From positions 1 through 64,000 of the forward strand of contig NZ_JAHYCB010000001.1 in assembly GCF_019430945.1 (NCBI RefSeq): a stretch of DNA of 64,000 nucleotides, given 5' to 3'. Each line of letters starts with the position of its first letter. Position 1 is the stretch's first letter. The stretch is from Neorhizobium populisoli (lineage in GTDB: Bacteria > Pseudomonadota > Alphaproteobacteria > Rhizobiales > Rhizobiaceae). Positions 1 through 64,000 of the stretch are shown one piece after another. Under the pieces are notes generated by a model. That model worked only from the letters and a program-made list of their open reading frames with translations, ran no database searches and was not told where the DNA came from. The position numbers were made by a program, and so were the translations under genes.

Positions 1-4
1 ACAC

Positions 5-50
5 GCCCCGATCTGATCTTGCAACCGGTATCAGCCGGTCAGATCGGGGC
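5..50. repeat. Long hairpin at left edge
   Basis: Twelve-base arms (GCCCCGATCTGA at 5-16 and its complement at 39-50) enclose a loop that holds a second small inverted repeat, ACCGG/CCGGT. There is no T-run, so it is not a clear terminator. It sits next to the IS-like repeats at 78-120 and may belong to the same mobile-element edge or end a gene lying left of the window. Confidence 0.5.
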
Positions 51-77
51 TCGTCGATGGGCATTGTGACGACCCGT

Positions 78-120
78 CGGACATTTCTACTTTGCAAACC
101 GGCGGACATTTCAACCTTGC
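78..120. mobile_element. IS21-like terminal repeats, remnant of an IS end
   Basis: Two near-identical 18-base motifs (CGGACATTTCTACTTTGC at 78-95 and CGGACATTTCAACCTTGC at 103-120) lie in direct orientation 25 bases apart. Repeated GGACATTT-type motifs at the ends are a known trait of IS21-family elements in rhizobia. No istA or istB reading frame is inside the window, so either the element continues to the left or only an end survives. The family assignment is from memory of such ends and is tentative. Confidence 0.4.
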
Positions 121-163
121 CGCCACATGATATGGGTATCTCCAGACCGAGATACAGTCTCGC

Positions 164-484
164 CTATTTGCTTTCGACAGCAGTTCCGGAGCTTATACCA
201 TTCGGATGTTCGAGCCGATATCCAGTGACGAACGCCATCACCTTCTCGCTCGACATCTCGCACGGCTTCAGTGAATCGCCTTCTGAGAGCCGGTAGAAGT
301 TGAAGCTGACGATGTCCGTGCCGGACAGGTCTTCGGCAAACAGGCTGATGCGTTTCAGATCGGCCGAGCGCTTCACCGTCGTGCCCCATCGGCGTCCGGC
401 ATATTCGCCTTCGGTGTAGCCGGTCGGAATGGCGGACAGCGCCCGTTCGAATTCGGGCATCGAAACCGTTTCGCTCTCTGCCAC
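164..484 (-). CDS. Small conserved protein of unknown function
   Basis: A 106-residue product if translation starts at the GTG at 484, which follows a good ribosome site (GGGAGGA); the first ATG is eight codons further in, at 460. The protein has no signal peptide or membrane segment. It contains a GEYAGRRWGTTVKRS block in the first third and a KPCEMSSEKV block near the end. It resembles a short protein I associate with Rhizobium and Agrobacterium genomes, with no known function. It lies just downstream of the GNAT gene on the same strand, 26 bases away, and may be cotranscribed with it. Confidence 0.75.
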   Translation of the reverse strand: MAESETVSMPEFERALSAIPTGYTEGEYAGRRWGTTVKRSADLKRISLFAEDLSGTDIVSFNFYRLSEGDSLKPCEMSSEKVMAFVTGYRLEHPNGISSGTAVESK

Positions 485-510
485 GAACTCGTCCTCCCGA
501 TCGTGTTGGC

Positions 511-990
511 TCAGCCCTCGGCAAAAGCCTTCAGCTTGTCGCCGCTCAGCCGGTAGCGGATCCATTCCGTCATCGGCTCGGCGCTGATCGCCTCGTAGAC
601 GCGAATGGCCGGTTCGTTCCAGTCCAGTACGCTCCATTCGAAACGGCCGCAGCCGTTTTCGACAGCGATGGCCGCGAGTCGCTTCAGCAAGGCTTTGCCG
701 GCGCCTACGCCGCGGGCCGTCGGGGTCACATAGAGGTCTTCAAGGTAAAGTCCGTTACGCGCCTGCCAGGTCGAATAGCTGAAGAACCAAATTGCCATGC
801 CGATCGGCTTTCCGTCCTGTTCACAGACTAGCGCACGGGTCACGGATTTATCGCCGAAGATCGATTCCTCGATTGTTTCGACCGTCGCCGCGACCTCGTG
901 TTCGGCCCTCTCGTAGATTGCCAGTTCGCGGATGAAACCCAGCAATGTCGCGGCGTCCGAACGGACGGCCTCACGTATGGTCAGCGCCAT
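511..990 (-). CDS. GNAT-family N-acetyltransferase, diamine-acetyltransferase-like
   Basis: A 159-residue single-domain GNAT enzyme, which would transfer acetyl from acetyl-CoA to an amine. The acetyl-CoA pyrophosphate-binding loop is visible as RGVGAG at residues 93-98, preceded by the LEDLYVTP strand typical of motif A. The C-terminal part (DWNEPAIRVYEAISA, then EWIRYRL) resembles spermidine/diamine acetyltransferases, so a small polyamine-like substrate is possible, but the substrate is not proven by sequence. Length is normal for the family. Cytosolic, with no signal peptide. Confidence 0.85.
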   Translation of the reverse strand: MALTIREAVRSDAATLLGFIRELAIYERAEHEVAATVETIEESIFGDKSVTRALVCEQDGKPIGMAIWFFSYSTWQARNGLYLEDLYVTPTARGVGAGKALLKRLAAIAVENGCGRFEWSVLDWNEPAIRVYEAISAEPMTEWIRYRLSGDKLKAFAEG

Positions 991-1052
991 GGAAAACCCT
1001 TTTGAATGAATTGGATGAAGACTTGTCTTGAAGTACCAAAAGCCAGATGGCG

Positions 1053-1658
1053 CTATTCCGCGGCCGACTTGATCTCCAGGACGTCGACCTCGTAGGAATA
1101 GCCATCCAGCATGCCATAGGCCTGCTCGATATTGCCGATCTCGACCTCGGCCTTGGTAATGGCGTCGTTGATCGTCTCGCAGCGGGAACGCAGCATGCGG
1201 CCAAGCACGTCGGCGCCCGGCTTCTTACCGATCCGGTCGATATGGTTGCGGATGCGAGCGCGATGCCGTTCCATTTCGAGGATATGGAAGCGGGCGTTGA
1301 CGATCTTGTCGGTGAGCTTGCGGCGCATGGCCGAGACCGGATCAAAACTTCCCGGCTCTCGCTCGTCGAGAATGATCTCGTTGACCAGCGTCTCGAGGAT
1401 CACCAGTCCCTGAAGGTCCTTGGTGTCTGCGAGTTCCGGATCGTAGCCGGTATCGTCATACACCTTGCGACGCAGCGGGTCGCAGAGCAGTTCATAGGAT
1501 GTCGTCAGCTTGGCAAACGCGTCCACGTCCCCGCCGGCATCCGGATGGGCCGTTTTCGCACGTTTGCGATAGGCCGACTTGATAGCCGTACCATCTGCCT
1601 CGCGGGCAACACCAAGCATCTCATAAGGGTCGATCACAGTGTCACCTGTTTTCGGCAA
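1053..1658 (-). CDS. J-domain (DnaJ-like) protein
   Basis: A 201-residue protein with an N-terminal J-domain at about residues 10-75; the HPD tripeptide needed to stimulate Hsp70 (DnaK) ATPase is at 38-40 in KTAHPDAGG. There is no Gly/Phe region or CxxCxGxG zinc finger, so it is a class III co-chaperone and not DnaJ itself. The C-terminal 120 residues are charged and helical (RRKLTDKIVNARFHILEMERH) and likely form a coiled coil that selects clients. It probably recruits DnaK to a specific substrate. Standalone on the minus strand. Confidence 0.85.
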   Translation of the reverse strand: MPKTGDTVIDPYEMLGVAREADGTAIKSAYRKRAKTAHPDAGGDVDAFAKLTTSYELLCDPLRRKVYDDTGYDPELADTKDLQGLVILETLVNEIILDEREPGSFDPVSAMRRKLTDKIVNARFHILEMERHRARIRNHIDRIGKKPGADVLGRMLRSRCETINDAITKAEVEIGNIEQAYGMLDGYSYEVDVLEIKSAAE

Positions 1659-1726
1659 ATCATCTCATTCTGGTAACGGCTAAGTCCCGCAGGCTCAATC
1701 CATTATCCACTGTTGTGGCCAATTCG

Positions 1727-1747
1727 GGGCAGGCGACCTCCCTGCCC
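1727..1747 (-). terminator. Hairpin downstream of the MFS gene
   Basis: Seven-base perfect arms (GGGCAGG at 1727-1733, CCTGCCC at 1741-1747) just after the minus-strand MFS stop. There is no clear T-run, so it would be a weak or Rho-assisted terminator. Confidence 0.35.
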
Positions 1748-1761
1748 GCTTTGCCCACAGC

Positions 1762-2916
1762 TTAGCCGCGGCGGCGAAAAAGCCTTATCTTCCGGCCATC
1801 CGCGACCGGCGCCATCAGAAAACTCATCACTACGAAAGGCAGAAGCACGACAAAGGTGGCAACAAGGCTCACATGCTCGGCAATTAAGCCAAGCAGCGGC
1901 GGCACGCCGATGGTGGACAGCATCAGCGTCAACCCCAGAGCCGCGAGGTTTTCGGACGGCTGGCCCCGGCCGAGCGTGATCGTGGTGGAAACCGCGAGCG
2001 GAAAGGCTAACGCCACGCCGCAGCCTATCAAGAAAAGCGCAACACCTGCCAATGTCAGGCATGGAGTTGCTACCATCAGTGTGATCCCCGCAGCGACTGA
2101 GATCGCCGAGGCGCGCACCAGCGCAATCGGGCCGAAATGTTCGCGCAACATGTCGCCGGAAAGGCGCGTCAGCCCCATTCCGATGGTGAAGGTTGCGTAG
2201 AGTATGCCGGCAATCGCCGGATCCGCCTTTAGGTGCTCGCGCAGGAAGAACGTGCCCCAATCATAGATCGCGCCTTCGACGATGCAGAGGCCGAAGACCA
2301 TGACGCAGATCAGGATGATCGTCCGGTCCGGCAGGACATAGGCCGAGCGTTTGCGATCCGGCTGCACATCGGCCGGCGGATCCTGCGGGGTGACCCAGAA
2401 GACGAACGCGCAAGCCGCAATGGCAAAACAGGCCGCCATGACCTGCTGGGAAAAGGGCGTGAACCCCTTCTCCGCCAGAAAACCCGAGCAGAGCGAGCCG
2501 ACGAGCAGGCCGATCGACCAGAAACCGTGGCTGCGGGCGATCACCTTGGTACCGGTGCGGCGCTCGATATTGGCGGAGATCATGTTGGCAGCGACGTCGA
2601 AGATCGTCCGGAAAAAGCCGAACAGGAAGAAACAGATCGCAAAACCCCAGACCGGCAGGATCGTCAAAGCCGGCGTCAGCGCGGCGCAGACCGGCAGCAT
2701 CAGCAAAGCCGTCAGCCGTGGCGTCAGACGATCGTTGATACGCCCCGCCAGCGGCAGCGCCAGGAAAGTGCCGACCGGTGCGCTCAGGATCGCAAGACCG
2801 AGCATCGCCTTGTCGATGCCCATCGACGCCTGGATTGCAGGAAGTCGCGTGAACAGCGAAATGAACAGGATGGCATTGCTGAAATAGAGCAAGGCGGGTG
2901 GCAAAAGGCTTTTCAT
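1762..2916 (-). CDS. Major facilitator superfamily transporter
   Basis: A 384-residue, strongly hydrophobic protein with about 12 predicted membrane spans, matching the MFS size. The loop after the second helix reads LAGRINDRLTPR, a variant of the MFS loop 2-3 signature (G-x3-D/N-R-x-G-R). The cytoplasmic middle loop (DVQPDRKRSAYVLPDR, around residue 190) separates the two six-helix halves. The substrate cannot be read from the sequence; it could be a drug or sugar exporter. Standalone. Confidence 0.85.
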   Translation of the reverse strand: MKSLLPPALLYFSNAILFISLFTRLPAIQASMGIDKAMLGLAILSAPVGTFLALPLAGRINDRLTPRLTALLMLPVCAALTPALTILPVWGFAICFFLFGFFRTIFDVAANMISANIERRTGTKVIARSHGFWSIGLLVGSLCSGFLAEKGFTPFSQQVMAACFAIAACAFVFWVTPQDPPADVQPDRKRSAYVLPDRTIILICVMVFGLCIVEGAIYDWGTFFLREHLKADPAIAGILYATFTIGMGLTRLSGDMLREHFGPIALVRASAISVAAGITLMVATPCLTLAGVALFLIGCGVALAFPLAVSTTITLGRGQPSENLAALGLTLMLSTIGVPPLLGLIAEHVSLVATFVVLLPFVVMSFLMAPVADGRKIRLFRRRG

Positions 2917-3195
2917 AGGATCATTCCGGGCGAATCAAAGCTCCCGCCGCATTCCTGCCAGTGCCCGGCCCTTCCGACAAGCGGGGATAGCGGGACCCTG
3001 CCCTGCATGACAAAAGCCAAGAGATTCACGGAAATGTGCAAAACATCCCCTATCCCGTATCTTCCGTCATCTTGCTGTAATCATTCAGATTCGTTTGCCG
3101 CCGCGACGGGCAGTGCCGAAAATATTTGCAGCGGATATCTTCTCCTTTGACGGAAAGGCGCTAGCCTTCCTTCTGTCCCTCCCGGAGAACCACCG

Positions 3196-3621
3196 ATGCC
3201 CGTTCGATTTCTTTATGTCGTTCTGAGTTTCGTTCTTCTGTCCTTCACCGCAGCGCGAGCCGAAGATCCGGTGGTCGAGGCCCAGTCGGTGATCTCAGGC
3301 CAGATCACCGCTCTTATCCACAACGATGCGGAAAAGGCCTATTCCTTCGCGTCTCCCGGCATTCGCAGCCTTTATCCCAACAAGGATCAATTCCTTGCAA
3401 TGGTGCGCAGCAATTACGAGGCTGTCTATCACGCCGGCAACTATGCGTTCGGCCGCTCGAAACTGATCGGCGGCGGCGAAGTGGTGCTGCAGGAGGTGAT
3501 GATCAGTGCCAAGGAAGGCAAGGACTGGACCGCCATCTACGAAATGCGGCTGATGGACGACGGCAGCTACAAGGTGAACGGCGTGCGGATGATCCGCAAC
3601 ACCGCGAGCCAAGGCATCTGA
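3196..3621 (+). CDS. DUF4864-family secreted protein
   Basis: A 141-residue protein with an N-terminal signal peptide (hydrophobic core LYVVLSFVLLSF, cleavage likely after AARA near residue 22), so it is probably periplasmic. The mature part, from VVEAQSVISGQITALIHNDAEKAY to the C-terminal KVNGVRMIRN strand, has the NTF2-like look of DUF4864 proteins. No catalytic residues are evident and the function is unknown. It runs convergently into tgt with 35 bases between the stops. Confidence 0.75.
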   Translation: MPVRFLYVVLSFVLLSFTAARAEDPVVEAQSVISGQITALIHNDAEKAYSFASPGIRSLYPNKDQFLAMVRSNYEAVYHAGNYAFGRSKLIGGGEVVLQEVMISAKEGKDWTAIYEMRLMDDGSYKVNGVRMIRNTASQGI

Positions 3622-3622
3622 C

Positions 3623-3640
3623 GGGCGGGCGATACCGCCC
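3623..3640. terminator. Short hairpin between convergent genes
   Basis: GGGCGG (3623-3628) pairs with CCGCCC (3635-3640) between the convergent stops of the DUF4864 gene and tgt. It is short with a poor T-run, so only a possible terminator. Confidence 0.3.
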
Positions 3641-3656
3641 TGCCCTTATCCCCCCA

Positions 3657-4787
3657 TCAAACCGGTTCGATGTCGCCCTTCGCCCATTCTTCCTGCGTCT
3701 TGGCGTAAAAATCCGCGAACCGGCCTTCGGCGATAGACTGGCGGATACCCTTCATCAAATCCTGATAGTAATTCAGGTTATTCCAGGAAAGCAGCATGCC
3801 TCCGAGCGCCTCGTCGGCGCGTAAGAGATGGTGCAGATAGGCGCGCGAATAATCGCGTGTTGCCGGGCAATTCGATTCCTCATCCAGCGGCCGTGTATCT
3901 TCCGCGTGGCGGGCATTGCGAATGTTGACCTTGCCGCGACGCGTGAACGCGAGGCCGTGACGTCCTGAGCGGGTCGGCATGACGCAGTCGAACATGTCGA
4001 TGCCGCGGGCGACCGATTTCAGCATGTCATCCGGCGTGCCGACGCCCATCAGGTAACGCGGCTTTTCGGTCGGCAGGACCGGCAGCGTCGTTTCCAGCAT
4101 TTTCAGCATGACATCCTGCGGCTCGCCGACGGCAAGGCCGCCAACGGCATAGCCCTTCAGATCGAGCTGCTTCAAACCTTCTGCCGAGCGGATGCGCAGG
4201 TCCGGCTGGTCGCCGCCCTGGACGATGCCGAACATCGCCTTGCCCGGCTGATCGCCGAAAGCGACGCGGCAGCGTTCGGCCCAGCGGAGCGACAGTTCCA
4301 TGGCGCGCTCGATTTCCTTCGGTTCGGCCGGCAGCGCCACACATTCGTCGAGCTGCATCTGGATGTCCGAGCCGAGCAGACCCTGGATTTCGATCGAGCG
4401 TTCCGGCGACATGTGGTGCAGAGAGCCGTCCACATGACTCTTGAAGGTCACGCCCTTTTCGTCGAGCTTGCGCAGGCCGGAGAGCGACATGACCTGGAAA
4501 CCGCCGCTATCGGTGAGGATCGGGTGTTTCCAGCGGATCAGCTCATGCAGGCCGCCAAGCCTTGCGACGCGCTCGGCACCCGGGCGTAGCATCAGGTGAT
4601 AGGTATTGCCGAGGATGATGTCGGCGCCGGTATCGCGCACCTGGTCGAGATACATAGCCTTGACGGTGCCGACCGTGCCGACCGGCATGAAGGCCGGTGT
4701 GCGGATCGTGCCGCGCGGCATGGTGATTTCGCCAAGGCGGGCGCCGCCATCGGTGGCCTTGAGATTGAACTGGAAGGTCTCGGTCAT
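3657..4787 (-). CDS. tgt: tRNA-guanine(34) transglycosylase (Tgt), zinc ligands apparently missing
   Basis: A 376-residue enzyme that swaps guanine at the wobble base of GUN-anticodon tRNAs for the queuosine precursor preQ1. Visible family blocks are the substrate pocket [16 protein letters not shown], and the nucleophile segment [13 protein letters not shown]. The start is the ATG at 4787, which overlaps the queA stop by four bases (translational coupling). Odd point: the zinc-site segment that in E. coli reads CDCYTC and ends in a histidine (TIHNL) here reads SNCPAT (residues 305-310) and SWNNL (Asn336), so only one of four ligands remains. The rest of the enzyme looks intact. Confidence 0.95.
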
Positions 4788-5869
4788 CTGTCGTTCCGGA
4801 AAAGCAGGCTGGAGTCGCCGTAGGAATAAAAGCGATAGCCTGTCGATATGGCGTGGGTATAGGCCGAGCGCATCGTCTCAAGCCCAGAGAAAGCCGAGAC
4901 GAGCATGAACAGCGTCGATTTCGGCAGGTGGAAATTGGTCATCAGCATGTCGACCGCCTTGAAGCGGTAGCCCGGCGTGATGAATATGCCGGTGGCGCCG
5001 CTCCAGGGCGCGATCGTGCCGTCGTCTTTCGCAGCGCTTTCGATCAGCCGGAGCGATGTGGTGCCCACACAGACGATGCGGCCGCCGGCGCGCCTGACGG
5101 CATTCAACCGGGCTGCGGTCTCGGCGCTGACGTGGCCGATCTCCTGGTGCATCTTGTGCTCCGTCGTGTCATCCGCCTTGACCGGCAGAAACGTCCCTGC
5201 TCCGACATGCAGGGTCACGAAATGGCGCTCGACACCGGCAGCATCGAGTTTGGCGAAAAGCTCGGGCGTGAAATGCAGGCCGGCGGTGGGGGCTGCGACG
5301 GCGCCCTCCTCGCGGGCATAGATGGTCTGGTAGTCCTTCTGGTCCTGCGCGTCTTCCGGCCGCTTGGCGGCGATGTAGGGCGGCAAAGGGATATGGCCGA
5401 CAGCCATGATCGCCTCGTCCAGCGCCGGGCCGGACAGATCGAAGCGCAGCGTCACCTCGCCGCCCTCGCCCTTCTCCTCGACCCTCGCCATCAGCGAGCC
5501 GAGCAGGCAGGCGTTACCGCCGTGACCGAACTCGATGCGGTCGCCGATCTTGATACGCTTGCCGGGTTTGGCGAACGCCTTCCAGATATCGGGCGCCATG
5601 CGCATGTGGAGCGTCGCGGAAACTTGCTGGCCGCCCGCTCCTTCCCGATGGCGGATGCCTTCGAGCTGCGCGGGAATGACCTTGGTGTCGTTGAATACCA
5701 GTGCGTCGCCGGGCTTGAGGAAATCCGATAGCTCGAAGACGCGGTGATCCGAAAGGACGGATTCGCCATTGGGCTGGACGACGAGTAGCCGGGCGCTGTC
5801 ACGCGGGTTTGCGGGCCGCAGCGCAATGTTTTCGTCCGGCAGATCGAAATCGAATAGATCGACGCGCAT
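4784..5869 (-). CDS. queA: S-adenosylmethionine:tRNA ribosyltransferase-isomerase (QueA)
   Basis: A 361-residue enzyme that transfers and rearranges the ribosyl part of S-adenosylmethionine onto preQ1-tRNA to give epoxyqueuosine, the step after Tgt. Recognisable blocks are [16 protein letters not shown] at the N-terminus, [35 protein letters not shown] and [14 protein letters not shown] chose the ATG at 5869 because the protein family starts at [11 protein letters not shown]; the reading frame stays open further upstream without homology. The four-base overlap with tgt puts the two queuosine enzymes in one translational unit. Confidence 0.96.
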
Positions 5870-5891
5870 AGAAAATTCCAGAAAAGCGAAA

Positions 5892-5918
5892 CCCGCCCCG
5901 CCTTGGAGGCGGAGCGGG
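5892..5918 (-). terminator. Hairpin between ppiB and queA
   Basis: On the minus strand, CCCGC-T-CCGCC pairs with GGCGG-G-GCGGG (arms 5908-5918 and 5892-5902, one mismatch) and is followed by TTTCGCTTTT. It has the form of an intrinsic terminator placed directly after ppiB, so queA-tgt may be partly uncoupled from the upstream genes. Confidence 0.55.
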
Positions 5919-5937
5919 CCATTCATTCGAGAGCGGA

Positions 5938-6447
5938 TCAGACGTCCGCGGCGACGCGAACGGAAGTGATCGAGTCCGGATCTTTGACCGGCTCGCCCTT
6001 CTTGATCTGGTCGATGATTTCCATGCCTTCAGTGACCTGACCCCAGACCGTGTATTGCTTGTTCAGCCACGGAGCGTCGGTGAAGCAGATGAAGAACTGC
6101 GAGTTGGCCGAGTTCGGGCTCTGCGAGCGGGCCATGGAGCAGGTGCCGCGGACGTGCGGAACAGCCGAAAATTCGGCCTGCAGGTCCGGCTTTTCAGAGC
6201 CGCCCATGCCGGCACGGGCCGGGTTGAAGTCCGCACCGCCCTGCTTGCCGAACTTCACGTCGCCGGTCTGCGCCATGAAGTCAGGAATGACGCGGTGGAA
6301 AACGACGCCATCATAGGCCTTCTCGCGAGCGAGTTCCTTGATACGTGCGACATGGCCCGGAGCGAGGTCCGGCAGGAGCGAGATCACGACCTTGCCCTTG
6401 GTGGTTTCCATGATGAGGGTGTTTTCCGGATCCTTGATCTCGGCCAT
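5938..6447 (-). CDS. ppiB: Cyclophilin-type peptidyl-prolyl isomerase, cytoplasmic
   Basis: A 169-residue cyclophilin that catalyses cis-trans isomerisation of proline bonds. The catalytic motif [14 protein letters not shown] (about residues 50-63) carries the key Phe/His/Arg, and the [20 protein letters not shown] block forms the peptide-binding face. No signal peptide, hence cytosolic, in contrast to the neighbouring paralog, which has one. The two are about 70 bases apart and probably arose by gene duplication. Confidence 0.93.
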
Positions 6448-6517
6448 CTTTCTTCTCCTTATGTAGAGCCGCCCGGTCCCATTTGTCCGCGGGACGGGCG
6501 GCCTTGGTTTATTCCGA

Positions 6518-7105
6518 TTACTTCTTGCCGACCGTGACCTTGATCATCTTGTCGGGGCTGCTGACTTCGCCATTGCCGCCCTGGCCGCGCTTGATCTTGT
6601 CGACGAATTCCATGCCCGACACGACCTTGCCGACAACGGTGTACTGGTTGTCCAGGCTCGGATATTTGGTGAACATGATGAAGAATTGCGAATTGGCGGA
6701 GTTCGGGTCCTGGGAACGGGCCATGCCGATGATGCCGCGTTCGAACGGTACCTTGGAAAACTCGGCCGGCAGGTTCGGCATATCCGAGCCACCGGTGCCG
6801 GCACGGGCCGGATTGAAGCCCGGCGCGCCTTCCTTGCCGAATTTCACGTCGCCGGTCTGCGCCATGAAATTGTTGATGACGCGGTGGAAAACGACGTTGT
6901 CATAGGCGCCCTTGGCGGCCAGCGCCTTGATCTGCGCCACGTGCTTCGGCGCGACTTCCGGCATCAGCTGGATCACGACCGGGCCATCCTTCAGCTGGAT
7001 GGTCAGGAAATCGTCGGGACCGGCGGCCTGAGCCGGCAGGACCATGGAAGCGAGCGCCATTGCGCCGGCAAAAGCACCCATGAGGGCAAGACGAAGCAGT
7101 TTCAT
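6518..7105 (-). CDS. ppiA: Cyclophilin-type peptidyl-prolyl isomerase, exported
   Basis: A 195-residue cyclophilin with a signal peptide (MKLLRLALMGAFAGAMALAS, cleavage likely after AQAA near residue 28), so it should act in the periplasm on exported proteins. The active-site block FHRVINNFMAQTGD and the [18 protein letters not shown] block match its cytoplasmic paralog downstream. Together the pair gives one isomerase on each side of the inner membrane. It lies 26 bases after coaD on the same strand. Confidence 0.93.
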   Translation of the reverse strand: MKLLRLALMGAFAGAMALASMVLPAQAAGPDDFLTIQLKDGPVVIQLMPEVAPKHVAQIKALAAKGAYDNVVFHRVINNFMAQTGDVKFGKEGAPGFNPARAGTGGSDMPNLPAEFSKVPFERGIIGMARSQDPNSANSQFFIMFTKYPSLDNQYTVVGKVVSGMEFVDKIKRGQGGNGEVSSPDKMIKVTVGKK

Positions 7106-7131
7106 TCGGAAAACTCCGGTTTCGAAAACGT

Positions 7132-7626
7132 TCAGCGTTTCAGCTTGGCATTGAGAGCCTTGAGGACGGTTGCCGGCACGAAAGCGCTGACATCGCCGCC
7201 CATCGCCGCGATCTGCCGGACCAATGTGCCGGTAATGGGGCGGGTCGCAACCCCTGCCGGCAGAAACACGGTCTGAATATCCGGCGCCATCTGGCGGTTC
7301 ATACCGGCCATCTGCATTTCGTAATCGAGATCGGTACCGTCCCGCAGGCCGCGGATCAGCAACGACGCGCCATTGGCGCGGGCCGCGTCGACCACCAGCC
7401 GATCGAAGGAAACGACCGAGAGATTGGCGGCCTTGGCGGGCAGGACTTCCGTCAGAGACGACCTGATCAGCTCCGCTCTCTCCTCGAAGGAAAACATCGG
7501 GGCCTTGCCCGGATGAATGCCGATCGCGACGATCAGCTTTTCAGCGACGTTCAGCGCCTGCACGAGCACGTCCAGATGGCCGTTGGTCATCGGGTCGAAG
7601 GAGCCGGGATAAAAAGCTGTCGTCAT
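7132..7626 (-). CDS. coaD: Phosphopantetheine adenylyltransferase (CoaD)
   Basis: A 164-residue enzyme that makes dephospho-CoA from 4'-phosphopantetheine and ATP, the penultimate step of coenzyme A synthesis. The nucleotidyltransferase signature [17 protein letters not shown], with the TxGH-type active site, is at the N-terminus, and the [20 protein letters not shown] block binds substrate. I use the ATG at 7626, where the family starts; a longer upstream frame shows no homology. It is the first gene of the coaD-ppiA-ppiB-queA-tgt cluster. Confidence 0.95.
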
Positions 7627-7734
7627 TCGAGGTCCTGGCCGAGATCTCAAACCTGGTATTGCGACTGGCAATACAGGCGTTTCCAGCGCCTTTTGTCACG
7701 GAAGTGTCGCCGCCGCAAGCATCTCGAAAAATCT

Positions 7735-7771
7735 GAACGAAAGATGAATGCGCCGTTCAAGAGCGTTTCAG
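7735..7771. promoter_or_regulatory. Four-half-site motif TGAA-N7-TGAA-N7-TTCA-N7-TTCA, copy A
   Basis: Half-sites are at 7735, 7746, 7757 and 7768, exactly 11 bases apart; two direct repeats face two inverted ones. The 11-base period is one helical turn, as in tandem sites for OmpR/PhoB-type response regulators. It lies 70 bases before the small membrane protein gene at 7842 and about 110 bases upstream of coaD on the other strand. A near-identical copy is at 7945. Confidence 0.6.
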
Positions 7772-7841
7772 CGGCACCATGGTCTTATAGGCATCGTGGC
7801 GGCGGGAAGTACCCGCCCGTAAGATGGGAGAAAGACTGCAA

Positions 7842-7928
7842 ATGCTGGCCTTGATGGTGTTGGGAGCCGTTGTTCTCGCGTTCATCTTGGAGGCATTCGT
7901 GGTTGCCTTCGGCCCCGAGGAATTTTGA
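7842..7928 (+). CDS. Tiny single-span membrane protein, unknown
   Basis: A 28-residue reading frame: one continuous hydrophobic helix (LALMVLGAVVLAFILEAF) followed by a short acidic tail, GPEEF. The ATG at 7842 follows GGGAGA at a proper distance; an upstream in-frame ATG at 7824 would add six residues (MGERLQ). Size and shape resemble small inner-membrane regulators, but I recognise no family. Support comes from the ribosome site and from the conserved motif upstream, which is repeated before the next small membrane protein gene. Confidence 0.5.
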   Translation: MLALMVLGAVVLAFILEAFVVAFGPEEF

Positions 7929-7944
7929 AAAAAGGCTCGAATTC

Positions 7945-7981
7945 TGAACGCCAGATGAACGAGCCATTCAAGGTCGCTTCA
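7945..7981. promoter_or_regulatory. Four-half-site motif TGAA-N7-TGAA-N7-TTCA-N7-TTCA, copy B
   Basis: Half-sites are at 7945, 7956, 7967 and 7978, with the same 11-base period as copy A. The bases between half-sites are largely conserved too (for example GA before the second TGAA and GCC before the first TTCA), and the similarity extends past the last half-site. It lies 86 bases before the small membrane protein gene at 8068. Confidence 0.6.
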
Positions 7982-8067
7982 GAGGGACAGGGTTAAGAAG
8001 CTCTCAAAATGCGGTGGAACCTGGGTGCGACGTTCGCATTCGGGCAAACAAAAAAAGGAATACCGAG

Positions 8068-8250
8068 ATGATGATCGCGAAGCGGAAGATGGCAATGCCG
8101 GACAAGATTACCATGATCAACCTGGTCTGGACCGCCATGATCGCCGTCATGCTGACGGCAACCGTGACCCTTTATCAGGGCAGGTCCGATTTTGCGGATC
8201 TCAAGTATCCGCAGGTTACCGGTCACTACGCCGATCTCTCCTTTTATTGA
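8068..8250 (+). CDS. Small single-span membrane protein, unknown
   Basis: A 60-residue protein with a basic N-terminus (MMIAKRKMAMPDK), one hydrophobic segment at about residues 16-36 (NLVWTAMIAVMLTATVTLYQ), and a polar tail ending YADLSFY. The orientation rule predicts a cytoplasmic N-terminus and a periplasmic tail. The start at 8068 is chosen for the AAAAGGAAT ribosome site just upstream. Unknown function. It shares the four-half-site motif with the 28-residue gene at 7842, so the two are likely co-regulated. Confidence 0.6.
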   Translation: MMIAKRKMAMPDKITMINLVWTAMIAVMLTATVTLYQGRSDFADLKYPQVTGHYADLSFY

Positions 8251-8439
8251 GACGCGTCGACAGCCGGAAAGGATGACGATGTTCATGTCATCCGGAAAGT
8301 CCACAATGTCCGAGCTCCGCCTTTAGCAGGCAGAGATCGAGGGTATTTGTGACTTCCTTTCCCGGCAAAGTGCGGTCTGTACGATTTTCGTGGTCGTGAG
8401 CCGGGCAAACACAGAATTCCCGCTGCAGCCAATCAAACG

Positions 8440-8469
8440 AAAGCCGGAGGATTTTCATCCTCCGGCTTT
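8440..8469. terminator. Strong bidirectional terminator downstream of gyrA
   Basis: Perfect 13-base arms (AAAGCCGGAGGAT at 8440-8452, its complement at 8457-8469) with a TTTC loop; T-runs on both sides make it usable from either strand. It ends gyrA (minus), and possibly the plus-strand small genes. The rest of 8251-8500 contains only a weak inverted repeat (GGATGAC/GTCATCC at 8269-8291) and no gene I can support. Confidence 0.85.
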
Positions 8470-8500
8470 TAATTTGTCTGTCGTTTAGGAGTGATGCGGC

Positions 8501-11329
8501 TTATTCAGCCGCACCCTCATCATTTGCGCCCTCGTCTGGGGCCGCACCGAGATCGCCGGTCTCTGCCGTGATCTCTTCGACGCTGTTTTCATCCTCGCCT
8601 TCCGGCTCGTTGATGCGCTCGACGGAGACGACCTTTTCATCCTTGGCGGTCGAGAAGATCGTGACACCCTTCGTCGCGCGGCTGGCGATGCGGATACCGT
8701 CGACCGGAACGCGGATCAGCACGCCGCCATCGGTAACGAGCATGATCTGGTCTTTGTCCTCGATCGGGAAGGCAGCGACGAGCTGGCCGATTTCGGTCGT
8801 CTTCGAGGTGTCGGTAGCGCGGATACCCTTGCCGCCGCGACCCGAAGTGCGGAAATCGTAGGACGATGAACGCTTGCCGAAGCCTTTTTCCGAGACCGTC
8901 AACACGAACTGCTCGCGGCTCTTGAGGTATTCGTAGCGCTCGTCGGAAAGCTGTCCCTCTTCGGTGACTTCTTCGCCGACCAGCGCGATGTCCTCTTCGT
9001 CGACGCCCGCTGCCCGACGTTCGGCGGCCGAGCGCTTCAGATAGGCCGCACGCTCCCAGGGTTCCGCATTCACATGACCGACAATGGTCATGGAAATAAT
9101 GCGGTCGCCGTCGCCGAGCGTAATGCCGCGCACGCCGATCGAATTGCGACCCGCGAAGACGCGGACTTCATCGACCGGGAAGCGGATCGCCTGACCGAGC
9201 GCAGTCGTCAGCAGAACGTCGTCGCCCGGTTCGTCCAAATCGAGGTTCGGCGGCTGACAGGTCTCGACGGAGAGGATTTCGTCGCCCTCCTCTTCGAGTT
9301 TCATGGCGATCTTGCCGTTGCGGTTGACCTGCACGAAATCCGACAGCTTGTTGCGACGGACGGTGCCGCGCGTCGTCGAGAACATCACGTCGAGGTTATC
9401 CCAGGTCGATTCGTCCTCGGGCAACGGCATGATCGTGGTGATGCGCTCGCCGGCTTCCAGCGGCAGCATGTTGATCAGAGCCTTGCCGCGTGACTGCGGC
9501 GTGCCGATCGGCAGGCGCCAGACCTTCTCCTTGTAGACGATGCCGCGCGAGGAGAAGAACAGCACCGGCGTATGGGTATTCGCCACGAACAGGCGCGTGA
9601 CGAAATCCGCGTCGCGCGTCGCCATGCCGGAACGACCCTTGCCGCCGCGGCGCTGGGCGCGATAGGTGACCAGCGGTACGCGCTTGATATAGCCTAGATG
9701 CGAAACGGTGACGACCATGTCTTCACGGGCGATGAGATCCTCATCGTCCATGTCGGGGCCGCCCTCCATGATCTCAGTGCGGCGCGGCGTGCCGAACTCG
9801 TCGCGGACGGCTGCAAGCTCGTCCTTGACGATGGTCATGATACGGACGCGCGACGACAGGATGTCGAGATAATCGCTGATCTCGGCGCCGATCTTGTTCA
9901 ACTCGTCGGCGATTTCATCACGGCCGAGTGCGGTCAAGCGAGCGAGACGCAGTTCGAGAATGGCACGCGCCTGCTCTTCCGAGAGGTTATAGGTGCCGTC
10001 GTCGTTCAGCTTGTGGCGCGGGTCGTCGATCAGGCGGATCAGCGCCTCGACATCCTGAGCCGGCCAACGGCGGGTCATCAGCTCTTCACGTGCCGAGGCC
10101 GGATCGGGCGCACGGCGGATGACGAGGATGATCTCGTCGATGTTTGCGACAGCGATCGCCAGACCCACCAAGACGTGGGCGCGCTCACGCGCCTTGCGCA
10201 GCAGATACTTTGTACGCCGGCTCACGACCTCCTCGCGGAAAGTCACGAAGGCCTTCAGCATGTCCGGAAGATTCATCAGCTCCGGCTTGCCGCCATTCAG
10301 CGCCACCATATTGCAGCCGAACGAGGTCTGCAGCGGTGTGTAGCGATAAAGCTGATTGAGGATCACATCCGCATTGGCGTCGCGCTTCAGCTCGACGACG
10401 ACGCGGTAGCCCTGACGGTCGGATTCGTCGCGCAGGTCGGAAATGCCCTCGATACGCTTTTCGCGCACGAGTTCGCCGATCTTTTCGACCATCGATGCCT
10501 TGTTCACCTGGAAGGGAACTTCGGTGATGATGATCTGCTCGCGATCGCCGCGCATCGGCTCGATCGTGGCGCGACCACGCATGATGACGGAGCCGCGGCC
10601 GGTTTCGTAAGCCGACTTGATGCCGGCGCGGCCGAGGATCAATGCGGCGGTCGGAAAATCCGGACCGGGAATGATCTGCATCAGTTCCGGCAGTTCGATC
10701 GCCGGATTGTCGATCAGTGCGATACACGCATTGACGACCTCGATGAGATTGTGCGGCGGAATATTGGTCGCCATGCCGACGGCGATACCGCCACCGCCAT
10801 TGACCAGAAGGTTCGGAAACTTCGCCGGCAGAACCTTGGGTTCGCTGTCGGAGCCGTCATAGTTTTCCTGGAAATCGACGGTTTCCTTGTCGATATCCTC
10901 AAGAATCTCGTGGGCGACCTTGGTCAGGCGTGCTTCGGTATAACGCATTGCAGCCGGCGGATCGCCGTCGATCGAGCCGAAATTGCCCTGCCCGTCGATC
11001 AGCGGTACGCGCATCGACCAGTTCTGCGCCATGCGCACCAGGGCGTCATAGATCGAGGCGTCGCCATGCGGATGGTATTTACCCATGACGTCCGACACGG
11101 GGCGTGCGGACTTCACGTATTTGCGGTTCCAGTGATAGCCGCTCTCATGGCTGGCATAGAGGATGCGCCGATGAACGGGTTTCATCCCATCTCGAACATC
11201 AGGAAGCGCGCGGCTGACGATGACGCTCATGGCGTAATCGAGATAGGACCGCTGCATCTCTTCCATGATGGAAATGGGTTCGATGCCTGGAGGCAGCTTT
11301 CCGCCGCCGGGTGTGCTTTGCTCAGTCAA
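8501..11329 (-). CDS. gyrA: DNA gyrase subunit A
   Basis: A 942-residue subunit that cuts and rejoins DNA for gyrase-driven negative supercoiling. The catalytic tyrosine is Tyr130 in [10 protein letters not shown], the GyrA box follows in the C-terminal beta-pinwheel ([10 protein letters not shown]), and a second basic repeat, GRGGKG, lies further on. The tail is long and acidic. In the quinolone pocket the sequence is [10 protein letters not shown]: Ala91 occupies the place of E. coli Ser83, with Asp95 matching Asp87. Natural Ala here is known in Bartonella and Brucella relatives and lowers quinolone sensitivity. Monocistronic, with its own terminator. Confidence 0.97.
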
Positions 11330-11571
11330 ATCGGATCACGATCTCTGTTCGGAATCAGTTTCGTTTTTATATCGGAAAGCGGCGTGAAACGCCAATTTCC
11401 ACAGGGATTTCCCCTTGGGTTTTGAACAGCTTTTGCGGCTTGGAAATGGCCGTTCCGAGGTGTTTGGAACAGACCGCTGCGCAGAGCGGATGCGGGCTTT
11501 CTTTCTCCGCGCGCCTGTCCTAACAATCTTGGCAGGTTACTGCAAGGATTGCAGCCTGACAGGGAGACGAT

Positions 11572-12201
11572 ATGGCAACCCCGGATATGCTGGTCAATGC
11601 CTTGACCACGATGCTCGTGACACTCGACCCGCCGGGGCTGGCGCCGGTTTTCCTGGGTCTGACCGTCGGCATGACGGCGATACAGCGCAAGCAGGTCGCC
11701 TTGCGCGGCTCGATCATCGCCTTCGGCATTCTGGCCACTTTCGCGCTGTTCGGCTCCGGCGTGCTCGGCCTACTCGGCATTTCGATCGGCGCCTTCCGCA
11801 TCGCCGGTGGCCTGCTGCTGTTCTGGATCTCGTTCGAAATGGTGTTCGAGCGACGCCAGGAGCGCAAGGAGAAGACCTCTCAAGCCGCAATCACCATCGA
11901 CCATATCCAGAATATCGCCGTCTTCCCGCTTGCCCTGCCATTGATTGCCGGGCCGGGCGCCATCTCGGCGACCGTGCTGCTGTCCGGCACCTTTCCAGGC
12001 CCATTGGATCGTGCTTTGCTGATCGGCATCATCGCGCTGATCATGGCACTGGTCTATCTGACCCTGCTCGTCGCCGAACGGCTCGACCGCTTTCTCGGCG
12101 TTACCGGACGGGCGATCCTCACCCGACTGCTCGGGGTCATCCTTGCGGCACTTTCCGTACAGTTCGTCGTGGACGGCGTGCGGTCGGCATTCAATCTTTA
12201 A
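11572..12201 (+). CDS. MarC-family (UPF0056) integral membrane protein
   Basis: A 209-residue protein with about six hydrophobic spans. It has the family features LDPPGLAPVFLGLT in the first helix pair and FPLALPLIAGPGAIS in the middle. MarC proteins were once linked to multiple antibiotic resistance, but that role was withdrawn and the transported substrate is unknown. The start is at 11572 after an AGGGAGACGAT ribosome site. It is divergent from gyrA across a 242-base spacer in which I see no further gene. Confidence 0.85.
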   Translation: MATPDMLVNALTTMLVTLDPPGLAPVFLGLTVGMTAIQRKQVALRGSIIAFGILATFALFGSGVLGLLGISIGAFRIAGGLLLFWISFEMVFERRQERKEKTSQAAITIDHIQNIAVFPLALPLIAGPGAISATVLLSGTFPGPLDRALLIGIIALIMALVYLTLLVAERLDRFLGVTGRAILTRLLGVILAALSVQFVVDGVRSAFNL

Positions 12202-12278
12202 AGATCCAGGAAAACAGCAAGCTTGTCGGCATCCTGTCCCAATCCGACGTCATGGTCGCGAACAAGGCTGCTGCCTGA
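12202..12278 (+). pseudogene. Fragment of a CBS-domain protein C-terminus
   Basis: Directly after the MarC stop, one frame reads ENSKLVGILSQSDVMVANK and ends at a stop at 12276-12278. This looks like the last strand and helix of a CBS domain (consensus LVGIlt..Dim). There is no room for the rest of the gene because it abuts marC, so it would be a relic of a deleted neighbour. The match is short and could be chance. Confidence 0.4.
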
Positions 12279-12284
12279 ACGAGA

Positions 12285-12314
12285 AACGGGGAAAACGCAT
12301 GCGTTTTCCCCGTT
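12285..12314. terminator. Perfect 30-base palindrome between convergent genes
   Basis: A fully self-complementary stretch centred at 12299/12300 (arm AACGGGGAAAACGCA) between the convergent marC-family gene and ssb. It can form a hairpin on either transcript and probably works as a two-way terminator, although only a short T-tract lies inside the stem and none after it. Confidence 0.6.
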
Positions 12315-12352
12315 GGTCCGTGAAAGACAATTCCGTTGGTCAGAATAGGCGC

Positions 12353-12931
12353 TCAGAACGGGATATCGTCATCGAGATCGCGCGAAAAGTTGCCGCCGGA
12401 TGACGGGTTGCTGCTGCCACCGCCCCGATTGGCATTGCCGGAAGCCGAGCCCGAAGGACGACGGTCGTAATTGCTGCCACCACCGTAATCGCCGCCGAAA
12501 TCGTCGCCACCGCCGCCGAAATCATTGCCCCGGCCGGCACCGCCGCCGCCATAGCTTCCACGATCACCGCCGCCTTCACCACGGCCGTCCAGCATGGTCA
12601 GCGTCGAATTGAAGCCCTGCAGCACGATTTCCGTCGAATAACGATCGTTACCGTTCTGGTCCTGCCACTTGCGGGTCTGCAGCGCGCCTTCGATATAAAG
12701 CTTGGCGCCCTTCTTCACATACTGTTCGACGACCTTGGTGAGGCCTTCGTTGAACACGACGACGCTATGCCATTCGGTCTTTTCGCGGCGCTCGCCGGAA
12801 TTGCGGTCGCGCCACTGTTCCGACGTGGCGATGCGGAGGTTGGCAATCGCCTTGCCGTCCTGGGTGCGGCGGATTTCCGGATCTGCTCCGACATTGCCGA
12901 TCAGGATGACCTTGTTGACGCTACCAGCCAT
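12353..12931 (-). CDS. ssb: Single-stranded DNA-binding protein
   Basis: A 192-residue SSB that coats single-stranded DNA in replication, recombination and repair. An N-terminal OB fold (SVNKVILIGNVGADPEIR, then WHSVVVFNEGLTKVVEQYVKKG) covers about residues 3-110. Next is a long glycine-rich linker (about 115-180, many GGGG/GGGS runs), and then the acidic DDDIPF tip that docks partner proteins. Size is normal for alphaproteobacteria. It is divergent from uvrA, and the SOS box between them could also affect ssb. Confidence 0.96.
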   Translation of the reverse strand: MAGSVNKVILIGNVGADPEIRRTQDGKAIANLRIATSEQWRDRNSGERREKTEWHSVVVFNEGLTKVVEQYVKKGAKLYIEGALQTRKWQDQNGNDRYSTEIVLQGFNSTLTMLDGRGEGGGDRGSYGGGGAGRGNDFGGGGDDFGGDYGGGSNYDRRPSGSASGNANRGGGSSNPSSGGNFSRDLDDDIPF

Positions 12932-13041
12932 ATTCTCACCTCGTCCGCCGCTTCCATCGCGGGCCTTGAATTCAATCGCTGTACTTTAACCCATCGAGCA
13001 TAGCCGTTGGGCATTCGTGTTTTTTAATCCACAACGAATTT

Positions 13042-13056
13042 GTTCTTTATTTGTTC
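13042..13056. promoter_or_regulatory. LexA (SOS) box upstream of uvrA
   Basis: GTTC at 13042-13045 and GTTC at 13053-13056 are separated by seven AT-rich bases, matching the alphaproteobacterial LexA operator GTTC-N7-GTTC. It lies 123 bases before the uvrA start and 111 bases from the ssb start in the divergent direction. DNA damage should relieve LexA repression here. Confidence 0.8.
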
Positions 13057-13178
13057 TATTTAATTCCTATAGTGCTTTCAACCGACTCGGAACGCTGCGG
13101 CGTCGCGACAGTTTCGTCTCGACAGGCGCGGATCAATCACTACATAAGGACCTTCAATCCTCCCCCGAAGGCATGACG

Positions 13179-16115
13179 ATGAGTGAACTGAAGAGCATTT
13201 CAATACGTGGTGCGCGCGAGCACAATTTGAAGGGCATCGACCTCGATCTGCCGCGCAATTCTTTGATCGTGATGACCGGCCTTTCCGGCTCCGGCAAGTC
13301 TTCGCTCGCTTTCGACACGATTTATGCGGAAGGCCAGCGGCGGTATGTCGAAAGCCTCTCTGCCTATGCACGCCAGTTCCTGGAAATGATGCAGAAGCCG
13401 GATGTCGACCAGATCGACGGCCTTTCGCCGGCAATCTCGATCGAACAGAAGACGACGTCGCGCAACCCGCGCTCGACCGTTGGCACGGTTACCGAAATCT
13501 ACGACTATATGCGCCTGCTTTTCGCGCGCGTCGGTGTCCCCTATTCGCCGGCCACAGGTTTGCCGATCGAAAGCCAGACCGTCAGCCAGATGGTCGACCG
13601 TGTCCTCGCCTTCGAGGAAGGCACCCGTCTTTATATTCTGGCGCCGATGATTCGTGGCCGCAAAGGCGAGTACAAAAAGGAACTCGCCGACCTGATGAAA
13701 AAGGGCTTTCAGCGCGTCAAGGTTGATGGGCAGTTCTACGAGATCGCCGATGTGCCGGCGCTCGACAAGAAATACAAGCACGACATCGATGTGGTCGTGG
13801 ACCGGCTCGTCGTGCGCTCGGATATTTCCGCGCGTCTGGCGGACAGCCTTGAAACGTCGCTGAAGCTTGCGGACGGCTTGGCCGTGGCGGAATTTGCCGA
13901 CAAGCCGCTGCCGGCGGAAGAAACGTCAGCGGGTGGTTCGGCCAACAAGTCGCTCAACGAAACGCATGAACGTGTGCTGTTTTCGGAAAAGTTCGCCTGC
14001 CCGGTCTCCGGCTTCACCATTCCGGAAATCGAGCCGCGGCTGTTCTCCTTCAACAATCCCTTCGGCGCCTGCCCGACCTGCGACGGTCTCGGCTCGCAGC
14101 AGAAGGTGGACGAGAACCTGATCGTTCCTGAACCGGCCCGCACCCTGCGTGACGGCGCCATTTCCCCGTGGGCGAAATCGACCTCTCCCTATTACAACCA
14201 GACGCTCGAAGCGCTGGGCAAAGTCTTCGGTTTCAAGCTATCGAGCCGTTGGAACGAGCTGTCCAGCGATGCGCAGAAGGCGATCCTGCAGGGAACCGAA
14301 GAGAAGATCGAGTTCAACTACGCGGACGGCGCCCGCTCCTACAAGACGGTCAAGAATTTCGAAGGCATCGTGCCGAACCTGGAGCGTCGCTGGAAGGAAA
14401 CCGACAGTGCCTGGGCGCGCGAGGATATCGAGCGCTACATGTCGGCAGCCCCCTGCCCGGCCTGCAACGGTTTTCGCCTGAAGCCGGAAGCACTGGCGGT
14501 CAAGATCCACAAGCTGCATATCGGCGAAGTGACGCAGATGTCGATCCGCACGGCGCGCGACTGGTTCGAAGTGCTGCCGGAAAGCCTGAACGCCAAGCAG
14601 AATGAGATTGCCGTTCGCATCCTCAAGGAAATCCGCGAACGCCTGCGCTTCCTGAACGATGTCGGTCTCGATTATCTCAGCCTGTCGCGCAATTCCGGCA
14701 CGCTGTCGGGCGGCGAAAGCCAGCGTATCCGGCTTGCCTCGCAGATCGGCTCAGGCCTGACGGGCGTGCTTTATGTGCTGGACGAACCGTCGATCGGCTT
14801 GCACCAGCGCGACAACGCTCGCCTGCTCGAAACGCTGAAACACCTGCGCGACATCGGCAACACTGTCATCGTCGTCGAGCATGACGAGGATGCGATCCTG
14901 ACGGCCGACTATGTCGTCGACATCGGTCCGGCCGCCGGTATCCATGGTGGTACGGTTGTCGCCGAAGGTACGCCGCAACAGGTCATGGCCAACCCGAAGT
15001 CACTGACCGGTAAATACCTTTCCGGTGAATTGGGCGTTGCCGTTCCGGCCGAGCGTCGCAAGCCCAAGAAGGGCAAGGAAATCAAGGTTTTTGGCGCACG
15101 CGGCAATAATCTCAAGAATGTCACGGCGGCGGTGCCGCTCGGCGTCTTCACGGCGGTGACCGGCGTATCAGGTGGTGGCAAATCCACCTTCCTGATCGAG
15201 ACGCTTTACAAGGCGGCGGCACGCCGCGTCATGGGTGCGCGTGAAATTCCGGCCGAACACGACAAGATCGACGGTTTTGAGTTCATCGACAAGGTGATCG
15301 ATATCGACCAGTCGCCAATCGGCCGCACGCCGCGCTCCAACCCTGCGACCTATACCGGCGCATTTACGCCGATCCGCGACTGGTTTGCCGGTCTGCCGGA
15401 AGCCAAGGCGCGCGGTTATGCGCCGGGCCGCTTCTCGTTCAACGTCAAGGGCGGCCGTTGCGAGGCCTGTCAGGGCGACGGCGTTATCAAGATCGAGATG
15501 CACTTCCTGCCGGATGTCTATGTCACCTGCGACGTCTGCCACGGCAAGCGCTACAATCGCGAAACGCTCGACGTGCATTTCAAGGGCAAGTCGATCGCCG
15601 ACGTGCTCGATATGACGGTCGAGGAAGGCGTCGAGTTCTTCTCGGCGGTTCCCGCGGTGCGCGACAAGCTGCAATCGCTGTTCGATGTCGGCCTTGGCTA
15701 TATCAAGGTCGGCCAGCAGGCCAATACGCTTTCGGGTGGCGAGGCACAGCGCGTCAAGCTAGCCAAGGAACTGTCGAAACGCTCTACGGGACGTACGCTC
15801 TACATCCTCGACGAGCCGACGACCGGTCTGCATTTCCATGACGTCGCAAAACTCTTGGAAATGCTGCACGAACTGGTGAATCAGGGGAATTCCGTCGTGG
15901 TGATCGAGCACAATCTCGAAGTCATCAAGACGGCCGACTGGATCATCGACATCGGTCCTGAAGGCGGCACGGGCGGTGGGGAAATTGTTGCGGCCGGCAC
16001 GCCGGAACAGATCGTCAAAGAAAAGCGGTCCTATACCGGCCAGTTCCTTAAGGAACTGCTGGAGCGGCGGCCCGCCAAGATAATAGACGCGAAAAAGGTG
16101 GAAGCGGCGGAGTAA
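13179..16115 (+). CDS. uvrA: Excinuclease ABC subunit A (UvrA)
   Basis: A 978-residue ATPase that scans DNA for bulky lesions and loads UvrB in nucleotide excision repair. It has two ABC modules: Walker [13 protein letters not shown] near the N-terminus and [10 protein letters not shown] in the second half, and signatures [14 protein letters not shown] and [14 protein letters not shown]. Zinc modules are visible (CPTCDGLG in the first half; CEACQGDG with CDVCHGKRY in the second). I chose the ATG at 13179, spaced correctly from GAAGG; the ATG two codons earlier, at 13173, is too close to it. A LexA box lies upstream. Confidence 0.97.
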
Positions 16116-16118
16116 GCA

Positions 16119-16745
16119 ATGATCCTGATCGGCCAATATGACTCATCGTTCGTTCGCCGCATCGGGATCGCGCTCACGCTTTACGGGCTGCCGTTCGAGC
16201 ATCGTCCGTGGTCAATCTTCGGCGATGTCGACAAGATACAGCCCATCAATCCGCTGATCCGGGTGCCGACCATGGTGCTCGACGATGGTGATGTGATTGT
16301 CGATAGCCCGTCGATGATCGATCACATCGACAGCCTAGTCCCGCCCGATCTCCGGCTCCTGCCGCAAGCGGAGCCAGAACGTCATCGCGCGATCGCCATC
16401 ATGGCGCTTGCCACGGGGTTCGCCGACAAGGGCGCCGCGCTGTTTTACGAAAAGCAGCTTCACGACCATCCGTCCGAATTCTGGATGGATCGTTGCAGGC
16501 GGCAGATGCTGGGCGTGCTCGACTCGCTCGAGATGAAGCGTAGCAGCATTGCCAGCATATACTGGTTCGGCGAGCAGTTCGGCCATGCGGATATCGCAGT
16601 CGCCTGCGCCATCCGGCATATCTCGGAAGCTCATCCCGGGCTTATCCACCTTGAAAGCTATCCGGCCCTTGCCGCCCATTGCGCGTCGATGGAAGCGCTG
16701 CCGGTCTTCCAGCAGATTTCACAACCTTTTATCGCGCCGGCTTGA
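16119..16745 (+). CDS. Glutathione S-transferase family protein
   Basis: A 208-residue protein with the two-domain GST layout: thioredoxin-like N-terminal half (ILIGQYDSSFVRRIGIALTLYGLPFEH, then VPTMVLDDGDVIVDSPSMIDHID, which forms the glutathione-binding cis-Pro and Asp-Ser motifs) and a helical C-terminal half from about residue 90. It would conjugate or exchange glutathione with an unknown electrophile. It starts three bases after uvrA and may be cotranscribed with it. Confidence 0.85.
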   Translation: MILIGQYDSSFVRRIGIALTLYGLPFEHRPWSIFGDVDKIQPINPLIRVPTMVLDDGDVIVDSPSMIDHIDSLVPPDLRLLPQAEPERHRAIAIMALATGFADKGAALFYEKQLHDHPSEFWMDRCRRQMLGVLDSLEMKRSSIASIYWFGEQFGHADIAVACAIRHISEAHPGLIHLESYPALAAHCASMEALPVFQQISQPFIAPA

Positions 16746-16769
16746 GTTCGGACACCCAAGGAGACGATC

Positions 16770-17576
16770 ATGACGAAAGCCGGCATAATCCGGACTGGCA
16801 TCGGCGGCTGGACCTTCGAACCATGGGAAGGCACGTTTTACCCGGAAAAGCTCACAAAGAAGAGGCAGCTCGAGTATGCGGCAAGCAAGCTTTCGGTGAT
16901 CGAGGTCAACGGCACCTATTACGGCTCGCAGAAGCCTGAGACATTCGCGAAATGGGCGTCCGAAGTGCCGGATGGATTCATCTTTTCGCTGAAGGCCAGC
17001 CGCTTCACCACCAATCGCAAGGTTCTGGCGGAAGCAGGCGAATCGATCGAGAAGTTTCTCACCCAGGGACTGACGGAACTCGGGGATCATCTCGGACCCC
17101 TCCTCTGGCAATTCGCGCCGACCAAGAAGTTCGAAGCGGACGATTTCGAAGCTTTCCTCAAGCTTCTCCCCAACAAACTGGACGGCCTGAAGCTGACGCA
17201 CGTGGTGGAAGTCCGTCACGACAGTTTCAAGGTGCCGGAATTCATCGCGCTTTTGGCGAAATACAATATCGCGCCGGTCTGTGCGGATCATTTCGACTAT
17301 CCGATGATTGCGGATGTGACGGCCGATTTCGTTTATGCGCGCCTGCAAAAGGGTTCGGACGATATCAAGACCTGTTATGCCGAGCCGGATATGAAGGCCT
17401 GGAGCAAGCGGCTTCAGACCTGGGCAGAGGGGAACGTTCCCGACGATCTGCCGCTGGTCGATGAAAAGCACAAGCCCGGGAAGCAGCCACGCGACGTCTT
17501 TGCCTTCTTCATCCACGAGGGCAAGGTCAATGCGCCTTATGGCGCCATGGCGATGCGGGAATTGCTTGAATCCTAG
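16770..17576 (+). CDS. DUF72 domain-containing protein
   Basis: A 268-residue protein of the DUF72 (YecE-like) TIM-barrel family. Typical blocks are IGGWTFEPWEGTFYPE near the N-terminus, FSLKASRFTTNRK, LGPLLWQFAPTKKF and VVEVRHDSFK. Function is not established. It has a good ribosome site (AAGGAGACGATC) and lies 24 bases after the GST gene. Confidence 0.85.
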   Translation: MTKAGIIRTGIGGWTFEPWEGTFYPEKLTKKRQLEYAASKLSVIEVNGTYYGSQKPETFAKWASEVPDGFIFSLKASRFTTNRKVLAEAGESIEKFLTQGLTELGDHLGPLLWQFAPTKKFEADDFEAFLKLLPNKLDGLKLTHVVEVRHDSFKVPEFIALLAKYNIAPVCADHFDYPMIADVTADFVYARLQKGSDDIKTCYAEPDMKAWSKRLQTWAEGNVPDDLPLVDEKHKPGKQPRDVFAFFIHEGKVNAPYGAMAMRELLES

Positions 17577-17602
17577 AGCAAAGCCAGCGAAGCGGCTTTG
17601 CT
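17577..17602 (+). terminator. Hairpin after the DUF72 gene
   Basis: AGCAAAGCC (17577-17585) pairs with GGCTTTGCT (17594-17602), starting right after the stop codon. A second looser inverted repeat (CTGTTTCGC/GCGAACAG) follows at about 17633-17665, next to the convergent nnr gene. Confidence 0.5.
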
Positions 17603-17665
17603 TCCGGAATTGCATAAAGACAAAGACCTAAGGCTGTTTCGCGATTTTCAGGAAAGCGAACAGCT

Positions 17666-19156
17666 CTAAGGCTGACTGCCGCCAAGACCCGTGCCGGCAT
17701 GCGCGGCGAGATCTTCCGCCGTCATGCCGCGCCCGGCGCGATGCCCGGCCTCTCCATGCAGATAGACGCCGGCGGCGGCGGCCTCGAATGCTGGCACGCC
17801 TTGCGCCAAAAGCGCGCCGACCATGCCGGCCAACACGTCGCCCGAGCCGGCGGTCGCAAGCCAGGGCGAGCCATTCGTATTGATATAGGCGCGGCCATCC
17901 GGCGACGCGATTACCGTGTCGGCTCCCTTGTAGACGATGGCCGCATGCGCACGTTCCGCTGCCTTTACAGCCTTTTCGACCTTGCTCAGTTGTTTGTCTG
18001 CCGCGATATCGGGAAACAGCCGGGCGAATTCGCCCTCATGCGGCGTAAGCACGAGATGCGGCTCGTTGCCGGCGAAAGCATCGAAAAGCTCGACCGGCTT
18101 TTCCATGAAAGATGTAATGCCGTCCGCATCGAGCACCAGCGGGCGATCCTGAAGTGCCAGTGCAAAATCCCTTGCCTTTTCCCCGACGCCGAAACCCGGC
18201 CCGAGCACGAAAGCCGAAAGTTTGGCCGCCTGAAGCCAGGATTGCAAATCTTCCAGTCTGTCGACCCTATGCAGCATGATCGCCGTCAGCGAAGACGCGT
18301 TCACCTGAATTGCATCGCCAGGGGAAGCCACGGTCACCAGCCCTGCCCCGGCTTTAAGGCCGGCCGTGGCGGATAGGCGGGCTGCTCCCGTTTTCGAACC
18401 GCTGCCCGAAAATACGGCCAGATGGCCACGTCGGTATTTATGCGTGTCACTGCCCGGTTCGGGCAACAGGTCGCGCCATAGGAGCGGGTCGTTCCGCCTT
18501 GTCTTTCCGGCGACCAAGCGAATGATTCTGCGCGGGATGCCGATATCGAAGACTTCCGTGTCTCCACAGAGTGACCGTCCCGGAAGCAGAAGGTGCCCCG
18601 ATTTCAGTGCCATGAAGGTGATTGTGTGTTGGGCCCGAAAAGCCGCGCCGAGCGGCACGCCTCGCCTACCACAGACGCCGCTTGGCAGATCGACTGCCAG
18701 AACCGGCACGTTATCGTCCGTCACCTTGCCAATGACGTCGGAAACGATTTGCGGTACCTCGCGCGACAGGCCAGCGCCGAACAACGCATCGATCACGACG
18801 TCGCCTGATTCCGGGAGATAGAGTTCGAGAGAACGGGAGACGGCAGAACAGGCAATCCGCGCCTGACGCGCGTCGCCCTGCAATCTATCCGGATCACCCA
18901 GGTGAAAAACCGCGACCGACGCACCTGATTCCGCCAGCGCCTGCGCGGCGATATAACCGTCACCACCATTGTTTCCGGGGCCGCAAAGAACCACGAAGCG
19001 CAATGCGCCTGGAAAACATCGCAAAGCGGCGGCCGCAACGGCCTGCCCTGCCCGGTCCATCAGCCCGAAAGACGACAGGCCTGAATGCGCGGCCTGCGCA
19101 TCGGCTGTTGCCATTTCGTCGGGAGTCAGAAGAATGAGGTCGAGAGAAATTTCCAT
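17666..19156 (-). CDS. nnr: Bifunctional NAD(P)H-hydrate repair enzyme (epimerase + dehydratase)
   Basis: A 496-residue fusion that repairs hydrated NADH/NADPH. The N-terminal YjeF epimerase domain (about 1-220) shows VLCGPGNNGGDGYIAAQAL and PVLAVDLPSGVCG. The C-terminal ADP-dependent dehydratase (about 230-490) shows GSGSKTGAARLSATAGLKAGAG, LVLTPHEGEFARL and the phosphate loop ATAGSGDVLAG. Length and order match bacterial Nnr. Cytosolic. It is divergent from glnB, a neighbourhood also seen in other rhizobia. Confidence 0.95.
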   Translation of the reverse strand: MEISLDLILLTPDEMATADAQAAHSGLSSFGLMDRAGQAVAAAALRCFPGALRFVVLCGPGNNGGDGYIAAQALAESGASVAVFHLGDPDRLQGDARQARIACSAVSRSLELYLPESGDVVIDALFGAGLSREVPQIVSDVIGKVTDDNVPVLAVDLPSGVCGRRGVPLGAAFRAQHTITFMALKSGHLLLPGRSLCGDTEVFDIGIPRRIIRLVAGKTRRNDPLLWRDLLPEPGSDTHKYRRGHLAVFSGSGSKTGAARLSATAGLKAGAGLVTVASPGDAIQVNASSLTAIMLHRVDRLEDLQSWLQAAKLSAFVLGPGFGVGEKARDFALALQDRPLVLDADGITSFMEKPVELFDAFAGNEPHLVLTPHEGEFARLFPDIAADKQLSKVEKAVKAAERAHAAIVYKGADTVIASPDGRAYINTNGSPWLATAGSGDVLAGMVGALLAQGVPAFEAAAAGVYLHGEAGHRAGRGMTAEDLAAHAGTGLGGSQP

Positions 19157-19838
<682 letters not shown>

Positions 19839-19898
19839 TCCGCCCGCAGGCCAATCAGGTCCGGGTTTCAATCGTCATTTAACATCGAGGAAGGTCAT

Positions 19899-21308
19899 AT
19901 GACGAGCGCAAGCGAAATCATGAAACAGATCAAGGAAAACGACGTCAAGTTCGTGGACCTGCGCTTTACCGACCCGCGCGGTAAGCTGCACCACGTCACA
20001 ATGGACGTTGTTTGTGTCGACGAAGACATGTTTGCCGATGGCGTCATGTTCGACGGCTCCTCGATCGGTGGCTGGAAGGCCATCAACGAGTCCGACATGG
20101 TGCTGATGCCCGATCCGGCAACCGTCCATATGGACCCGTTCTTCGCCCAGTCGACCATGGTGATCGTCTGCGATATTCTCGATCCAGTCTCGGGCGAACC
20201 GTATAACCGCGATCCGCGCGGCACTGCGAAGAAGGCCGAAGCCTATCTCAAGGCCTCGGGTATCGGCGATACTGTTTTCGTTGGCCCCGAGCCGGAATTC
20301 TTCGTGTTCGACGACGTGAAGTACAAGGCCGATCCGTATAATACCGGTTTCAAGCTCGACTCGTCGGAACTGCCGTCCAACGACGACACCGACTACGAGA
20401 CAGGTAACCTCGGCCATCGTCCGCGCGTCAAGGGCGGCTATTTCCCGGTTCCGCCGATCGACAGCCTGCAGGACATGCGTTCCGAAATGCTGACAGTCCT
20501 GTCCGAAATGGGCGTTGTCGTCGAAAAGCATCACCACGAAGTGGCTTCCGCCCAGCACGAGCTCGGCGTCAAGTTCGACACGCTGGTGCGCAACGCCGAC
20601 AAGATCCAGATCTACAAATACGTCGTGCATCAGGTCGCCAATGCCTATGGCAAGACCGCGACCTTCATGCCGAAGCCGATCTTCGGCGATAACGGCTCCG
20701 GCATGCATGTTCACCAGTCGATCTGGAAGGACGGCAAGCCGACCTTCGCCGGCGACGAATATGCCGGCCTGTCGGAAAGCTGCCTGTTCTATATCGGCGG
20801 CATCATCAAGCATGCCAAGGCGATCAACGCCTTCTCCAACCCGACGACCAACTCCTACAAGCGTCTGGTCCCGGGTTACGAAGCGCCGGTTCTGCTTGCC
20901 TATTCGGCTCGTAACCGCTCGGCTTCGTGCCGTATCCCGTTCGGCACGGGTCCGAAGTCCAAGCGCGTCGAAGTTCGTTTCCCCGACCCGTTGGCTAACC
21001 CCTACCTTGCATTCGCCGCCATGCTGATGGCCGGCCTCGACGGCATCAAGAACAAGATCCATCCCGGCAAGGCCATGGACAAGGACCTGTACGACCTGCC
21101 GCCGAAGGAACTGAAGAAGATCCCGACCGTCTGCGGCTCGCTGCGCGAAGCGCTCGAAAACCTTGACCGCGACCGCAAGTTCCTGACCGCCGGCGGCGTC
21201 TTCGACGACGATCAGATCGACGCTTATATCGAGCTGAAGATGACGGAAGTCATGCGCTTCGAAATGACGCCGCATCCGGTCGAGTTCGACATGTATTATT
21301 CGGCCTAA
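19899..21308 (+). CDS. glnA: Glutamine synthetase, type I
   Basis: A 469-residue GSI subunit that makes glutamine from glutamate, ammonia and ATP. Visible blocks are [12 protein letters not shown] at the N-terminus, [12 protein letters not shown] (metal ligands), [15 protein letters not shown] and [11 protein letters not shown]. The regulatory tyrosine is Tyr398 in [10 protein letters not shown], so adenylylation by GlnE is expected. It is second in the glnBA operon and is followed by two hairpins. Confidence 0.98.
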
Positions 21309-21316
21309 GACTGGGC

Positions 21317-21337
21317 GGGCGCAGCTGGTCTGCGCCC
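21317..21337 (+). terminator. First hairpin after glnA
   Basis: GGGCGCAG (21317-21324) pairs with CTGCGCCC (21330-21337) around a CTGGT loop, nine bases past the glnA stop; a short TTTT follows at 21342. It works together with the stronger hairpin at 21352. Confidence 0.5.
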
Positions 21338-21351
21338 AGCATTTTCCGGAC

Positions 21352-21381
21352 GGCGGGCCGAAAGCCCGCCGTTTTCCTTTT
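21352..21381 (+). terminator. Intrinsic terminator after glnBA
   Basis: GGCGGGC (21352-21358) pairs with GCCCGCC (21364-21370) around CGAAA, followed by GTTTTCCTTTT. A classic stem plus T-run, 44 bases past the glnA stop. Confidence 0.85.
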
Positions 21382-21407
21382 CAGACTTTTCATCCCCCCG
21401 GTATCCG

Positions 21408-22331
21408 ATGCCCTCCCCGAACCATTTGCAGCCGCGCTCCTCCGACTGGCTGATCTTCCTGTTGGTGCCGGTCTTCTTTTCAAGCAATCTGATCTTCGGC
21501 CGCGGCGTCATCGGCGAAGTCGGGCCTTTCATTACCGCCTTCATTCGCTGGGCAGGCTCGACGCTGATCATGGTGCCGGTGCTCTATCGGGACTGGCCGG
21601 CAGCCTGGGCTTTCGTGAGGACCCAGACCTGGCTGTGGCTCTGGCTGGGTTTTCTCAGTATCGGCATCTGCGGCGGCTTTGTGTATTGGGCATTGACGCT
21701 CACCACAGCTTCGAATGCCACGCTGATCTATACGACGTCGTCGCTGTTCATCATTCTGCTGGAATGGTGGTTCGCGGGGCGCCGGGTCGGCGGACGCGAG
21801 CTGCTGGGCATGGTGGTCGCGTTTGCAGGCGTTGCGGCGATCGTTCTTCGCGGAGACTTTTCGGCGCTGACGCATATGAGCTTCAATCTCGGCGATCTCG
21901 GAATGCTGGTCGCGGCGATCGCTTTTGCGGTCTATTCGATCCTGCTGCGCCGCCCGGCTTCACAAGCGATCAGGCCGATGTCGCTCTTCGGGCTTATCGC
22001 ATTCTCAGGTTCGCTTCTGCTTCTGCCGCCTGCAGCCTGGGAGCTTTTCCACGGCGGTTTGCTGCCGAAAACGTTGTCCGCCTGGTCGAAGATCTCGGGA
22101 ATCATCCTGTTTGCCTCGCTTGCGGCCTTCTTCTGCTTTCAGCATACGGTCCGGATATTCGGCCCGGCGACGGCAGGTGTTACGCTTTACATGATGCCGC
22201 CGGTTTCCATCGTCATGGCGGTCGTCTTCCTCGGAGAGACGTTCGAATATTATCATGCACTCGGCATCGTATTGGTGCTCGGCGGCGTGATTCTGGCCAC
22301 GATGAAGAAGCGGGCGGTTAGAAATGCTTAA
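21408..22331 (+). CDS. EamA/DMT-family exporter
   Basis: A 307-residue protein with about ten hydrophobic spans arranged as two EamA repeats, the drug/metabolite transporter layout. The first repeat runs to about residue 140 and the second begins near LGMLVAAIAFAVYSILLRR. The C-terminus is basic (KKRAVRNA), consistent with a cytoplasmic end. Substrate unknown; an amino-acid or metabolite exporter is the usual guess for this family. A related EamA gene lies at 26414. Confidence 0.85.
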   Translation: MPSPNHLQPRSSDWLIFLLVPVFFSSNLIFGRGVIGEVGPFITAFIRWAGSTLIMVPVLYRDWPAAWAFVRTQTWLWLWLGFLSIGICGGFVYWALTLTTASNATLIYTTSSLFIILLEWWFAGRRVGGRELLGMVVAFAGVAAIVLRGDFSALTHMSFNLGDLGMLVAAIAFAVYSILLRRPASQAIRPMSLFGLIAFSGSLLLLPPAAWELFHGGLLPKTLSAWSKISGIILFASLAAFFCFQHTVRIFGPATAGVTLYMMPPVSIVMAVVFLGETFEYYHALGIVLVLGGVILATMKKRAVRNA

Positions 22332-22372
22332 GTCTAAAGGCTGGAACGTTGTGTGTGCAGCTGCATTATTCT

Positions 22373-22401
22373 CTTGATGTCGGAGAAATTTATTCCCACA
22401 T
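22373..22401 (+). promoter_or_regulatory. Possible RpoH heat-shock promoter of hspQ
   Basis: CTTG at 22373-22376 is followed after 18 bases by CCCACAT at 22395-22401, close to the alphaproteobacterial sigma-32 pattern CTTG-N17/18-CYTATNT. It ends 26 bases before the hspQ start. The match at the -10 is imperfect. Confidence 0.4.
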
Positions 22402-22426
22402 TAAGATGCGGAAAGGACATCGCACC

Positions 22427-22756
22427 ATGAAACAACGGAACGCCAAATTCACTATCGGAGAAGTGGTTCGCCACAAGGTTTTTCCGTTTCGCGGCGTCGT
22501 GTTCGATGTAGATCCGGAATATGCCAATACGGAGGAATGGTGGAATGCCATTCCAGCGGAAATCCGACCGAGCAAGGATCAGCCATACTATCACCTTCTC
22601 GCAGAGAATGATGATACCGAATATGTCGCCTATGTTTCGGAACAGAACCTGATTCATGACGAAAGCGAGACGCCGCTTCGCAATCCACAGGTCTATCAGA
22701 TTTTCGATCGCGACCAGACGGGCCATTTGAAGCCGAAGGTTATCCTGGCTCACTGA
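22427..22756 (+). CDS. hspQ: Heat shock protein HspQ
   Basis: A 109-residue protein of the HspQ/YccV family, known in enterobacteria as a heat-shock protein that promotes proteolysis (a Lon and ClpS partner). Blocks: FTIGEVVRHKVFPFRGVVFDVDPEY, the acidic-aromatic NTEEWWNAIP, DQPYYHLLAEND and YVAYVSEQNL. The start at 22427 follows AAAGGACAT; an upstream in-frame ATG at 22406 (MRKGHRT) is less likely. It has its own possible heat-shock promoter and its own terminator. Confidence 0.9.
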   Translation: MKQRNAKFTIGEVVRHKVFPFRGVVFDVDPEYANTEEWWNAIPAEIRPSKDQPYYHLLAENDDTEYVAYVSEQNLIHDESETPLRNPQVYQIFDRDQTGHLKPKVILAH

Positions 22757-22782
22757 TCTCAATCACTGCCGTAAACATCAGC

Positions 22783-22809
22783 GCGCCGGTAACTTGCCGG
22801 CGCTTTTTT
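22783..22809 (+). terminator. Intrinsic terminator of hspQ
   Basis: GCGCCGG (22783-22789) pairs with CCGGCGC (22797-22803) around TAACTTG and is followed by six T residues. Confidence 0.85.
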
Positions 22810-22861
22810 GTTGTTCAAAGCGCAGCGTAGGCGACGTTCTGACGTTGCATCAGCCGGAATC

Positions 22862-22886
22862 AAAAAGCCCGGCTCATGGCCGGGCT
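22862..22886 (-). terminator. Intrinsic terminator of the IalB gene
   Basis: On the minus strand AGCCCGGC pairs with GCCGGGCT (arms 22866-22873 and 22879-22886), followed by five Ts (the A-run at 22862-22866). It ends the minus-strand ialB-like gene, 22 bases past its stop. Confidence 0.85.
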
Positions 22887-22907
22887 TCGAAGTCTCTGAA
22901 AACTGGC

Positions 22908-23561
22908 TTACTGGCCCTGCTTTGCAGCGTTCTGGGCGTCTTCCAGCTTCTTGCGGGTTTCTTCCGCCTTCTTCTGCAGCCCTTCTTCCAGGCTGCGCTG
23001 GCTCTGGGCGATCTTTTCCTGCGGCATGGCCGGGCCATCATACACGCCGGTAAAGCCGGAGAGCGCCATCTTGATCGGGTTCGGGGCACGACGGAAGTTC
23101 ACCGAGGTGAAGACCACTTCAGTGCCCTTCTTCAGGCTGGCGATCATGGCATCGGTCAGCGGAACTTCGGCGGTGCACTTGTCCGGAAGGCAAACGATGT
23201 AGTCGAGCTTCTGACCCTTGCCGCCGTCAATCTGCATGACGATGCCCGGGGGCACGAGACGTGCGGTCGGAACCGAAACCTGCAGGATCTTGCGGTTGAC
23301 CTTGCCTTCGACCGAGATGAGGCCAACGGCAGTGATCAGCTGGCCGTTCTGGGCGGCAATGATATTCTGAACAACGCAGAGGTCTGCATCTTCCTGCTTG
23401 GTGCAGGTCTTGAACCAGCCCATCGGCGGCGCACCCGGAGCTGCACCGGCACCCGGTGCTGCGTCCTGCGCCATAGCTGCAACCGGCATTGCAGTCGCTG
23501 CAGCCGAAAGAGCAAGAGCGGACAATGCGGTCCGCAGAACTTGGGTTGCCTTAAGCATCAT
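22908..23561 (-). CDS. Invasion-associated locus B (IalB) family protein
   Basis: A 217-residue exported protein: a signal peptide (LRTALSALALSAAATA, cleavage likely after AMAQ near residue 32), a short Ala/Gly/Pro linker, then the IalB domain with paired cysteines (TCTKQEDADLCVVQNI and YIVCLPDKCTAEVPL). The C-terminal 45 residues (QRSLEEGLQKKAEETRKKLEDAQ) are a charged coiled coil not present in all family members. IalB aids red-cell invasion in Bartonella; in free-living rhizobia its role is unknown. The 279-base spacer upstream holds no gene I can support. Confidence 0.85.
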   Translation of the reverse strand: MMLKATQVLRTALSALALSAAATAMPVAAMAQDAAPGAGAAPGAPPMGWFKTCTKQEDADLCVVQNIIAAQNGQLITAVGLISVEGKVNRKILQVSVPTARLVPPGIVMQIDGGKGQKLDYIVCLPDKCTAEVPLTDAMIASLKKGTEVVFTSVNFRRAPNPIKMALSGFTGVYDGPAMPQEKIAQSQRSLEEGLQKKAEETRKKLEDAQNAAKQGQ

Positions 23562-23840
23562 AACGAGATCCGTCTCCTGAAATCCGTTGGGGTACGGCTC
23601 ACGCCGCTCAAACCCTTGGGGTGTCCTACTGCCCTGTCACCTGTCGGTCAAATGAGGCAATTGAATGACCCGCCCGTGCGGCAAACCTGTTACATCGGGG
23701 CGGCTTCGATATCCAGCCCTTCTTTTGCTTTTTTTGACAGGACGTTAACGCGGGCGATCACTCTTTTGCGCGCGAAGTGCCGTTGGTGCCATCAGAGCCA
23801 TGCGCTATTTTGATTTCGAATCAGCGAGGAATTCAACATC

Positions 23841-25670
23841 ATGGGTCCCATGCGACGCTTCGTTGCGGTGATAGCCGTCCTTTTCGCCGCCCCGGCCCTC
23901 CTGGCGGAGCCCGTTTCGGCCGAGCCGGTGCACGGTATTTCCATGCATGGAATGCCGGCGCTGCCGCCGGATTACAAGAATTTTCCCTATGTGAATCCCA
24001 ACGTCAAAAAGGGCGGCAAGATCGTCTATGGCGTCGTCGGCACGTTCGATAATCTCAACCCGTTCATCCTCAAAAGCATGCGCACCACGGCGCGCGGCAT
24101 GTGGGATCCGGTCTTCGGAAACATGATGTACGAGACGCTGATGACGCGTTCGAGCGACGAGCCGTTCACGCTTTACGGTTTGCTCGCCGAAAGCGTCGAA
24201 TGGGACGACAACCGAAGCTTCGTCCAGTTCAATCTCAACCCGAAGGCTATGTGGTCGGACGGCAAGCCGGTGACACCGGAAGACGTCATCTTCAGCTTCG
24301 AGCTGATGCGCGACAAGGGCCGTATTCCGTTTTCGACCCGTCTCAAGCCCGTCGAGAAGATGGAAAAAGTCGGCGAGCGCGGTGTCCGGTTTACGCTGAA
24401 CAAGATCGCCGACCGCGAATTTCCCTTGATCCTCGCGACGGCGGCCCCGATCCTGCCGAAACACGACATCAATCCGGATACATTTGACAGGACGACCTTG
24501 AAGCCGCCGGTCGGTTCCGGCCCATACAAGGTCAAATCGATTTCGCCCGGCGAGCGGATCATCTATGAGCGCCGGTCGGATTATTGGGGGCAGAACCTGC
24601 CTTCGAAGATCGGCTTCGATAATTACGACCAGATCGCGGTCGAGTATTTCCTCGAGGACAATACCCTGTTCGAGGCTTTCAAGAAGGGTGTGGTCGATAT
24701 CTATCCGGATGGCAGTCCGACGCACTGGGACCGCGCTTACGACTTCCCGGCCGTTCAGAACGGGCAGATAACCAAGGATGCCTTCAAGGCGCAATTGCCG
24801 ACCGGCATGCTGGGCTTCGTATTCAACCTGCGTCGCCCGATCTTTTCCGATGTGAATGTCCGTGCCGGCCTGTCGCTGGCATTCGATTTCGAATGGGCGA
24901 ACAAGAACCTTTTCGAAGGCGCCTACACCCGCACCGAGAGCCTGTGGCAGAATTCCCCGCTGACGTCGCTCGGCAAGCCGGCCGACGAACGCGAACTCAG
25001 GATTCTCGGACCGATCAAGGACAAGATCGAGCCTGCGGTGCTGGACGGTAGCTATAGCCTTCCCAAGACTGACGGCTCCGGCGCCGACCGCAAGGTATTG
25101 CGCGAAGCGGTCGATCTGCTGAAGAAGGCGGGCTACACGATCAAGAGCGGCAAGATGTCGAATGCATCAGGCCGGCCGCTCGCGTTTGAATTGATGAGCC
25201 AGACGCCCGACCAGGAAAAGCTTGCGATCGCCTATCAGCGGACACTCAAGCTGATAGGCGTCGACATGTCGATCCGCACAGTGGATGACGCCCAATATCA
25301 GGCGCGTTCGGGCAATTTCGACTACGACATGATCATCAAGGCCTACCCCGCATCGCTGTCACCCGGCATCGAGCAGGTCAACCGATGGGGCTCGTCATCG
25401 CGTAAAGCGGAAGGCAGTTTCAATTTCGCCGGCACGGCCGATCCCGGCATCGACAAACTGATCGAGACGATGACGACCGTGCGCAGTCTGGAGGATTTCG
25501 AGGCGACTGTCCGTGCTTACGACCGCCTGCTGATTTCCGGTCACTATATGGTGCCGCTCTATCATATTCCGGAACAACGGGTGGCGCGGCGCAGCTATAT
25601 CGGTTATCCCGAAAAGCTGCCGCTCTATGGCTACCAGCTCAACACCTGGTGGGACAAGCGCGCGCAATAA
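23841..25670 (+). CDS. Family 5 extracellular solute-binding protein, YejA-like
   Basis: A 609-residue periplasmic binding protein of the peptide/opine class. A signal peptide (FVAVIAVLFAAPALLA) ends near residue 28. The SBP_bac_5 domain covers most of the rest: GTFDNLNPFILK, then VQFNLNPKAMWSDGKPVTPEDVIFS, and GSGPYKVKSISPG. Size and the HGISMHG start of the mature protein fit YejA-type peptide-binding proteins. No permease or ATPase genes are next to it, so it is an orphan here or supplies a transporter encoded elsewhere. An upstream in-frame start is not needed. Confidence 0.88.
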   Translation: MGPMRRFVAVIAVLFAAPALLAEPVSAEPVHGISMHGMPALPPDYKNFPYVNPNVKKGGKIVYGVVGTFDNLNPFILKSMRTTARGMWDPVFGNMMYETLMTRSSDEPFTLYGLLAESVEWDDNRSFVQFNLNPKAMWSDGKPVTPEDVIFSFELMRDKGRIPFSTRLKPVEKMEKVGERGVRFTLNKIADREFPLILATAAPILPKHDINPDTFDRTTLKPPVGSGPYKVKSISPGERIIYERRSDYWGQNLPSKIGFDNYDQIAVEYFLEDNTLFEAFKKGVVDIYPDGSPTHWDRAYDFPAVQNGQITKDAFKAQLPTGMLGFVFNLRRPIFSDVNVRAGLSLAFDFEWANKNLFEGAYTRTESLWQNSPLTSLGKPADERELRILGPIKDKIEPAVLDGSYSLPKTDGSGADRKVLREAVDLLKKAGYTIKSGKMSNASGRPLAFELMSQTPDQEKLAIAYQRTLKLIGVDMSIRTVDDAQYQARSGNFDYDMIIKAYPASLSPGIEQVNRWGSSSRKAEGSFNFAGTADPGIDKLIETMTTVRSLEDFEATVRAYDRLLISGHYMVPLYHIPEQRVARRSYIGYPEKLPLYGYQLNTWWDKRAQ

Positions 25671-25725
25671 TCCCTCCCCGGCTCTCAAGTCGCCTCGGAA
25701 ATTGCCCATAGGAAAGGACGCCGCC

Positions 25726-26397
25726 ATGGAGCGCGTGACCATCGACATCGTCTCGGACATCGTTTGCCCATGGTGCTATCTCGGCAAGGCGCGGCTGGAG
25801 CTTGCGGTTGCGGAAGTGCAGGACGAGATCGGCGTCGATGTGAACTGGCGCCCCTACCGGCTGAACCCGGAACACCCGCCGGAAGGCGTCGATCATCAGG
25901 CGCATCTGATCGAGAAGCTGGGCGGCAAGGATTCCGTCGAGCGCGCCCATGACATGCTGAGGAAACTCGGCGAGGAAGTCGGGATCAAATACGATTTCGA
26001 GGCGATCAAGATCGGTCCGAACACGCTCGATGCACACCGTCTGCTGCATTGGGCGATGATGGAAGGCCGCGAGATCCAGGACAAGGTTGCGACCGCGCTC
26101 TTCAAGGCGAATTTCGAGGAAGGCCGCAATGTCGGCGATCATGCCGTGCTGGCGGACATTGCCGAGAAATCCGGGCTCGACCGCAAGGTCATCGAGAACC
26201 TGCTTTCCACCGATGCGGACAAGGACACAGTCGTTTCCGAAATCGAGGCAGCGCAGAAGATGGGCGTCACCGGTGTGCCGTTCTTCATCATCGATGGTCA
26301 ATATGCGGTCAGCGGCGCGCAGACCCCGGATGTGCTTGCCAATGCGCTGCGCGAAATCGCCCAGCTGAAGAGCGAAGCCCGCAAGGGTATGATCTGA
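25726..26397 (+). CDS. DsbA-family thioredoxin-like oxidoreductase (FrnE-like)
   Basis: A 223-residue cytosolic thioredoxin-fold protein with a CPWC active site in DIVCPWCYLGKARLE at about residues 10-13. The inserted helical domain and the C-terminal GVTGVPFFIIDGQYAVSGAQ (cis-Pro loop) match the FrnE/2-hydroxychromene-2-carboxylate isomerase group. No signal peptide. The start at 25726 follows AAAGGACG; the longer frame upstream has no homology. Followed 16 bases later by an EamA exporter on the same strand. Confidence 0.9.
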   Translation: MERVTIDIVSDIVCPWCYLGKARLELAVAEVQDEIGVDVNWRPYRLNPEHPPEGVDHQAHLIEKLGGKDSVERAHDMLRKLGEEVGIKYDFEAIKIGPNTLDAHRLLHWAMMEGREIQDKVATALFKANFEEGRNVGDHAVLADIAEKSGLDRKVIENLLSTDADKDTVVSEIEAAQKMGVTGVPFFIIDGQYAVSGAQTPDVLANALREIAQLKSEARKGMI

Positions 26398-26413
26398 ACA
26401 CGGAACCAATGAC

Positions 26414-27349
26414 GTGCGTAGCGACCAGAGCCTGAAGGGCGTTCTTCTCGCCTTCCTTTCGTTTGCCGCCTATTCGTGGAGCGATGCCAGCGTCAAGATG
26501 ATCGAGGGCGCGCTGACGCCCTATGAGATGGGCTTCTGGGGCGCCGTCTTCATGCTGGCCGGCTTTCCGTTTCTTTTGAAGAAGGATGACCGCTGGCATG
26601 ATGCCTTCCGCAGCACAAACCGGCCATTGTGGATCCTGCGGTTCTTCTCCGCGGCGATCGGCACGATCGGCAGCGTTGCCGCCTTCACCTATCTTTCGAT
26701 GGCGGAAGCTTTCGCACTGATATTCCTGCTGCCCTCGTTCGTGACGATCATGTCGGTGATTTTCCTGAAGGAAACCGTCGGCATCCGGCGCTGGAGTGCC
26801 GTGGTGATCGGCTTTATCGGCGTGCTCGTCGTGCTTCGTCCCGGTTTCCGCGAGCTGTCGATCGGTCATCTCGGCGCGGTCTTTGCCGGGCTCTCGGGTG
26901 CCATCTCGATCGTTATCTACCGGGCAATGGGACCGACCGAAAAGACCATTTCGCTCTACGGCGCCGGTATTGCCGGCGTGCTGGTGGTTCTCGGCTTCAT
27001 GATGATCCCGGACTTCCGCTGGCCGACCATGATCGAATGGGTGATGCTGGCAGGTTACGGCCTGCTGGGAGCCTTCGCGACGATCATGCTGATGTATGCC
27101 GCCAACTACGCTCCGGCCGCCATGATCGGCCCACCGCAATATAGCCAGATGCTATGGGCGATCCTTTTCGGTTACCTGATCTTCGGCGATACGGTCGATC
27201 TGCCGATGCTGATCGGCATCCTGCTGATCATTGGTTCCGGCCTGCTGACCCTGGCGCGCGAGCGGGCTCGCGACGTGCCGCTGCCGCATTCCGTCGCGCC
27301 CGATCCGCAGGCGGCTGCCGTGACCATTCCGGAAAAATCCGGTCCTTAA
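26414..27349 (+). CDS. EamA/DMT-family exporter
   Basis: A 311-residue membrane protein with two EamA repeats and about ten spans; the first begins LLAFLSFAAYSWSDASVK and the second near LGAVFAGLSGAISIVIYRAMG. The start codon is GTG at 26414, the only in-frame start near the first helix. The C-terminal tail is polar and likely cytoplasmic. It converges on mfd with no gap (the stops are at 27349 and 27350). Substrate unknown; S-adenosylmethionine or riboflavin transporters belong to the same fold. Confidence 0.85.
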   Translation: MRSDQSLKGVLLAFLSFAAYSWSDASVKMIEGALTPYEMGFWGAVFMLAGFPFLLKKDDRWHDAFRSTNRPLWILRFFSAAIGTIGSVAAFTYLSMAEAFALIFLLPSFVTIMSVIFLKETVGIRRWSAVVIGFIGVLVVLRPGFRELSIGHLGAVFAGLSGAISIVIYRAMGPTEKTISLYGAGIAGVLVVLGFMMIPDFRWPTMIEWVMLAGYGLLGAFATIMLMYAANYAPAAMIGPPQYSQMLWAILFGYLIFGDTVDLPMLIGILLIIGSGLLTLARERARDVPLPHSVAPDPQAAAVTIPEKSGP

Positions 27350-30300
27350 TCAGACCTTCGCCAGTTCCGCAAATTCCGTCATCACCCGGGCGGCGGCCGT
27401 CAACCGCTTTTCCGGGCTCGGCAGGTCGCGGGTCAGGAACACACTGTGATCCGGGCGGATCTTCGCCATCGTACCCTGCTTGGCGATATAACCGACGAGA
27501 TTGGCCGGGTTCGGGAACTGCTTGTCGCGGAAGGTGACGACGATACCCTTCGGGCCGGCGTCGAGCTTCTCGACATTCGCCTTGCGGCAGAGCGACTTGA
27601 TGTAGACGACCTTGAGGAGGTTCTGAACCTCCGTCGGCATCGGGCCAAATCGGTCCACCATTTCCGCGCCAAAGCCGTCGATCTCCGAAAGCTCGGAGAC
27701 CTCACCAAGGCGGCGATAGAGGCCCATGCGCAGATGCAGGTCCGGCACATAGTTTTCCGGGATCATCACGGTGATGCCCACCGAAATCTGCGGCGACCAG
27801 CCCGTATCGGTGATCTCGTCGTCGCCCTTCACCTCGGCGACCGCTTCTTCCAGCATCTGTTGGTACAGCTCGAAACCGACTTCCTTGATATGGCCGGACT
27901 GTTCCTCGCCCAGTAGGTTGCCGGCGCCGCGGATATCGAGGTCGTGGCTGGCAAGCTGGAAGCCGGCGCCGAGCGTATCGAGAGATTGCAGTACCTTGAG
28001 GCGACGATCCGCCATCTGGGTCAGCGTCTTGTTGACCGGCAGAGTGAACAGCGCGAAGGCGCGTACCTTCGACCGACCGACGCGACCGCGAAGCTGGTAG
28101 AGCTGCGCCAGGCCGAACATATCGGCGCGATGTACGATCAGCGTATTGGCTGTCGGCACGTCGAGGCCGGATTCGACGATGGTCGTCGAGAGAAGCACAT
28201 CGTATTTGCCGTCGTAGAAGGCATTCATGATGTCTTCGAGTTCACCGGCGGCCATCTGACCATGTGCCACCGCGACCTTCAGCTCCGGCACGTCGGATTG
28301 CAGGAAAGCCTGGATTTCCGGCAGATCGGCAAGGCGCGGGCAGACGTAAAAGCTCTGGCCGCCGCGATAGTGCTCGCGCATCAGCGTTTCGCGGATCACC
28401 AGCGGATCGAAGGGTGAGATGAAGGTGCGTACCGCCATGCGGTCGACCGGCGGCGTGGTGATCAGGGAGAGTTCGCGCACACCTGTCATGGCAAGCTGCA
28501 GCGTGCGCGGGATCGGCGTGGCCGACAGCGTCAGGACGTGAACGTCGGTCTTGAGGTCCTTCAGACGTTCCTTGTGCTTGACGCCGAAATGCTGCTCCTC
28601 GTCGATGATCAGCAGGCTGAGATTGGCGAACTGGATGCCGGCGCCGAGCAGCGCATGGGTGCCGACGACGATATCGACCTTGCCGTCGGCAATGTCCTTT
28701 TTCGTCTGGTTCAGCTCTTTGGTGGTGACCAATCGCGAGGCCTGGGCAATCTTGATCGGCAGTCCGCGGAAGCGCTCGCTGAAGGTCTTGAAATGCTGGC
28801 GGGACAGAAGCGTGGTCGGCACGACGACAGCCACCTGGGCGCCGTTCATCGCGGCAAAGAAGGCGGCGCGCAGAGCCACTTCCGTCTTGCCGAAACCGAC
28901 GTCGCCGCAGACAAGGCGATCCATCGGCCGGCCAGCGGCGAGATCGTCGCGCACGGCTTCGATGGCGCTTTCCTGGTCGTCCGTCTCGTCATAGGGGAAA
29001 CGGGCGGCAAACTCGTCGTACAATCCTTCCGGCGTCGTCAGCACCGGCGCGCGGCGGACCATGCGGGTGGCGGCAATGCGGATCAGGTCACCGGCCATAT
29101 CCAGCAGGCGCTTCTTGAGCTTGGCCTTGCGTGCCTGCCATGCGCCACCGCCGAGCCTGTCGAGATTGGCTTCGGCTGCATCCGAACCGTAACGCGACAG
29201 GAGGTCGATGTTTTCGACCGGCAGGAAGAGTTTCGCCTGATCGGCATAATGCAGTTCGAGGCAGGCGCGCGGTGCGCCGGCGGCCTCGATCGTCACCAGA
29301 CCGACGAACTTGCCGATGCCGTGTTCGGCGTGGACAACCAGCGAGCCTTCGTCGAGGCCTGCGACTTCGGTGAGGAAGTCCGCGCCGCGTTTGCGCCGCT
29401 TGCCGCGGCGAACCATGCGGTCGCCGAGAATATCCTGTTCGCCGATGACGACGATATTGCCTGTCTCGAAGCCCGCCTCAAGGCTCAGCACCGCCGAAGC
29501 CGCCTCGCCTTTTTCCAGCTTGTCGAGATCGGACAGCTTGTCGATCTGTTTGATGCGCTTCAGGCCTCGCTCGTCGAGCACCTGCAGCAGACGGTCGAGC
29601 GAGCCGGCCGACCAGCCGGTCACCAGAACCTTGGTTCCTTCGGCCCGCTTGTCGGCGATATGCTTGACGACCAGATCGAAGACGTTGACGCGCTCGCTTG
29701 TATCGCGCTCGCCGGAATTTTCTTCCGCCTGACTTTTTGCCCAGCGCGGACCGGTATGGGCGTCGACAGTCACCACCCGGCGACTGTCGGTATCCATTTC
29801 GTTGAACGGCGTCAGGCGCAAGGCACTGACGGCATCCAGTGCAGAAGCGAAGGCCTTACCGTCGAGGTAAAGCTGGCCCGGCGAGATCGGCTTGTAGGGG
29901 GCTGCCTGCGCGGCGGCACCTTTGCCTTGCGTGCCCTGGTCGCGGCGGGCTTCGAAGTAATCGAGCACCAGTTTCGACCGTTCGGCAGCGGCTTCGCGAG
30001 CGGTATGATCGGTGACGATGCGAAAGCCGCTCAGATAATCGAAAGCGGTTTCGAGTTCGTCGTAGAAGAGCGGCAGCCAATGTTCCATGCCGGCGTAGCG
30101 GCGGCCTTCCGAAACGGCCTGATACAGCGCATCGTCGCGGGTGGCCGCGCCGAACAGCGACAGGTAATTCTTGCGGAAAAGGCTGATCGTATCGGGCGTC
30201 AGCGTTACTTCGCTCATAGGATTGAGATCGAGAGAACGCGCCTGCCCCGTCGTGCGCTGGCTGGCCGGGTCAAAGCTGCGGATGGTCTCCAGCGTATCGC

Positions 30301-30868
30301 CGAAGAAGTCGAGCCGAACCGGTTCTTCCGTGCCCGGTACAAAGACGTCGAGAATACCACCGCGCACGGCGAATTCGCCGACCTCGCGCACCGTCGCGAC
30401 CCGCTCGAAACCGTTGCGCTCCAACCGCGCGGCGATGTCGTCCATGCGGATCTGGCTGCCAGGTTTTGCCGAGAACGCGAGGCTTTCGATGATCTCGGCC
30501 GGCGCGATCTTCTGCAACATGGCATTGACCGTCACGAGCACGATCGCCGCATGCGGCTTCTTGGCGTGCGAGATCAGGCCTGACAGTGCGGCCAGCCTGC
30601 GAGCGGAGACATCTGCGCTCGGCGAAACACGGTCATAGGGCAGACAGTCCCAGGCAGGCAGCGTCAGAACCGGGATTTCCGGCGCGACGAAGGAGAGCAT
30701 CTGCTCGAGATCGAGCATGCGGTGTCCGTCGGACATGACATAGGCGACCGACTGGCCGGCGCGCGCCAGCTCGGCGAGGATCAGCGGCTCCATGCCGGGC
30801 GGCACATTGCCGATCGTCAGCGGAGCGGAGGCTGCCGCAATCCGTTTCGCATCAAAACCGGCAGTCAT
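27350..30868 (-). CDS. mfd: Transcription-repair coupling factor (Mfd)
   Basis: A 1172-residue translocase that strips RNA polymerase stalled at lesions and recruits UvrA. The N-terminal UvrB-homology region occupies about 1-350, then a CarD-like RNA-polymerase-interaction domain (EGSLVVHAEHGIGKFVGL) near residue 500. The RecG-like motor has Walker A GDVGFGKTEVALRAAF, box DEEQHFG, and motif VI QLRGRVGRS. The C-terminal TRCF domain closes the protein. The start overlaps the sdhE stop by four bases, so they are coupled. It works in the same repair pathway as uvrA at 13179. Confidence 0.97.
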   Translation of the reverse strand: MTAGFDAKRIAAASAPLTIGNVPPGMEPLILAELARAGQSVAYVMSDGHRMLDLEQMLSFVAPEIPVLTLPAWDCLPYDRVSPSADVSARRLAALSGLISHAKKPHAAIVLVTVNAMLQKIAPAEIIESLAFSAKPGSQIRMDDIAARLERNGFERVATVREVGEFAVRGGILDVFVPGTEEPVRLDFFGDTLETIRSFDPASQRTTGQARSLDLNPMSEVTLTPDTISLFRKNYLSLFGAATRDDALYQAVSEGRRYAGMEHWLPLFYDELETAFDYLSGFRIVTDHTAREAAAERSKLVLDYFEARRDQGTQGKGAAAQAAPYKPISPGQLYLDGKAFASALDAVSALRLTPFNEMDTDSRRVVTVDAHTGPRWAKSQAEENSGERDTSERVNVFDLVVKHIADKRAEGTKVLVTGWSAGSLDRLLQVLDERGLKRIKQIDKLSDLDKLEKGEAASAVLSLEAGFETGNIVVIGEQDILGDRMVRRGKRRKRGADFLTEVAGLDEGSLVVHAEHGIGKFVGLVTIEAAGAPRACLELHYADQAKLFLPVENIDLLSRYGSDAAEANLDRLGGGAWQARKAKLKKRLLDMAGDLIRIAATRMVRRAPVLTTPEGLYDEFAARFPYDETDDQESAIEAVRDDLAAGRPMDRLVCGDVGFGKTEVALRAAFFAAMNGAQVAVVVPTTLLSRQHFKTFSERFRGLPIKIAQASRLVTTKELNQTKKDIADGKVDIVVGTHALLGAGIQFANLSLLIIDEEQHFGVKHKERLKDLKTDVHVLTLSATPIPRTLQLAMTGVRELSLITTPPVDRMAVRTFISPFDPLVIRETLMREHYRGGQSFYVCPRLADLPEIQAFLQSDVPELKVAVAHGQMAAGELEDIMNAFYDGKYDVLLSTTIVESGLDVPTANTLIVHRADMFGLAQLYQLRGRVGRSKVRAFALFTLPVNKTLTQMADRRLKVLQSLDTLGAGFQLASHDLDIRGAGNLLGEEQSGHIKEVGFELYQQMLEEAVAEVKGDDEITDTGWSPQISVGITVMIPENYVPDLHLRMGLYRRLGEVSELSEIDGFGAEMVDRFGPMPTEVQNLLKVVYIKSLCRKANVEKLDAGPKGIVVTFRDKQFPNPANLVGYIAKQGTMAKIRPDHSVFLTRDLPSPEKRLTAAARVMTEFAELAKV

Positions 30869-31200
30869 AGGGTCTTTCCGAGCTTCTCTTCCAAGGAGGC
30901 TTTAGTCACCGGCGAAAAATCCGGCTTGTAGGCGGCAACGCGCGCAAAGAGCGGCGTGTTCAGTTCATCCGGCAGGGGCTGCGCGCCGGTTATCCAGGCA
31001 TGCAGATCGTGATCGTCCTTCGCCATGATCGCTTCGAACTCGTCGAGCTCCGCATCGGCAAGGTCGGCGATTTCCGCTTCGGCGAAACTGCCAAACACGA
31101 GGTCCATCTCGCGGATGCCGCGATGCCAGCAGCGATAAAGGATACGGCGCCGACGCGGGTCGAGATCGGCGCTGGTGCGGGCCAACCCTGTCATGAGCAT
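30865..31200 (-). CDS. sdhE: FAD assembly factor SdhE
   Basis: A 111-residue protein of the SdhE/Sdh5 family that helps attach FAD covalently to succinate dehydrogenase SdhA. The conserved HRGIREMD motif (the RGxxE core) is near residue 30, followed by the helical bundle segment FEAIMAKDDHDLHAWITG. Either ATG at 31200 or the one two codons later may be used. Its place between recG and mfd is a known alphaproteobacterial arrangement, unrelated in function to repair. Confidence 0.9.
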   Translation of the reverse strand: MLMTGLARTSADLDPRRRRILYRCWHRGIREMDLVFGSFAEAEIADLADAELDEFEAIMAKDDHDLHAWITGAQPLPDELNTPLFARVAAYKPDFSPVTKASLEEKLGKTL

Positions 31201-31301
31201 GTTCCTGTCATAAGCATGTTCCTGTTTTGTCGTTCATATAGGATTCTTTTCGTCCCGCGTCACCTTGCCAAATGGGCAAAATCCATCGCATTTTCCCGGC
31301 C

Positions 31302-33407
31302 ATGCGTCCCGCCATACTCGATCCGCTTTTTGCCTCCGTTTCCTCGCTGCCCGGCGTCGGGCCGAAGGTTGCCGAAATGATCGCGCGGGTGACCAGCCGC
31401 GAGGATCCGGAGGATTGTCGCGTCATCGACCTCGTCTTCCACGCGCCCTATTCGCTGGTCGACCGCCGCAACCGGCCGGGCATTGCACTTGCGCCGCAAG
31501 GCACAATCGTGACGATCGAAGGCCGTGTAGACCGGCACCAACCACCACCGCGCGGCACCAACCAGCCCTACCGGGTCTTCCTGCATGACGACACCGGCGA
31601 ACTGGCGCTGACCTTTTTCCACGCCAAAGGCGACTGGCTGATGAAGTCATTGCCGATCGACGAACAGGTGATGGTCAGCGGCAAGGTCGACTGGTTTAAC
31701 GGTCGTGCTTCGATGATCCACCCGGATTTCATGGTGAAGGCATCCGAAGCGGAGAACATGCCGCTCGTGGAGCCGGTCTACCCGCTGACGGCGGGCCTCT
31801 CGCCGAAGACCTTGCGCAAGGCGGTAGAAGGGGCTGTGACACGCCTGCCTGAAATGCCGGAATGGGCTGATCCGCATCTGACGTCACGTCAGAGCTTTCC
31901 TTCCGTTACGGAAGCCTTTCGGCAATTGCATGATCCACGCGATGCGGCGGATATCGATCCGCAGGCACCGGCGCGGCGGCGGCTTGCCTATGACGAATTC
32001 CTAGCCGGACAGGTGTCTCTCTCGCTGGTGCGCCAGAAGGTGCGCAAAGTGCCGGGCCAGCCGATCCGGGTGAAGGGCGAACTGGCGGATAAGATCGTTG
32101 CCGCCCTGCCCTTTTCGCTGACGCCAAGCCAGCAGGCAGCTGTGGCGGACATCACCAAGGACATGGCCGGCGAAGAACGCATGTTGCGGCTGCTGCAGGG
32201 GGATGTCGGCGCGGGCAAGACGATGGTCGCGCTGCTTTCAATGGCGGCCGCCGTCGAGGCCGGCGGCCAGGCGGTGCTGATGGCGCCGACGGAAATCCTG
32301 TCGCGACAGCATTTCGCGACGATCTCGAAGCTTGCAAACGCCATTGGCGTCACCGTCGAGGTGCTGACCGGCCGCACCAAAGGCCGCGAGCGCGACCAGA
32401 TCATCGAGCGGATCGCTACCGGCGAAGCGCAGATCATCATCGGCACGCATGCGCTTTTTCAAGATGCGATCAACTATCACAATTTGATGCTGGCGGTCGT
32501 TGACGAGCAGCACCGGTTCGGTGTCCACCAGCGCCTGCGCCTCACCGCCAAGGGCATTTCGCCGCATATGTTGGTGATGACGGCAACGCCTATCCCGCGC
32601 ACGCTGGTTCTCGCCGCGTTCGGCGACATGGATGTCTCCAAGCTCACCGAAAAGCCAGCCGGCCGCAAGCCGATCCAGACGGTGACGATCCCGACCGAGC
32701 GGATTGGCGACATCGTTGGCCGGCTACGAAGCGCGATTGCGGAAGGAAAAAAAGCCTACTGGATCTGCCCGCTGGTCGAGGAATCGGATGTCTCCGAGCT
32801 GATGTCGGCGGAGGAACGCCATTCCGTGCTGGCCGGCGAGCTGGGTGCGGCAAATGTCGGCCTGATCCACGGGCGGATGAGTGGGCCTGAAAAGGACGCG
32901 GTCATGGCCGCGTTCAAGAATGGCGAAATCCGGTTGCTGGTCGCGACAACCGTTGTGGAAGTCGGCGTCGACGTGCCGGATGCGACGATCATGGTGATCG
33001 AACATGCCGAGCGGTTCGGACTGGCCCAGCTTCATCAGCTGCGCGGCCGTGTCGGGCGCGGCAGCGAGGCTTCCACCTGTATCCTGCTCTACAAGGGGCC
33101 ATTGAGCGAGACCGGCCATGCCCGGCTCTCCATCCTGCGCGACAGCGAGGACGGATTTTTGATTGCCGAGGAGGACCTGAAACTGCGCGGTGAAGGCGAA
33201 TTGCTCGGTACTCGTCAGTCCGGCACCCCGGGCTTCCGCATCGCGAGCCTCGAAGCCCATGCCGATCTTCTGGAAATCGCCCGCAAGGACGCGGCCAATC
33301 TGCTGGAGCGCGATCCCGACCTGACGAGCGAGCGGGGCGAGGCCATGCGCACCCTGCTCTATCTGCATCGCCGCGACGAGGCGATCAGGTTCCTGCGGGC
33401 GGGATAG
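31302..33407 (+). CDS. recG: ATP-dependent DNA helicase RecG
   Basis: A 701-residue helicase that remodels stalled replication forks and branched DNA. The N-terminal wedge/OB domain is recognisable as SLPGVGPKVAEMIAR and TFFHAKGDWL. The motor shows Walker A GDVGAGKTMVALLSM, DEQHRFGVHQR, and QLRGRVGRGSEAS. I start at the ATG at 31302 (MRPAILDPLF), the family start; the ATG ten codons upstream adds only a non-conserved leader. It is divergent from sdhE-mfd and overlaps the convergent DUF502 gene by 23 bases. Confidence 0.97.
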   Translation: MRPAILDPLFASVSSLPGVGPKVAEMIARVTSREDPEDCRVIDLVFHAPYSLVDRRNRPGIALAPQGTIVTIEGRVDRHQPPPRGTNQPYRVFLHDDTGELALTFFHAKGDWLMKSLPIDEQVMVSGKVDWFNGRASMIHPDFMVKASEAENMPLVEPVYPLTAGLSPKTLRKAVEGAVTRLPEMPEWADPHLTSRQSFPSVTEAFRQLHDPRDAADIDPQAPARRRLAYDEFLAGQVSLSLVRQKVRKVPGQPIRVKGELADKIVAALPFSLTPSQQAAVADITKDMAGEERMLRLLQGDVGAGKTMVALLSMAAAVEAGGQAVLMAPTEILSRQHFATISKLANAIGVTVEVLTGRTKGRERDQIIERIATGEAQIIIGTHALFQDAINYHNLMLAVVDEQHRFGVHQRLRLTAKGISPHMLVMTATPIPRTLVLAAFGDMDVSKLTEKPAGRKPIQTVTIPTERIGDIVGRLRSAIAEGKKAYWICPLVEESDVSELMSAEERHSVLAGELGAANVGLIHGRMSGPEKDAVMAAFKNGEIRLLVATTVVEVGVDVPDATIMVIEHAERFGLAQLHQLRGRVGRGSEASTCILLYKGPLSETGHARLSILRDSEDGFLIAEEDLKLRGEGELLGTRQSGTPGFRIASLEAHADLLEIARKDAANLLERDPDLTSERGEAMRTLLYLHRRDEAIRFLRAG

Positions 33408-34083
33408 GTGCCGCAAGCACCGGGATTTCCTGAATTTTCGGCTTGTATTCCGGGGCGATCAGACCGCCGGAAATCAGCAGGCGAGCACCCTCTTCCGGCG
33501 TCATGTCGAGCGGGATCAGCTTGCTCTTCTGTACGAACATCAGGAAACCGGCAGTTGGCACCGGCGTCGGCGGCAGGAAAACGGCGACCATTTCCTCGCC
33601 ATCGGCATTCAGCTTTGCGGCAATCTCGCCTTGCGCATCGCCGGCGATGAAGACCAGCGCCCAGGTTCCGGGGCTTGGGAACTCCACCAGTCCGCATTTT
33701 TTGAAGGAGGTCGACTTCTCCTTCAGCACGGTCTCGAGGATCTGTTTGACGCTGCGGTAGATGGTCCTGACCAGCGGCATGCGATGCAGGATCGACTCGC
33801 CGAAATTGACGATCGTCCGGCCGATCAGGTTCTTGCCGAGAAAACCGATAATGGTGATCAGCACCACGGCGATCAGCAGGCCGGTGCCGGGAATGGTGAT
33901 GTTGAAATAATATTGCGGGTCGTAGCGCTGCGGAATATAGGGCGTGACCCAGCTATCGGCCCAGTCGATGAATGTGAAGGTCAGCCAGATGGTGATGGCG
34001 ACCGGGGCGCAGATGATCAGCCCGGTAAGGAAATTGTTCCTAAGACGGCCGGCTAGCGATAACCGCTCTGTAGTATCGCTCAT
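33385..34083 (-). CDS. DUF502-family membrane protein
   Basis: A 232-residue protein with two N-terminal membrane spans (FLTGLIICAPVAITIWLTF and GLLIAVVLITIIGFLG), then a soluble region containing RTIYRSVKQILETV and FVQKSKLIPLDMTPEEGARLLISGG, all DUF502 hallmarks. Function unknown. Start at ATG 34083. Its last 23 bases overlap the end of recG on the other strand. Confidence 0.88.
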   Translation of the reverse strand: MSDTTERLSLAGRLRNNFLTGLIICAPVAITIWLTFTFIDWADSWVTPYIPQRYDPQYYFNITIPGTGLLIAVVLITIIGFLGKNLIGRTIVNFGESILHRMPLVRTIYRSVKQILETVLKEKSTSFKKCGLVEFPSPGTWALVFIAGDAQGEIAAKLNADGEEMVAVFLPPTPVPTAGFLMFVQKSKLIPLDMTPEEGARLLISGGLIAPEYKPKIQEIPVLAAPIPPAGT

Positions 34084-34167
34084 TCCGCATCCATCCAAGC
34101 ATCATCGCATTCATTCGATGCGACAATGCAGGATGGCATGCTGCGATGCAAGGAAAACAGCCGGATA

Positions 34168-35994
34168 TCACTCCACAGTGACGGATTTCGCCAGATTGCG
34201 TGGCTGGTCGACATCGGTGCCCATGAAGACGGCCGTGTGATAGGCGAGCAGCTGGATCGGCAGCGAGAAGATCATCGGTGCGATGATCTCGTCCACCGTA
34301 GGCAGGACGATCGTCGCCATGGTCGGCAGTTTCGAGGCGGCAGCACCCTTTTCATCGGTGATGAAGATGATCTTGCCGCCGCGCGCCGCGACTTCCTGCA
34401 TGTTGGAGACGGTCTTTTCGAAGAAGCGGTCATGCGGTGCGATGACGATGACCGGCATATGCTCATCGATCAGTGCGATCGGACCGTGTTTCAATTCGCC
34501 GGCGGCATAACCTTCCGCATGGATATAGGAGATTTCCTTGAGTTTCAGCGCGCCTTCCATGGCGAGCGGGAAGCTGGTGCCGCGGCCAAGGTAAAGCACG
34601 TCCTTGAAGCGCGACAGGTCGCGCGACAGCGTCTCGATCTGCGGCTGGATGTCGTTCAGCACCTTGCTCATGATGCGCGGCATTTCGGCGAGATGCTTGA
34701 CCATCATCTTCTCATCGCCCGCCGTCACCGTGCCGCGGGCGCGGCCGGCGCCGATCGAAAGAGCGGCGAGAACCGCTAGCTGACAGGTAAAAGCCTTGGT
34801 GGAAGCGACACCGATTTCCGGGCCGGCGAGGATTGGGAAGATGGCATCCGATTCGCGGGCGATCGTCGATTCCTTGACATTGACCACGGCGCCGATCTTC
34901 AGGCCATTATCCTTGCAATAACGCAGCGAGGCCAACGTGTCGGCAGTCTCGCCGGACTGCGAGATGAACAGCGCGGCTTGCGTCGGCGACAGCGGCAGTT
35001 CGCGATAGCGGAATTCCGAAGCCACATCGATCTCGACCGGCAAGCGCGCGTAACGCTCGAACCAGTATTTGCCGATCAGGCCGGAAAGGTAGGCGGTGCC
35101 GCAGGCGGCGATAGCGAGGCCGGAAATCTTGCCGAAATCGATCGCTGTCGTATTGGCCTTCACCGTGTGGGCGGCGAAATCGATATAGTGGCTGAGCGCA
35201 TGAGAGATGATCTCCGGCTGCTCGTAAATTTCCTTTTCCATGAAATGGCGGTGATTGCCCTTGTCGACCATAAAGGCGGCAGCCTGGGAAATCTGGCTGC
35301 GGCGCTTCAGCGGCTTGCCGTCGTAGTCGATAATCTCGGCACCCTTGTGGGTGATGATAGCGCAGTCGCCATCGACGAGATAAGTGATTTCGTTGGTGAA
35401 CGGCGAAAGCGCGATGGCGTCTGACCCTAAGAACATCTCACCGTTTCCGTGGCCGATCGCCAGCGGCGGACCGGAACGGGCGGCCATGATCGAGCCGGGA
35501 TCGTCCTTGAACATCACCACCAGCGCATAGGCGCCGGAAACGCGGTTCAGCATGGCGAGCATGGCGGCGCGGTGATCGAGGCCTTGGCGGGTGTATTTCG
35601 CCAGAAGATGGGCAACGACTTCGGTATCCGTCTGGCTTTCAAAAACGGCGCCTTCGGCGATCAGCTCGTCCTTCAGCTCCGAAAAGTTCTCAATGATGCC
35701 GTTATGGACGACGGCGACGCCCTCGACGAAATGCGGATGGGCATTGGTTTCGTTCGGAACACCGTGGGTCGCCCAACGGGTGTGGGCAATGCCGATCGTA
35801 CCGGGAAGCGGTTCCGAATCGAGGCGCTTTTCGAGGTTGAAAAGCTTTCCCTCGGCGCGGCGACGGTCCATCCGGCCTTCGTGGATGGTGGCGACGCCGG
35901 CGGAATCATATCCCCGGTATTCGAGCCGCCGAAGCGCATCGACGAGACGCAATGCCACCGGTTCCTTGCCGACGATCCCGACAATGCCGCACAT
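34168..35994 (-). CDS. glmS: Glucosamine-fructose-6-phosphate aminotransferase
   Basis: A 608-residue enzyme that makes glucosamine-6-phosphate from fructose-6-phosphate and glutamine, the entry step to cell-wall amino sugars. The N-terminal glutaminase starts with the catalytic Cys2 (MCGIVGIVGKEPVALRL) and contains RRLEYRGYDSAG and HTRWATHG. Two SIS sugar-isomerase domains follow (SQSGETADTLASLR, TKAFTCQLAVLAALS) and the protein ends with the conserved DQPRNLAKSVTVE. It lies 122 bases downstream of glmU on the same strand; the two act in the same pathway. Confidence 0.97.
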   Translation of the reverse strand: MCGIVGIVGKEPVALRLVDALRRLEYRGYDSAGVATIHEGRMDRRRAEGKLFNLEKRLDSEPLPGTIGIAHTRWATHGVPNETNAHPHFVEGVAVVHNGIIENFSELKDELIAEGAVFESQTDTEVVAHLLAKYTRQGLDHRAAMLAMLNRVSGAYALVVMFKDDPGSIMAARSGPPLAIGHGNGEMFLGSDAIALSPFTNEITYLVDGDCAIITHKGAEIIDYDGKPLKRRSQISQAAAFMVDKGNHRHFMEKEIYEQPEIISHALSHYIDFAAHTVKANTTAIDFGKISGLAIAACGTAYLSGLIGKYWFERYARLPVEIDVASEFRYRELPLSPTQAALFISQSGETADTLASLRYCKDNGLKIGAVVNVKESTIARESDAIFPILAGPEIGVASTKAFTCQLAVLAALSIGAGRARGTVTAGDEKMMVKHLAEMPRIMSKVLNDIQPQIETLSRDLSRFKDVLYLGRGTSFPLAMEGALKLKEISYIHAEGYAAGELKHGPIALIDEHMPVIVIAPHDRFFEKTVSNMQEVAARGGKIIFITDEKGAAASKLPTMATIVLPTVDEIIAPMIFSLPIQLLAYHTAVFMGTDVDQPRNLAKSVTVE

Positions 35995-36115
35995 GAAGAC
36001 CTCTTTCGTTTTGTGAACCCGCGCGAATTCCTAGCCGATAGAACGGCGTGCGCAACGGCACCGCCGGTCACTTTCGATATCCGACGGTAACGTCCCGCAG
36101 TTAAAGCCGGGTTGT

Positions 36116-37477
36116 TTATTTCGCTGCCTTTTTAGCGGCCTTCAAAGCAAGTGCCCGTTCGCGGATCACTTTGGCACGTTCGGGCTTCACTTCCTGCCGC
36201 GCGCGGCCGAGGGCGAGCGCATTGGCGGGCACGTTTTCGGTGATGACGCTGCCGGACGCGACATAGGCGCCGTCGCCGATCGAGACGGGTGCGACCAGCG
36301 ACGAATTGGAGCCAATGAAGGCACTGGCGCCGATCTCGGTATGGTGCTTGTTCACGCCATCATAATTACAGGTGATCGTGCCGGCGCCGATATTGGTCTC
36401 GGAGCCAACCGAGGCGTCGCCGATATAGGTCAGGTGATTGACCTTGGCGCCCTCGCCGATCTTGGCGTTCTTGACCTCGCAGAAATTGCCGACCTTGGAA
36501 CTGGCGGCGAGATCGGCACCCGGCCGCAGCCGCGCATAGGGGCCAACCGTCGCGCCGCTGGCAACGCGCGCGCCTTCCAGATGCGAAAACGAGTGAATGA
36601 CGACACCACCCTCTACCTTGACGCCCGGGCCGAAAACGACATTGGGCTCGATCAGGGCATCCTGGCCGATCTCGGTGTCGTAGGAGAGGAAAACCGTCTC
36701 CGGAGCAATCATCGTCACGCCGGAGACCATCAATTCATGACGGCGGCGCTCCTGCCAGAGCTTTTCGAGAAATGCCAGTTCGGCTCGATTGTTGCATCCG
36801 GCGACTTCGTTTTCCGGCGCATCGACGGCGACTACCTTGCCACCTTCGGCTCGAGCTATCTCGACCAGATCGGTAAGATAATACTCACCCTTGGCATTGT
36901 TGTTGCTGATCTTTTCGAGAAGCGAGACCGCCTTGCGGCCGTTGATCGCCATCAGGCCGCTATTGGACCAGATGACCTTGCGCTCCTCGTCGGTCGCATC
37001 GCGTTCTTCGCGGATTGCAGTGAGTTCGCCATCCTTGACGAGAAGACGGCCGTAGCCGGTCGGCTTGTCCGTATGGAAACCGATGACGACGACGTCGGCG
37101 CCTTCCGCCAGCTTCCGACGTGCTGCCGCAAAGGAGGCGGACTGCACCAGTGGCACGTCGCCATAGGTAACGATGACGTCGTCGTAACCGCGCGCGATCG
37201 CATCCTTCGCCATCAGCACCGCATGGCCGGTGCCGCGGCGTTCGGTCTGCAGGACAGTCTCGACCGAAACGCCCTCGACGCTTCCGGCCTTGGCCACGGC
37301 GTCGGCATCACGCCCGACCACGAGTGCGGCATTCCTGACCCCGGTCGATGCGACCGCCGCCATGACATGCGCGATCATCGGCCGGCCGGCGATCGGATGC
37401 AGGACCTTCGACATCGACGACTTCATCCGCGTGCTGTCGCCGGCGGCGAGGATGACGGCAAGGCAGGAACGGTCCAT
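36116..37477 (-). CDS. glmU: Bifunctional UDP-GlcNAc pyrophosphorylase / GlcN-1-P acetyltransferase
   Basis: A 453-residue enzyme catalysing the last two steps to UDP-N-acetylglucosamine. The N-terminal uridylyltransferase has [19 protein letters not shown] (usual form LAAGxGTRM; here the second position after the G reads DS). The C-terminal left-handed beta-helix (about 255-430) carries the acetyltransferase, with [19 protein letters not shown] and [18 protein letters not shown]. The start at 37477 begins [13 protein letters not shown]; the longer frame upstream is not conserved. Confidence 0.97.
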
Positions 37478-37560
37478 GAAGAATCTCCATCTCGGGCAAG
37501 TTGCCTGCGTTTTAACAGCAAGTTTCTTGACTTGCGATAAACGCCTTGTTTGTGCGGGAA

Positions 37561-37590
37561 ACAAAAAGGGCGCCGTGACGGCGCCCTTTG
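37561..37590 (-). terminator. Intrinsic terminator of the BMP transporter operon
   Basis: On the minus strand GGGCGCC pairs with GGCGCCC around GTCAC (arms about 37568-37587) and is followed by TTTTTGTTTCC. It lies 160 bases past the stop of the BMP-protein gene, beyond the RIME-like repeat, and before glmU. Confidence 0.75.
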
Positions 37591-37610
37591 ATGATTTGCT
37601 CTCGCATAGC

Positions 37611-37708
37611 CGTCATGCTCGGGCTTGTCCCAAGCATCTAAGCCGGTCAGCGCACATGCTACCTGAGTTGGGCGTGGTCAGATCCTCGGGACAAGCCCGA
37701 GGATGACG
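37611..37708. repeat. RIME-like double-palindrome repeat, copy 1
   Basis: Left palindrome CGTCATGCTCGGGCTTGTCC...AGCATCTAAGCC and right palindrome AGATCCTCGGGACAAGCCCGAGGATGACG, about 98 bases in all. It matches the arrangement of the Rhizobium-specific intergenic mosaic elements (RIME). Related copies are at 57311, 59585, 61826 (half) and 62204. Here it sits between the BMP operon and its terminator. Confidence 0.8.
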
Positions 37709-37750
37709 CCAAGGTCGGGCAGCGCTTGCACGCCAATCGCCCGCTTGACT

Positions 37751-38824
37751 TTACTGAGGCAGCTTGTCGTCCACACCTTCGATGTAGAAGTTCATGCCGA
37801 GCAGCACGCCGTCCTGCGGCTTTTCGCCTGCCTTCAGCCAGGCCGAACCGTCCTGCTTGTTGATCGGGCCGGTGAACGGATGCAGTTCGCCCGACTTGAT
37901 CTTGGCTTCGGTCTCTTCCGCCATCGCCTTCACGTCGTCCGGCATGTTGGTGTAGGGCGCCATGGTCAGGATTCCGTCCTTCAGGCCGTCCCAGATCTGC
38001 TCGGACTTCCAGGAACCATCGAGAAGAGCCTTGGTACGCTTGACGTAATAATTGCCCCAGGTATCGACGATCGCGGTGAGCTGCGTCTTCGGGCCGGCGG
38101 CGATCATGTCGGAAGCCTGGCCGAAAGCGAGAATGCCGCGCTCGGAAGCGACCTGCATGGGCGCGGTCGTGTCGGTGTGCTGGGTCAGGATATCGACGCC
38201 CTGGTCGATCAGCGCCTTGGCGGCGTCGGCTTCCTTGCCCGGGTCGAACCAGGTGTTGGCCCAGACGACCTTCAGCTTGAAATTCGGGTTGACCGACTTC
38301 GCGCCGAGTTCGAAGGCGTTGATGCCCATGACCACTTCCGGGATCGGGAAGGAGGCGATGTAGCCGGCGACGCCCTTCTTCGACATCTTCGCGGCGATCT
38401 GGCCCTGGATATAGCGGCCTTCATAGAAGCGCGAATTATAGGTCGCGAGATTCGGAGCGGCCTTGAAGCCGGTCGCGTGTTCGAATTTCACGTCCGGGAA
38501 TTTGGCGGCAACCTTGACGGTGGCGTCCATGAAGCCGAACGAGGTGGTGAAGATCAGGTTGCACTTCTCGCGGGCGAAACGCTCGATAGCGCGCTCGGCA
38601 TCCGGGCCTTCCGGAACGTTTTCGAGGAACTTGGTCTCGACCTTGTCGCCGAGCGCCTTGTCGAGCTGCTGGCGGCCGAGTTCATGTGCCTGGGTCCAGC
38701 CGCCATCCGTCTTCGAACCGACGTAAATGAAACAGACCTTCTTCTTTTCCTGGGCCTGTGCGCCGCTGGAGAAGCCCCCGAGAAGGGCCGCCGATGCGGC
38801 AAGTGCGATAATCAGTTTCTTCAT
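37751..38824 (-). CDS. BMP-family ABC transporter substrate-binding protein
   Basis: A 357-residue periplasmic protein with a signal peptide (LIIALAASAALLGGFSSGAQA). The Bmp/PnrA domain is shown by KVCFIYVGSKTDGGWTQAHELGR at the start of the mature protein, and KCNLIFTTSFGFMDATVKVAAKFPDV. Members of this family bind purine nucleosides. It is the last gene of a four-gene operon (ATPase, two permeases, binding protein), so a nucleoside importer is the most likely role. Confidence 0.92.
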   Translation of the reverse strand: MKKLIIALAASAALLGGFSSGAQAQEKKKVCFIYVGSKTDGGWTQAHELGRQQLDKALGDKVETKFLENVPEGPDAERAIERFAREKCNLIFTTSFGFMDATVKVAAKFPDVKFEHATGFKAAPNLATYNSRFYEGRYIQGQIAAKMSKKGVAGYIASFPIPEVVMGINAFELGAKSVNPNFKLKVVWANTWFDPGKEADAAKALIDQGVDILTQHTDTTAPMQVASERGILAFGQASDMIAAGPKTQLTAIVDTWGNYYVKRTKALLDGSWKSEQIWDGLKDGILTMAPYTNMPDDVKAMAEETEAKIKSGELHPFTGPINKQDGSAWLKAGEKPQDGVLLGMNFYIEGVDDKLPQ

Positions 38825-38872
38825 GTGCGAACCTCTATTGGCTTGAAGACATTTTGTTTTGGGTGAACGCGA

Positions 38873-39787
38873 TCACCGATCGGGGACAAAAGGTTTCCCG
38901 AGCGAAGCCGGCGTGTTGATGAGCGTCGTGCGGCGATTATGCGAGATGATGATCAGCACGACAATAGTAGCCGCATAAGGAAGTGCGGAGAGAAGCTGAG
39001 ACGGCACACCGATACCGAAAGCCTGGGCATGCAGCTGGCCGATGGTGACGGCGCCGAAGAGATAACCGCCGGCCAGCACGCGCCAGGGTCGCCACGAAGC
39101 GAACACCACCAGTGCGAGTGCGATCCAGCCCCGACCGGCCGACATGTTCTCCACCCATTGCGGCGTGTAGACCAGCGACAACTGCGCGCCCGCGAGACCG
39201 GCGCAGGCGCCGCCGAACATCACCGCCAGATAACGGGTGCGGATGACGTTGATGCCCAGCGCGTGAGCCGAGCCGTGATTGTCGCCGATAGCGCGCATCT
39301 TCAGGCCCGTCCGGCTCTTGAACAGGAACCAATTGATGCCGATGACGAGCGCGACCGAAAGATAGAAGGTCAGGTCCTGCGCAAACAGGACGCGGCCGAA
39401 GAACGGGATATCGGACAGGAGCGGAATGACGATCGGCTGCAGCTTGATGCCCGGCTTGCCGACGAACATCTCGCCAAGCTGACCGGAAAGGCCGAGACCG
39501 AGGATTGTCAGCGCAAGACCGGTCGCGACCTGGTTTGCCACGAGCGTCAGGGTCAGGAAACCGAAGAGCAGCGAAAAGGCCGCTCCGCCGGCAATGCCCG
39601 CCAAAAGGCCGATATAGGGCGAACCGGTCATCTGCGTGGTCGCAAACGCGCAGACGGCGCCCATGATCATCATGCCTTCGACGCCGAGGTTCAGCACGCC
39701 GGAACGTTCGGTGACGAGTTCGCCGAGTGCGGCAATGACCAGCGGCGTCGATGCGGTGATGACGGTAAGAAGGATCGCCTCGAACAT
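38873..39787 (-). CDS. ABC transporter permease, nucleoside/BMP type
   Basis: A 304-residue membrane protein of the branched-chain/nucleoside permease class. About eight hydrophobic spans, with the N-terminal TPLVIAALGELVTERSGVLNLGVEGMM (a family signature) and the cytoplasmic coupling segment AIGDNHGSAHALGIN. Its start codon overlaps the stop of the upstream permease by one base (at 39787). It forms a heterodimeric channel with that permease. Confidence 0.92.
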   Translation of the reverse strand: MFEAILLTVITASTPLVIAALGELVTERSGVLNLGVEGMMIMGAVCAFATTQMTGSPYIGLLAGIAGGAAFSLLFGFLTLTLVANQVATGLALTILGLGLSGQLGEMFVGKPGIKLQPIVIPLLSDIPFFGRVLFAQDLTFYLSVALVIGINWFLFKSRTGLKMRAIGDNHGSAHALGINVIRTRYLAVMFGGACAGLAGAQLSLVYTPQWVENMSAGRGWIALALVVFASWRPWRVLAGGYLFGAVTIGQLHAQAFGIGVPSQLLSALPYAATIVVLIIISHNRRTTLINTPASLGKPFVPDR

Positions 39788-40875
39788 CAGGCTTTCACCT
39801 CCTTCGTCTGGTTGCCGGCAAGGACCAGCCTGATCCGGTAGTGGATCAGCGTGTCGCAGGAGAGCACGAAGAACAGCAGCATGCCTTGGAAGACGCGCGC
39901 CGCCTTGTCGGAAATCTCAAGCGCCACCTGCGCCGCCTCGCCGCCGAGATAGGTCAGCGCCAGAACCAGACCGGACGCGATGATGCCGAGCGGATTGAGA
40001 CGGCCGAGGAAAGCGACAATGATCGCCGTGAAACCATAACCCGGCGAGATGGCCGGCTGAAGGTGACCGATCGAGCCGGAGACTTCCGAAATGCCGGCAA
40101 GGCCAGCCAGCGCGCCGGAGAGCAGCATCGAGAACCAGACCATGCGGCGGGCGGAGAAGCCGGCAAACCGCCCTGCCCGTTCCGACTGGCCAAGCACCGA
40201 GACCTGGAACCCCTTCAGCATAAAGCGCATCATGAACCACAGGGCCACGGCCGCGACGAGCGCGAAGATGAAAGCCCAGTGGGCGCGGCCGGAATCGAGA
40301 ATTTCCGGCAGGACTGCCTCGACCTGAAAACTCTTGGTGACCGGGAAATTGTAGCCCTTCGGATCGCGCCAAGGACCGCGCACCAGCCAGTCGAGGAACA
40401 GACCGGCGATATAGACGAGCATCAGGCTGGTCAGGATTTCATTGGTGTTGAAACGGGTTTTCAAAAGCGCCGGGATCGCGGCGTAAGCCGCGCCGCCGAT
40501 CATGCCCATGATCATCATAAGCGGCAGGATCGCCCAGGAATGCCATTCCGGATACAGAACCGGCAAGATCGAACCGGTGATCGCACCGATGGTGAACTGA
40601 CCTTCGGCGCCGATATTCCAGTTGTTCGACCGATAACAGATCGACAGCCCGACCGCGATGAGGATCAGCGGCGCGGCCTTGACCGCCAGTTCGTGCAGCG
40701 ACCAGACTTCCAACAGCGGCTCGATGAAATAGACATAAAGCGAGCCGAGCGGCGGCTTGCCGAGGAACCAGAACATCACCGCGCCGAAGACCAGCGTCAG
40801 CAACAGCGCGAGCAGCGGCGAGATGATCGAGAACAGGGTCGAGACGCGGGCGCGTTTTTCAAGCTCAATGCGCAT
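39787..40875 (-). CDS. ABC transporter permease, nucleoside/BMP type
   Basis: A 362-residue membrane protein, longer at its N-terminus than its partner. Spans include LFSIISPLLALLLTLVFGAVMFW; SNNWNIGAEGQFTIGAITGS is the family signature, and SVLGQSERAGRFAGFS the coupling loop. The start at 40875 (MRIELEK) overlaps the end of the ATPase gene by 11 bases, showing translational coupling in the operon. Confidence 0.92.
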   Translation of the reverse strand: MRIELEKRARVSTLFSIISPLLALLLTLVFGAVMFWFLGKPPLGSLYVYFIEPLLEVWSLHELAVKAAPLILIAVGLSICYRSNNWNIGAEGQFTIGAITGSILPVLYPEWHSWAILPLMMIMGMIGGAAYAAIPALLKTRFNTNEILTSLMLVYIAGLFLDWLVRGPWRDPKGYNFPVTKSFQVEAVLPEILDSGRAHWAFIFALVAAVALWFMMRFMLKGFQVSVLGQSERAGRFAGFSARRMVWFSMLLSGALAGLAGISEVSGSIGHLQPAISPGYGFTAIIVAFLGRLNPLGIIASGLVLALTYLGGEAAQVALEISDKAARVFQGMLLFFVLSCDTLIHYRIRLVLAGNQTKEVKA

Positions 40876-42457
40876 GCGCGGCCTCCGCGCCAGAAGCATT
40901 TTCCGCGATCGACTGGCTTTCGTGAATGCCGCCCATCAACAGGCCGATCCGTTCCAGCGTCAATGTTTCTGCCGGATGCGGCTCGGAAAGCCGGCCCTCG
41001 GAGATGACGGCGATATTCGTCGCCACTTCAAAAATCTCGTCGAGATCCTGGCTGATCACCACGACAGCGGAGCCGGACCTGGCAAGGTCGATCAGCGCCT
41101 GGCGGATGCGGCTTGCAGCACCAGCATCGACACCCCAGGTCGGCTGGTTGACGATCAGCACGGATGGCTGGCGGTCAAGCTCGCGGCCGACGATGAATTT
41201 CTGCAGGTTGCCGCCCGAGAGCGAACCGGCTTGCGGGTCTTCGCCGCTCTTGCGGACATCCATGGCCTCGCAGATGCGCTTGGTGGCCGAGCGGATCGCA
41301 TCGAAGCGGATCACGGAGAAGGCGCCACCGGCGAGAAAAGCCTTTTTATCCGACTGGCTGCGGGCGAGCAGAAGATTGTCCGATAGCGCCATGGCAGAGA
41401 CCGCTGCGTGACCGTGACGCTCTTCCGGCACGAAACCGGCGCCGAGCAGCCGACGACCGTTGATGCCGGTGCGGCCGACCGCCTTGCCGCGAATCCGGAT
41501 CGCCTCGTCCTCGGCGACGGGATATTCGCCGGACAGCGCATCGAAAAGTTCGCCTTGGCCGTTGCCGGCCACGCCGGCGATCGCCAGCACTTCGCCGGCG
41601 CGCACTTTCATCGAAACGTTCTTGAGCGCGACGGCAAACGGCGTGCGTGCCGTAACGGAAAGGTTGTTCACCTCGATGCGGATATCGCCGAGTGCAGCAC
41701 CGCCATCGCGAAGCACTTCCGCGACGTCGGAACCGACCATCATGCGGGCAAGCGAGGCAGGCGTTTCCTGTTTCGGATCGCAGGCGCCGGTGACCTTGCC
41801 GTGGCGCAGAACCGTGGCGCGGTCGCAGATGCGGCGGACCTCTTCCAGACGATGGCTGATATAGAGAACCGAACGGCCCTCCGCCTTCAGCTTGAACAGG
41901 GTCTCGAACAGCCGGTCGGCCTCCTGCGGCGTCAGCACCGAAGTGGGCTCGTCGAGAATGATCAGCTTGGGGTTCTGCAACAGCGCGCGGACAATCTCGA
42001 TGCGCTGGCGCTCGCCGACGGACAGATCCGCCACATGCGCCTTCGGATCGAGCGGCAGACCGTAGGCCTTGGAAAGCGTTGCCGCCTCGTCGGAAATCTT
42101 TGAGAGCGAAATCCTGGGGTCGAGCGACAGCGCGATGTTTTCCGCAACCGTCAGCGCTTCGAACAGCGAGAAATGCTGGAAGACCATGCCGACGCCGAGG
42201 TTACGCGCCTCACCGGGCGAACCGATCGTCACCGGCTGGCCCTGCCAGACAATCTGCCCGGCACTTGGCTGCAACACACCGAAGAGCATCTTCACCAGCG
42301 TCGATTTGCCGGCGCCGTTTTCGCCCAGGAGTGCGTGAATTTCGCCCGGTGCAATATCCAGGTCGATCGCATTGCAGGCTGCGAAACTGCCGAAAAGCTT
42401 GGTCAAACCTCGAACCGACAGAAGCGGAGCGGCCACCGGACCTTCGGATAACGTCAC
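40865..42457 (-). CDS. ABC transporter ATP-binding protein, double-domain nucleoside type
   Basis: A 530-residue protein with two fused ATPase domains, as in sugar and nucleoside importers. Domain 1 has Walker A GENGAGKST, signature LSVGERQRIEI and Walker B LIILDEPTSVLT. Domain 2 has a degenerate Walker A (GVAGNGQGELFDAL), signature LSGGNLQKFIVGRE and LIVNQPTWGVD. This asymmetry is normal for the family. First gene of the operon; the 174 bases upstream, towards the pcs stop, hold no other gene. Confidence 0.95.
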   Translation of the reverse strand: MTLSEGPVAAPLLSVRGLTKLFGSFAACNAIDLDIAPGEIHALLGENGAGKSTLVKMLFGVLQPSAGQIVWQGQPVTIGSPGEARNLGVGMVFQHFSLFEALTVAENIALSLDPRISLSKISDEAATLSKAYGLPLDPKAHVADLSVGERQRIEIVRALLQNPKLIILDEPTSVLTPQEADRLFETLFKLKAEGRSVLYISHRLEEVRRICDRATVLRHGKVTGACDPKQETPASLARMMVGSDVAEVLRDGGAALGDIRIEVNNLSVTARTPFAVALKNVSMKVRAGEVLAIAGVAGNGQGELFDALSGEYPVAEDEAIRIRGKAVGRTGINGRRLLGAGFVPEERHGHAAVSAMALSDNLLLARSQSDKKAFLAGGAFSVIRFDAIRSATKRICEAMDVRKSGEDPQAGSLSGGNLQKFIVGRELDRQPSVLIVNQPTWGVDAGAASRIRQALIDLARSGSAVVVISQDLDEIFEVATNIAVISEGRLSEPHPAETLTLERIGLLMGGIHESQSIAENASGAEAAHAH

Positions 42458-42631
42458 TGAACCCCCTGTTCACCATCCGCACCGGCCTTCTGATGAGGCT
42501 TTTATCGTGCGTCAGCGCATTGATTTTACGAACGCTTCTCCGGACGGAGCGCCGAAGTGTGCGACTGTCATATTGATACCGTTTTTGTTGCTGCGCACAA
42601 CATGAAAGACGAGCTTGAGGTCAAGCTCAGA

Positions 42632-43360
42632 CTATTTTCCAAGGTTGGGGAAAAGCTGCAGCACGCCGCCGATGCAATAGAGATAAAGGCCGCTGATCAC
42701 GACGCCCCACACCACCCAGGAGGGGCTGTTGAAATCGTTCAGCAGCGAATAACCGCCAAGCGCGCACCAGATGAGGCAGATCCCGAGATTGAGAGGCCTC
42801 AGCCGTTTGACCCGCACCGGATGCAGGAAGTTGATCGGCAGGAAGGTGAGGATGACGGAAACGGACACGAGGATCAGCGCCGCGGTCGCATTGGCATGCG
42901 TCACGAAAAGCGTGAAGACCACCATGTTCCAGACGACCGGGAAACCGGAGAAGAAATATTCATCCGTCTTCATGCCCATGTCGGCATAATAGATGGCGCT
43001 CGAAACGACGATCGCGCCGGCAGCGACGAAGGACCAGGGCTCGCCGATCATGCCGCTCTTGTACAGCGCAAAGGCCGGCAGGAGCACGTAGGTGACGTAA
43101 TCGATGATGTTGTCGAGCGTGTCGCCCGACCAGTTGGGCAGCACTTCCTTGACGCGCACCTTGCGGGCGATCGGCCCGTCGATGCCATCGACGAGGAGAG
43201 CAAGGCCCAGCCACCAGAACATGTGGACGAACCGTTCTTCGGAGGCCGCGACGACACCGAGGAAGGCAAGGAAGGAACCGGAAGCGGTCAGAAGATGGAC
43301 CGAAAAGGCGCGGATTTCCGCATAGGGCACTTTCCGATAGTTGAAGATTCGTCTGATCAC
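42632..43360 (-). CDS. pcs: Phosphatidylcholine synthase (Pcs)
   Basis: A 242-residue membrane enzyme that joins choline directly to CDP-diacylglycerol to form phosphatidylcholine, a lipid that rhizobia need for symbiosis. The CDP-alcohol phosphatidyltransferase motif is seen as DGIDGPIARKV and GDTLDNIIDY, with the wide spacing known for Pcs. About eight hydrophobic spans. The conserved start region FNYRKVPYAEIRAF lacks a nearby ATG; the GTG at 43360, just before it, is the likely start, although an ATG at 43411 is in frame. Confidence 0.94.
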   Translation of the reverse strand: MIRRIFNYRKVPYAEIRAFSVHLLTASGSFLAFLGVVAASEERFVHMFWWLGLALLVDGIDGPIARKVRVKEVLPNWSGDTLDNIIDYVTYVLLPAFALYKSGMIGEPWSFVAAGAIVVSSAIYYADMGMKTDEYFFSGFPVVWNMVVFTLFVTHANATAALILVSVSVILTFLPINFLHPVRVKRLRPLNLGICLIWCALGGYSLLNDFNSPSWVVWGVVISGLYLYCIGGVLQLFPNLGK

Positions 43361-43518
43361 GCCGTCTGTCCGCCTCTCTTTTTGTCGGGCAGATATGCGG
43401 CCAATCAACATGCATTGCAACCGGAGAAGCCCTCGCCCTCAGGATAAAGCCGGGTTTTTCCATGCTGCGCCGCGATGCCCCATGGATATGCCGCGACGGG
43501 CGTTCTAGATAAAACAAC

Positions 43519-44754
43519 ATGAATATCGACGAACGCAGGACGATGGACATGCAGCATTTCGAGATCGCCGTGGTGGGCGGAGGGCTTGCCGGATCGATTG
43601 CCGCCCTGGCGCTGGCGCGTGTTGGCCGCAAGGTCGCGCTGATCGCGCCCGGATCTGAAAAAGCCGACGAGCGGACGACGGCGCTGATGGACCAGTCCAT
43701 CCGTTTTCTGGAGCGTCTCGGCATATGGGATGACATTGCACCGTCTGCCGCGCCGCTCTGCGTCATGCAGATCATCGACGGTACCAAGCGGCTGCTGCGG
43801 GCGCCGACCGCGCAATTCCGCGCTCAGGATGTCGAGCTTTACGCCTTTGGCTACAACATCCCCAACCCCGCCTTGTCCGGAGTATTGAGCGCGGCCGTCG
43901 ATGCAGAAGCCAATATCTCGAAGATCGACGCGAGTGTCGAAACGCTCGACTATACGGATGAAAGGGCGGCCCTGACGCTTTCCGACGGCGCGATCGTCAC
44001 CGCCGATTTCGTCATCGGCTCGGATGGCCGTAAATCGAAGGCGCGCGAGACCGCCGGCATCGGCGTTCGCACCTGGTCCTATCCGCAATCGGCTGTGGTT
44101 CTGAATTTCGTCCACACGTTGCCGCACGGCAATATCTCGACCGAGTTTCATACGGAGAACGGGCCGTTCACGCAGGTTCCCCTGCCCGGCAACCGCTCCA
44201 GCCTCGTCTGGGTGGTGAAGCCAGACGAAGCGCAGCGTCTGCTGGCGTTGCCGACGCCCGAGCTTTCCCGCCAGGTCGAAGACCGGATGCAATCGATGCT
44301 CGGCAAGGTGAGCGTGGAAGGCCAGCCGCAGGCATGGCCGCTGTCGAGCCTGATGGCCGACCGTTTCGGCAAGGGGCGCCTCGCCCTGATCGGCGAAGCT
44401 GCGCACGCCTTCCCGCCGATCGGCGCGCAAGGCCTCAATCTCTCGCTTCGTGACATCATTTCCCTGCAGGAACAGCTCGCGGCCACCGGGACGGAACGGC
44501 CGATCCCGGCTGATGCCGGCGAACGCTTCAATCGCCACCGTCGGCCGGATGTAATGAGCCGTACGTTCGGCGTCGATCTTCTTAACCGCTCTCTGCTGTC
44601 GGATTTTCTGCCGGTGCAGATGTTGCGGGCCGCCGGGCTGCATATCCTGACCAAGGCACCGCCGCTGAGAAACCTCCTGATGCAGGAGGGTGTTGAGCCG
44701 GGCCGCGGTTTCCGCTCGATCGTTGAGACGCTAAGGCACGAGATCCGGCGGTAA
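43519..44754 (+). CDS. UbiH/UbiF-type FAD-dependent hydroxylase
   Basis: A 411-residue flavoprotein monooxygenase of the UbiH/COQ6 class, probably acting in ubiquinone ring hydroxylation. The FAD-binding Rossmann motif is AVVGGGLAGSIAALALARVG near residue 18, the DG motif FVIGSDGRKSKAR is mid-protein, and GEAAHAFPPIGAQGLNLSLRD (the GD motif) is in the last third. It is divergent from pcs across about 160 bases and overlaps the convergent AEC gene by 24 bases. Confidence 0.9.
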   Translation: MNIDERRTMDMQHFEIAVVGGGLAGSIAALALARVGRKVALIAPGSEKADERTTALMDQSIRFLERLGIWDDIAPSAAPLCVMQIIDGTKRLLRAPTAQFRAQDVELYAFGYNIPNPALSGVLSAAVDAEANISKIDASVETLDYTDERAALTLSDGAIVTADFVIGSDGRKSKARETAGIGVRTWSYPQSAVVLNFVHTLPHGNISTEFHTENGPFTQVPLPGNRSSLVWVVKPDEAQRLLALPTPELSRQVEDRMQSMLGKVSVEGQPQAWPLSSLMADRFGKGRLALIGEAAHAFPPIGAQGLNLSLRDIISLQEQLAATGTERPIPADAGERFNRHRRPDVMSRTFGVDLLNRSLLSDFLPVQMLRAAGLHILTKAPPLRNLLMQEGVEPGRGFRSIVETLRHEIRR

Positions 44755-45693
44755 CAGGCCGGAATGGATGAGGTAAAGCACGAGCGGCAGGGTCGCCACG
44801 GACAATGCCGTGGTAATCAGGATGCTGGCTGATGCCCTCTCCTGCCAGACGCCATATTGCTGGCCGATGACGAAGACATTGGTGGCGGTCGGCAAGGCCG
44901 ACAGCAACACCGCCGAATAGACCCAGACCGGATCGAAATTGCCGATAATCGATAGAACCGTATAGGTCGTTGCCGGTAGCAGGATCAGCTTGAAAACCGA
45001 GATATAGCCGATCTCCACCGGGACGCGCTTGATTGGCCGCAGCGCCAACGTTACGCCCATGGCAAACAGAGCACACGGTGCTGCAGCTTGCGCCAGATAA
45101 TCGACCAGCCGCAGGAATGCTTCCGGAGGCTTTACCGCGAAGGCGGCAAATGCAAAACCCAGTGCTGTCGAGATGATGAACGGATGCAGGACAACCTTCT
45201 TGGCGATATCTGCAGCGACCTCGCCCGCCGGCCGCTTGTCGCCGCCGGCCAGCGCCATCATCGTCGGCGCCATGATGAAGTGGAAGGCGTTCTCGAAGCA
45301 GACAATCAACGCCACCGGCACGGCCGCCGCCTCACCGAAGGCCAGTAGCGCCAGACCCGGCCCCATATAGCCGATATTGCCATAGGCGCCGGCAAAGGAC
45401 TGGATGGTGCAATCGGCGAAAGAGTTGCGGCGGATGAAATATCCGATGGCAAACAGCAGGAAAAACACCAGATAGGTCGCGCCGATCTCGCCGAGGATGA
45501 AATCGATGCGCGTCAGTTGCTCGACCGGCGTGCGCGAAACCAGCTTGAAGAACAGCGCCGGCAGTGCCGCATAGATGATGAAGATATTCATCCAGCCGAG
45601 CGCTTCGGCGGGCTGCTTAAACCATTTGGCGGCAATATACCCGATCAGAATCAGCCCGAAAAACGGCAGCAGCAATGCAATGATATCGGCCAT
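44731..45693 (-). CDS. AEC-family transporter (auxin efflux carrier superfamily)
   Basis: A 320-residue protein with about ten hydrophobic spans in two five-helix repeats, split by the cytoplasmic loop GGDKRPAGEVAADIAKKV. The GYMGPGLALLAFGEAAA segment resembles the helix break of AEC transporters. Bacterial members export organic acids such as malate or malonate; the substrate cannot be assigned here. Its last bases overlap the hydroxylase gene on the other strand. Confidence 0.88.
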   Translation of the reverse strand: MADIIALLLPFFGLILIGYIAAKWFKQPAEALGWMNIFIIYAALPALFFKLVSRTPVEQLTRIDFILGEIGATYLVFFLLFAIGYFIRRNSFADCTIQSFAGAYGNIGYMGPGLALLAFGEAAAVPVALIVCFENAFHFIMAPTMMALAGGDKRPAGEVAADIAKKVVLHPFIISTALGFAFAAFAVKPPEAFLRLVDYLAQAAAPCALFAMGVTLALRPIKRVPVEIGYISVFKLILLPATTYTVLSIIGNFDPVWVYSAVLLSALPTATNVFVIGQQYGVWQERASASILITTALSVATLPLVLYLIHSGLLPPDLVP

Positions 45694-45743
45694 GGTATCC
45701 TGATGCCCGCGGCGATCGGGCTTATTAGCAGATGCTTTCCCCG

Positions 45744-46499
45744 TTAGCCGATTTGCATCAGGATTGGAAAGGTCTGCTGGAACCAGATTGCGACCGAACT
45801 GACGAATCCGAAGATAAAAGCAAGGCCGGTCAGGATAAGGAACACGCCCATGACCTTTTCGACCATGCCGAGATGACGGCGGAATCGGGTCAGGAAGCGC
45901 ATGAACGCGCCGGAAAATCCGGCGGCGATCCAGAACGGAATGGCCAATCCGAGCGAATAGATCGCCAGCAGCATCGCCCCCTCGCCGACCGTATCACGCG
46001 AGGCCGCAACACCGAGGATTGCACCGAGTACCGGTCCGATACAGGGCGTCCAGCCAAAGGCGAAGGCAAGTCCCATGACATAGGCGCCGGACAGCGTCGC
46101 CGGCTCGCCGCCGCCCTGGAACCGCGCCTCGCGCGCCAGCACGCCGATGCGGAAGACACCGAGAAAATTCAGACCCATGATGATGATGATGACGCCGCCG
46201 ATCTTCGAGAGAAGATCGAGATGCTGGCGAAGCAGCACGCCGATCGTCGAGGCGCCGGCGCCGAGCGCCACGAAAACGGTTGCGAAGCCGAGCGTGAAGA
46301 ACAGCGCAGCTATCATCACCGCCCGGCGCGTATCCCTCGCTGATTCGACGACGGCGGCGTTTCCTCCGCGGAACTGATCGACGGAAATGCCGGCCATATA
46401 ACAGAGATAAGGCGGGACTAGCGGCAGAACGCAGGGCGACAGAAACGACAGAGCGCCGGCGAGAAGAGCGCTCAGAAGGGATATTTCGGCAATCGACAC
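45744..46499 (-). CDS. ccdA: Cytochrome c biogenesis protein CcdA
   Basis: A 251-residue, six-span membrane thiol carrier that passes reducing power from cytosolic thioredoxin to periplasmic partners for cytochrome c maturation. The two redox cysteines are visible in SPCVLPLVPPYLCYMAG near residue 23 and in GWTPCIGPVLGAILG near residue 146. No thioredoxin domain is fused, so it is the short CcdA form and not DsbD. Standalone, upstream of the tRNA-Lys. Confidence 0.93.
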   Translation of the reverse strand: MSIAEISLLSALLAGALSFLSPCVLPLVPPYLCYMAGISVDQFRGGNAAVVESARDTRRAVMIAALFFTLGFATVFVALGAGASTIGVLLRQHLDLLSKIGGVIIIIMGLNFLGVFRIGVLAREARFQGGGEPATLSGAYVMGLAFAFGWTPCIGPVLGAILGVAASRDTVGEGAMLLAIYSLGLAIPFWIAAGFSGAFMRFLTRFRRHLGMVEKVMGVFLILTGLAFIFGFVSSVAIWFQQTFPILMQIG

Positions 46500-46636
46500 T
46501 TAAAAGCTCCGACAGGCGGGCTTTCAAGGAGCCCCGTTCGCCCCCGAATTAATGTCTCGAAGCCCTGAATGCCAATCACCTTTTCGCTTCGCTTGGGAAA
46601 AGCGGCAAGAAGCCGCAATTTTGCTTCTTTTGCGGG

Positions 46637-46665
46637 TTGACCGCAGGGGGGCACCTGCCTATGTT
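46637..46665 (+). promoter_or_regulatory. Promoter of tRNA-Lys
   Basis: TTGACC at 46637-46642 and TATGTT at 46660-46665 with a 17-base spacer: a good housekeeping-type promoter whose start would fall about 30 bases before the tRNA. Confidence 0.65.
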
Positions 46666-46703
46666 CCGCGCACTTTCAGGGACGCGCTTCGTCGCGGCCA
46701 CGG

Positions 46704-46779
46704 GAGAGCGTAGCTCAGTCGGTAGAGCAACTGACTTTTAATCAGTAGGTCCAGGGTTCGAATCCCTGCGCTCTCACCA
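46704..46779 (+). tRNA. tRNA-Lys (anticodon TTT)
   Basis: A 76-base tRNA with CCA encoded. The acceptor arms are GAGAGCG and CGCTCTC, the D arm is TAGCTCAGTCGGTAGAGCA, the anticodon stem is ACTGA/TCAGT with loop CTTTTAA (anticodon TTT at 46737-46739), and the T arm contains GGTTCGAATCC. Prophage remnants begin right after it, which fits use of the tRNA as an integration site, though I find no repeat of its 3' end further on. Confidence 0.98.
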
Positions 46780-46982
46780 AAAACATCCAATGATCTCAAT
46801 CACCTAAGCAATGCAATTGGTGGAAATCATTACCTCAGAATACCGCCGTTTACCGCATATGGTGCCGGTTTAAGTCACATAGATGGCACTCGGCACACGG
46901 AAACCGCCCTGCCCTGTCGGGCAGAGTGGCGGCTGCCGACCGCTGGTTACATCGCGGGCGGTGGTCTGGCGCGCTTTTGGTT

Positions 46983-47178
46983 CTAGGCGGCAATCAAATA
47001 CTCCGCACGAACAAGCCGATGCGGGCGACCATACGATTCTCCGATGATCGATAAGGCATGCAGCGGGCTGCCTGGGGATGTGCGAGAACGGTCGGATTAA
47101 CCCGTGTAGTCCGTGAAAGGTGACGGTCTGCCCGACGACGAATCTATACGGAAGTTCTTCGGCCTTCGCCGCGGTATT
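46983..47178 (-). pseudogene. Fragment of a small 'YRFxVGQ' protein, frameshifted
   Basis: One minus-strand frame reads LPYRFVVGQTVTFHG and runs on for about 30 residues; another frame picks up with ALSIIGESYGRPHRLVRAE and ends at the TAG at 46983-46985. Together they resemble short rhizobial proteins that start with a YRF-type VGQxV motif and end with a YRVRAExLIA-like tail. A frameshift would explain the split. The match is from memory of the pattern and is weak. Confidence 0.35.
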
Positions 47179-47179
47179 A

Positions 47180-47357
47180 GAGACGAGCGATCTAACTGAA
47201 AAGCGCGGCCAAGAGCCTTGGATTTTGGATGCCGCAGCGCTTTCAGAAAGCGAACTGCAGCTTCTCCCTTGCCGTGTGGATCTGGAATAGGGCTATCATC
47301 GAACACCCAAGCCGGGTGGCTACGTGTCGCCGAGGGCGTCGTCTTCGTCTGATCCAA
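47180..47357 (-). pseudogene. Phage terminase large subunit, N-terminal fragment
   Basis: Starts at a TTG (47357) after AAAGGAGGCG and reads HPAWVFDDSPIPDPHGKGE, then RFLKALRHPKSKALGRAF, a close match to the beginning of phage large terminases that pump DNA into heads. Similarity stops after QLDR (about residue 58); the frame then runs on with unrelated residues to 47097. Without the ATPase (Walker) and nuclease domains it cannot work. It overlaps the end of the small-subunit gene, as in intact phages. Confidence 0.7.
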
Positions 47358-47666
47358 CGGCGCCTCCTTTATTCTTCGTGTGGCGGGCAGGCGTCAAGCC
47401 GAGCTTTGTGGCCAGCCTGCGAGAGGATTCCACGGCTTCCTTGACGAGGGTTGTTGCTGGGTGTCGCTTTATTTCACCGGTTGATGACACATACGTTGGG
47501 CCGTCCTTGCCACGATGCTTTCCGCCTATCGCATGTTGGCGACCGCCAGGCAGTAGGCCCTCGACCGTGCCTAGCTCGTGCGCGGCGATCTTGCTATCGG
47601 CGACGAGTTGCGGCAAGATGCGGCGTCGTCCGGTGCTGTGACTGCTGCTTTACGACCGCGAGCCAT
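47320..47666 (-). pseudogene. Phage terminase small subunit (P27-like), frameshifted
   Basis: An ATG at 47666 opens MARGRKAAVTAPDDAA, a typical small-terminase start, but that frame soon stops. The next frame carries on from about 47620 with VADSKIAAHELGTVEGLLPG, GGKHRGKDGPTYVS, and the C-terminal EAVESSRRLATKLGLTPAR, the helix found near the end of P27-type small terminases. The span, 347 bases, is not a multiple of three, which supports one frameshift. It would have recognised phage DNA for packaging. Confidence 0.6.
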
Positions 47667-47922
47667 CGAATTTCTCCAGATAGTTGGCCAAGGCTTTCTC
47701 GCGGATGGCCTCTATGAGTTCTGGGGATAAAATAGAGATGCCTCCTTCCCTCCGCCCGGGTAACTTCACCCACAACTGGCCAGACGGCTGTGATCGAATA
47801 TTGCAGTTGCGGAGCCTGAAGGGGAAAACGTCAACCTCAAAGGCCGCAACTAATTCGGAGCCACTCGCCGGAATGCACGATGCCGGTCTCATATTGCAGA
47901 TCTGAAAGGTAACCTCGGTCAT
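47650..47922 (-). CDS. Small phage-associated protein, unknown
   Basis: A 90-residue frame starting MTEVTFQICNMRPAS and ending EKFDGSRS. The mid-section (FEVDVFPFRLRNCNI, then LWVKLPGRREGGISI) looks like a beta-rich domain, followed by a helix, SPELIEAIREKALANYLEK. Similar small proteins occur next to terminase genes in rhizobial prophages, with unknown role. Its frame is continuous with the connector remnant upstream, and no strong ribosome site precedes the ATG at 47922, so it may now be read as a fusion or not at all. Confidence 0.4.
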   Translation of the reverse strand: MTEVTFQICNMRPASCIPASGSELVAAFEVDVFPFRLRNCNIRSQPSGQLWVKLPGRREGGISILSPELIEAIREKALANYLEKFDGSRS

Positions 47923-47924
47923 TC

Positions 47925-48215
47925 GAACGCATAACTGCGGCGCTCGCGCACTACAATCCCAGACCGACAGCGGCGTCTCGACGATCGTGGCGGCGACGAC
48001 GGACGCCTCACGGTTTTCGTACCAATGGCCGACAAGCTGCATCATGGCCTCGACGAGGTCGGCTGGTATAATTTCGAATTATTCCTCGATCTGGTAGCCG
48101 AGAAGGGACTCGAGATGAGCCTGCGAGGCGTCGATCTTAGCCTAATGAGTGCGTCGTTATCGTCATGGAGCAGACGCAGATTCTCCTTCGCATCGTCCAA
48201 GTCGACGATTGCCAT
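47925..48215 (-). pseudogene. Phage gp6-like head-tail connector, broken
   Basis: An ATG at 48215 begins MAIVDLDDAKENLRLLHDDND, the usual gp6 start. A frameshift near 48138 moves the match to the next frame (KIDASQAHLESLLGYQIEE). That frame then hits a TAA at 48079-48081, where CAA (Gln) would be expected, and resumes as FEIIPADLVEAMMQLVGHWYENREASVV. The C-terminal end is lost in a fusion to the next gene. Intact gp6 forms a ring between phage head and tail. Two separate lesions show it is dead. Confidence 0.7.
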
Positions 48216-48327
48216 CGCTGAAGTTCCTGGAGAGAATTGCGAAGATGACTACGCCGCTGGTTCAGGGGCGTTAGTCAAAAATTGACGACCGCCCCCTATG
48301 CGTGTTGTGGAGCAACAGGAGGCAGGT

Positions 48328-48534
48328 ATGCGTGACACCATCCAGAACAAGTTCTCGGGCATCTATGGTGAGTTGATGATTCTCAGACAGAGCATGTGGG
48401 CGCACAACTCCAAGTGCTCTCGCACACAAAAAGATGACATTATTCGGCTGACTGACGAGCTTAGAGAGCTCCAAAGTGAAACGGTTGACTTCATAGATTC
48501 GCAGGAAGACCAAATCCGCCTTCTTCGCGGATAG
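48328..48534 (+). CDS. Small coiled-coil protein, unknown
   Basis: A 68-residue frame on the plus strand, opposite to the phage genes. Strong ribosome site AGGAGG (48317-48322), five bases before the ATG at 48328; an earlier ATG at 48298 is in frame but less well placed. The C-terminal half (DDIIRLTDELRELQSETVDF) is strongly helical and charged, as in a short coiled coil. Low use of the GC-rich codons seen in neighbours suggests an accessory origin. It overlaps the end of the HNH gene by 44 bases. No family recognised. Confidence 0.45.
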   Translation: MRDTIQNKFSGIYGELMILRQSMWAHNSKCSRTQKDDIIRLTDELRELQSETVDFIDSQEDQIRLLRG

Positions 48535-48745
48535 CCTTCCGTCGGTTGCATGTGTCGTGGAATGGCTGCCAGTTGGACCGCGACCAGAATAGGCGCATGT
48601 CACCTTTTGCTGCGATGATGTGGTCCATCATATTAGCCTTGCGGCCGCAGCCGTATGCACATAGCGGGTTGCCGAGATCCGCCAGCCAAGCCTTGCTCTC
48701 GCGTGACCATTGGGCTGTGTAACCACGGCTGGCGGCGGTGCCCAC
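48491..48745 (-). CDS. HNH endonuclease, phage type
   Basis: An 84-residue protein of the kind found beside phage terminase genes, where it nicks DNA at the start of packaging. It opens with RGYTAQWSRESKAWL and carries the ββα-metal core DHIIAAKGDMRLFWSRSNWQPFH then CNRRK. The last His of the motif is Asn, a known variant. The start is a GTG at 48745; the ribosome site is weak. The CxxxC pair (CAYGCGRK) fits a structural zinc. May be functional, though its partner genes are broken. Confidence 0.65.
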   Translation of the reverse strand: MGTAASRGYTAQWSRESKAWLADLGNPLCAYGCGRKANMMDHIIAAKGDMRLFWSRSNWQPFHDTCNRRKAIREEGGFGLPANL

Positions 48746-48772
48746 GCATCATCATTCCGCTTTTGGTTAGCA

Positions 48773-48794
48773 ACTGCCGCCTTTAGACGGCAGT
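48773..48794. terminator. Small hairpin between HNH and knottin-like genes
   Basis: ACTGCCG (48773-48779) pairs with CGGCAGT (48788-48794) around CCTTTAGA. No T-run; purpose unclear. Confidence 0.3.
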
Positions 48795-48871
48795 CGTATT
48801 TAGTGCCGTTCGGTTCAGCGAAACCGCGGGGACATAAAACGTTGGGCGCGAGTTGTCATCATTTATTCCGC

Positions 48872-48902
48872 TTGACACGGAAAGGTTGCTCAGCAATATA
48901 AT
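48872..48902 (+). promoter_or_regulatory. Promoter of the knottin-like gene
   Basis: Perfect -35 (TTGACA, 48872-48877) and perfect -10 (TATAAT, 48897-48902) hexamers, with a 19-base spacer that is two bases longer than ideal. A start near 48909 would give a leader of about 20 bases carrying the ribosome site. Confidence 0.6.
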
Positions 48903-48930
48903 TCCCGTCAAATATAGGGAGGCGAATAAG

Positions 48931-49200
48931 ATGAGGAGAGCATTTGCAATTCTAACTCTAGCCGGACTATTCATGCCGAACGTGTCTAGTGGCTCTGATC
49001 TAGGATTTGTAATGCAGGCGAAATATCCACCGTCGATCAACATCTTAGGCCGCACTGAGAGTCCCAGACTTTCCCCCAGAAATAGTGACACGGAAATTGC
49101 ATGCAGCGGTTTGTATAGTCGATGCGATAGTCAAAACCCATGTTGCAAAGGATACTCCTGCTCAATGTGCGATGCGAACGGATATTGTGAGTGCAGATAG
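48931..49200 (+). CDS. Predicted secreted eight-cysteine, knottin-like peptide
   Basis: An 89-residue protein: signal peptide (FAILTLAGLFM core, cleavage likely near residue 20), a polar linker without cysteine (about 22-57), then a compact domain with all eight cysteines at 58, 65, 71, 72, 77, 80, 86 and 88. The spacing C-x6-C-x5-CC-x4-C-x2-C-x5-C-x-C resembles inhibitor-cystine-knot peptides such as spider toxins. The ribosome site GGGAGG lies eight bases before the ATG at 48931. AT-rich codons (four CTA, four AGA, one AGG, one TTA) differ from neighbours and suggest transfer. I know no named family; function unknown. Confidence 0.7.
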   Translation: MRRAFAILTLAGLFMPNVSSGSDLGFVMQAKYPPSINILGRTESPRLSPRNSDTEIACSGLYSRCDSQNPCCKGYSCSMCDANGYCECR

Positions 49201-49205
49201 GCAAG

Positions 49206-49240
49206 TGACTGGATGCGAAATCAGATCCAGCATCCAGTCA
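49206..49240 (+). terminator. Hairpin directly after the knottin-like gene
   Basis: Perfect 11-base arms (TGACTGGATGC at 49206-49216, complement at 49230-49240), extended by GCAA/TTGC with one mismatch, starting five bases past the stop. The T-run is weak, but its position makes it the likely end of this one-gene transcript. Confidence 0.6.
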
Positions 49241-49926
49241 TTGCAATTACGCCACCGGCCGCTACGAGGCGTAGTCCATAACCGAAGACACGGCAGCCGC
49301 AAGAGAATAGCCCTGTTTATCCGCTTTCGGAAAAGGCTCTTTCCTCAGCCGGTGGACATTAAAAATTGCTCATCTTCCCCAGCAAAACCCTGCATTACAA
49401 AAACTTCAGGTTTCATTTGACGGCCGAGGACCAACTGTCTGCAATGCTGGCTCATCCAAGCCATTGAAATTAAAAACATTCTCGAAGTCCTGAATCTCTC
49501 AGAGGCTGTAATTCCGTCGAAAATGCGGCGCCTGAAGGCCAGCCAACCTTATCTATAATTAAGCTGACGTTTCAACGGCCGAGGCGTAAGCCTTTCTCAA
49601 GGCTGAATACTGCCGGCGACCACAAGGAGGTCGTGACGCGACAGTATGAGACAGTCGGGACTATCTGAAGACCGCGGAGCTCGTCATGCGTCCGTCCACC
49701 TCCAAACTCCAGCATTTGCCGGCCTGTCACACGTCCTGCAGCGCCGCGCATCGGACTGGCACGCCTACCGACCGATTGCGACCGTGATATCCCGCAGCCG
49801 ATAGCTGTCCGCAATCCTCCATATCCGAAAACACATCCTGACCGGCAACGGCCTACGCCGTCGCACGACCACCTATGCCCGCAGACCGCCCTCTCGTTTG
49901 CGCGGCACCAAAGAAAGGAAAAGACC
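49241..49926. other. Gene-poor stretch before degP
   Basis: About 690 bases without a gene I can support. One minus-strand run of about 30 codons ending at the stop at 49262-49264 (KADKQGYSLAAAVSSVMDYAS) looks protein-like and could be a relic. The last 200 bases are GC-rich and may be the long leader of the protease gene. The AT-rich first half resembles the accessory DNA before it, so the border of the foreign segment probably lies near 49560. Confidence 0.4.
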
Positions 49927-51468
49927 ATGTCCGACATTCTCCGCAAACACCGGTTCGCAGCGCTTCTCGGCGCAGCCATCATCGCAGCACCGCTCGCGCT
50001 GCCGATGGTCATCGGCAACAATGCCGCCTACGCGGCCGCCGGCACGTCCACGGCCGTGCCCGGCATTGTCGCGCCGGGCGGTTCATTCGCTCCCGTCGTC
50101 GCGGCAGACAAGCCGGCCGTCGTCACCATCACCACCACGATGAAGGCCGAAAACGTCAGTTCCGACGACGACAGTGATTCTCCGCTTGGCGGCAATTCGC
50201 CTTTCGACGAGCAGTTCCGGCAGTTCTTCGGCCAGCAGGGTGTCCCGATGCCTCGCCAGGCGCCGCAGCAGCGCCAGCAGGCTCAGCGGGCCGAAGCGCT
50301 CGGCTCGGGCTTCGTCATCTCGTCCGATGGCTATATCGTCACCAACAACCATGTCATCGACAAGGCGATGAGCATCAAGGTCACGCTCGACGACGGTAGC
50401 GAAGTGCCCGCGAAGCTGATCGGAGCCGATCCGAAATCCGACCTCGCCGTCATCAAGATCGAATCGAAGAAGCCACTCGCCACCGTCACCTGGGGTGATT
50501 CCGACAGGCTGAATGCCGGCGATCAGATTCTTGCGATCGGCAATCCTTTCGGTATCGGCACGACGGTCACCGCCGGCATCGTTTCGGCCCGCGGCCGCGA
50601 TCTGCACAGCGGTCCTTATGACGACTTCATTCAGATCGATGCGCCGATCAACCATGGCAATTCCGGCGGTCCGCTGGTCGATCTCGAAGGCAAGGTCGTC
50701 GGCATCAATACGGCGATCTATTCGCCGAACGGCGGCAGCGTCGGCGTCGGGTTTGCCATCCCGTCCGATCAGGCCCAGAAGGTCGTCGCCAAGCTGATGA
50801 AGGACGGCTCGATCGAACACGGCTTTATCGGCGTGCAGATCCAGCCGGTGACGTCCGACGTTGCCAATGCGATCGGGCTCGACAAGGCGGAAGGTGCTCT
50901 GGTCGCCAATGTCAGCGGCAGCACGCCGGCCTCCAAGGCGGGCATCGAGACCGGCGACGTCATCACCGGGCTCGGCGGCCAGCCCGTGAAGTCGCCGCGC
51001 GATCTGTCGCGCATGGTGGCCGATCTGGCTCCGGGCGCCAAGCAGAGCCTTACCGTCTGGCGTCAGGGCGCACCGAAGGATCTCAGCATCACGATCGGCG
51101 GCAATGACAGGGACGAACAGCAGGCTTCCGCCGATGACGGCAAGAAGTCGGGCTCGGAAGCGCAGCGCGTCCCGACAATCGGCATCGGCCTTGCGGATAT
51201 CACTCCGGATGTTCGTCAGGCGCTGAACCTGTCCCGGCGTGAAGCGGGCGCCTTGATCGAAAGCGTCGCTCCCGACAAGCCGGCCGCCGATGCCGGCCTG
51301 CAGCCGGGCGATGTCATCGTCTCGGTCAACCAGCTGCCGGTCAAATCGGCCAAGGAAGCCAAGAGCGCCGTTGCGGATGCCGGCAAGGCCGGTCGAAAGT
51401 CGGTATTGCTGCTCATCCAGCGCGGCGAGAACCAGACCTTCGTGGCGGTTCCCTTCGCGATTGGCTGA
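49927..51468 (+). CDS. DegP/HtrA-like periplasmic serine protease (Do family)
   Basis: A 513-residue protease/chaperone that removes misfolded envelope proteins. Signal peptide or anchor at residues 10-37 (AALLGAAIIAAPLALP...AYAA). The trypsin-like domain has His142 (TNNHVID), Asp172 (SDLAVIKI) and Ser246 (GNSGGPLVD). Two PDZ domains follow: GFIGVQIQPVTSDVA from about 290, and a second from about 415 (GIGLADITPDVRQAL) to the end. A Gln-rich loop (QAPQQRQQAQRAEA) precedes the protease core. Ribosome site AAAGGAAAAGACC. Likely induced by envelope stress, but no such site is clear upstream. Confidence 0.95.
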   Translation: MSDILRKHRFAALLGAAIIAAPLALPMVIGNNAAYAAAGTSTAVPGIVAPGGSFAPVVAADKPAVVTITTTMKAENVSSDDDSDSPLGGNSPFDEQFRQFFGQQGVPMPRQAPQQRQQAQRAEALGSGFVISSDGYIVTNNHVIDKAMSIKVTLDDGSEVPAKLIGADPKSDLAVIKIESKKPLATVTWGDSDRLNAGDQILAIGNPFGIGTTVTAGIVSARGRDLHSGPYDDFIQIDAPINHGNSGGPLVDLEGKVVGINTAIYSPNGGSVGVGFAIPSDQAQKVVAKLMKDGSIEHGFIGVQIQPVTSDVANAIGLDKAEGALVANVSGSTPASKAGIETGDVITGLGGQPVKSPRDLSRMVADLAPGAKQSLTVWRQGAPKDLSITIGGNDRDEQQASADDGKKSGSEAQRVPTIGIGLADITPDVRQALNLSRREAGALIESVAPDKPAADAGLQPGDVIVSVNQLPVKSAKEAKSAVADAGKAGRKSVLLLIQRGENQTFVAVPFAIG

Positions 51469-51479
51469 CCGCCATCGGA

Positions 51480-51788
51480 TCAATGAAGTTCCATCGCCCG
51501 GTCATTCTGGCCGGGCGATGCCGTTTCGGTCAGCTCGCGCCGGTCCAGCGGCCGCGAAAGAATGGCGGACAATTCGGAGAACCGCCGTCTTGCCCGCGCA
51601 AGCAGCAGCGCATCGGCAATCGGCAGGTCGATCACTTCTTCCAGCACACGCATTACCCGCTTTGCCGCCTTGCGCATGTCGCGCCGCGCCATGTCGCTGC
51701 CGACGATCTCCGCCGCCAGCTTGTACATCCGCCGATAGCTTGCCGCCTCTGCGGCTGCTTTTATCCATGTCATATGGAGCTCAGTCAT
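51480..51788 (-). CDS. Small helical protein, unknown
   Basis: A 102-residue frame, all alpha in appearance and rich in Ala, Arg and Met (SYRRMYKLAAEIVGSDMARRD, then VIDLPIADALLLARARRRFSEL). The start could be the ATG at 51788 or the one at 51773 (MTWIKAA). No signal peptide or membrane span and no recognised family. The terminator hairpin of degP lies inside its last codons. Codon use matches the chromosome, supporting a real gene. Confidence 0.5.
   Translation of the reverse strand: MTELHMTWIKAAAEAASYRRMYKLAAEIVGSDMARRDMRKAAKRVMRVLEEVIDLPIADALLLARARRRFSELSAILSRPLDRRELTETASPGQNDRAMELH
51492..51520. terminator. Strong hairpin after the DegP-like gene
   Basis: Ten-base perfect arms (CATCGCCCGG at 51492-51501, complement at 51511-51520) around a nine-base loop, 23 bases past the protease stop. 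No good T-run on the plus strand. It overlaps the end of the convergent small gene. Confidence 0.55.
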
Positions 51789-51949
51789 GACCGCTTAAAT
51801 GCGTTTGGCGGGCAAAAAGTCAGGCTCGACCTATTCGTGGAGTCAATCTCATTTTAACCAAAACTTAAGCGTGAATTACCGGTTGCTGATGAAATCGGTT
51901 AACGGAACCTTGCCCGGTGCGGGCCGTTGTCGGCGCAAAGGAGCTTATC

Positions 51950-52075
51950 ATGCGAATTATTTTCGTAGTTCTCGTCGCCTCGGTACTCAGCATTCTGGCG
52001 TTCAAATATGCGGATTCCTCGCTTGGCGGCGGCCAGATCATGGCAAGCCCGATGGAGCTGTCGGCGCAAAACTGA
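51950..52075 (+). CDS. Small single-span membrane or secreted peptide, unknown
   Basis: A 41-residue frame with a hydrophobic N-terminal segment (IIFVVLVASVLSILAF) and a short polar tail ending MELSAQN. Ribosome site AAAGGAG at 51938-51944, five bases before the ATG at 51950. It could be a membrane-anchored micro-protein. No family recognised. The 160 bases upstream, to 51789, are AT-richer and probably hold its promoter. Confidence 0.6.
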   Translation: MRIIFVVLVASVLSILAFKYADSSLGGGQIMASPMELSAQN

Positions 52076-52213
52076 TGCGCTTCCATCCTCGCCGAACGTG
52101 ATATTTCCTGTCCACCCAAAACTAGGATCATGTCCGCTTGACCGGCGAGCCATCACAGCCCTAGTTTCTCGGCGCCCTACTTCAATTGATTTTCCGGACC
52201 CCGAGAGGATTCC

Positions 52214-52789
52214 ATGGCCAAGCCCAAGATTGCCATCATCATCACCAGCACGCGCGACGTCCGTTTCGGCGAAAAGCCGGCACAGTGGATTTATGACACC
52301 GCTTCGAAGCGTGACGACATGGATTTCGAAATTGTCGACCTGCGCGATTTTCCGCTGCCGTTCTTCAACGAAAAAGCCTCCAACGCCTGGGTTCCGACGG
52401 AAAACGAAGTCGGCCAGCGCTGGCAGAAAAAGGTCGCCGAGTTCGACGGCTATATCTTCATCACGGCTGAATATAACCGTACGATCACGGCCGTATTGAA
52501 GAACGCGCTCGACTTTGCCTATCCGGAATGGAACCGCAAGCCGGCGGCCGCCGTAGGTTACGGCAGTGTCGGCGGTGCCCGCGCCATCGAGCATCTGCGT
52601 AACATCGCCGTCGAGCTCCAGATGGCGCCGACCCGGTTCGGCGTTCATATCGGCGGCTCCGACTTCTTCGCCGTCTGGCGCGACGGCAAGCCGCTGACCG
52701 AACTTACCCATCTCGACGGTCCGGTCGCAGCCATGCTGGACGACCTCTCCTGGTGGGCAAACGCACTCAAGGCCGCACGGCAGGCCTGA
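52214..52789 (+). CDS. NAD(P)H-dependent FMN reductase family protein
   Basis: A 191-residue flavodoxin-fold enzyme. The phosphate-binding loop is ITSTRDVRFGEKPAQWI at the N-terminus. The FITAEYNRTITAVLKNALD block, and GYGSVGGARAIEHLRNIAVEL after it, form the flavin pocket, all typical of NADPH-dependent FMN/quinone/chromate reductases. Cytosolic. It would reduce quinones or flavins, protecting against redox stress. It has its own terminator at 52818. Confidence 0.9.
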   Translation: MAKPKIAIIITSTRDVRFGEKPAQWIYDTASKRDDMDFEIVDLRDFPLPFFNEKASNAWVPTENEVGQRWQKKVAEFDGYIFITAEYNRTITAVLKNALDFAYPEWNRKPAAAVGYGSVGGARAIEHLRNIAVELQMAPTRFGVHIGGSDFFAVWRDGKPLTELTHLDGPVAAMLDDLSWWANALKAARQA

Positions 52790-52817
52790 TCGGCCTATCA
52801 CGACAGACAATGACAAG

Positions 52818-52844
52818 GGTTCCGGCGTCTGCCGGAACCTTTTT
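52818..52844 (+). terminator. Intrinsic terminator of the FMN reductase gene
   Basis: GGTTCCGGC (52818-52826) pairs with GCCGGAACC (52831-52839) around GTCT, followed by five Ts. Confidence 0.88.
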
Positions 52845-52883
52845 CGTTTCGGCGTATTGTCCGGCAATCCAGGAGGATATGCC

Positions 52884-53066
52884 ATGAACGCCCGAAATGC
52901 TTTGATTGCCTTTGGATCGGCCATTGCGGGTGGCCTGATCGTCGCATTGCTGATGCATCCGGCCGGACCGACGACGACGGCTTCCAAAACCGATCGCCTG
53001 AGCGGACCGCCGGCTGAAACCGCATTCCTGCCGGAACGCTTCGGCGTTCCAAGCTCGACGCAGTAA
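52884..53066 (+). CDS. Small single-span membrane protein, unknown
   Basis: A 60-residue protein with a hydrophobic segment at about residues 5-24 (ALIAFGSAIAGGLIVALLM) and a Thr/Pro-rich polar tail (HPAGPTTTASKTDRLSGPP), likely in the periplasm. The ATG at 52884 follows an excellent ribosome site, AGGAGG, at a spacing of seven bases. Flanked by terminators on both sides, so it is its own transcript. No family recognised. Confidence 0.65.
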   Translation: MNARNALIAFGSAIAGGLIVALLMHPAGPTTTASKTDRLSGPPAETAFLPERFGVPSSTQ

Positions 53067-53089
53067 GCCCTCGCAAAACTCCAAAACGA

Positions 53090-53123
53090 AAAGCCGGCGG
53101 CTCGCGAGAGACGCCGGCTTTTT
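53090..53123. terminator. Bidirectional terminator
   Basis: GCCGGCG (53093-53099) pairs with CGCCGGC (53112-53118), with an A-run on the left and a T-run on the right, so it can end both the small membrane protein gene and the convergent DUF2171 gene. Confidence 0.85.
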
Positions 53124-53138
53124 CATTCGTCGCAGTTG

Positions 53139-53399
53139 TCAGTGAACGGGCTTGCCGCCTTCTTCCTCTTCGAAGGAAACGGCGACATCGCCATCTGCAG
53201 AAAGGCGCACCCGGTTGCCTTCGATATCGGCGACCAGTTCGAGCGAAACGAAGTGGTGATGGCCCTTATGACTGCCCTCACCGCTATCCTTCTTGGTCAG
53301 CTTGATACGGCCGCCTTCGACGCGGTCGACGGTGCCGACATGGACACCGTCCGCGCCGATGACTTCGGCATGTTCCTTGATACGTGCTGCATCGATCAT
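53139..53399 (-). CDS. DUF2171 domain-containing protein
   Basis: An 86-residue protein of the PRC-barrel-like DUF2171 family. It has ARIKEHAEVIGADGVHVGTVD at the N-terminus and IKLTKKDSGEGSHKGHHHFV in the middle, where the histidine-rich patch is typical. Function unknown; homologues are often linked to stress. Short acidic C-terminus (EEEEGGKPVH). Ribosome site AAGGAGATTTCCC upstream. Confidence 0.85.
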   Translation of the reverse strand: MIDAARIKEHAEVIGADGVHVGTVDRVEGGRIKLTKKDSGEGSHKGHHHFVSLELVADIEGNRVRLSADGDVAVSFEEEEGGKPVH

Positions 53400-53455
53400 G
53401 GGAAATCTCCTTGGTTAGAGCGTTCATTCAACGCTTCAACAAGGAGATCGATGCA

Positions 53456-53487
53456 TGCCGAAATCGAAATTTGCCGAAATCGAAATT
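53456..53487. repeat. Tandem 16-base duplication
   Basis: TGCCGAAATCGAAATT occurs twice in a row between the DUF2171 start and the stop of the next minus-strand gene. Probably a slippage duplication. Confidence 0.7.
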
Positions 53488-53498
53488 TAACGCCGAAC

Positions 53499-53840
53499 TT
53501 ACTGATGCAGAGTGTAAGTCGACATCTGGCAGATGTCCTGGCTGTCTTCGAGCGGGTTGAGATTCGATTCGGCGGTGAACTCGAAACGCAGGTCGTATTT
53601 GCAGGTGCGGCGACCATCGCCGATGGTGATCTTGATGCTTTCGCCCGGCTCCAGAACGTCGTCGCCGAAGACATCTTCTTCCCAGCTCTTCACACCGACC
53701 GGCGACGTGAAGAAACGCTCGAGCGTTCCGTTGGTCTTGTTGATGATCGTGAAGACGACGTCGTCTGCGGCACGTGCGGCGGCCGAAGAAACGAGAGCAG
53801 CAGCAATCGCTCCGGCAAGAACCGAAATTTTCCTGGTCAT
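53499..53840 (-). CDS. Small exported protein, unknown
   Basis: A 113-residue protein with a clear signal peptide (VLAGAIAAALVSSAAARA, cleavage near residue 24). The mature part is about 90 residues, beta-rich (VVFTIINKTNGTLERFFTSP, then ESIKITIGDGRRTCKYDLRF), with two cysteines (RRTCKYD and QDICQMS) that could pair. It resembles periplasmic proteins annotated as hypothetical in rhizobia. The start at 53840 (MTRKIS) follows GGGGATATAT; an upstream frame adds no homology. Confidence 0.7.
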   Translation of the reverse strand: MTRKISVLAGAIAAALVSSAAARAADDVVFTIINKTNGTLERFFTSPVGVKSWEEDVFGDDVLEPGESIKITIGDGRRTCKYDLRFEFTAESNLNPLEDSQDICQMSTYTLHQ

Positions 53841-54036
53841 GGATATATCCCCTTTACCCCCGTAATCGGGTACCCTCCTGTAGCATATCCTGTTTAAAAC
53901 TGCATGAAGTTCTAAGCATCCCCGCAACACTACCTTACCGATATTTAAGTTTCCTCCACACCCATTTCATGCCATTGAAAGGATAGAGAAATCTCGCCAT
54001 GGACATGCTTCCGGCGGATTTGCGCCGCATGACGGC

Positions 54037-55371
54037 ATGAAGGCGGAAAACCGCCTGAACTTTTCCCGAACAGAGGATGCGACGTTGAATATCCAGAAGA
54101 CCCCAGACCCGGCCGAAAAGACGAGCCCAGCGCCCGATCTCGCCGCGATCCTGGCCGCCTCCGGTACCCGGCGCAAAAAGGGCCGGCGGATCTTCTGGCC
54201 GTTGCTTCTCATGATCGTCGGTGCGGGCGCTGCCGCTGCCTATTTTTACGCTGGAAGCGGCGGGCCGCGTTTCGATTATACCACTCAGCCGGCAAAGACA
54301 GGCGATTTGGCGGTTATCGTGACGGCAACCGGATCGGTTCAGCCTACGGACCAGGTCGATATTTCAAGCGAGCTTTCCGGCACCGTGCGCAAGGTGAACG
54401 TCACCTATAACAGCACGGTCAAGCAAGGCGACGTGCTGGCCGAACTGGATACCAACAAGCAGGAAGCCGATGTGCAGAGCGCGCGCGCCCAGCTTGCCTC
54501 CGCAAGAGCCAATGTTCTGAAGGCGGAGGCGGAAGCGGGATCCGCCAAGAATACGCTCGATCGCCTGACCGGCCTCGTCAGCAACCGTATTTCCACCCAG
54601 CAGGAACTGGATGCGGCGAAATTCGCTTACGATTCCGCGCTCGCCAGCAAATCAGTCAATGAAGCGACCGTGCTTTCGGCCGAAGCCAACCTCCGGCTTG
54701 CAGAAGTCAATCTCTCCAAGCTGAAGATCGTCTCGCCGATCGACGGTGTCGTGCTGACACGCGACGTCGATCCGGGCGCAACGGTTGCCTCCTCGCTTAA
54801 CGCACCCGTCCTGTTCACCATTGCCGGCGACCTTCGGCGCATGGAGCTGCAGGTTGCAGTCGATGAAGCCGATGTCGGCCAGGTGGAAAAGGGCCAGACC
54901 GCCAAATTTTCCGTCGACGCCTATCCGGAGAGGCATTTTCCGGCAAAGATCCAGGATGTGCGCTTCGCATCGGAGACCGTCTCCAATGTCGTGACCTACA
55001 AGGCGATCCTGACGGTGGACAATGCCGACCTGTTGCTCCGCCCCGGCATGACCGCGACAGCCGATATTACGGTACAGTCGGTTGCCGGAACGCTGCTCGT
55101 GCCAAATGCCGCGCTGCGCTATTCGCCGCCGGAGACCGCTCGAGCACGCGGCAGCTTCCTGACCCGGCTTTTTTCGCCGCCTCGCCCGCGCGGCAATCGC
55201 GGCGGCGATGCGGCCACCACCGGCCGGGCCGTCTACGTCCTACGCGGCGAAACTCCCCAGCGGGTACGGGTCGAAACGGGCGCGACCGACGGCCAGTTCA
55301 CGGTCGTCAAATCCGGCGAGATCAAGGAAGGCGATCGACTGGTTACCGATGCTGCGGCACGGGCGAACTGA
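54037..55371 (+). CDS. MacA-like periplasmic adaptor (membrane fusion protein)
   Basis: A 444-residue adaptor with one N-terminal membrane span at about residues 52-70 (FWPLLLMIVGAGAAAAYFYA). A barrel-sandwich/lipoyl motif follows (ATGSVQPTDQVDISSELSGTV), then a long alpha-hairpin (about 130-215), the second lipoyl half (IVSPIDGVVLTRDVDPGATV) and beta-barrel and membrane-proximal domains. An Arg/Pro-rich insert (LFSPPRPRGNRGG) lies before the end. It links the ABC pump encoded next to an outer-membrane channel. No TolC gene is nearby. Confidence 0.92.
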   Translation: MKAENRLNFSRTEDATLNIQKTPDPAEKTSPAPDLAAILAASGTRRKKGRRIFWPLLLMIVGAGAAAAYFYAGSGGPRFDYTTQPAKTGDLAVIVTATGSVQPTDQVDISSELSGTVRKVNVTYNSTVKQGDVLAELDTNKQEADVQSARAQLASARANVLKAEAEAGSAKNTLDRLTGLVSNRISTQQELDAAKFAYDSALASKSVNEATVLSAEANLRLAEVNLSKLKIVSPIDGVVLTRDVDPGATVASSLNAPVLFTIAGDLRRMELQVAVDEADVGQVEKGQTAKFSVDAYPERHFPAKIQDVRFASETVSNVVTYKAILTVDNADLLLRPGMTATADITVQSVAGTLLVPNAALRYSPPETARARGSFLTRLFSPPRPRGNRGGDAATTGRAVYVLRGETPQRVRVETGATDGQFTVVKSGEIKEGDRLVTDAAARAN

Positions 55372-55381
55372 GGAGGCCGGC

Positions 55382-56095
55382 ATGACCTCACCGCTCATCG
55401 AATTCCAGCAGGTCTCGAAATTCTACGGCCATGGCGAGGCGACCATCCGGGCTCTCGACCGCATCGATCTGACGATCCACTCGGGCGAATTCGTCTCGAT
55501 CATGGGACCGTCCGGCTCCGGCAAGTCGACCGCGATGAACATTATCGGCGGCCTCGATCTGCCCTCGTCTGGCGAATATGTCTTTCAGGGCATCCCGACC
55601 AGCGTCTTCGACCGTGCGCAGCTGACGCTTTTGCGGCGCCATATGCTCGGTTTCGTTTTTCAGGGGTTCAACCTGCTCGCCCGCACTTCGGCGGTCGAGA
55701 ATGTCGAGCTGCCGCTCGTCTATCGCGGCATGGACCACAAGGAGCGGCGACGGCGCGCGCTGATCGCGCTGGAACAGGTTGGCTTGAAAGGCCGCGAGGG
55801 ACATACAACGCAGGAGCTTTCCGGCGGCCAGCAGCAACGTGTGGCGATCGCCCGCGCGATCGTGACCGATCCGGCCGTGCTTCTGGCGGACGAGCCGACT
55901 GGTAACCTCGACACCCGCACCAGCGTCGAGATCATGGACCTGATTACCCGGCTCAATCGCGAGAACGGCATAACCGTCATCATGGTGACCCACGAGGAAG
56001 ACATCGCGGCTTACGGCAAGCGGCTGCTGCGCTTCGTCGACGGGCATCTCGCTTCCGACCAGACCCAGGCAAAGGAGCCGGACCATGTTCTTTGA
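55382..56095 (+). CDS. MacB-type ABC exporter ATP-binding protein
   Basis: A 237-residue ATPase of the LolD/MacB class: Walker [20 protein letters not shown]-loop [21 protein letters not shown], signature [15 protein letters not shown], Walker [13 protein letters not shown], and the H-loop MVTHEEDIA. Start at ATG 55382, ten bases after the adaptor stop; longer in-frame starts inside the adaptor gene are rejected. Here the ATPase and permease are separate proteins, whereas in E. coli MacB they are fused. Confidence 0.94.
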
Positions 56096-57290
56096 AACGG
56101 CCAAGCTTGCCTGGCGGGCGATCAGCCGCAATCTGCTGCGCTCCTTTCTGACCGTGCTCGGCGTGGTGATCGGCGTCGCCGCCGTCATCGCCATGGTGAC
56201 GGTCGGCAACGGCACGACGGCCAAGGTGCAGGCGGAGCTTTCGCGGCTCGGCACCAACACGCTGTTCCTCCGCCCTGGCCAATGGGGTCCGGGCCGCGCC
56301 AGCACGGAAGCGAAACGCTTTAACGACAAGGATGTTCTGGCAATCCAGGATCAGGTGACCGGCCTGCGCGCCGTGGCGCCGCTGAACCGCGGCACGGCGA
56401 CGGTGATCGCCGGCGGCGCCAACCATTCGTCCTCGGTGATCGGCACCACCAACGATTATCTAATCGCGCAGGACTGGGACCTAGCGCTCGGCCGCAAATT
56501 CCTGTCGAACGAAGATCGCGGCAGCCAGGCGGCGTGCATCATCGGCGAGACAGTGCGCAAGGAGCTGTTCGGTTCGGCCAATCCGGTCGGGCAGAATATC
56601 CGCGTCAGCAACGTCTCCTGCCCCGTCATTGGCGTCTTGGCTGTCAAGGGGCAGTCGGGCCTCGGCGACGACCAGGACGATACGGTGATCATGCCGCTTA
56701 AGCTGCACCAGCGGCGGATCGGTGGCACGACAACGATCGGCAGCATCATCCTGTCAGCTCAGGACGGCGTCGCGACCTCCAAGGTTCAGTCGGATGTGGA
56801 AAGCCTGCTGCGCGAGCGGCGTCGCATAGCCATCGGCCGGCCGGACGATTTCTCGGTCAACGACATGTCGCAGATCGCCGCGGCGATGACCGGCACAACG
56901 GTGCTTCTGACCGGCCTGCTCGGCGCGGTCGCCGCGGTCAGCCTGCTCGTCGGTGGCATCGGCATCATGAATATCATGCTGGTCTCGGTGACGGAGCGCA
57001 CCCGGGAGATCGGCATACGGCTTGCCATCGGCGCGCTGGAGCGGCAGGTGCTGACGCAGTTCCTCGTCGAGGCGGTGATGCTGTCGATCTTCGGCGGCGT
57101 GACCGGCATCGTCACGGGACTGGCGCTGGCCTTCGGGGTTGTCAGCCTGCTCGACGTGCCATTCGTGGCAAGCCCGACGATCATCCTGCTGGCCTTCGCC
57201 TTCTCGGCGGCGATCGGCATGGTGTTCGGGTATTTCCCAGCAAGGCGGGCGGCACAGCTCAACCCGATCGAAGCGCTGCGGCACGAGTAG
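56085..57290 (+). CDS. MacB-type ABC exporter permease (FtsX family)
   Basis: A 401-residue membrane protein with one N-terminal span (LLRSFLTVLGVVIGVAAVIAMV), a large periplasmic region (about 45-275) and three C-terminal spans, the MacB/FtsX layout. The C-terminal ends in FGYFPARRAAQLNPIEALRHE, a hallmark. It overlaps the ATPase gene by 11 bases. With the adaptor it should export a drug, toxin or lipid-like compound; the substrate is unknown. Confidence 0.93.
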   Translation: MFFETAKLAWRAISRNLLRSFLTVLGVVIGVAAVIAMVTVGNGTTAKVQAELSRLGTNTLFLRPGQWGPGRASTEAKRFNDKDVLAIQDQVTGLRAVAPLNRGTATVIAGGANHSSSVIGTTNDYLIAQDWDLALGRKFLSNEDRGSQAACIIGETVRKELFGSANPVGQNIRVSNVSCPVIGVLAVKGQSGLGDDQDDTVIMPLKLHQRRIGGTTTIGSIILSAQDGVATSKVQSDVESLLRERRRIAIGRPDDFSVNDMSQIAAAMTGTTVLLTGLLGAVAAVSLLVGGIGIMNIMLVSVTERTREIGIRLAIGALERQVLTQFLVEAVMLSIFGGVTGIVTGLALAFGVVSLLDVPFVASPTIILLAFAFSAAIGMVFGYFPARRAAQLNPIEALRHE

Positions 57291-57310
57291 CGTGGACAAG
57301 GCGCAAGCTG

Positions 57311-57394
57311 TCATGCTCGGGCTTGTCCCGAGCATCTATCCACGTCGAATATGTTGAGAAGGCTTGGATCCTCGGGGCAAGCCCGAGGATGACG
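57311..57394. repeat. RIME-like double-palindrome repeat, copy 2
   Basis: TCATGCTCGGGCTTGTCCCGAGCATCTATCC on the left and GATCCTCGGGGCAAGCCCGAGGATGACG on the right, lying between the convergent permease and sufA genes. Each palindrome can fold into a strong hairpin and may end transcription from both sides. Confidence 0.85.
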
Positions 57395-57407
57395 ACAGCA
57401 GTGGCGC

Positions 57408-57797
57408 TTAAACGCGCGCTTCCGCTTCACGCTGCTTGGCAAGCGCCGCCAGATCGGCTGGCTTCAATTCAACAGACTCACCGCAACCGCAGGCGGATGT
57501 CTGGTTCGGGTTCACGAAAATGAAGCCCGAGCGCATCTGGGTGACTTCGAAATCCATCTGGGTGCCGAGGAGATAGAGAACCGCGGACGGCTCGATCCAG
57601 ACCTTGGCGCCGGAAAGCTCGATCAGGTCGTCCTTGGCATTCGGCTCGGAGACGAGATCGATCGTGTATTCCATGCCGGCGCAACCGCCCTTCTTGATCC
57701 CGACACGGATGCCCTTGGCGTCCGCACCGGAATTGCCGACGATCTGCTTGACGCGGGTCGCGGCGGCATCGGTCATCGTCATCACTGCAAAGCCCAT
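57408..57797 (-). CDS. sufA: Iron-sulfur cluster assembly protein SufA (A-type carrier)
   Basis: A 129-residue A-type scaffold/carrier that passes Fe-S clusters from SufBCD to target enzymes. The three cluster ligands are in KKGGCAGMEY and SACGCGESVEL. Start at 57797 after AAGGAGAATGAG; the next ATG upstream adds seven residues and is less likely. Last gene of the suf operon, after sufT, with a RIME-like repeat downstream. Confidence 0.93.
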   Translation of the reverse strand: MGFAVMTMTDAAATRVKQIVGNSGADAKGIRVGIKKGGCAGMEYTIDLVSEPNAKDDLIELSGAKVWIEPSAVLYLLGTQMDFEVTQMRSGFIFVNPNQTSACGCGESVELKPADLAALAKQREAEARV

Positions 57798-57873
57798 GGG
57801 CTCATTCTCCTTCAACAACCGGATTCAAGGTCCGACGTTTCCGATTCAAATGTAATGTCCGGTCGTAAACGGA

Positions 57874-58254
57874 TCAATACCAACCGACGGCGACCTGCGC
57901 CTCTTCCGACATGCGCTCCGGTGTCCACGGCGGATCGAAAGTCATTTCGACTTCCACGCCCGAGACGCCTTCCACGGCGCTGACTGCATTCTCGACCCAG
58001 CCCGGCATTTCGCCGGCCACCGGGCAGCCCGGGGCGGTCAGGGTCATGACGATCTTCACCATGCGATCGTCTTCGATATCGATCTTGTAGACCAGACCGA
58101 GTTCGAAGATGTCGGCCGGGATTTCCGGGTCGTAGACGGTCTTCAGCGCCGCGATAATGTCATCGGAAAGCCGGGCAATCTCTTCGTCCGGAATGCTGGA
58201 CTTGATGATCCCCTCGCGGGCATCCCACTTCGGAACCGTTTCATCGATAGCCAT
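57874..58254 (-). CDS. sufT: SUF system assembly protein SufT (DUF59/MIP18 family)
   Basis: A 126-residue DUF59 protein, at home in Fe-S maturation. The conserved block ALKTVYDPEIPADIFELGLVY and the later MTLTAPGCPVAGEMPGWVENA, with the reactive Cys, are present, along with the ending VEMTFDPPWTPERMSEEAQ. It acts in the cytosol with SufA. It lies between sufS (11 bases away) and sufA. Confidence 0.93.
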   Translation of the reverse strand: MAIDETVPKWDAREGIIKSSIPDEEIARLSDDIIAALKTVYDPEIPADIFELGLVYKIDIEDDRMVKIVMTLTAPGCPVAGEMPGWVENAVSAVEGVSGVEVEMTFDPPWTPERMSEEAQVAVGWY

Positions 58255-58265
58255 GGCAAAAATCC

Positions 58266-59507
58266 TCAGGCAAAGAAATTACGCGCATATTCAAGCGCAT
58301 CGGCAAGTGCGTCGACTTCGGCGCGAGTATTATACATGCCGAACGATGCGCGGCATGTGGAGGTGACGCCGAAGCGTTTCAAGAGCGGCATGGCGCAATG
58401 GGTACCGGCGCGAACCGCGACACCCTTGCGGTCGATGACCATCGATACGTCATGGGCATGGATGCCGGCAAGCTCGAAGGAGAAGATGCCACCCTTGCCC
58501 GGCGCATTGCCGATGATCCTGAGCGAGTTGATGGACCGCAGCCGCTCGGCAGCATAGGCAGCCAGATCCGCCTCGTGGCGGGCGATCGCCGCACGGCCGA
58601 CCTTTTCCATGTAATCAAGCGCGTAACCGAGACCGATCGCCTGGACGATCGGCGGCGTGCCGGCTTCGAACCGGTGCGGCGGGTCGTTATAGGTGACCAT
58701 ATCCTCGGTCACGTCGATGATCATCTCGCCGCCGCCCTGGAACGGCCGCATCTGCTTCAGGCGATCCGACTTGCCGTAGAGCACGCCGATGCCCGACGGA
58801 CCGTAAAGCTTGTGGCCGGTCATCACGTACCAGTCGCAATCGATGTCGCGAACATCGACCGGCATGTGGACCGCGCCCTGGCTGCCGTCGATCAGCACCG
58901 GAATGCCGCGCTCATGGGCGATGCGGCAGACTTCCTTGACCGGGACGACCGTGCCGAGCGCATTCGACATATGGGTGATGGCGACGAGCTTGGTCTTTTC
59001 CGTCAGCGACTTCTCGAAGTCCTCGATGTGGAAGGCGCCCTCGTCATCGACCGGTACCCAGACAAGCTTGGCGCCCTGCCGTTCGCGGATGAAATGCCAC
59101 GGCACGATATTGGAGTGGTGCTCCATGATCGTCACGACGATCTCGTCATCTGCGCCGATATTCGGCATGCCCCAGCCGTAGGCGACCGTATTGATCGCCT
59201 CGGTGGAGTTCTTGGTGAAGACGATCTCATCGACCGAACCGGCATTCAGGAAACGGCGCACCTTTTCGCGCGAGGCTTCATAGGCGTCGGTCGCGGCGTT
59301 CGAAAGGTAATGCAGGCCGCGATGGACATTCGCGTATTCGCTCGAATAGGCGTGGCTGATCGCGTCGATCACCATCTGCGGCTTCTGCGCCGAGGCGCCA
59401 TTGTCCAGGTACACGAGCGGTTTGCCATGCACCATGGTCGACAAGATCGGGAAATCCTTGCGGATGGCTTCGACGTCGTATGCGGTTACCGGTGTTGTCT
59501 GGTCCAT
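58266..59507 (-). CDS. sufS: Cysteine desulfurase SufS
   Basis: A 413-residue pyridoxal-phosphate enzyme that takes sulfur from cysteine for Fe-S clusters. PLP-binding region VMEHHSNIVPW, the lysine in MTGHKLYGPSGIGVLYG, and the catalytic cysteine in RAGTHCAMPLLKRFG are visible. Class II (SufS) by size and spacing. It normally needs a SufE or SufU partner, which is not in the window. It is separated from sufD by a RIME-like repeat. Confidence 0.96.
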   Translation of the reverse strand: MDQTTPVTAYDVEAIRKDFPILSTMVHGKPLVYLDNGASAQKPQMVIDAISHAYSSEYANVHRGLHYLSNAATDAYEASREKVRRFLNAGSVDEIVFTKNSTEAINTVAYGWGMPNIGADDEIVVTIMEHHSNIVPWHFIRERQGAKLVWVPVDDEGAFHIEDFEKSLTEKTKLVAITHMSNALGTVVPVKEVCRIAHERGIPVLIDGSQGAVHMPVDVRDIDCDWYVMTGHKLYGPSGIGVLYGKSDRLKQMRPFQGGGEMIIDVTEDMVTYNDPPHRFEAGTPPIVQAIGLGYALDYMEKVGRAAIARHEADLAAYAAERLRSINSLRIIGNAPGKGGIFSFELAGIHAHDVSMVIDRKGVAVRAGTHCAMPLLKRFGVTSTCRASFGMYNTRAEVDALADALEYARNFFA

Positions 59508-59584
59508 TGTCAGACCCTTTCATGTCGCTCCTCAAAGGAGCTACCGCAGAAGGTTTAGTTTCGCAGCCGTTGACGCTTGCTCTA

Positions 59585-59671
59585 CGTCATCCTCGGGCTT
59601 GTCCCGAGGATCTATCCACATTTACGCTTGCTGGACCGGCTTGGATGCTCGGGACAAGCCCGAGCATGACG
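59585..59671. repeat. RIME-like double-palindrome repeat, copy 3
   Basis: CGTCATCCTCGGGCTTGTCC...GAGGATCTATCC and GGATGCTCGGGACAAGCCCGAGCATGACG, lying between sufD and sufS inside the operon. The two hairpins would be part of the suf messenger RNA. Confidence 0.85.
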
Positions 59672-59699
59672 GAGGAAACGTTGCCCTCCGTCATCGCCC

Positions 59700-60974
59700 T
59701 CAGGCATGCTTTTCCAGCCAGGCCGAGATGACGCCCTCCAGCGCCTCGACCAGCTTTTCGTCTTCCAGCTCTTCGACGATCTCGGCCACGAAGGCGTTGA
59801 CCAGCATGGCTCGCGCCTTGTTTTCCGGAACGCCGCGGGCCATCAGGTAGAAGAGATGGTTGCGGTCGATATCGGAAACCGTGGCGCCGTGGCCGCAGAT
59901 CACGTCATCGGCGAAGATTTCCAGCTCCGGCTTGACCGAGAATCCGCCGTCGTCGGACAGAAGCAACGTGTTGCAGGCCATCTTGGCATCGGTCTTCTGG
60001 GCGTCCGGAGCGACCCGGATCATGCCCTGGAAGACGCCGTTTGCCTTGTCGAACACGACGTTGCGGATGATTTCCGTCGAGTTGGTGTGCGGCACGTTAT
60101 GACCGAGCACCAGCGTGACATCCGTATGCGTGTCGCCGCCGAGCAGATTGACGCCGCGCAGCGTCAGTTCGGCGCCCTCGCCCTGGACATCGATGCGCAG
60201 TTCCTGGCGCACCAGCTTTCCGCCAGCATTGACCACGAACAGGCGCAGCTTGGCGTTGGTGCCAAGCTTGGCACGGATCTGGCCGAGATGCGTATCGGCG
60301 GCGCCCTGCTGCTGCAGGATGATCCAGGTGATTTCCGCACCGTCTTCCAGTGCGATGTCACTGATCGAGGATACGAAGGCGGCACCTTCCATCACCGCCC
60401 GGTGACGCTCGATGATCGTCGCCTTGGATCTGGCGCCAAAGGATGCCGGGAAGCGCGTATGGATCTGGCCGGCGCCATGCAGCGCCTGCAGCTCGACCGG
60501 CTCGGCGATCTCGGCGCCAGCCGGCACGACCAGCGCAAAACCGTCGCGCACGAAGCTGCCGTTGATGCGGCCGATCGCGTCGTCCTTGTCGAGTGCCGTC
60601 AGGCCGGCAAGTGCCGAACCATCGGCAAGCTTTTCCTTGAAAAGCGAGAGCTCGATACCGTCGGCCGTGGCCTTGATATCGGCAATGCCGTCCAGGACCG
60701 AAAGCACGGCCGAGCCTTCGACGATCGGCGAAAGCGGGTCGATGACGGCAGACGGTACGGCGTCCGGAATGGCGCGTAGCAGCGTCTTCAGGTCGGTATA
60801 ATGCCAGGATTCGATGCGGCGGGTCGGCAGGCCGGCCTTTTTCAGGTCGTCCAGCAGCCGGTCGCGGGTGCCGATCACGGCGCCATTGCCCGGCAGTTCG
60901 CCGATCTGCGCGCCAAAAGCTTCGACCAGCGCCGTTTCGGCGGCGGTGAGACGAGGTGTCGTCTGCATGTTCAT
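59700..60974 (-). CDS. sufD: Fe-S cluster assembly protein SufD
   Basis: A 424-residue SufD, which with SufB and SufC forms the scaffold complex that builds Fe-S clusters. The N-terminal helical part has RRIESWHYTDLKTLLR; the beta-helix core has GVNLLGGDTHTDVTLVLGH. The C-terminus shows ILFSDDGGFSVKPELEIFADDV-like residues (LLLSDDGGFSVKPELEIFA), DVICGHGATVSDID and NAFVAEIVEEL. The start at 60974 follows AAGGGACG; the longer frame inside sufC is rejected. Confidence 0.95.
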   Translation of the reverse strand: MNMQTTPRLTAAETALVEAFGAQIGELPGNGAVIGTRDRLLDDLKKAGLPTRRIESWHYTDLKTLLRAIPDAVPSAVIDPLSPIVEGSAVLSVLDGIADIKATADGIELSLFKEKLADGSALAGLTALDKDDAIGRINGSFVRDGFALVVPAGAEIAEPVELQALHGAGQIHTRFPASFGARSKATIIERHRAVMEGAAFVSSISDIALEDGAEITWIILQQQGAADTHLGQIRAKLGTNAKLRLFVVNAGGKLVRQELRIDVQGEGAELTLRGVNLLGGDTHTDVTLVLGHNVPHTNSTEIIRNVVFDKANGVFQGMIRVAPDAQKTDAKMACNTLLLSDDGGFSVKPELEIFADDVICGHGATVSDIDRNHLFYLMARGVPENKARAMLVNAFVAEIVEELEDEKLVEALEGVISAWLEKHA

Positions 60975-60997
60975 GAGAACGTCCCTTCCCTCAGCCT

Positions 60998-61753
60998 TTA
61001 AGCGGCTTCCCCGATGATGTCGGCATAACCGTTTTCTTCGAGCTGCAGTGCCAGCGACTTGTCGCCGGAACGGATGATCTGGCCCTTGTAGAGGACGTGG
61101 ACCGTGTCCGGCACGATGTAGTCGAGCAGGCGCTGGTAGTGGGTGATGACGATCGTGGCGCGATCCGGCGACTTCAGCGCGTTGACGCCATCGGCAACGA
61201 TCTTCAGCGCATCGATATCGAGGCCGGAATCGGTTTCGTCGAGGATGCAAAGGTTCGGCTCGAGCAGCGCCATCTGCAGGATTTCGGCGCGCTTCTTTTC
61301 ACCACCGGAGAAACCGACATTGAGCGGACGACGCAGCATGGCCTGGTCGATCTTCAGCTTTTCGGCAGCTTCCTTAACGCGGCGAATGAAGTCCGGCGTC
61401 GTCAGCTCTGCTTCGCCGCGCGCCTTGCGCTGCTCGTTCATGGCGACCTTGAGGAACTGCATGGTGGCGACGCCCGGAATTTCGACCGGATACTGGAAGG
61501 CCAGGAAAATGCCCTTCGACGCGCGCTCTGCCGGATCGAGTTCAAGAATGCTCTCGCCGTTATAAAGGATGTCACCCTCGGTGACTTCATAGTCTTCGCG
61601 GCCCGAAAGGATATAGGAAAGCGTCGACTTACCCGAACCGTTCGGGCCCATGATGGCGGTAATTTCGCCCGGCTTCACGGTGAGGTTCAGACCGCGGATG
61701 ATCTCGGTGCCGTCTTCGGCGATGCGGGCGTGCAGGTTCTTGATCTCAAGCAT
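60998..61753 (-). CDS. sufC: Fe-S assembly ATPase SufC
   Basis: A 251-residue ABC-type ATPase driving the SufBCD complex. Walker A GPNGSGKSTLSYILSG, Q-loop FLAFQYPVEIPGV, signature GFSGGEKKRAEILQMA, Walker B CILDETDSGLDIDAL, and H-loop VITHYQRLLDYI. Start at ATG 61753 (MLEIKNLHARI). It precedes sufD by 23 bases; upstream lies the GIY-YIG insertion that separates it from sufB. Confidence 0.96.
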   Translation of the reverse strand: MLEIKNLHARIAEDGTEIIRGLNLTVKPGEITAIMGPNGSGKSTLSYILSGREDYEVTEGDILYNGESILELDPAERASKGIFLAFQYPVEIPGVATMQFLKVAMNEQRKARGEAELTTPDFIRRVKEAAEKLKIDQAMLRRPLNVGFSGGEKKRAEILQMALLEPNLCILDETDSGLDIDALKIVADGVNALKSPDRATIVITHYQRLLDYIVPDTVHVLYKGQIIRSGDKSLALQLEENGYADIIGEAA

Positions 61754-61825
61754 TTCGTTTTCCTGTTCGTACAGCGGGTTCAAGGGCCGCCTGATAGTTC
61801 GGGACGTATGTCATCCGTTGTTTGT

Positions 61826-61860
61826 CGTCATCCTCGGGCTTGTCCCGAGGATCTAAGCCG
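61826..61860. repeat. Half RIME-like repeat, copy 4
   Basis: Only the left palindrome (CGTCATCCTCGGGCTTGTCCCGAGGATCTAAGCCG) is present. It ends exactly where the GIY-YIG stop codon begins (61861). Confidence 0.85.
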
Positions 61861-62202
61861 TCAGCCGTAATCGTCTACCTGAATGGTATTCGGATGCGGC
61901 CGATAGACATTCTCAATTTCGTCGATCCGCTCATAAAGGTCGATCCAAGTTGGATTGAGCGCCTCTATGAGCCTAACCTTCCATTCCCGCAGATAGCGTT
62001 TCAGAGATTTCTCGCGTCGTATCGCTAGAACGATATTCGGATGGCTTTCAAACCAGACCAGATTTTTCGCTCTGTATTTCTCGGTGAAACCCTTCTGAAT
62101 TTTGTTTCTATGCTCCCAAGTGCGATCGCGTAGATCGCTGGTCACACCAGTGTAAATCACGCCTCGTGGTTTATCGGACATCATGTAGACGAAGCCACTC
62201 AT
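61861..62202 (-). CDS. GIY-YIG nuclease family protein
   Basis: A 113-residue single-domain GIY-YIG protein. The first strand is FVYMMSDKPRG, the YIG-type motif is VIYTGVTSDLRDRTWEH (with the catalytic Arg), and the second half shows LAIRREKSLKRYLREWK, with the metal-binding Glu, then LIEALNPTWIDLY. Related small proteins (UPF0213/YhbQ-like) exist in most bacteria and occur in many copies in rhizobia. It lies inside the suf operon between RIME-like repeats; the GGAGG ribosome site 6 bases before its ATG is part of the upstream repeat's end. Confidence 0.9.
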   Translation of the reverse strand: MSGFVYMMSDKPRGVIYTGVTSDLRDRTWEHRNKIQKGFTEKYRAKNLVWFESHPNIVLAIRREKSLKRYLREWKVRLIEALNPTWIDLYERIDEIENVYRPHPNTIQVDDYG

Positions 62203-62203
62203 A

Positions 62204-62326
62204 CAACCTCCGTCATCCTCGGGCTTGTCCCGAGGATCTAAGCCCTAAAACACAAGCGAAAACGTCTACGCTCAATCCTCTCACGTGGTTAGATCCTCGG
62301 GACAAGCCCGAGGATGACGGAGGTTG
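62204..62326. repeat. RIME-like double-palindrome repeat, copy 5
   Basis: The fullest copy, about 123 bases: both ends carry the CAACCTCC-type edge (CAACCTCCGTCATCCTCGGG on the left, and its complement on the right), so the whole unit is an imperfect palindrome. Its left edge gives the GIY-YIG gene its ribosome site. It ends five bases before the sufB stop codon. Confidence 0.88.
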
Positions 62327-62330
62327 CGAG

Positions 62331-63800
62331 TTAGCCCACAGATCCTTCCAGCGAGATGCTGATCAACTTCTGGGCTTCCACCGCAAACTCCATCGGCAGC
62401 TGCTGGATGACGTCCTTGACGAAGCCGTTGACGATCAGGGCCACGGCTTCCTCTTCCGGAATGCCGCGCTGCATGGCGTAGAACTTCTGGTCGTCGGAAA
62501 CCTTGGACGTCGTCGCCTCGTGTTCGATCTGCGCCGATGCGTTCTTCACATCGATGTAAGGCACGGTATGCGCACCGCACTTGTCGCCGATCAGCAGGCT
62601 GTCGCAATTGGTAAAGTTGCGGGCGTTGTCAGCACGGCGATTGACCGAGACCTGGCCGCGATAGGTGTTCTGCGACACGCCGGCGGAGATGCCCTTGGAG
62701 ATGATGCGGCTCGACGTGTTCTTGCCGAGATGGATCATCTTGGTGCCGCTATCGATCTGCTGGTGACCGTTGGACACGGCGATCGAATAGAACTCGCCAC
62801 GGCTGTCATCGCCACGCAGGATGCAGGACGGGTATTTCCAGGTGATCGCCGAACCGGTCTCGACCTGCGTCCAGGAAATCTTGGAACGGGCACCACGGCA
62901 ATCGCCACGCTTGGTGACGAAATTGTAGATGCCGCCCTTGCCCTGGGCGTCGCCCGGATACCAGTTCTGGACGGTCGAATACTTGATCTCGGCGTCATCC
63001 AACGCAACCAGTTCGACGACAGCGGCATGCAGCTGGTTTTCATCGCGCTGCGGCGCCGTGCAGCCTTCGAGGTAGGACACGTAAGCGCCTTCCTCTGCAA
63101 TGATCAGTGTGCGTTCGAACTGGCCGGTATTCTTCTCGTTGATACGGAAGTAGGTGGACAGTTCCATCGGGCAACGAACGCCCTTCGGCACGAACACGAA
63201 GGAGCCATCGGTAAAGACGGCGGCGTTCAGCGTTGCGTAATAGTTGTCGGTCGTCGGCACGACCGAACCGAGATACTGCTTGATCAGTTCGGGATGCTCT
63301 CGGATGGCTTCCGAGATCGACATGAAAATCACGCCGGCCTTCTGAAGCTCCTTCTTGAAGGTCGTGACGACGGAAACCGAGTCGAAGACCGCGTCGACAG
63401 CGACCCTCGGCTTTTCGACGCCGGCCAGGATTTCCTGTTCCTTCAGCGGAATACCGAGCTTCTCATAGACTTTCAGCAGCTCCGGATCGACTTCCTCAAG
63501 CGAGGACGGGCCGGTCACGTTCTTAGGGGCCGCGTAGTAGTAGATGTCGTTGAAATCGATCTTGGGATATTCGACACGCGCCCAGGTCGGCTCTTCCATG
63601 GTCAGCCAACGCTTATAGGCATCGAGACGCCATTCCAGCATCCATTCCGGCTCGTTCTTCTTGGCCGAAATGAAGCGAACGATGTCTTCCGAAAGACCTT
63701 TGGGCGCCTTGTCCACTTCGATAACGGTTTCGAAACCGTATTTGTACTGGTCGATATCGATCCCACGGACCTGATCGATCGTTTCCTGGACAGCAGGCAT
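62331..63800 (-). CDS. sufB: Fe-S cluster assembly protein SufB
   Basis: A 489-residue scaffold protein on which new Fe-S clusters form. Recognisable blocks: [21 protein letters not shown] near the N-terminus, [65 protein letters not shown], and the ending [21 protein letters not shown]. Start at ATG 63800 ([11 protein letters not shown]) after GGAGAATGAC. First suf gene in the window; an upstream gene begins at the right border. Confidence 0.97.
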
Positions 63801-63946
63801 GTCATTCTCCAAATCTTGCCGGTTCAAATTCCGGCAATTTCGTCATCTTCTCGGGGGGACAGTGCCTCCCTTATGTAGGCGCCAGAAGGCCGTTTTCACA
63901 CCTTTTGGCAAGCGGAAATTTGTATTTCCGCCATTTTCGAAACCGC

Positions 63947-64000
63947 CTAGGCGGCAGCCCCTGCCGGCTTGCGGCGGGCGGCAATTTTCGTGAAGGCGGC
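63947..64000 (-). CDS. C-terminus of a gene cut by the window edge
   Basis: A minus-strand frame open to the border ends at the TAG at 63947-63949 and encodes AAFTKIAARRKPAGAAA. The basic, Ala-rich tail is not diagnostic. In other rhizobia the gene upstream of sufB is a cysteine desulfurase or an Fe-S regulator, so it could be part of the operon, but the sequence does not prove it. The 146 bases before sufB hold no other gene. Confidence 0.35.
   Translation of the reverse strand, partial: AAFTKIAARRKPAGAAA

What the first reader, a model, noticed from the sequence alone, without database searches (positions are those of the whole stretch)
48872..49240. Knottin-like secreted peptide gene with its own promoter, in the accessory segment
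The 89-residue product has a signal peptide and then eight cysteines packed into its last 32 residues, spaced C-x6-C-x5-CC-x4-C-x2-C-x5-C-x-C. That is close to the inhibitor-cystine-knot pattern of spider and plant defence peptides and is rare in bacteria. The gene is a complete unit: perfect TTGACA and TATAAT hexamers, GGGAGG ribosome site eight bases from the ATG, and an 11-base-pair hairpin right after the stop. Codons are AT-rich and unlike the neighbours, and the gene sits beside a decayed prophage at a tRNA. An effector, toxin or protease inhibitor aimed at a host or competitor is conceivable. Family and function are unknown to me.
Basis: partly seen in the sequence, partly recalled or inferred. 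Interest (0 to 1): 0.82.

Follow-up and report, generated by a model that had tools for sequence, protein, structure and literature searches.

The report
Orphan knottin-like peptide gene in prophage remnant
A soil-bacterium relative of rhizobia carries, in the ruins of a virus inserted at a tRNA gene, one intact gene for a small, probably exported peptide whose sequence resembles the knotted peptides of spider venoms and sponges, and no relative of it turned up in the bacteria and phages searched.

Summary
Window 48931-49200 (+) encodes 89 residues: a signal-like start, a linker, and eight cysteines (C-x6-C-x5-CC-x4-C-x2-C-x5-C-x-C) in the last 32 residues. Upstream lies the genome's only exact TTGACA-N15..20-TATAAT (spacer 19); a strong hairpin without T run follows the stop. 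The cysteine block matches solved knottins better than spacing alone explains: best PDB E 0.0028, against 0.2 for the best of eight cysteine-fixed shuffles. Pfam Toxin_12 is hit only below its cut-off. Single-sequence structure models were inconclusive. The gene sits in a 2,577-bp insert at the 3' end of tRNA-Lys, seen empty in two relatives, with broken terminase, adaptor and HNH genes of a known phage type. No credible homologue appeared in 199 relatives, 396 others of the order, 397 others of the phylum, phage or plasmid records, or cysteine-spacing scans of genome and viral contigs. Best reading: an independently transcribed phage cargo gene (moron) for an exported cystine-knot miniprotein, still open while the prophage decayed. 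Export, fold and target are inferred. A prophage-borne bacterial knottin would be a new variant of a known scaffold.

The parts
48872..48877 (+). -35 hexamer TTGACA
   Evidence: sequence; with 48897-48902 the only exact TTGACA-N15..20-TATAAT in the genome
48897..48902 (+). -10 hexamer TATAAT, 19-bp spacer
   Evidence: sequence; spacer outside 16-18
48917..48922 (+). ribosome-binding site GGGAGG, 8 bases before the ATG
   Evidence: sequence
48931..49200 (+). knottin-like peptide gene, 89 aa, stop included
   Evidence: GC3 0.449
48931..48996 (+). likely Sec signal peptide, residues 1-22 (cleavage between about 20 and 22 by eye; no signal-peptide program was available)
   Evidence: MRR then a hydrophobic core, Kyte-Doolittle mean up to 2.35 over 11 residues
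49102..49197 (+). eight-cysteine knottin-like domain, residues 58-89
   Evidence: control shuffles
49201..49244 (+). terminator-like hairpin, no T run
   Evidence: z -5.5
46704..46779 (+). tRNA-Lys(TTT), integration site
46780..49356 (.). 2,577-bp insert between the tRNA-Lys 3' end and chromosomal sequence (edges ambiguous by two bases)
   Evidence: (L384, L385)
47100..47393 (-). remnant of the phage gene after TerS (large terminase by position, recalled)
   Evidence: 68% identity to L411, matches in 11 loci
47323..47616 (-). terminase small subunit remnant
   Evidence: phrog_83 E 4.1e-8
47653..48215 (-). head-tail adaptor remnant, in two overlapping frames
   Evidence: phrog_40 E 5.3e-5 and 0.0085
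48298..48534 (+). 78-aa ORF in the slot where related phages have an opposite-strand ORF
   Evidence: only weak family hits, E>=0.011
48491..48847 (-). phage HNH endonuclease gene, reading frame broken near its 5' part
   Evidence: phrog_2323 E 1.9e-15; DNA homology to L411 over 48564-48847, in two frames

Best explanation
A cargo gene (moron) of a temperate phage that once integrated at tRNA-Lys. It carries its own sigma-70-type promoter, ribosome site and terminator-like hairpin, so it can be transcribed in the lysogen without the phage programme. The product is exported by the Sec pathway, the signal sequence is removed, and the C-terminal 32 residues are oxidised in the periplasm into a four-disulfide inhibitor-cystine-knot miniprotein. 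By analogy with 8-cysteine agatoxins (recalled) the pairing would be 58-72, 65-77, 71-88 and 80-86. The rest of the phage has decayed while this gene stayed open. The folded peptide most likely leaves the cell (lysis or outer-membrane vesicles) and binds a protein target of another organism, eukaryotic or bacterial, rather than disrupting membranes: residues 58-89 hold three basic and three acidic residues. Shown: ORF, cysteine array, promoter consensus, hairpin, insert, phage decay, residue-level similarity to knottins. Inferred: expression, export, fold, pairing, target. My probabilities: real expressed gene 0.8; exported 0.8; knottin fold 0.6; acts on another organism 0.35-0.4.
For: Cys domain against PDB: best E 0.0028; 26 sequences at E<=10, of which 23 bear names that I know as knottin-type peptides (spider toxins, asteropsins, PcFK1), two I cannot place (ABU8-3, Aca Toxin 1) and one is an eggshell-membrane protein (fold class by name, recalled). 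Eight shuffles with cysteines fixed: best E none, 0.32, none, 3.5, none, 0.2, 1.0, 0.55; 4 of 8 hit a knottin-type peptide, at most two such hits each. Pfam Toxin_12 E 0.01; of the five shuffles given to Pfam none hit it. Only exact consensus promoter pair of the genome. Hairpin z -5.5. GC3 0.449 against 0.766-0.80. Insert, with the empty site clear in 2 of 16 stretches of relatives compared, and broken phage genes in the order of related phage loci. Of 20 HNH loci mapped (of 38 found), the 7 with HNH most like this one (L409-L415) include 6 with an opposite-strand ORF of at least 70 aa beside HNH, two with a signal-peptide-like start by a crude hydropathy rule. Morons: mainly late-region genes of different composition that may have own promoter and terminator (passage of PMC8065619).
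Against: No credible homologue in any search made. Toxin_12 scores 16.9, under its cut-off of 21; an E<=10 search with that family also rings at a second place of the own genome with the same bits (15.1 against 15.2) and in 8 of 14 control genomes, none over the cut-off, so the Pfam hit alone proves nothing. Spacing alone already led 4 of 8 shuffles to a knottin-type chain. The gene is not in the usual cargo slot of the related phages but on the other side of HNH. No repeat of the tRNA 3' end was found at the right edge. Spacer is 19 bp and the hairpin lacks a T run. No expression data.
Confidence: 0.4

Rival explanations
1. Same gene and export, but a periplasmic phage function: a disulfide-rich superinfection-exclusion or lysogeny factor that protects the host cell from other phages, not a peptide aimed at another organism.
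For: Prophage setting; own promoter suits lysogenic expression; two related phage loci have small ORFs with signal-like starts beside HNH.
Against: No match better than E 3 in 50,697 phage records and no relative confirmed in viral contigs; knottin-like residues point to a binding miniprotein; the phage itself is broken.
Confidence: 0.2
2. A cysteine-rich orphan, perhaps born de novo or from mobile DNA of low GC, expressed but without a cystine knot or extracellular target; the likeness to spider toxins is convergence of a short Cys-rich segment.
For: No homologue; Toxin_12 below cut-off, and sub-threshold hits to it are common; inconclusive models; 4 of 8 shuffles with these cysteines also hit a knottin-type chain.
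Against: Best E 70-fold better than the best shuffle, and 23-25 knottin-type hits against at most 2; complete expression signals around it.
Confidence: 0.25
3. Recent lateral transfer of a knottin domain from a eukaryote (plant, fungus, arthropod or nematode) into a phage or the host.
For: Closest sequences at hand are animal knottins; composition foreign to the host; DNA absent from 56 congeners.
Against: Only PDB and Pfam hold eukaryotic sequence here; best match is a distant 21-bit hit, so no donor is indicated; bacterial expression signals are fully formed.
Confidence: 0.1
4. Not a gene: a chance frame in decaying DNA.
For: Region is decaying; four other frames of the window reach 7 Cys in 32 residues; no homologue.
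Against: Signal-like start, ribosome site, genome-unique consensus promoter and hairpin all in register; knottin likeness beyond the cysteines.
Confidence: 0.05

Closest known systems
Theraphotoxin-type spider knottins (Pfam PF07740 Toxin_12; Jingzhaotoxin-3, PDB 2i1t)
   Same: C-x6-C, CC and the next C in line; R/K before the second Cys and P-CC-K-G-Y-x-C-S around the pair (alignment)
   Different: Those have six cysteines and come from spiders (recalled); here eight, in a bacterium; score below the family cut-off
Mu-/omega-agatoxins (8-cysteine knottins, PDB 1eit)
   Same: Eight cysteines ending in C-x5..6-C-x-C (recalled); 1eit was hit by one shuffle that keeps the spacing
   Different: Not hit by the real sequence; spacing differs by one at several places (recalled)
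Asteropsins, sponge knottins (PDB 2n2g, 2m3j)
   Different: Sponge peptides with three disulfides (recalled); weak scores
Phage morons / lysogenic conversion genes
   Same: Own promoter and terminator, foreign composition, among late phage genes (definition: PMC8065619 passage)
   Different: I saw no knottin-encoding moron in the listings (8 of 122 and 8 of 67 papers listed); the phage here is broken
Melampsora MLP124266, fungal knottin effector (PMC6889267)
   Same: Disordered N-terminal half followed by a C-terminal knottin (passages)
   Different: Fungal, with a solved structure; no sequence link tested

Membership tests
Inhibitor cystine knot (knottin) fold | At least six cysteines in the order C-x-C-x-CC-x-C-x-C with knottin-like loop lengths | tested here: met
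Inhibitor cystine knot (knottin) fold | Disulfide III-VI threaded through I-IV and II-V, beta-sheet core | tested here: inconclusive
   single-sequence models pLDDT 67 and 75, no significant fold match; disulfides not measured
Pfam PF07740 Toxin_12 | Score above curated cut-off (21 bits) | tested here: not met
   16.4 bits full length, 16.9 bits domain
Secreted peptide | N-terminal signal peptide | tested here: inconclusive
   charged start and hydrophobic core by hydropathy; no prediction program or secretion data
Phage moron | Own promoter and terminator | tested here: met
   by sequence only; with a 19-bp spacer and no T run
Phage moron | Composition unlike its surroundings | tested here: met
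   GC 0.472 against insert 0.547 and window 0.599; GC3 0.449 against 0.766-0.80
Phage moron | Lies within phage late genes of an integrated phage | tested here: met
   next to HNH, adaptor and terminase remnants inside the tRNA-Lys insert; phage homology on one side only, right att repeat not found
Phage moron | Benefit to the lysogen | not testable with these tools
   no phenotype or expression data

The most novel reading that the evidence does not exclude
A temperate phage of Rhizobiaceae carried a true four-disulfide knottin as a lysogenic-conversion gene, and the bacterium has kept it, under the genome's only exact consensus promoter, as an exported binder of a eukaryotic or bacterial protein: a venom-type scaffold recruited in a bacterium.
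Probability: 0.3. Interest if true: 0.85.

Novelty: new variant of a known kind. Interest (0 to 1): 0.6.

Why it matters
Knottins are known mainly from eukaryotes (recalled). My paper searches for bacterial or prophage knottins showed none in bacteria among the titles and abstract openings listed; several lists were cut, and I read only passages of four papers. A phage-borne bacterial knottin would show that the scaffold can arise in or move into bacteria, would give an easily produced stable miniprotein, and would make a testable case of how plant- or soil-associated bacteria use such peptides.

Tried and rejected
Homologues by protein: own genome 1, itself; 200 relatives including the own genome, 3 weak hits besides it (E 4e-4, 0.005, 0.007), no cysteine array in any frame; order 396 others, 11 weak matches in 10 genomes at E<=0.05, none with a relaxed knottin pattern in any frame; phylum 397 others, none at 0.005; these samples overlap. 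Plasmids only E>=5, phages only E>=3. Viral contigs: 7 stretches met a peptide pattern, none a relative. DNA around the gene: 0 of 56 other genomes of the genus.

Six-Cys plus Gly: limit again, 122 matches, 46 without stop, 12 of these with at most 8 Cys, none knottin-like by eye. The same with three non-T codon starts ran to the end: 47 stretches, 27 without stop, none a small secreted knottin by eye; L190 and L259 are otherwise cysteine-rich proteins. Genomes, 7-Cys plus Gly plus non-T starts: 56 stretches, 41 without stop, none a small secreted knottin by eye; real-looking ones are cysteine-rich tails or repeats, e.g. L274, L279, L283, L291, L298, L299, L319, L323. Agatoxin-type spacing in viral contigs: 12 stretches, 9 without stop, all nine repeat-like. 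Such exact patterns miss relatives with other loop lengths or without the Gly.

Structure: models of 37 and 33 residues gave no significant match in PDB; the first gave 13 matches at E>=3.1 among viral proteins. Families: no NCBIfam or PHROGs hit for the knottin-like protein. Cys-rich ORFs of 30-200 aa in 67 HNH-bearing loci: two frames, neither knottin-like by eye. The longer frame with a TTG start at 48853 (115 aa) and the antisense frame 48783-49091 were set aside as less well supported. No direct repeat of at least 14 bp within 46600-50100. In one search two contig-edge loci (L399, L408) were read at an assumed offset; one search rescanned them in all frames.

Full report
What was checked. 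The window frame 48931-49200 on the + strand gives 89 residues. Residues 2-3 are arginines, followed by a hydrophobic core, as in Sec signal peptides; no signal-peptide program was at hand. The stretch up to residue 57 is cysteine-free. Residues 58-89 hold eight cysteines spaced 6, 5, 0, 4, 2, 5, 1. Of 886 stop-to-stop frames of the window of at least 40 aa this is the only one with eight cysteines in 32 residues, and it is the only frame that fits a relaxed knottin pattern. Four other frames reach seven cysteines, so density alone is not decisive.

Expression signals. TTGACA and TATAAT are exact but 19 bp apart. A whole-genome search for the exact pair with a 15-20 bp spacer finds one site in 6.84 Mb, this one; the backward control finds none. 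GGGAGG lies eight bases before the ATG. Behind the stop a hairpin of 15 pairs with one bulge forms; the 63 nt folded give -26.2 kcal/mol (z -5.5, 0 of 200 shuffles as good). It has no T run, so it may be a weak terminator or a 3' stabiliser. GC3 is 0.449 against 0.766-0.80 for three neighbouring genes.

Likeness to knottins. The full protein hits 19 PDB sequences at E<=10, best Jingzhaotoxin-3 at 0.02. The 37-residue cysteine block alone hits 26, best 0.0028. Of these, 23 bear names that I know as knottin-type peptides, two I cannot place, and one is an eggshell-membrane protein (fold class by name, recalled). Eight shuffles with the cysteines fixed gave best E-values of none, 0.32, none, 3.5, none, 0.2, 1.0 and 0.55; four of the eight met a knottin-type chain, at most two each. 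So the spacing alone can lead to knottins, and the residues between the cysteines (R before C2, P-CC-K-G-Y-x-C-S) add to it. Pfam Toxin_12 gives E 0.015 and 0.01, under its cut-off; five of the eight shuffles were given to Pfam and none hit it. Against this, a loose Toxin_12 search of the own genome rings at a second place with the same bits and in 8 of 14 control genomes, none over the cut-off, so that score is no proof by itself.

Where it sits. tRNA-Lys ends at 46779. In two of the 16 stretches of relatives compared (L384, L385) the sequence that matches the window up to 46779 runs on into the sequence that matches from 49357, with two bases shared (letters). The window thus holds an insert of 2,577 bp at 46780-49356. 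Several other congeners have the tRNA and the DegP-side sequence close together too, but with unmatched sequence between. The same tRNA is used elsewhere: in G021 a 49-bp copy of the tRNA 3' part lies 13.4 kb downstream, with an integrase-like gene next to it (gene named by eye). In the window no such repeat was found.

The insert is a broken prophage. On the - strand lie a terminase small subunit remnant (phrog_83, 4.1e-8), a head-tail adaptor remnant (phrog_40, 5.3e-5) and an HNH endonuclease (phrog_2323, 1.9e-15). DNA and frame-by-frame comparison with viral contigs shows phage homology from about 47100 to 48847, with the HNH frame broken. The order is that of viral contigs L410 and L411 and of genome G933. 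I mapped 20 of the 38 viral HNH loci; of the seven most alike (L409-L415) six have an opposite-strand ORF beside HNH, and in L410 and L411 it starts like a signal peptide by a crude rule. L410's product hits Pfam PAGK 'phage-encoded virulence factor' only at E 0.043, residues 6-38. In the window that slot holds a 78-aa ORF (48298-48534). The knottin-like gene lies on the other side of HNH, divergent from it; its -35 hexamer is 25 bp beyond the end of phage homology. I read it as a moron: foreign composition, own promoter and terminator, beside late phage genes, as described in PMC8065619 (passage seen) and PMC6469090 (passages seen).

Distribution. The 501-bp stretch around the gene is absent from the 56 other genomes of the genus searched. 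The protein or its domain has no credible match in 199 other relatives, 396 others of the order or 397 others of the phylum; these samples overlap. Cysteine-spacing scans of genome contigs (84,980 species; seven Cys plus Gly) and viral contigs (six Cys plus Gly) found no small secreted knottin by eye. Plasmid and phage records gave nothing below E 3. The gene is an orphan at this depth. The host belongs near the Rhizobiaceae by the company of its matches; the nearest named record in the plasmid collection is Shinella sp. PSBB067, 79% over 32% of a 16.7-kb query and 82% over 754 bp upstream of the tRNA. The genus is not settled.

Mechanism. Most likely the peptide is made in the lysogen from its own promoter, exported, oxidised in the periplasm and released, and binds a protein of another organism. 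Residues 58-89 hold three basic and three acidic residues (residues 53-89: net -2), which speaks against a membrane-active cationic peptide. The main rivals are a periplasmic phage-exclusion factor and a non-knotted orphan.

Literature. Searches for bacterial or prophage knottins showed no bacterial knottin among the titles and abstract openings listed; lists were cut (20 of 26; 20 of 60; 10 of 182; 8 of 67). 'Bacterial knottin' as a phrase has 0 papers. I saw passages of PMC6889267, PMC2662799, PMC6469090 and PMC8065619, and listings of the rest. The library lacks most subscription journals, so this is weak evidence of absence.

Verdict. Observation confirmed; interpretation partly supported. 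Interest 0.6: unusual and cheap to test, but an orphan whose fold is unproved.

Noticed in passing
L391 (G021:C22:417500-433000), 286-361 and 13785-13833: A 13.4-kb element sits at the same tRNA-Lys in a congener, bounded by a 49-bp perfect copy of the tRNA 3' part, with an integrase-like gene at the inner right end. G012, G049, G044 and G003 also show extra pieces that match the tRNA-Lys 3' part (80-98%), so the site may be an integration hotspot.
   Followed up: partly
L410 6258-6710 (-), L411 6247-6675 (-), L448 1025-1477 (+): Related phage loci have variable opposite-strand ORFs beside HNH; some start like signal peptides; L410 and L448 give a weak PAGK hit, L411 none.
   Followed up: partly
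window 48298-48534 (+): 78-aa ORF in the cargo slot of the broken prophage, only weak family hits, overlapping the HNH remnant.
   Followed up: no
window 48872-48902: The only exact TTGACA-N15..20-TATAAT in a 6.84-Mb genome; exact consensus promoters are strikingly rare in this GC-rich host.
   Followed up: partly
L298, L319, L274, L279, L283, L291, L299: Cys-rich proteins of a myxobacterium, an archaeon and actinobacteria share the seven-cysteine spacing inside cysteine-dense tails or repeats.
   Followed up: no
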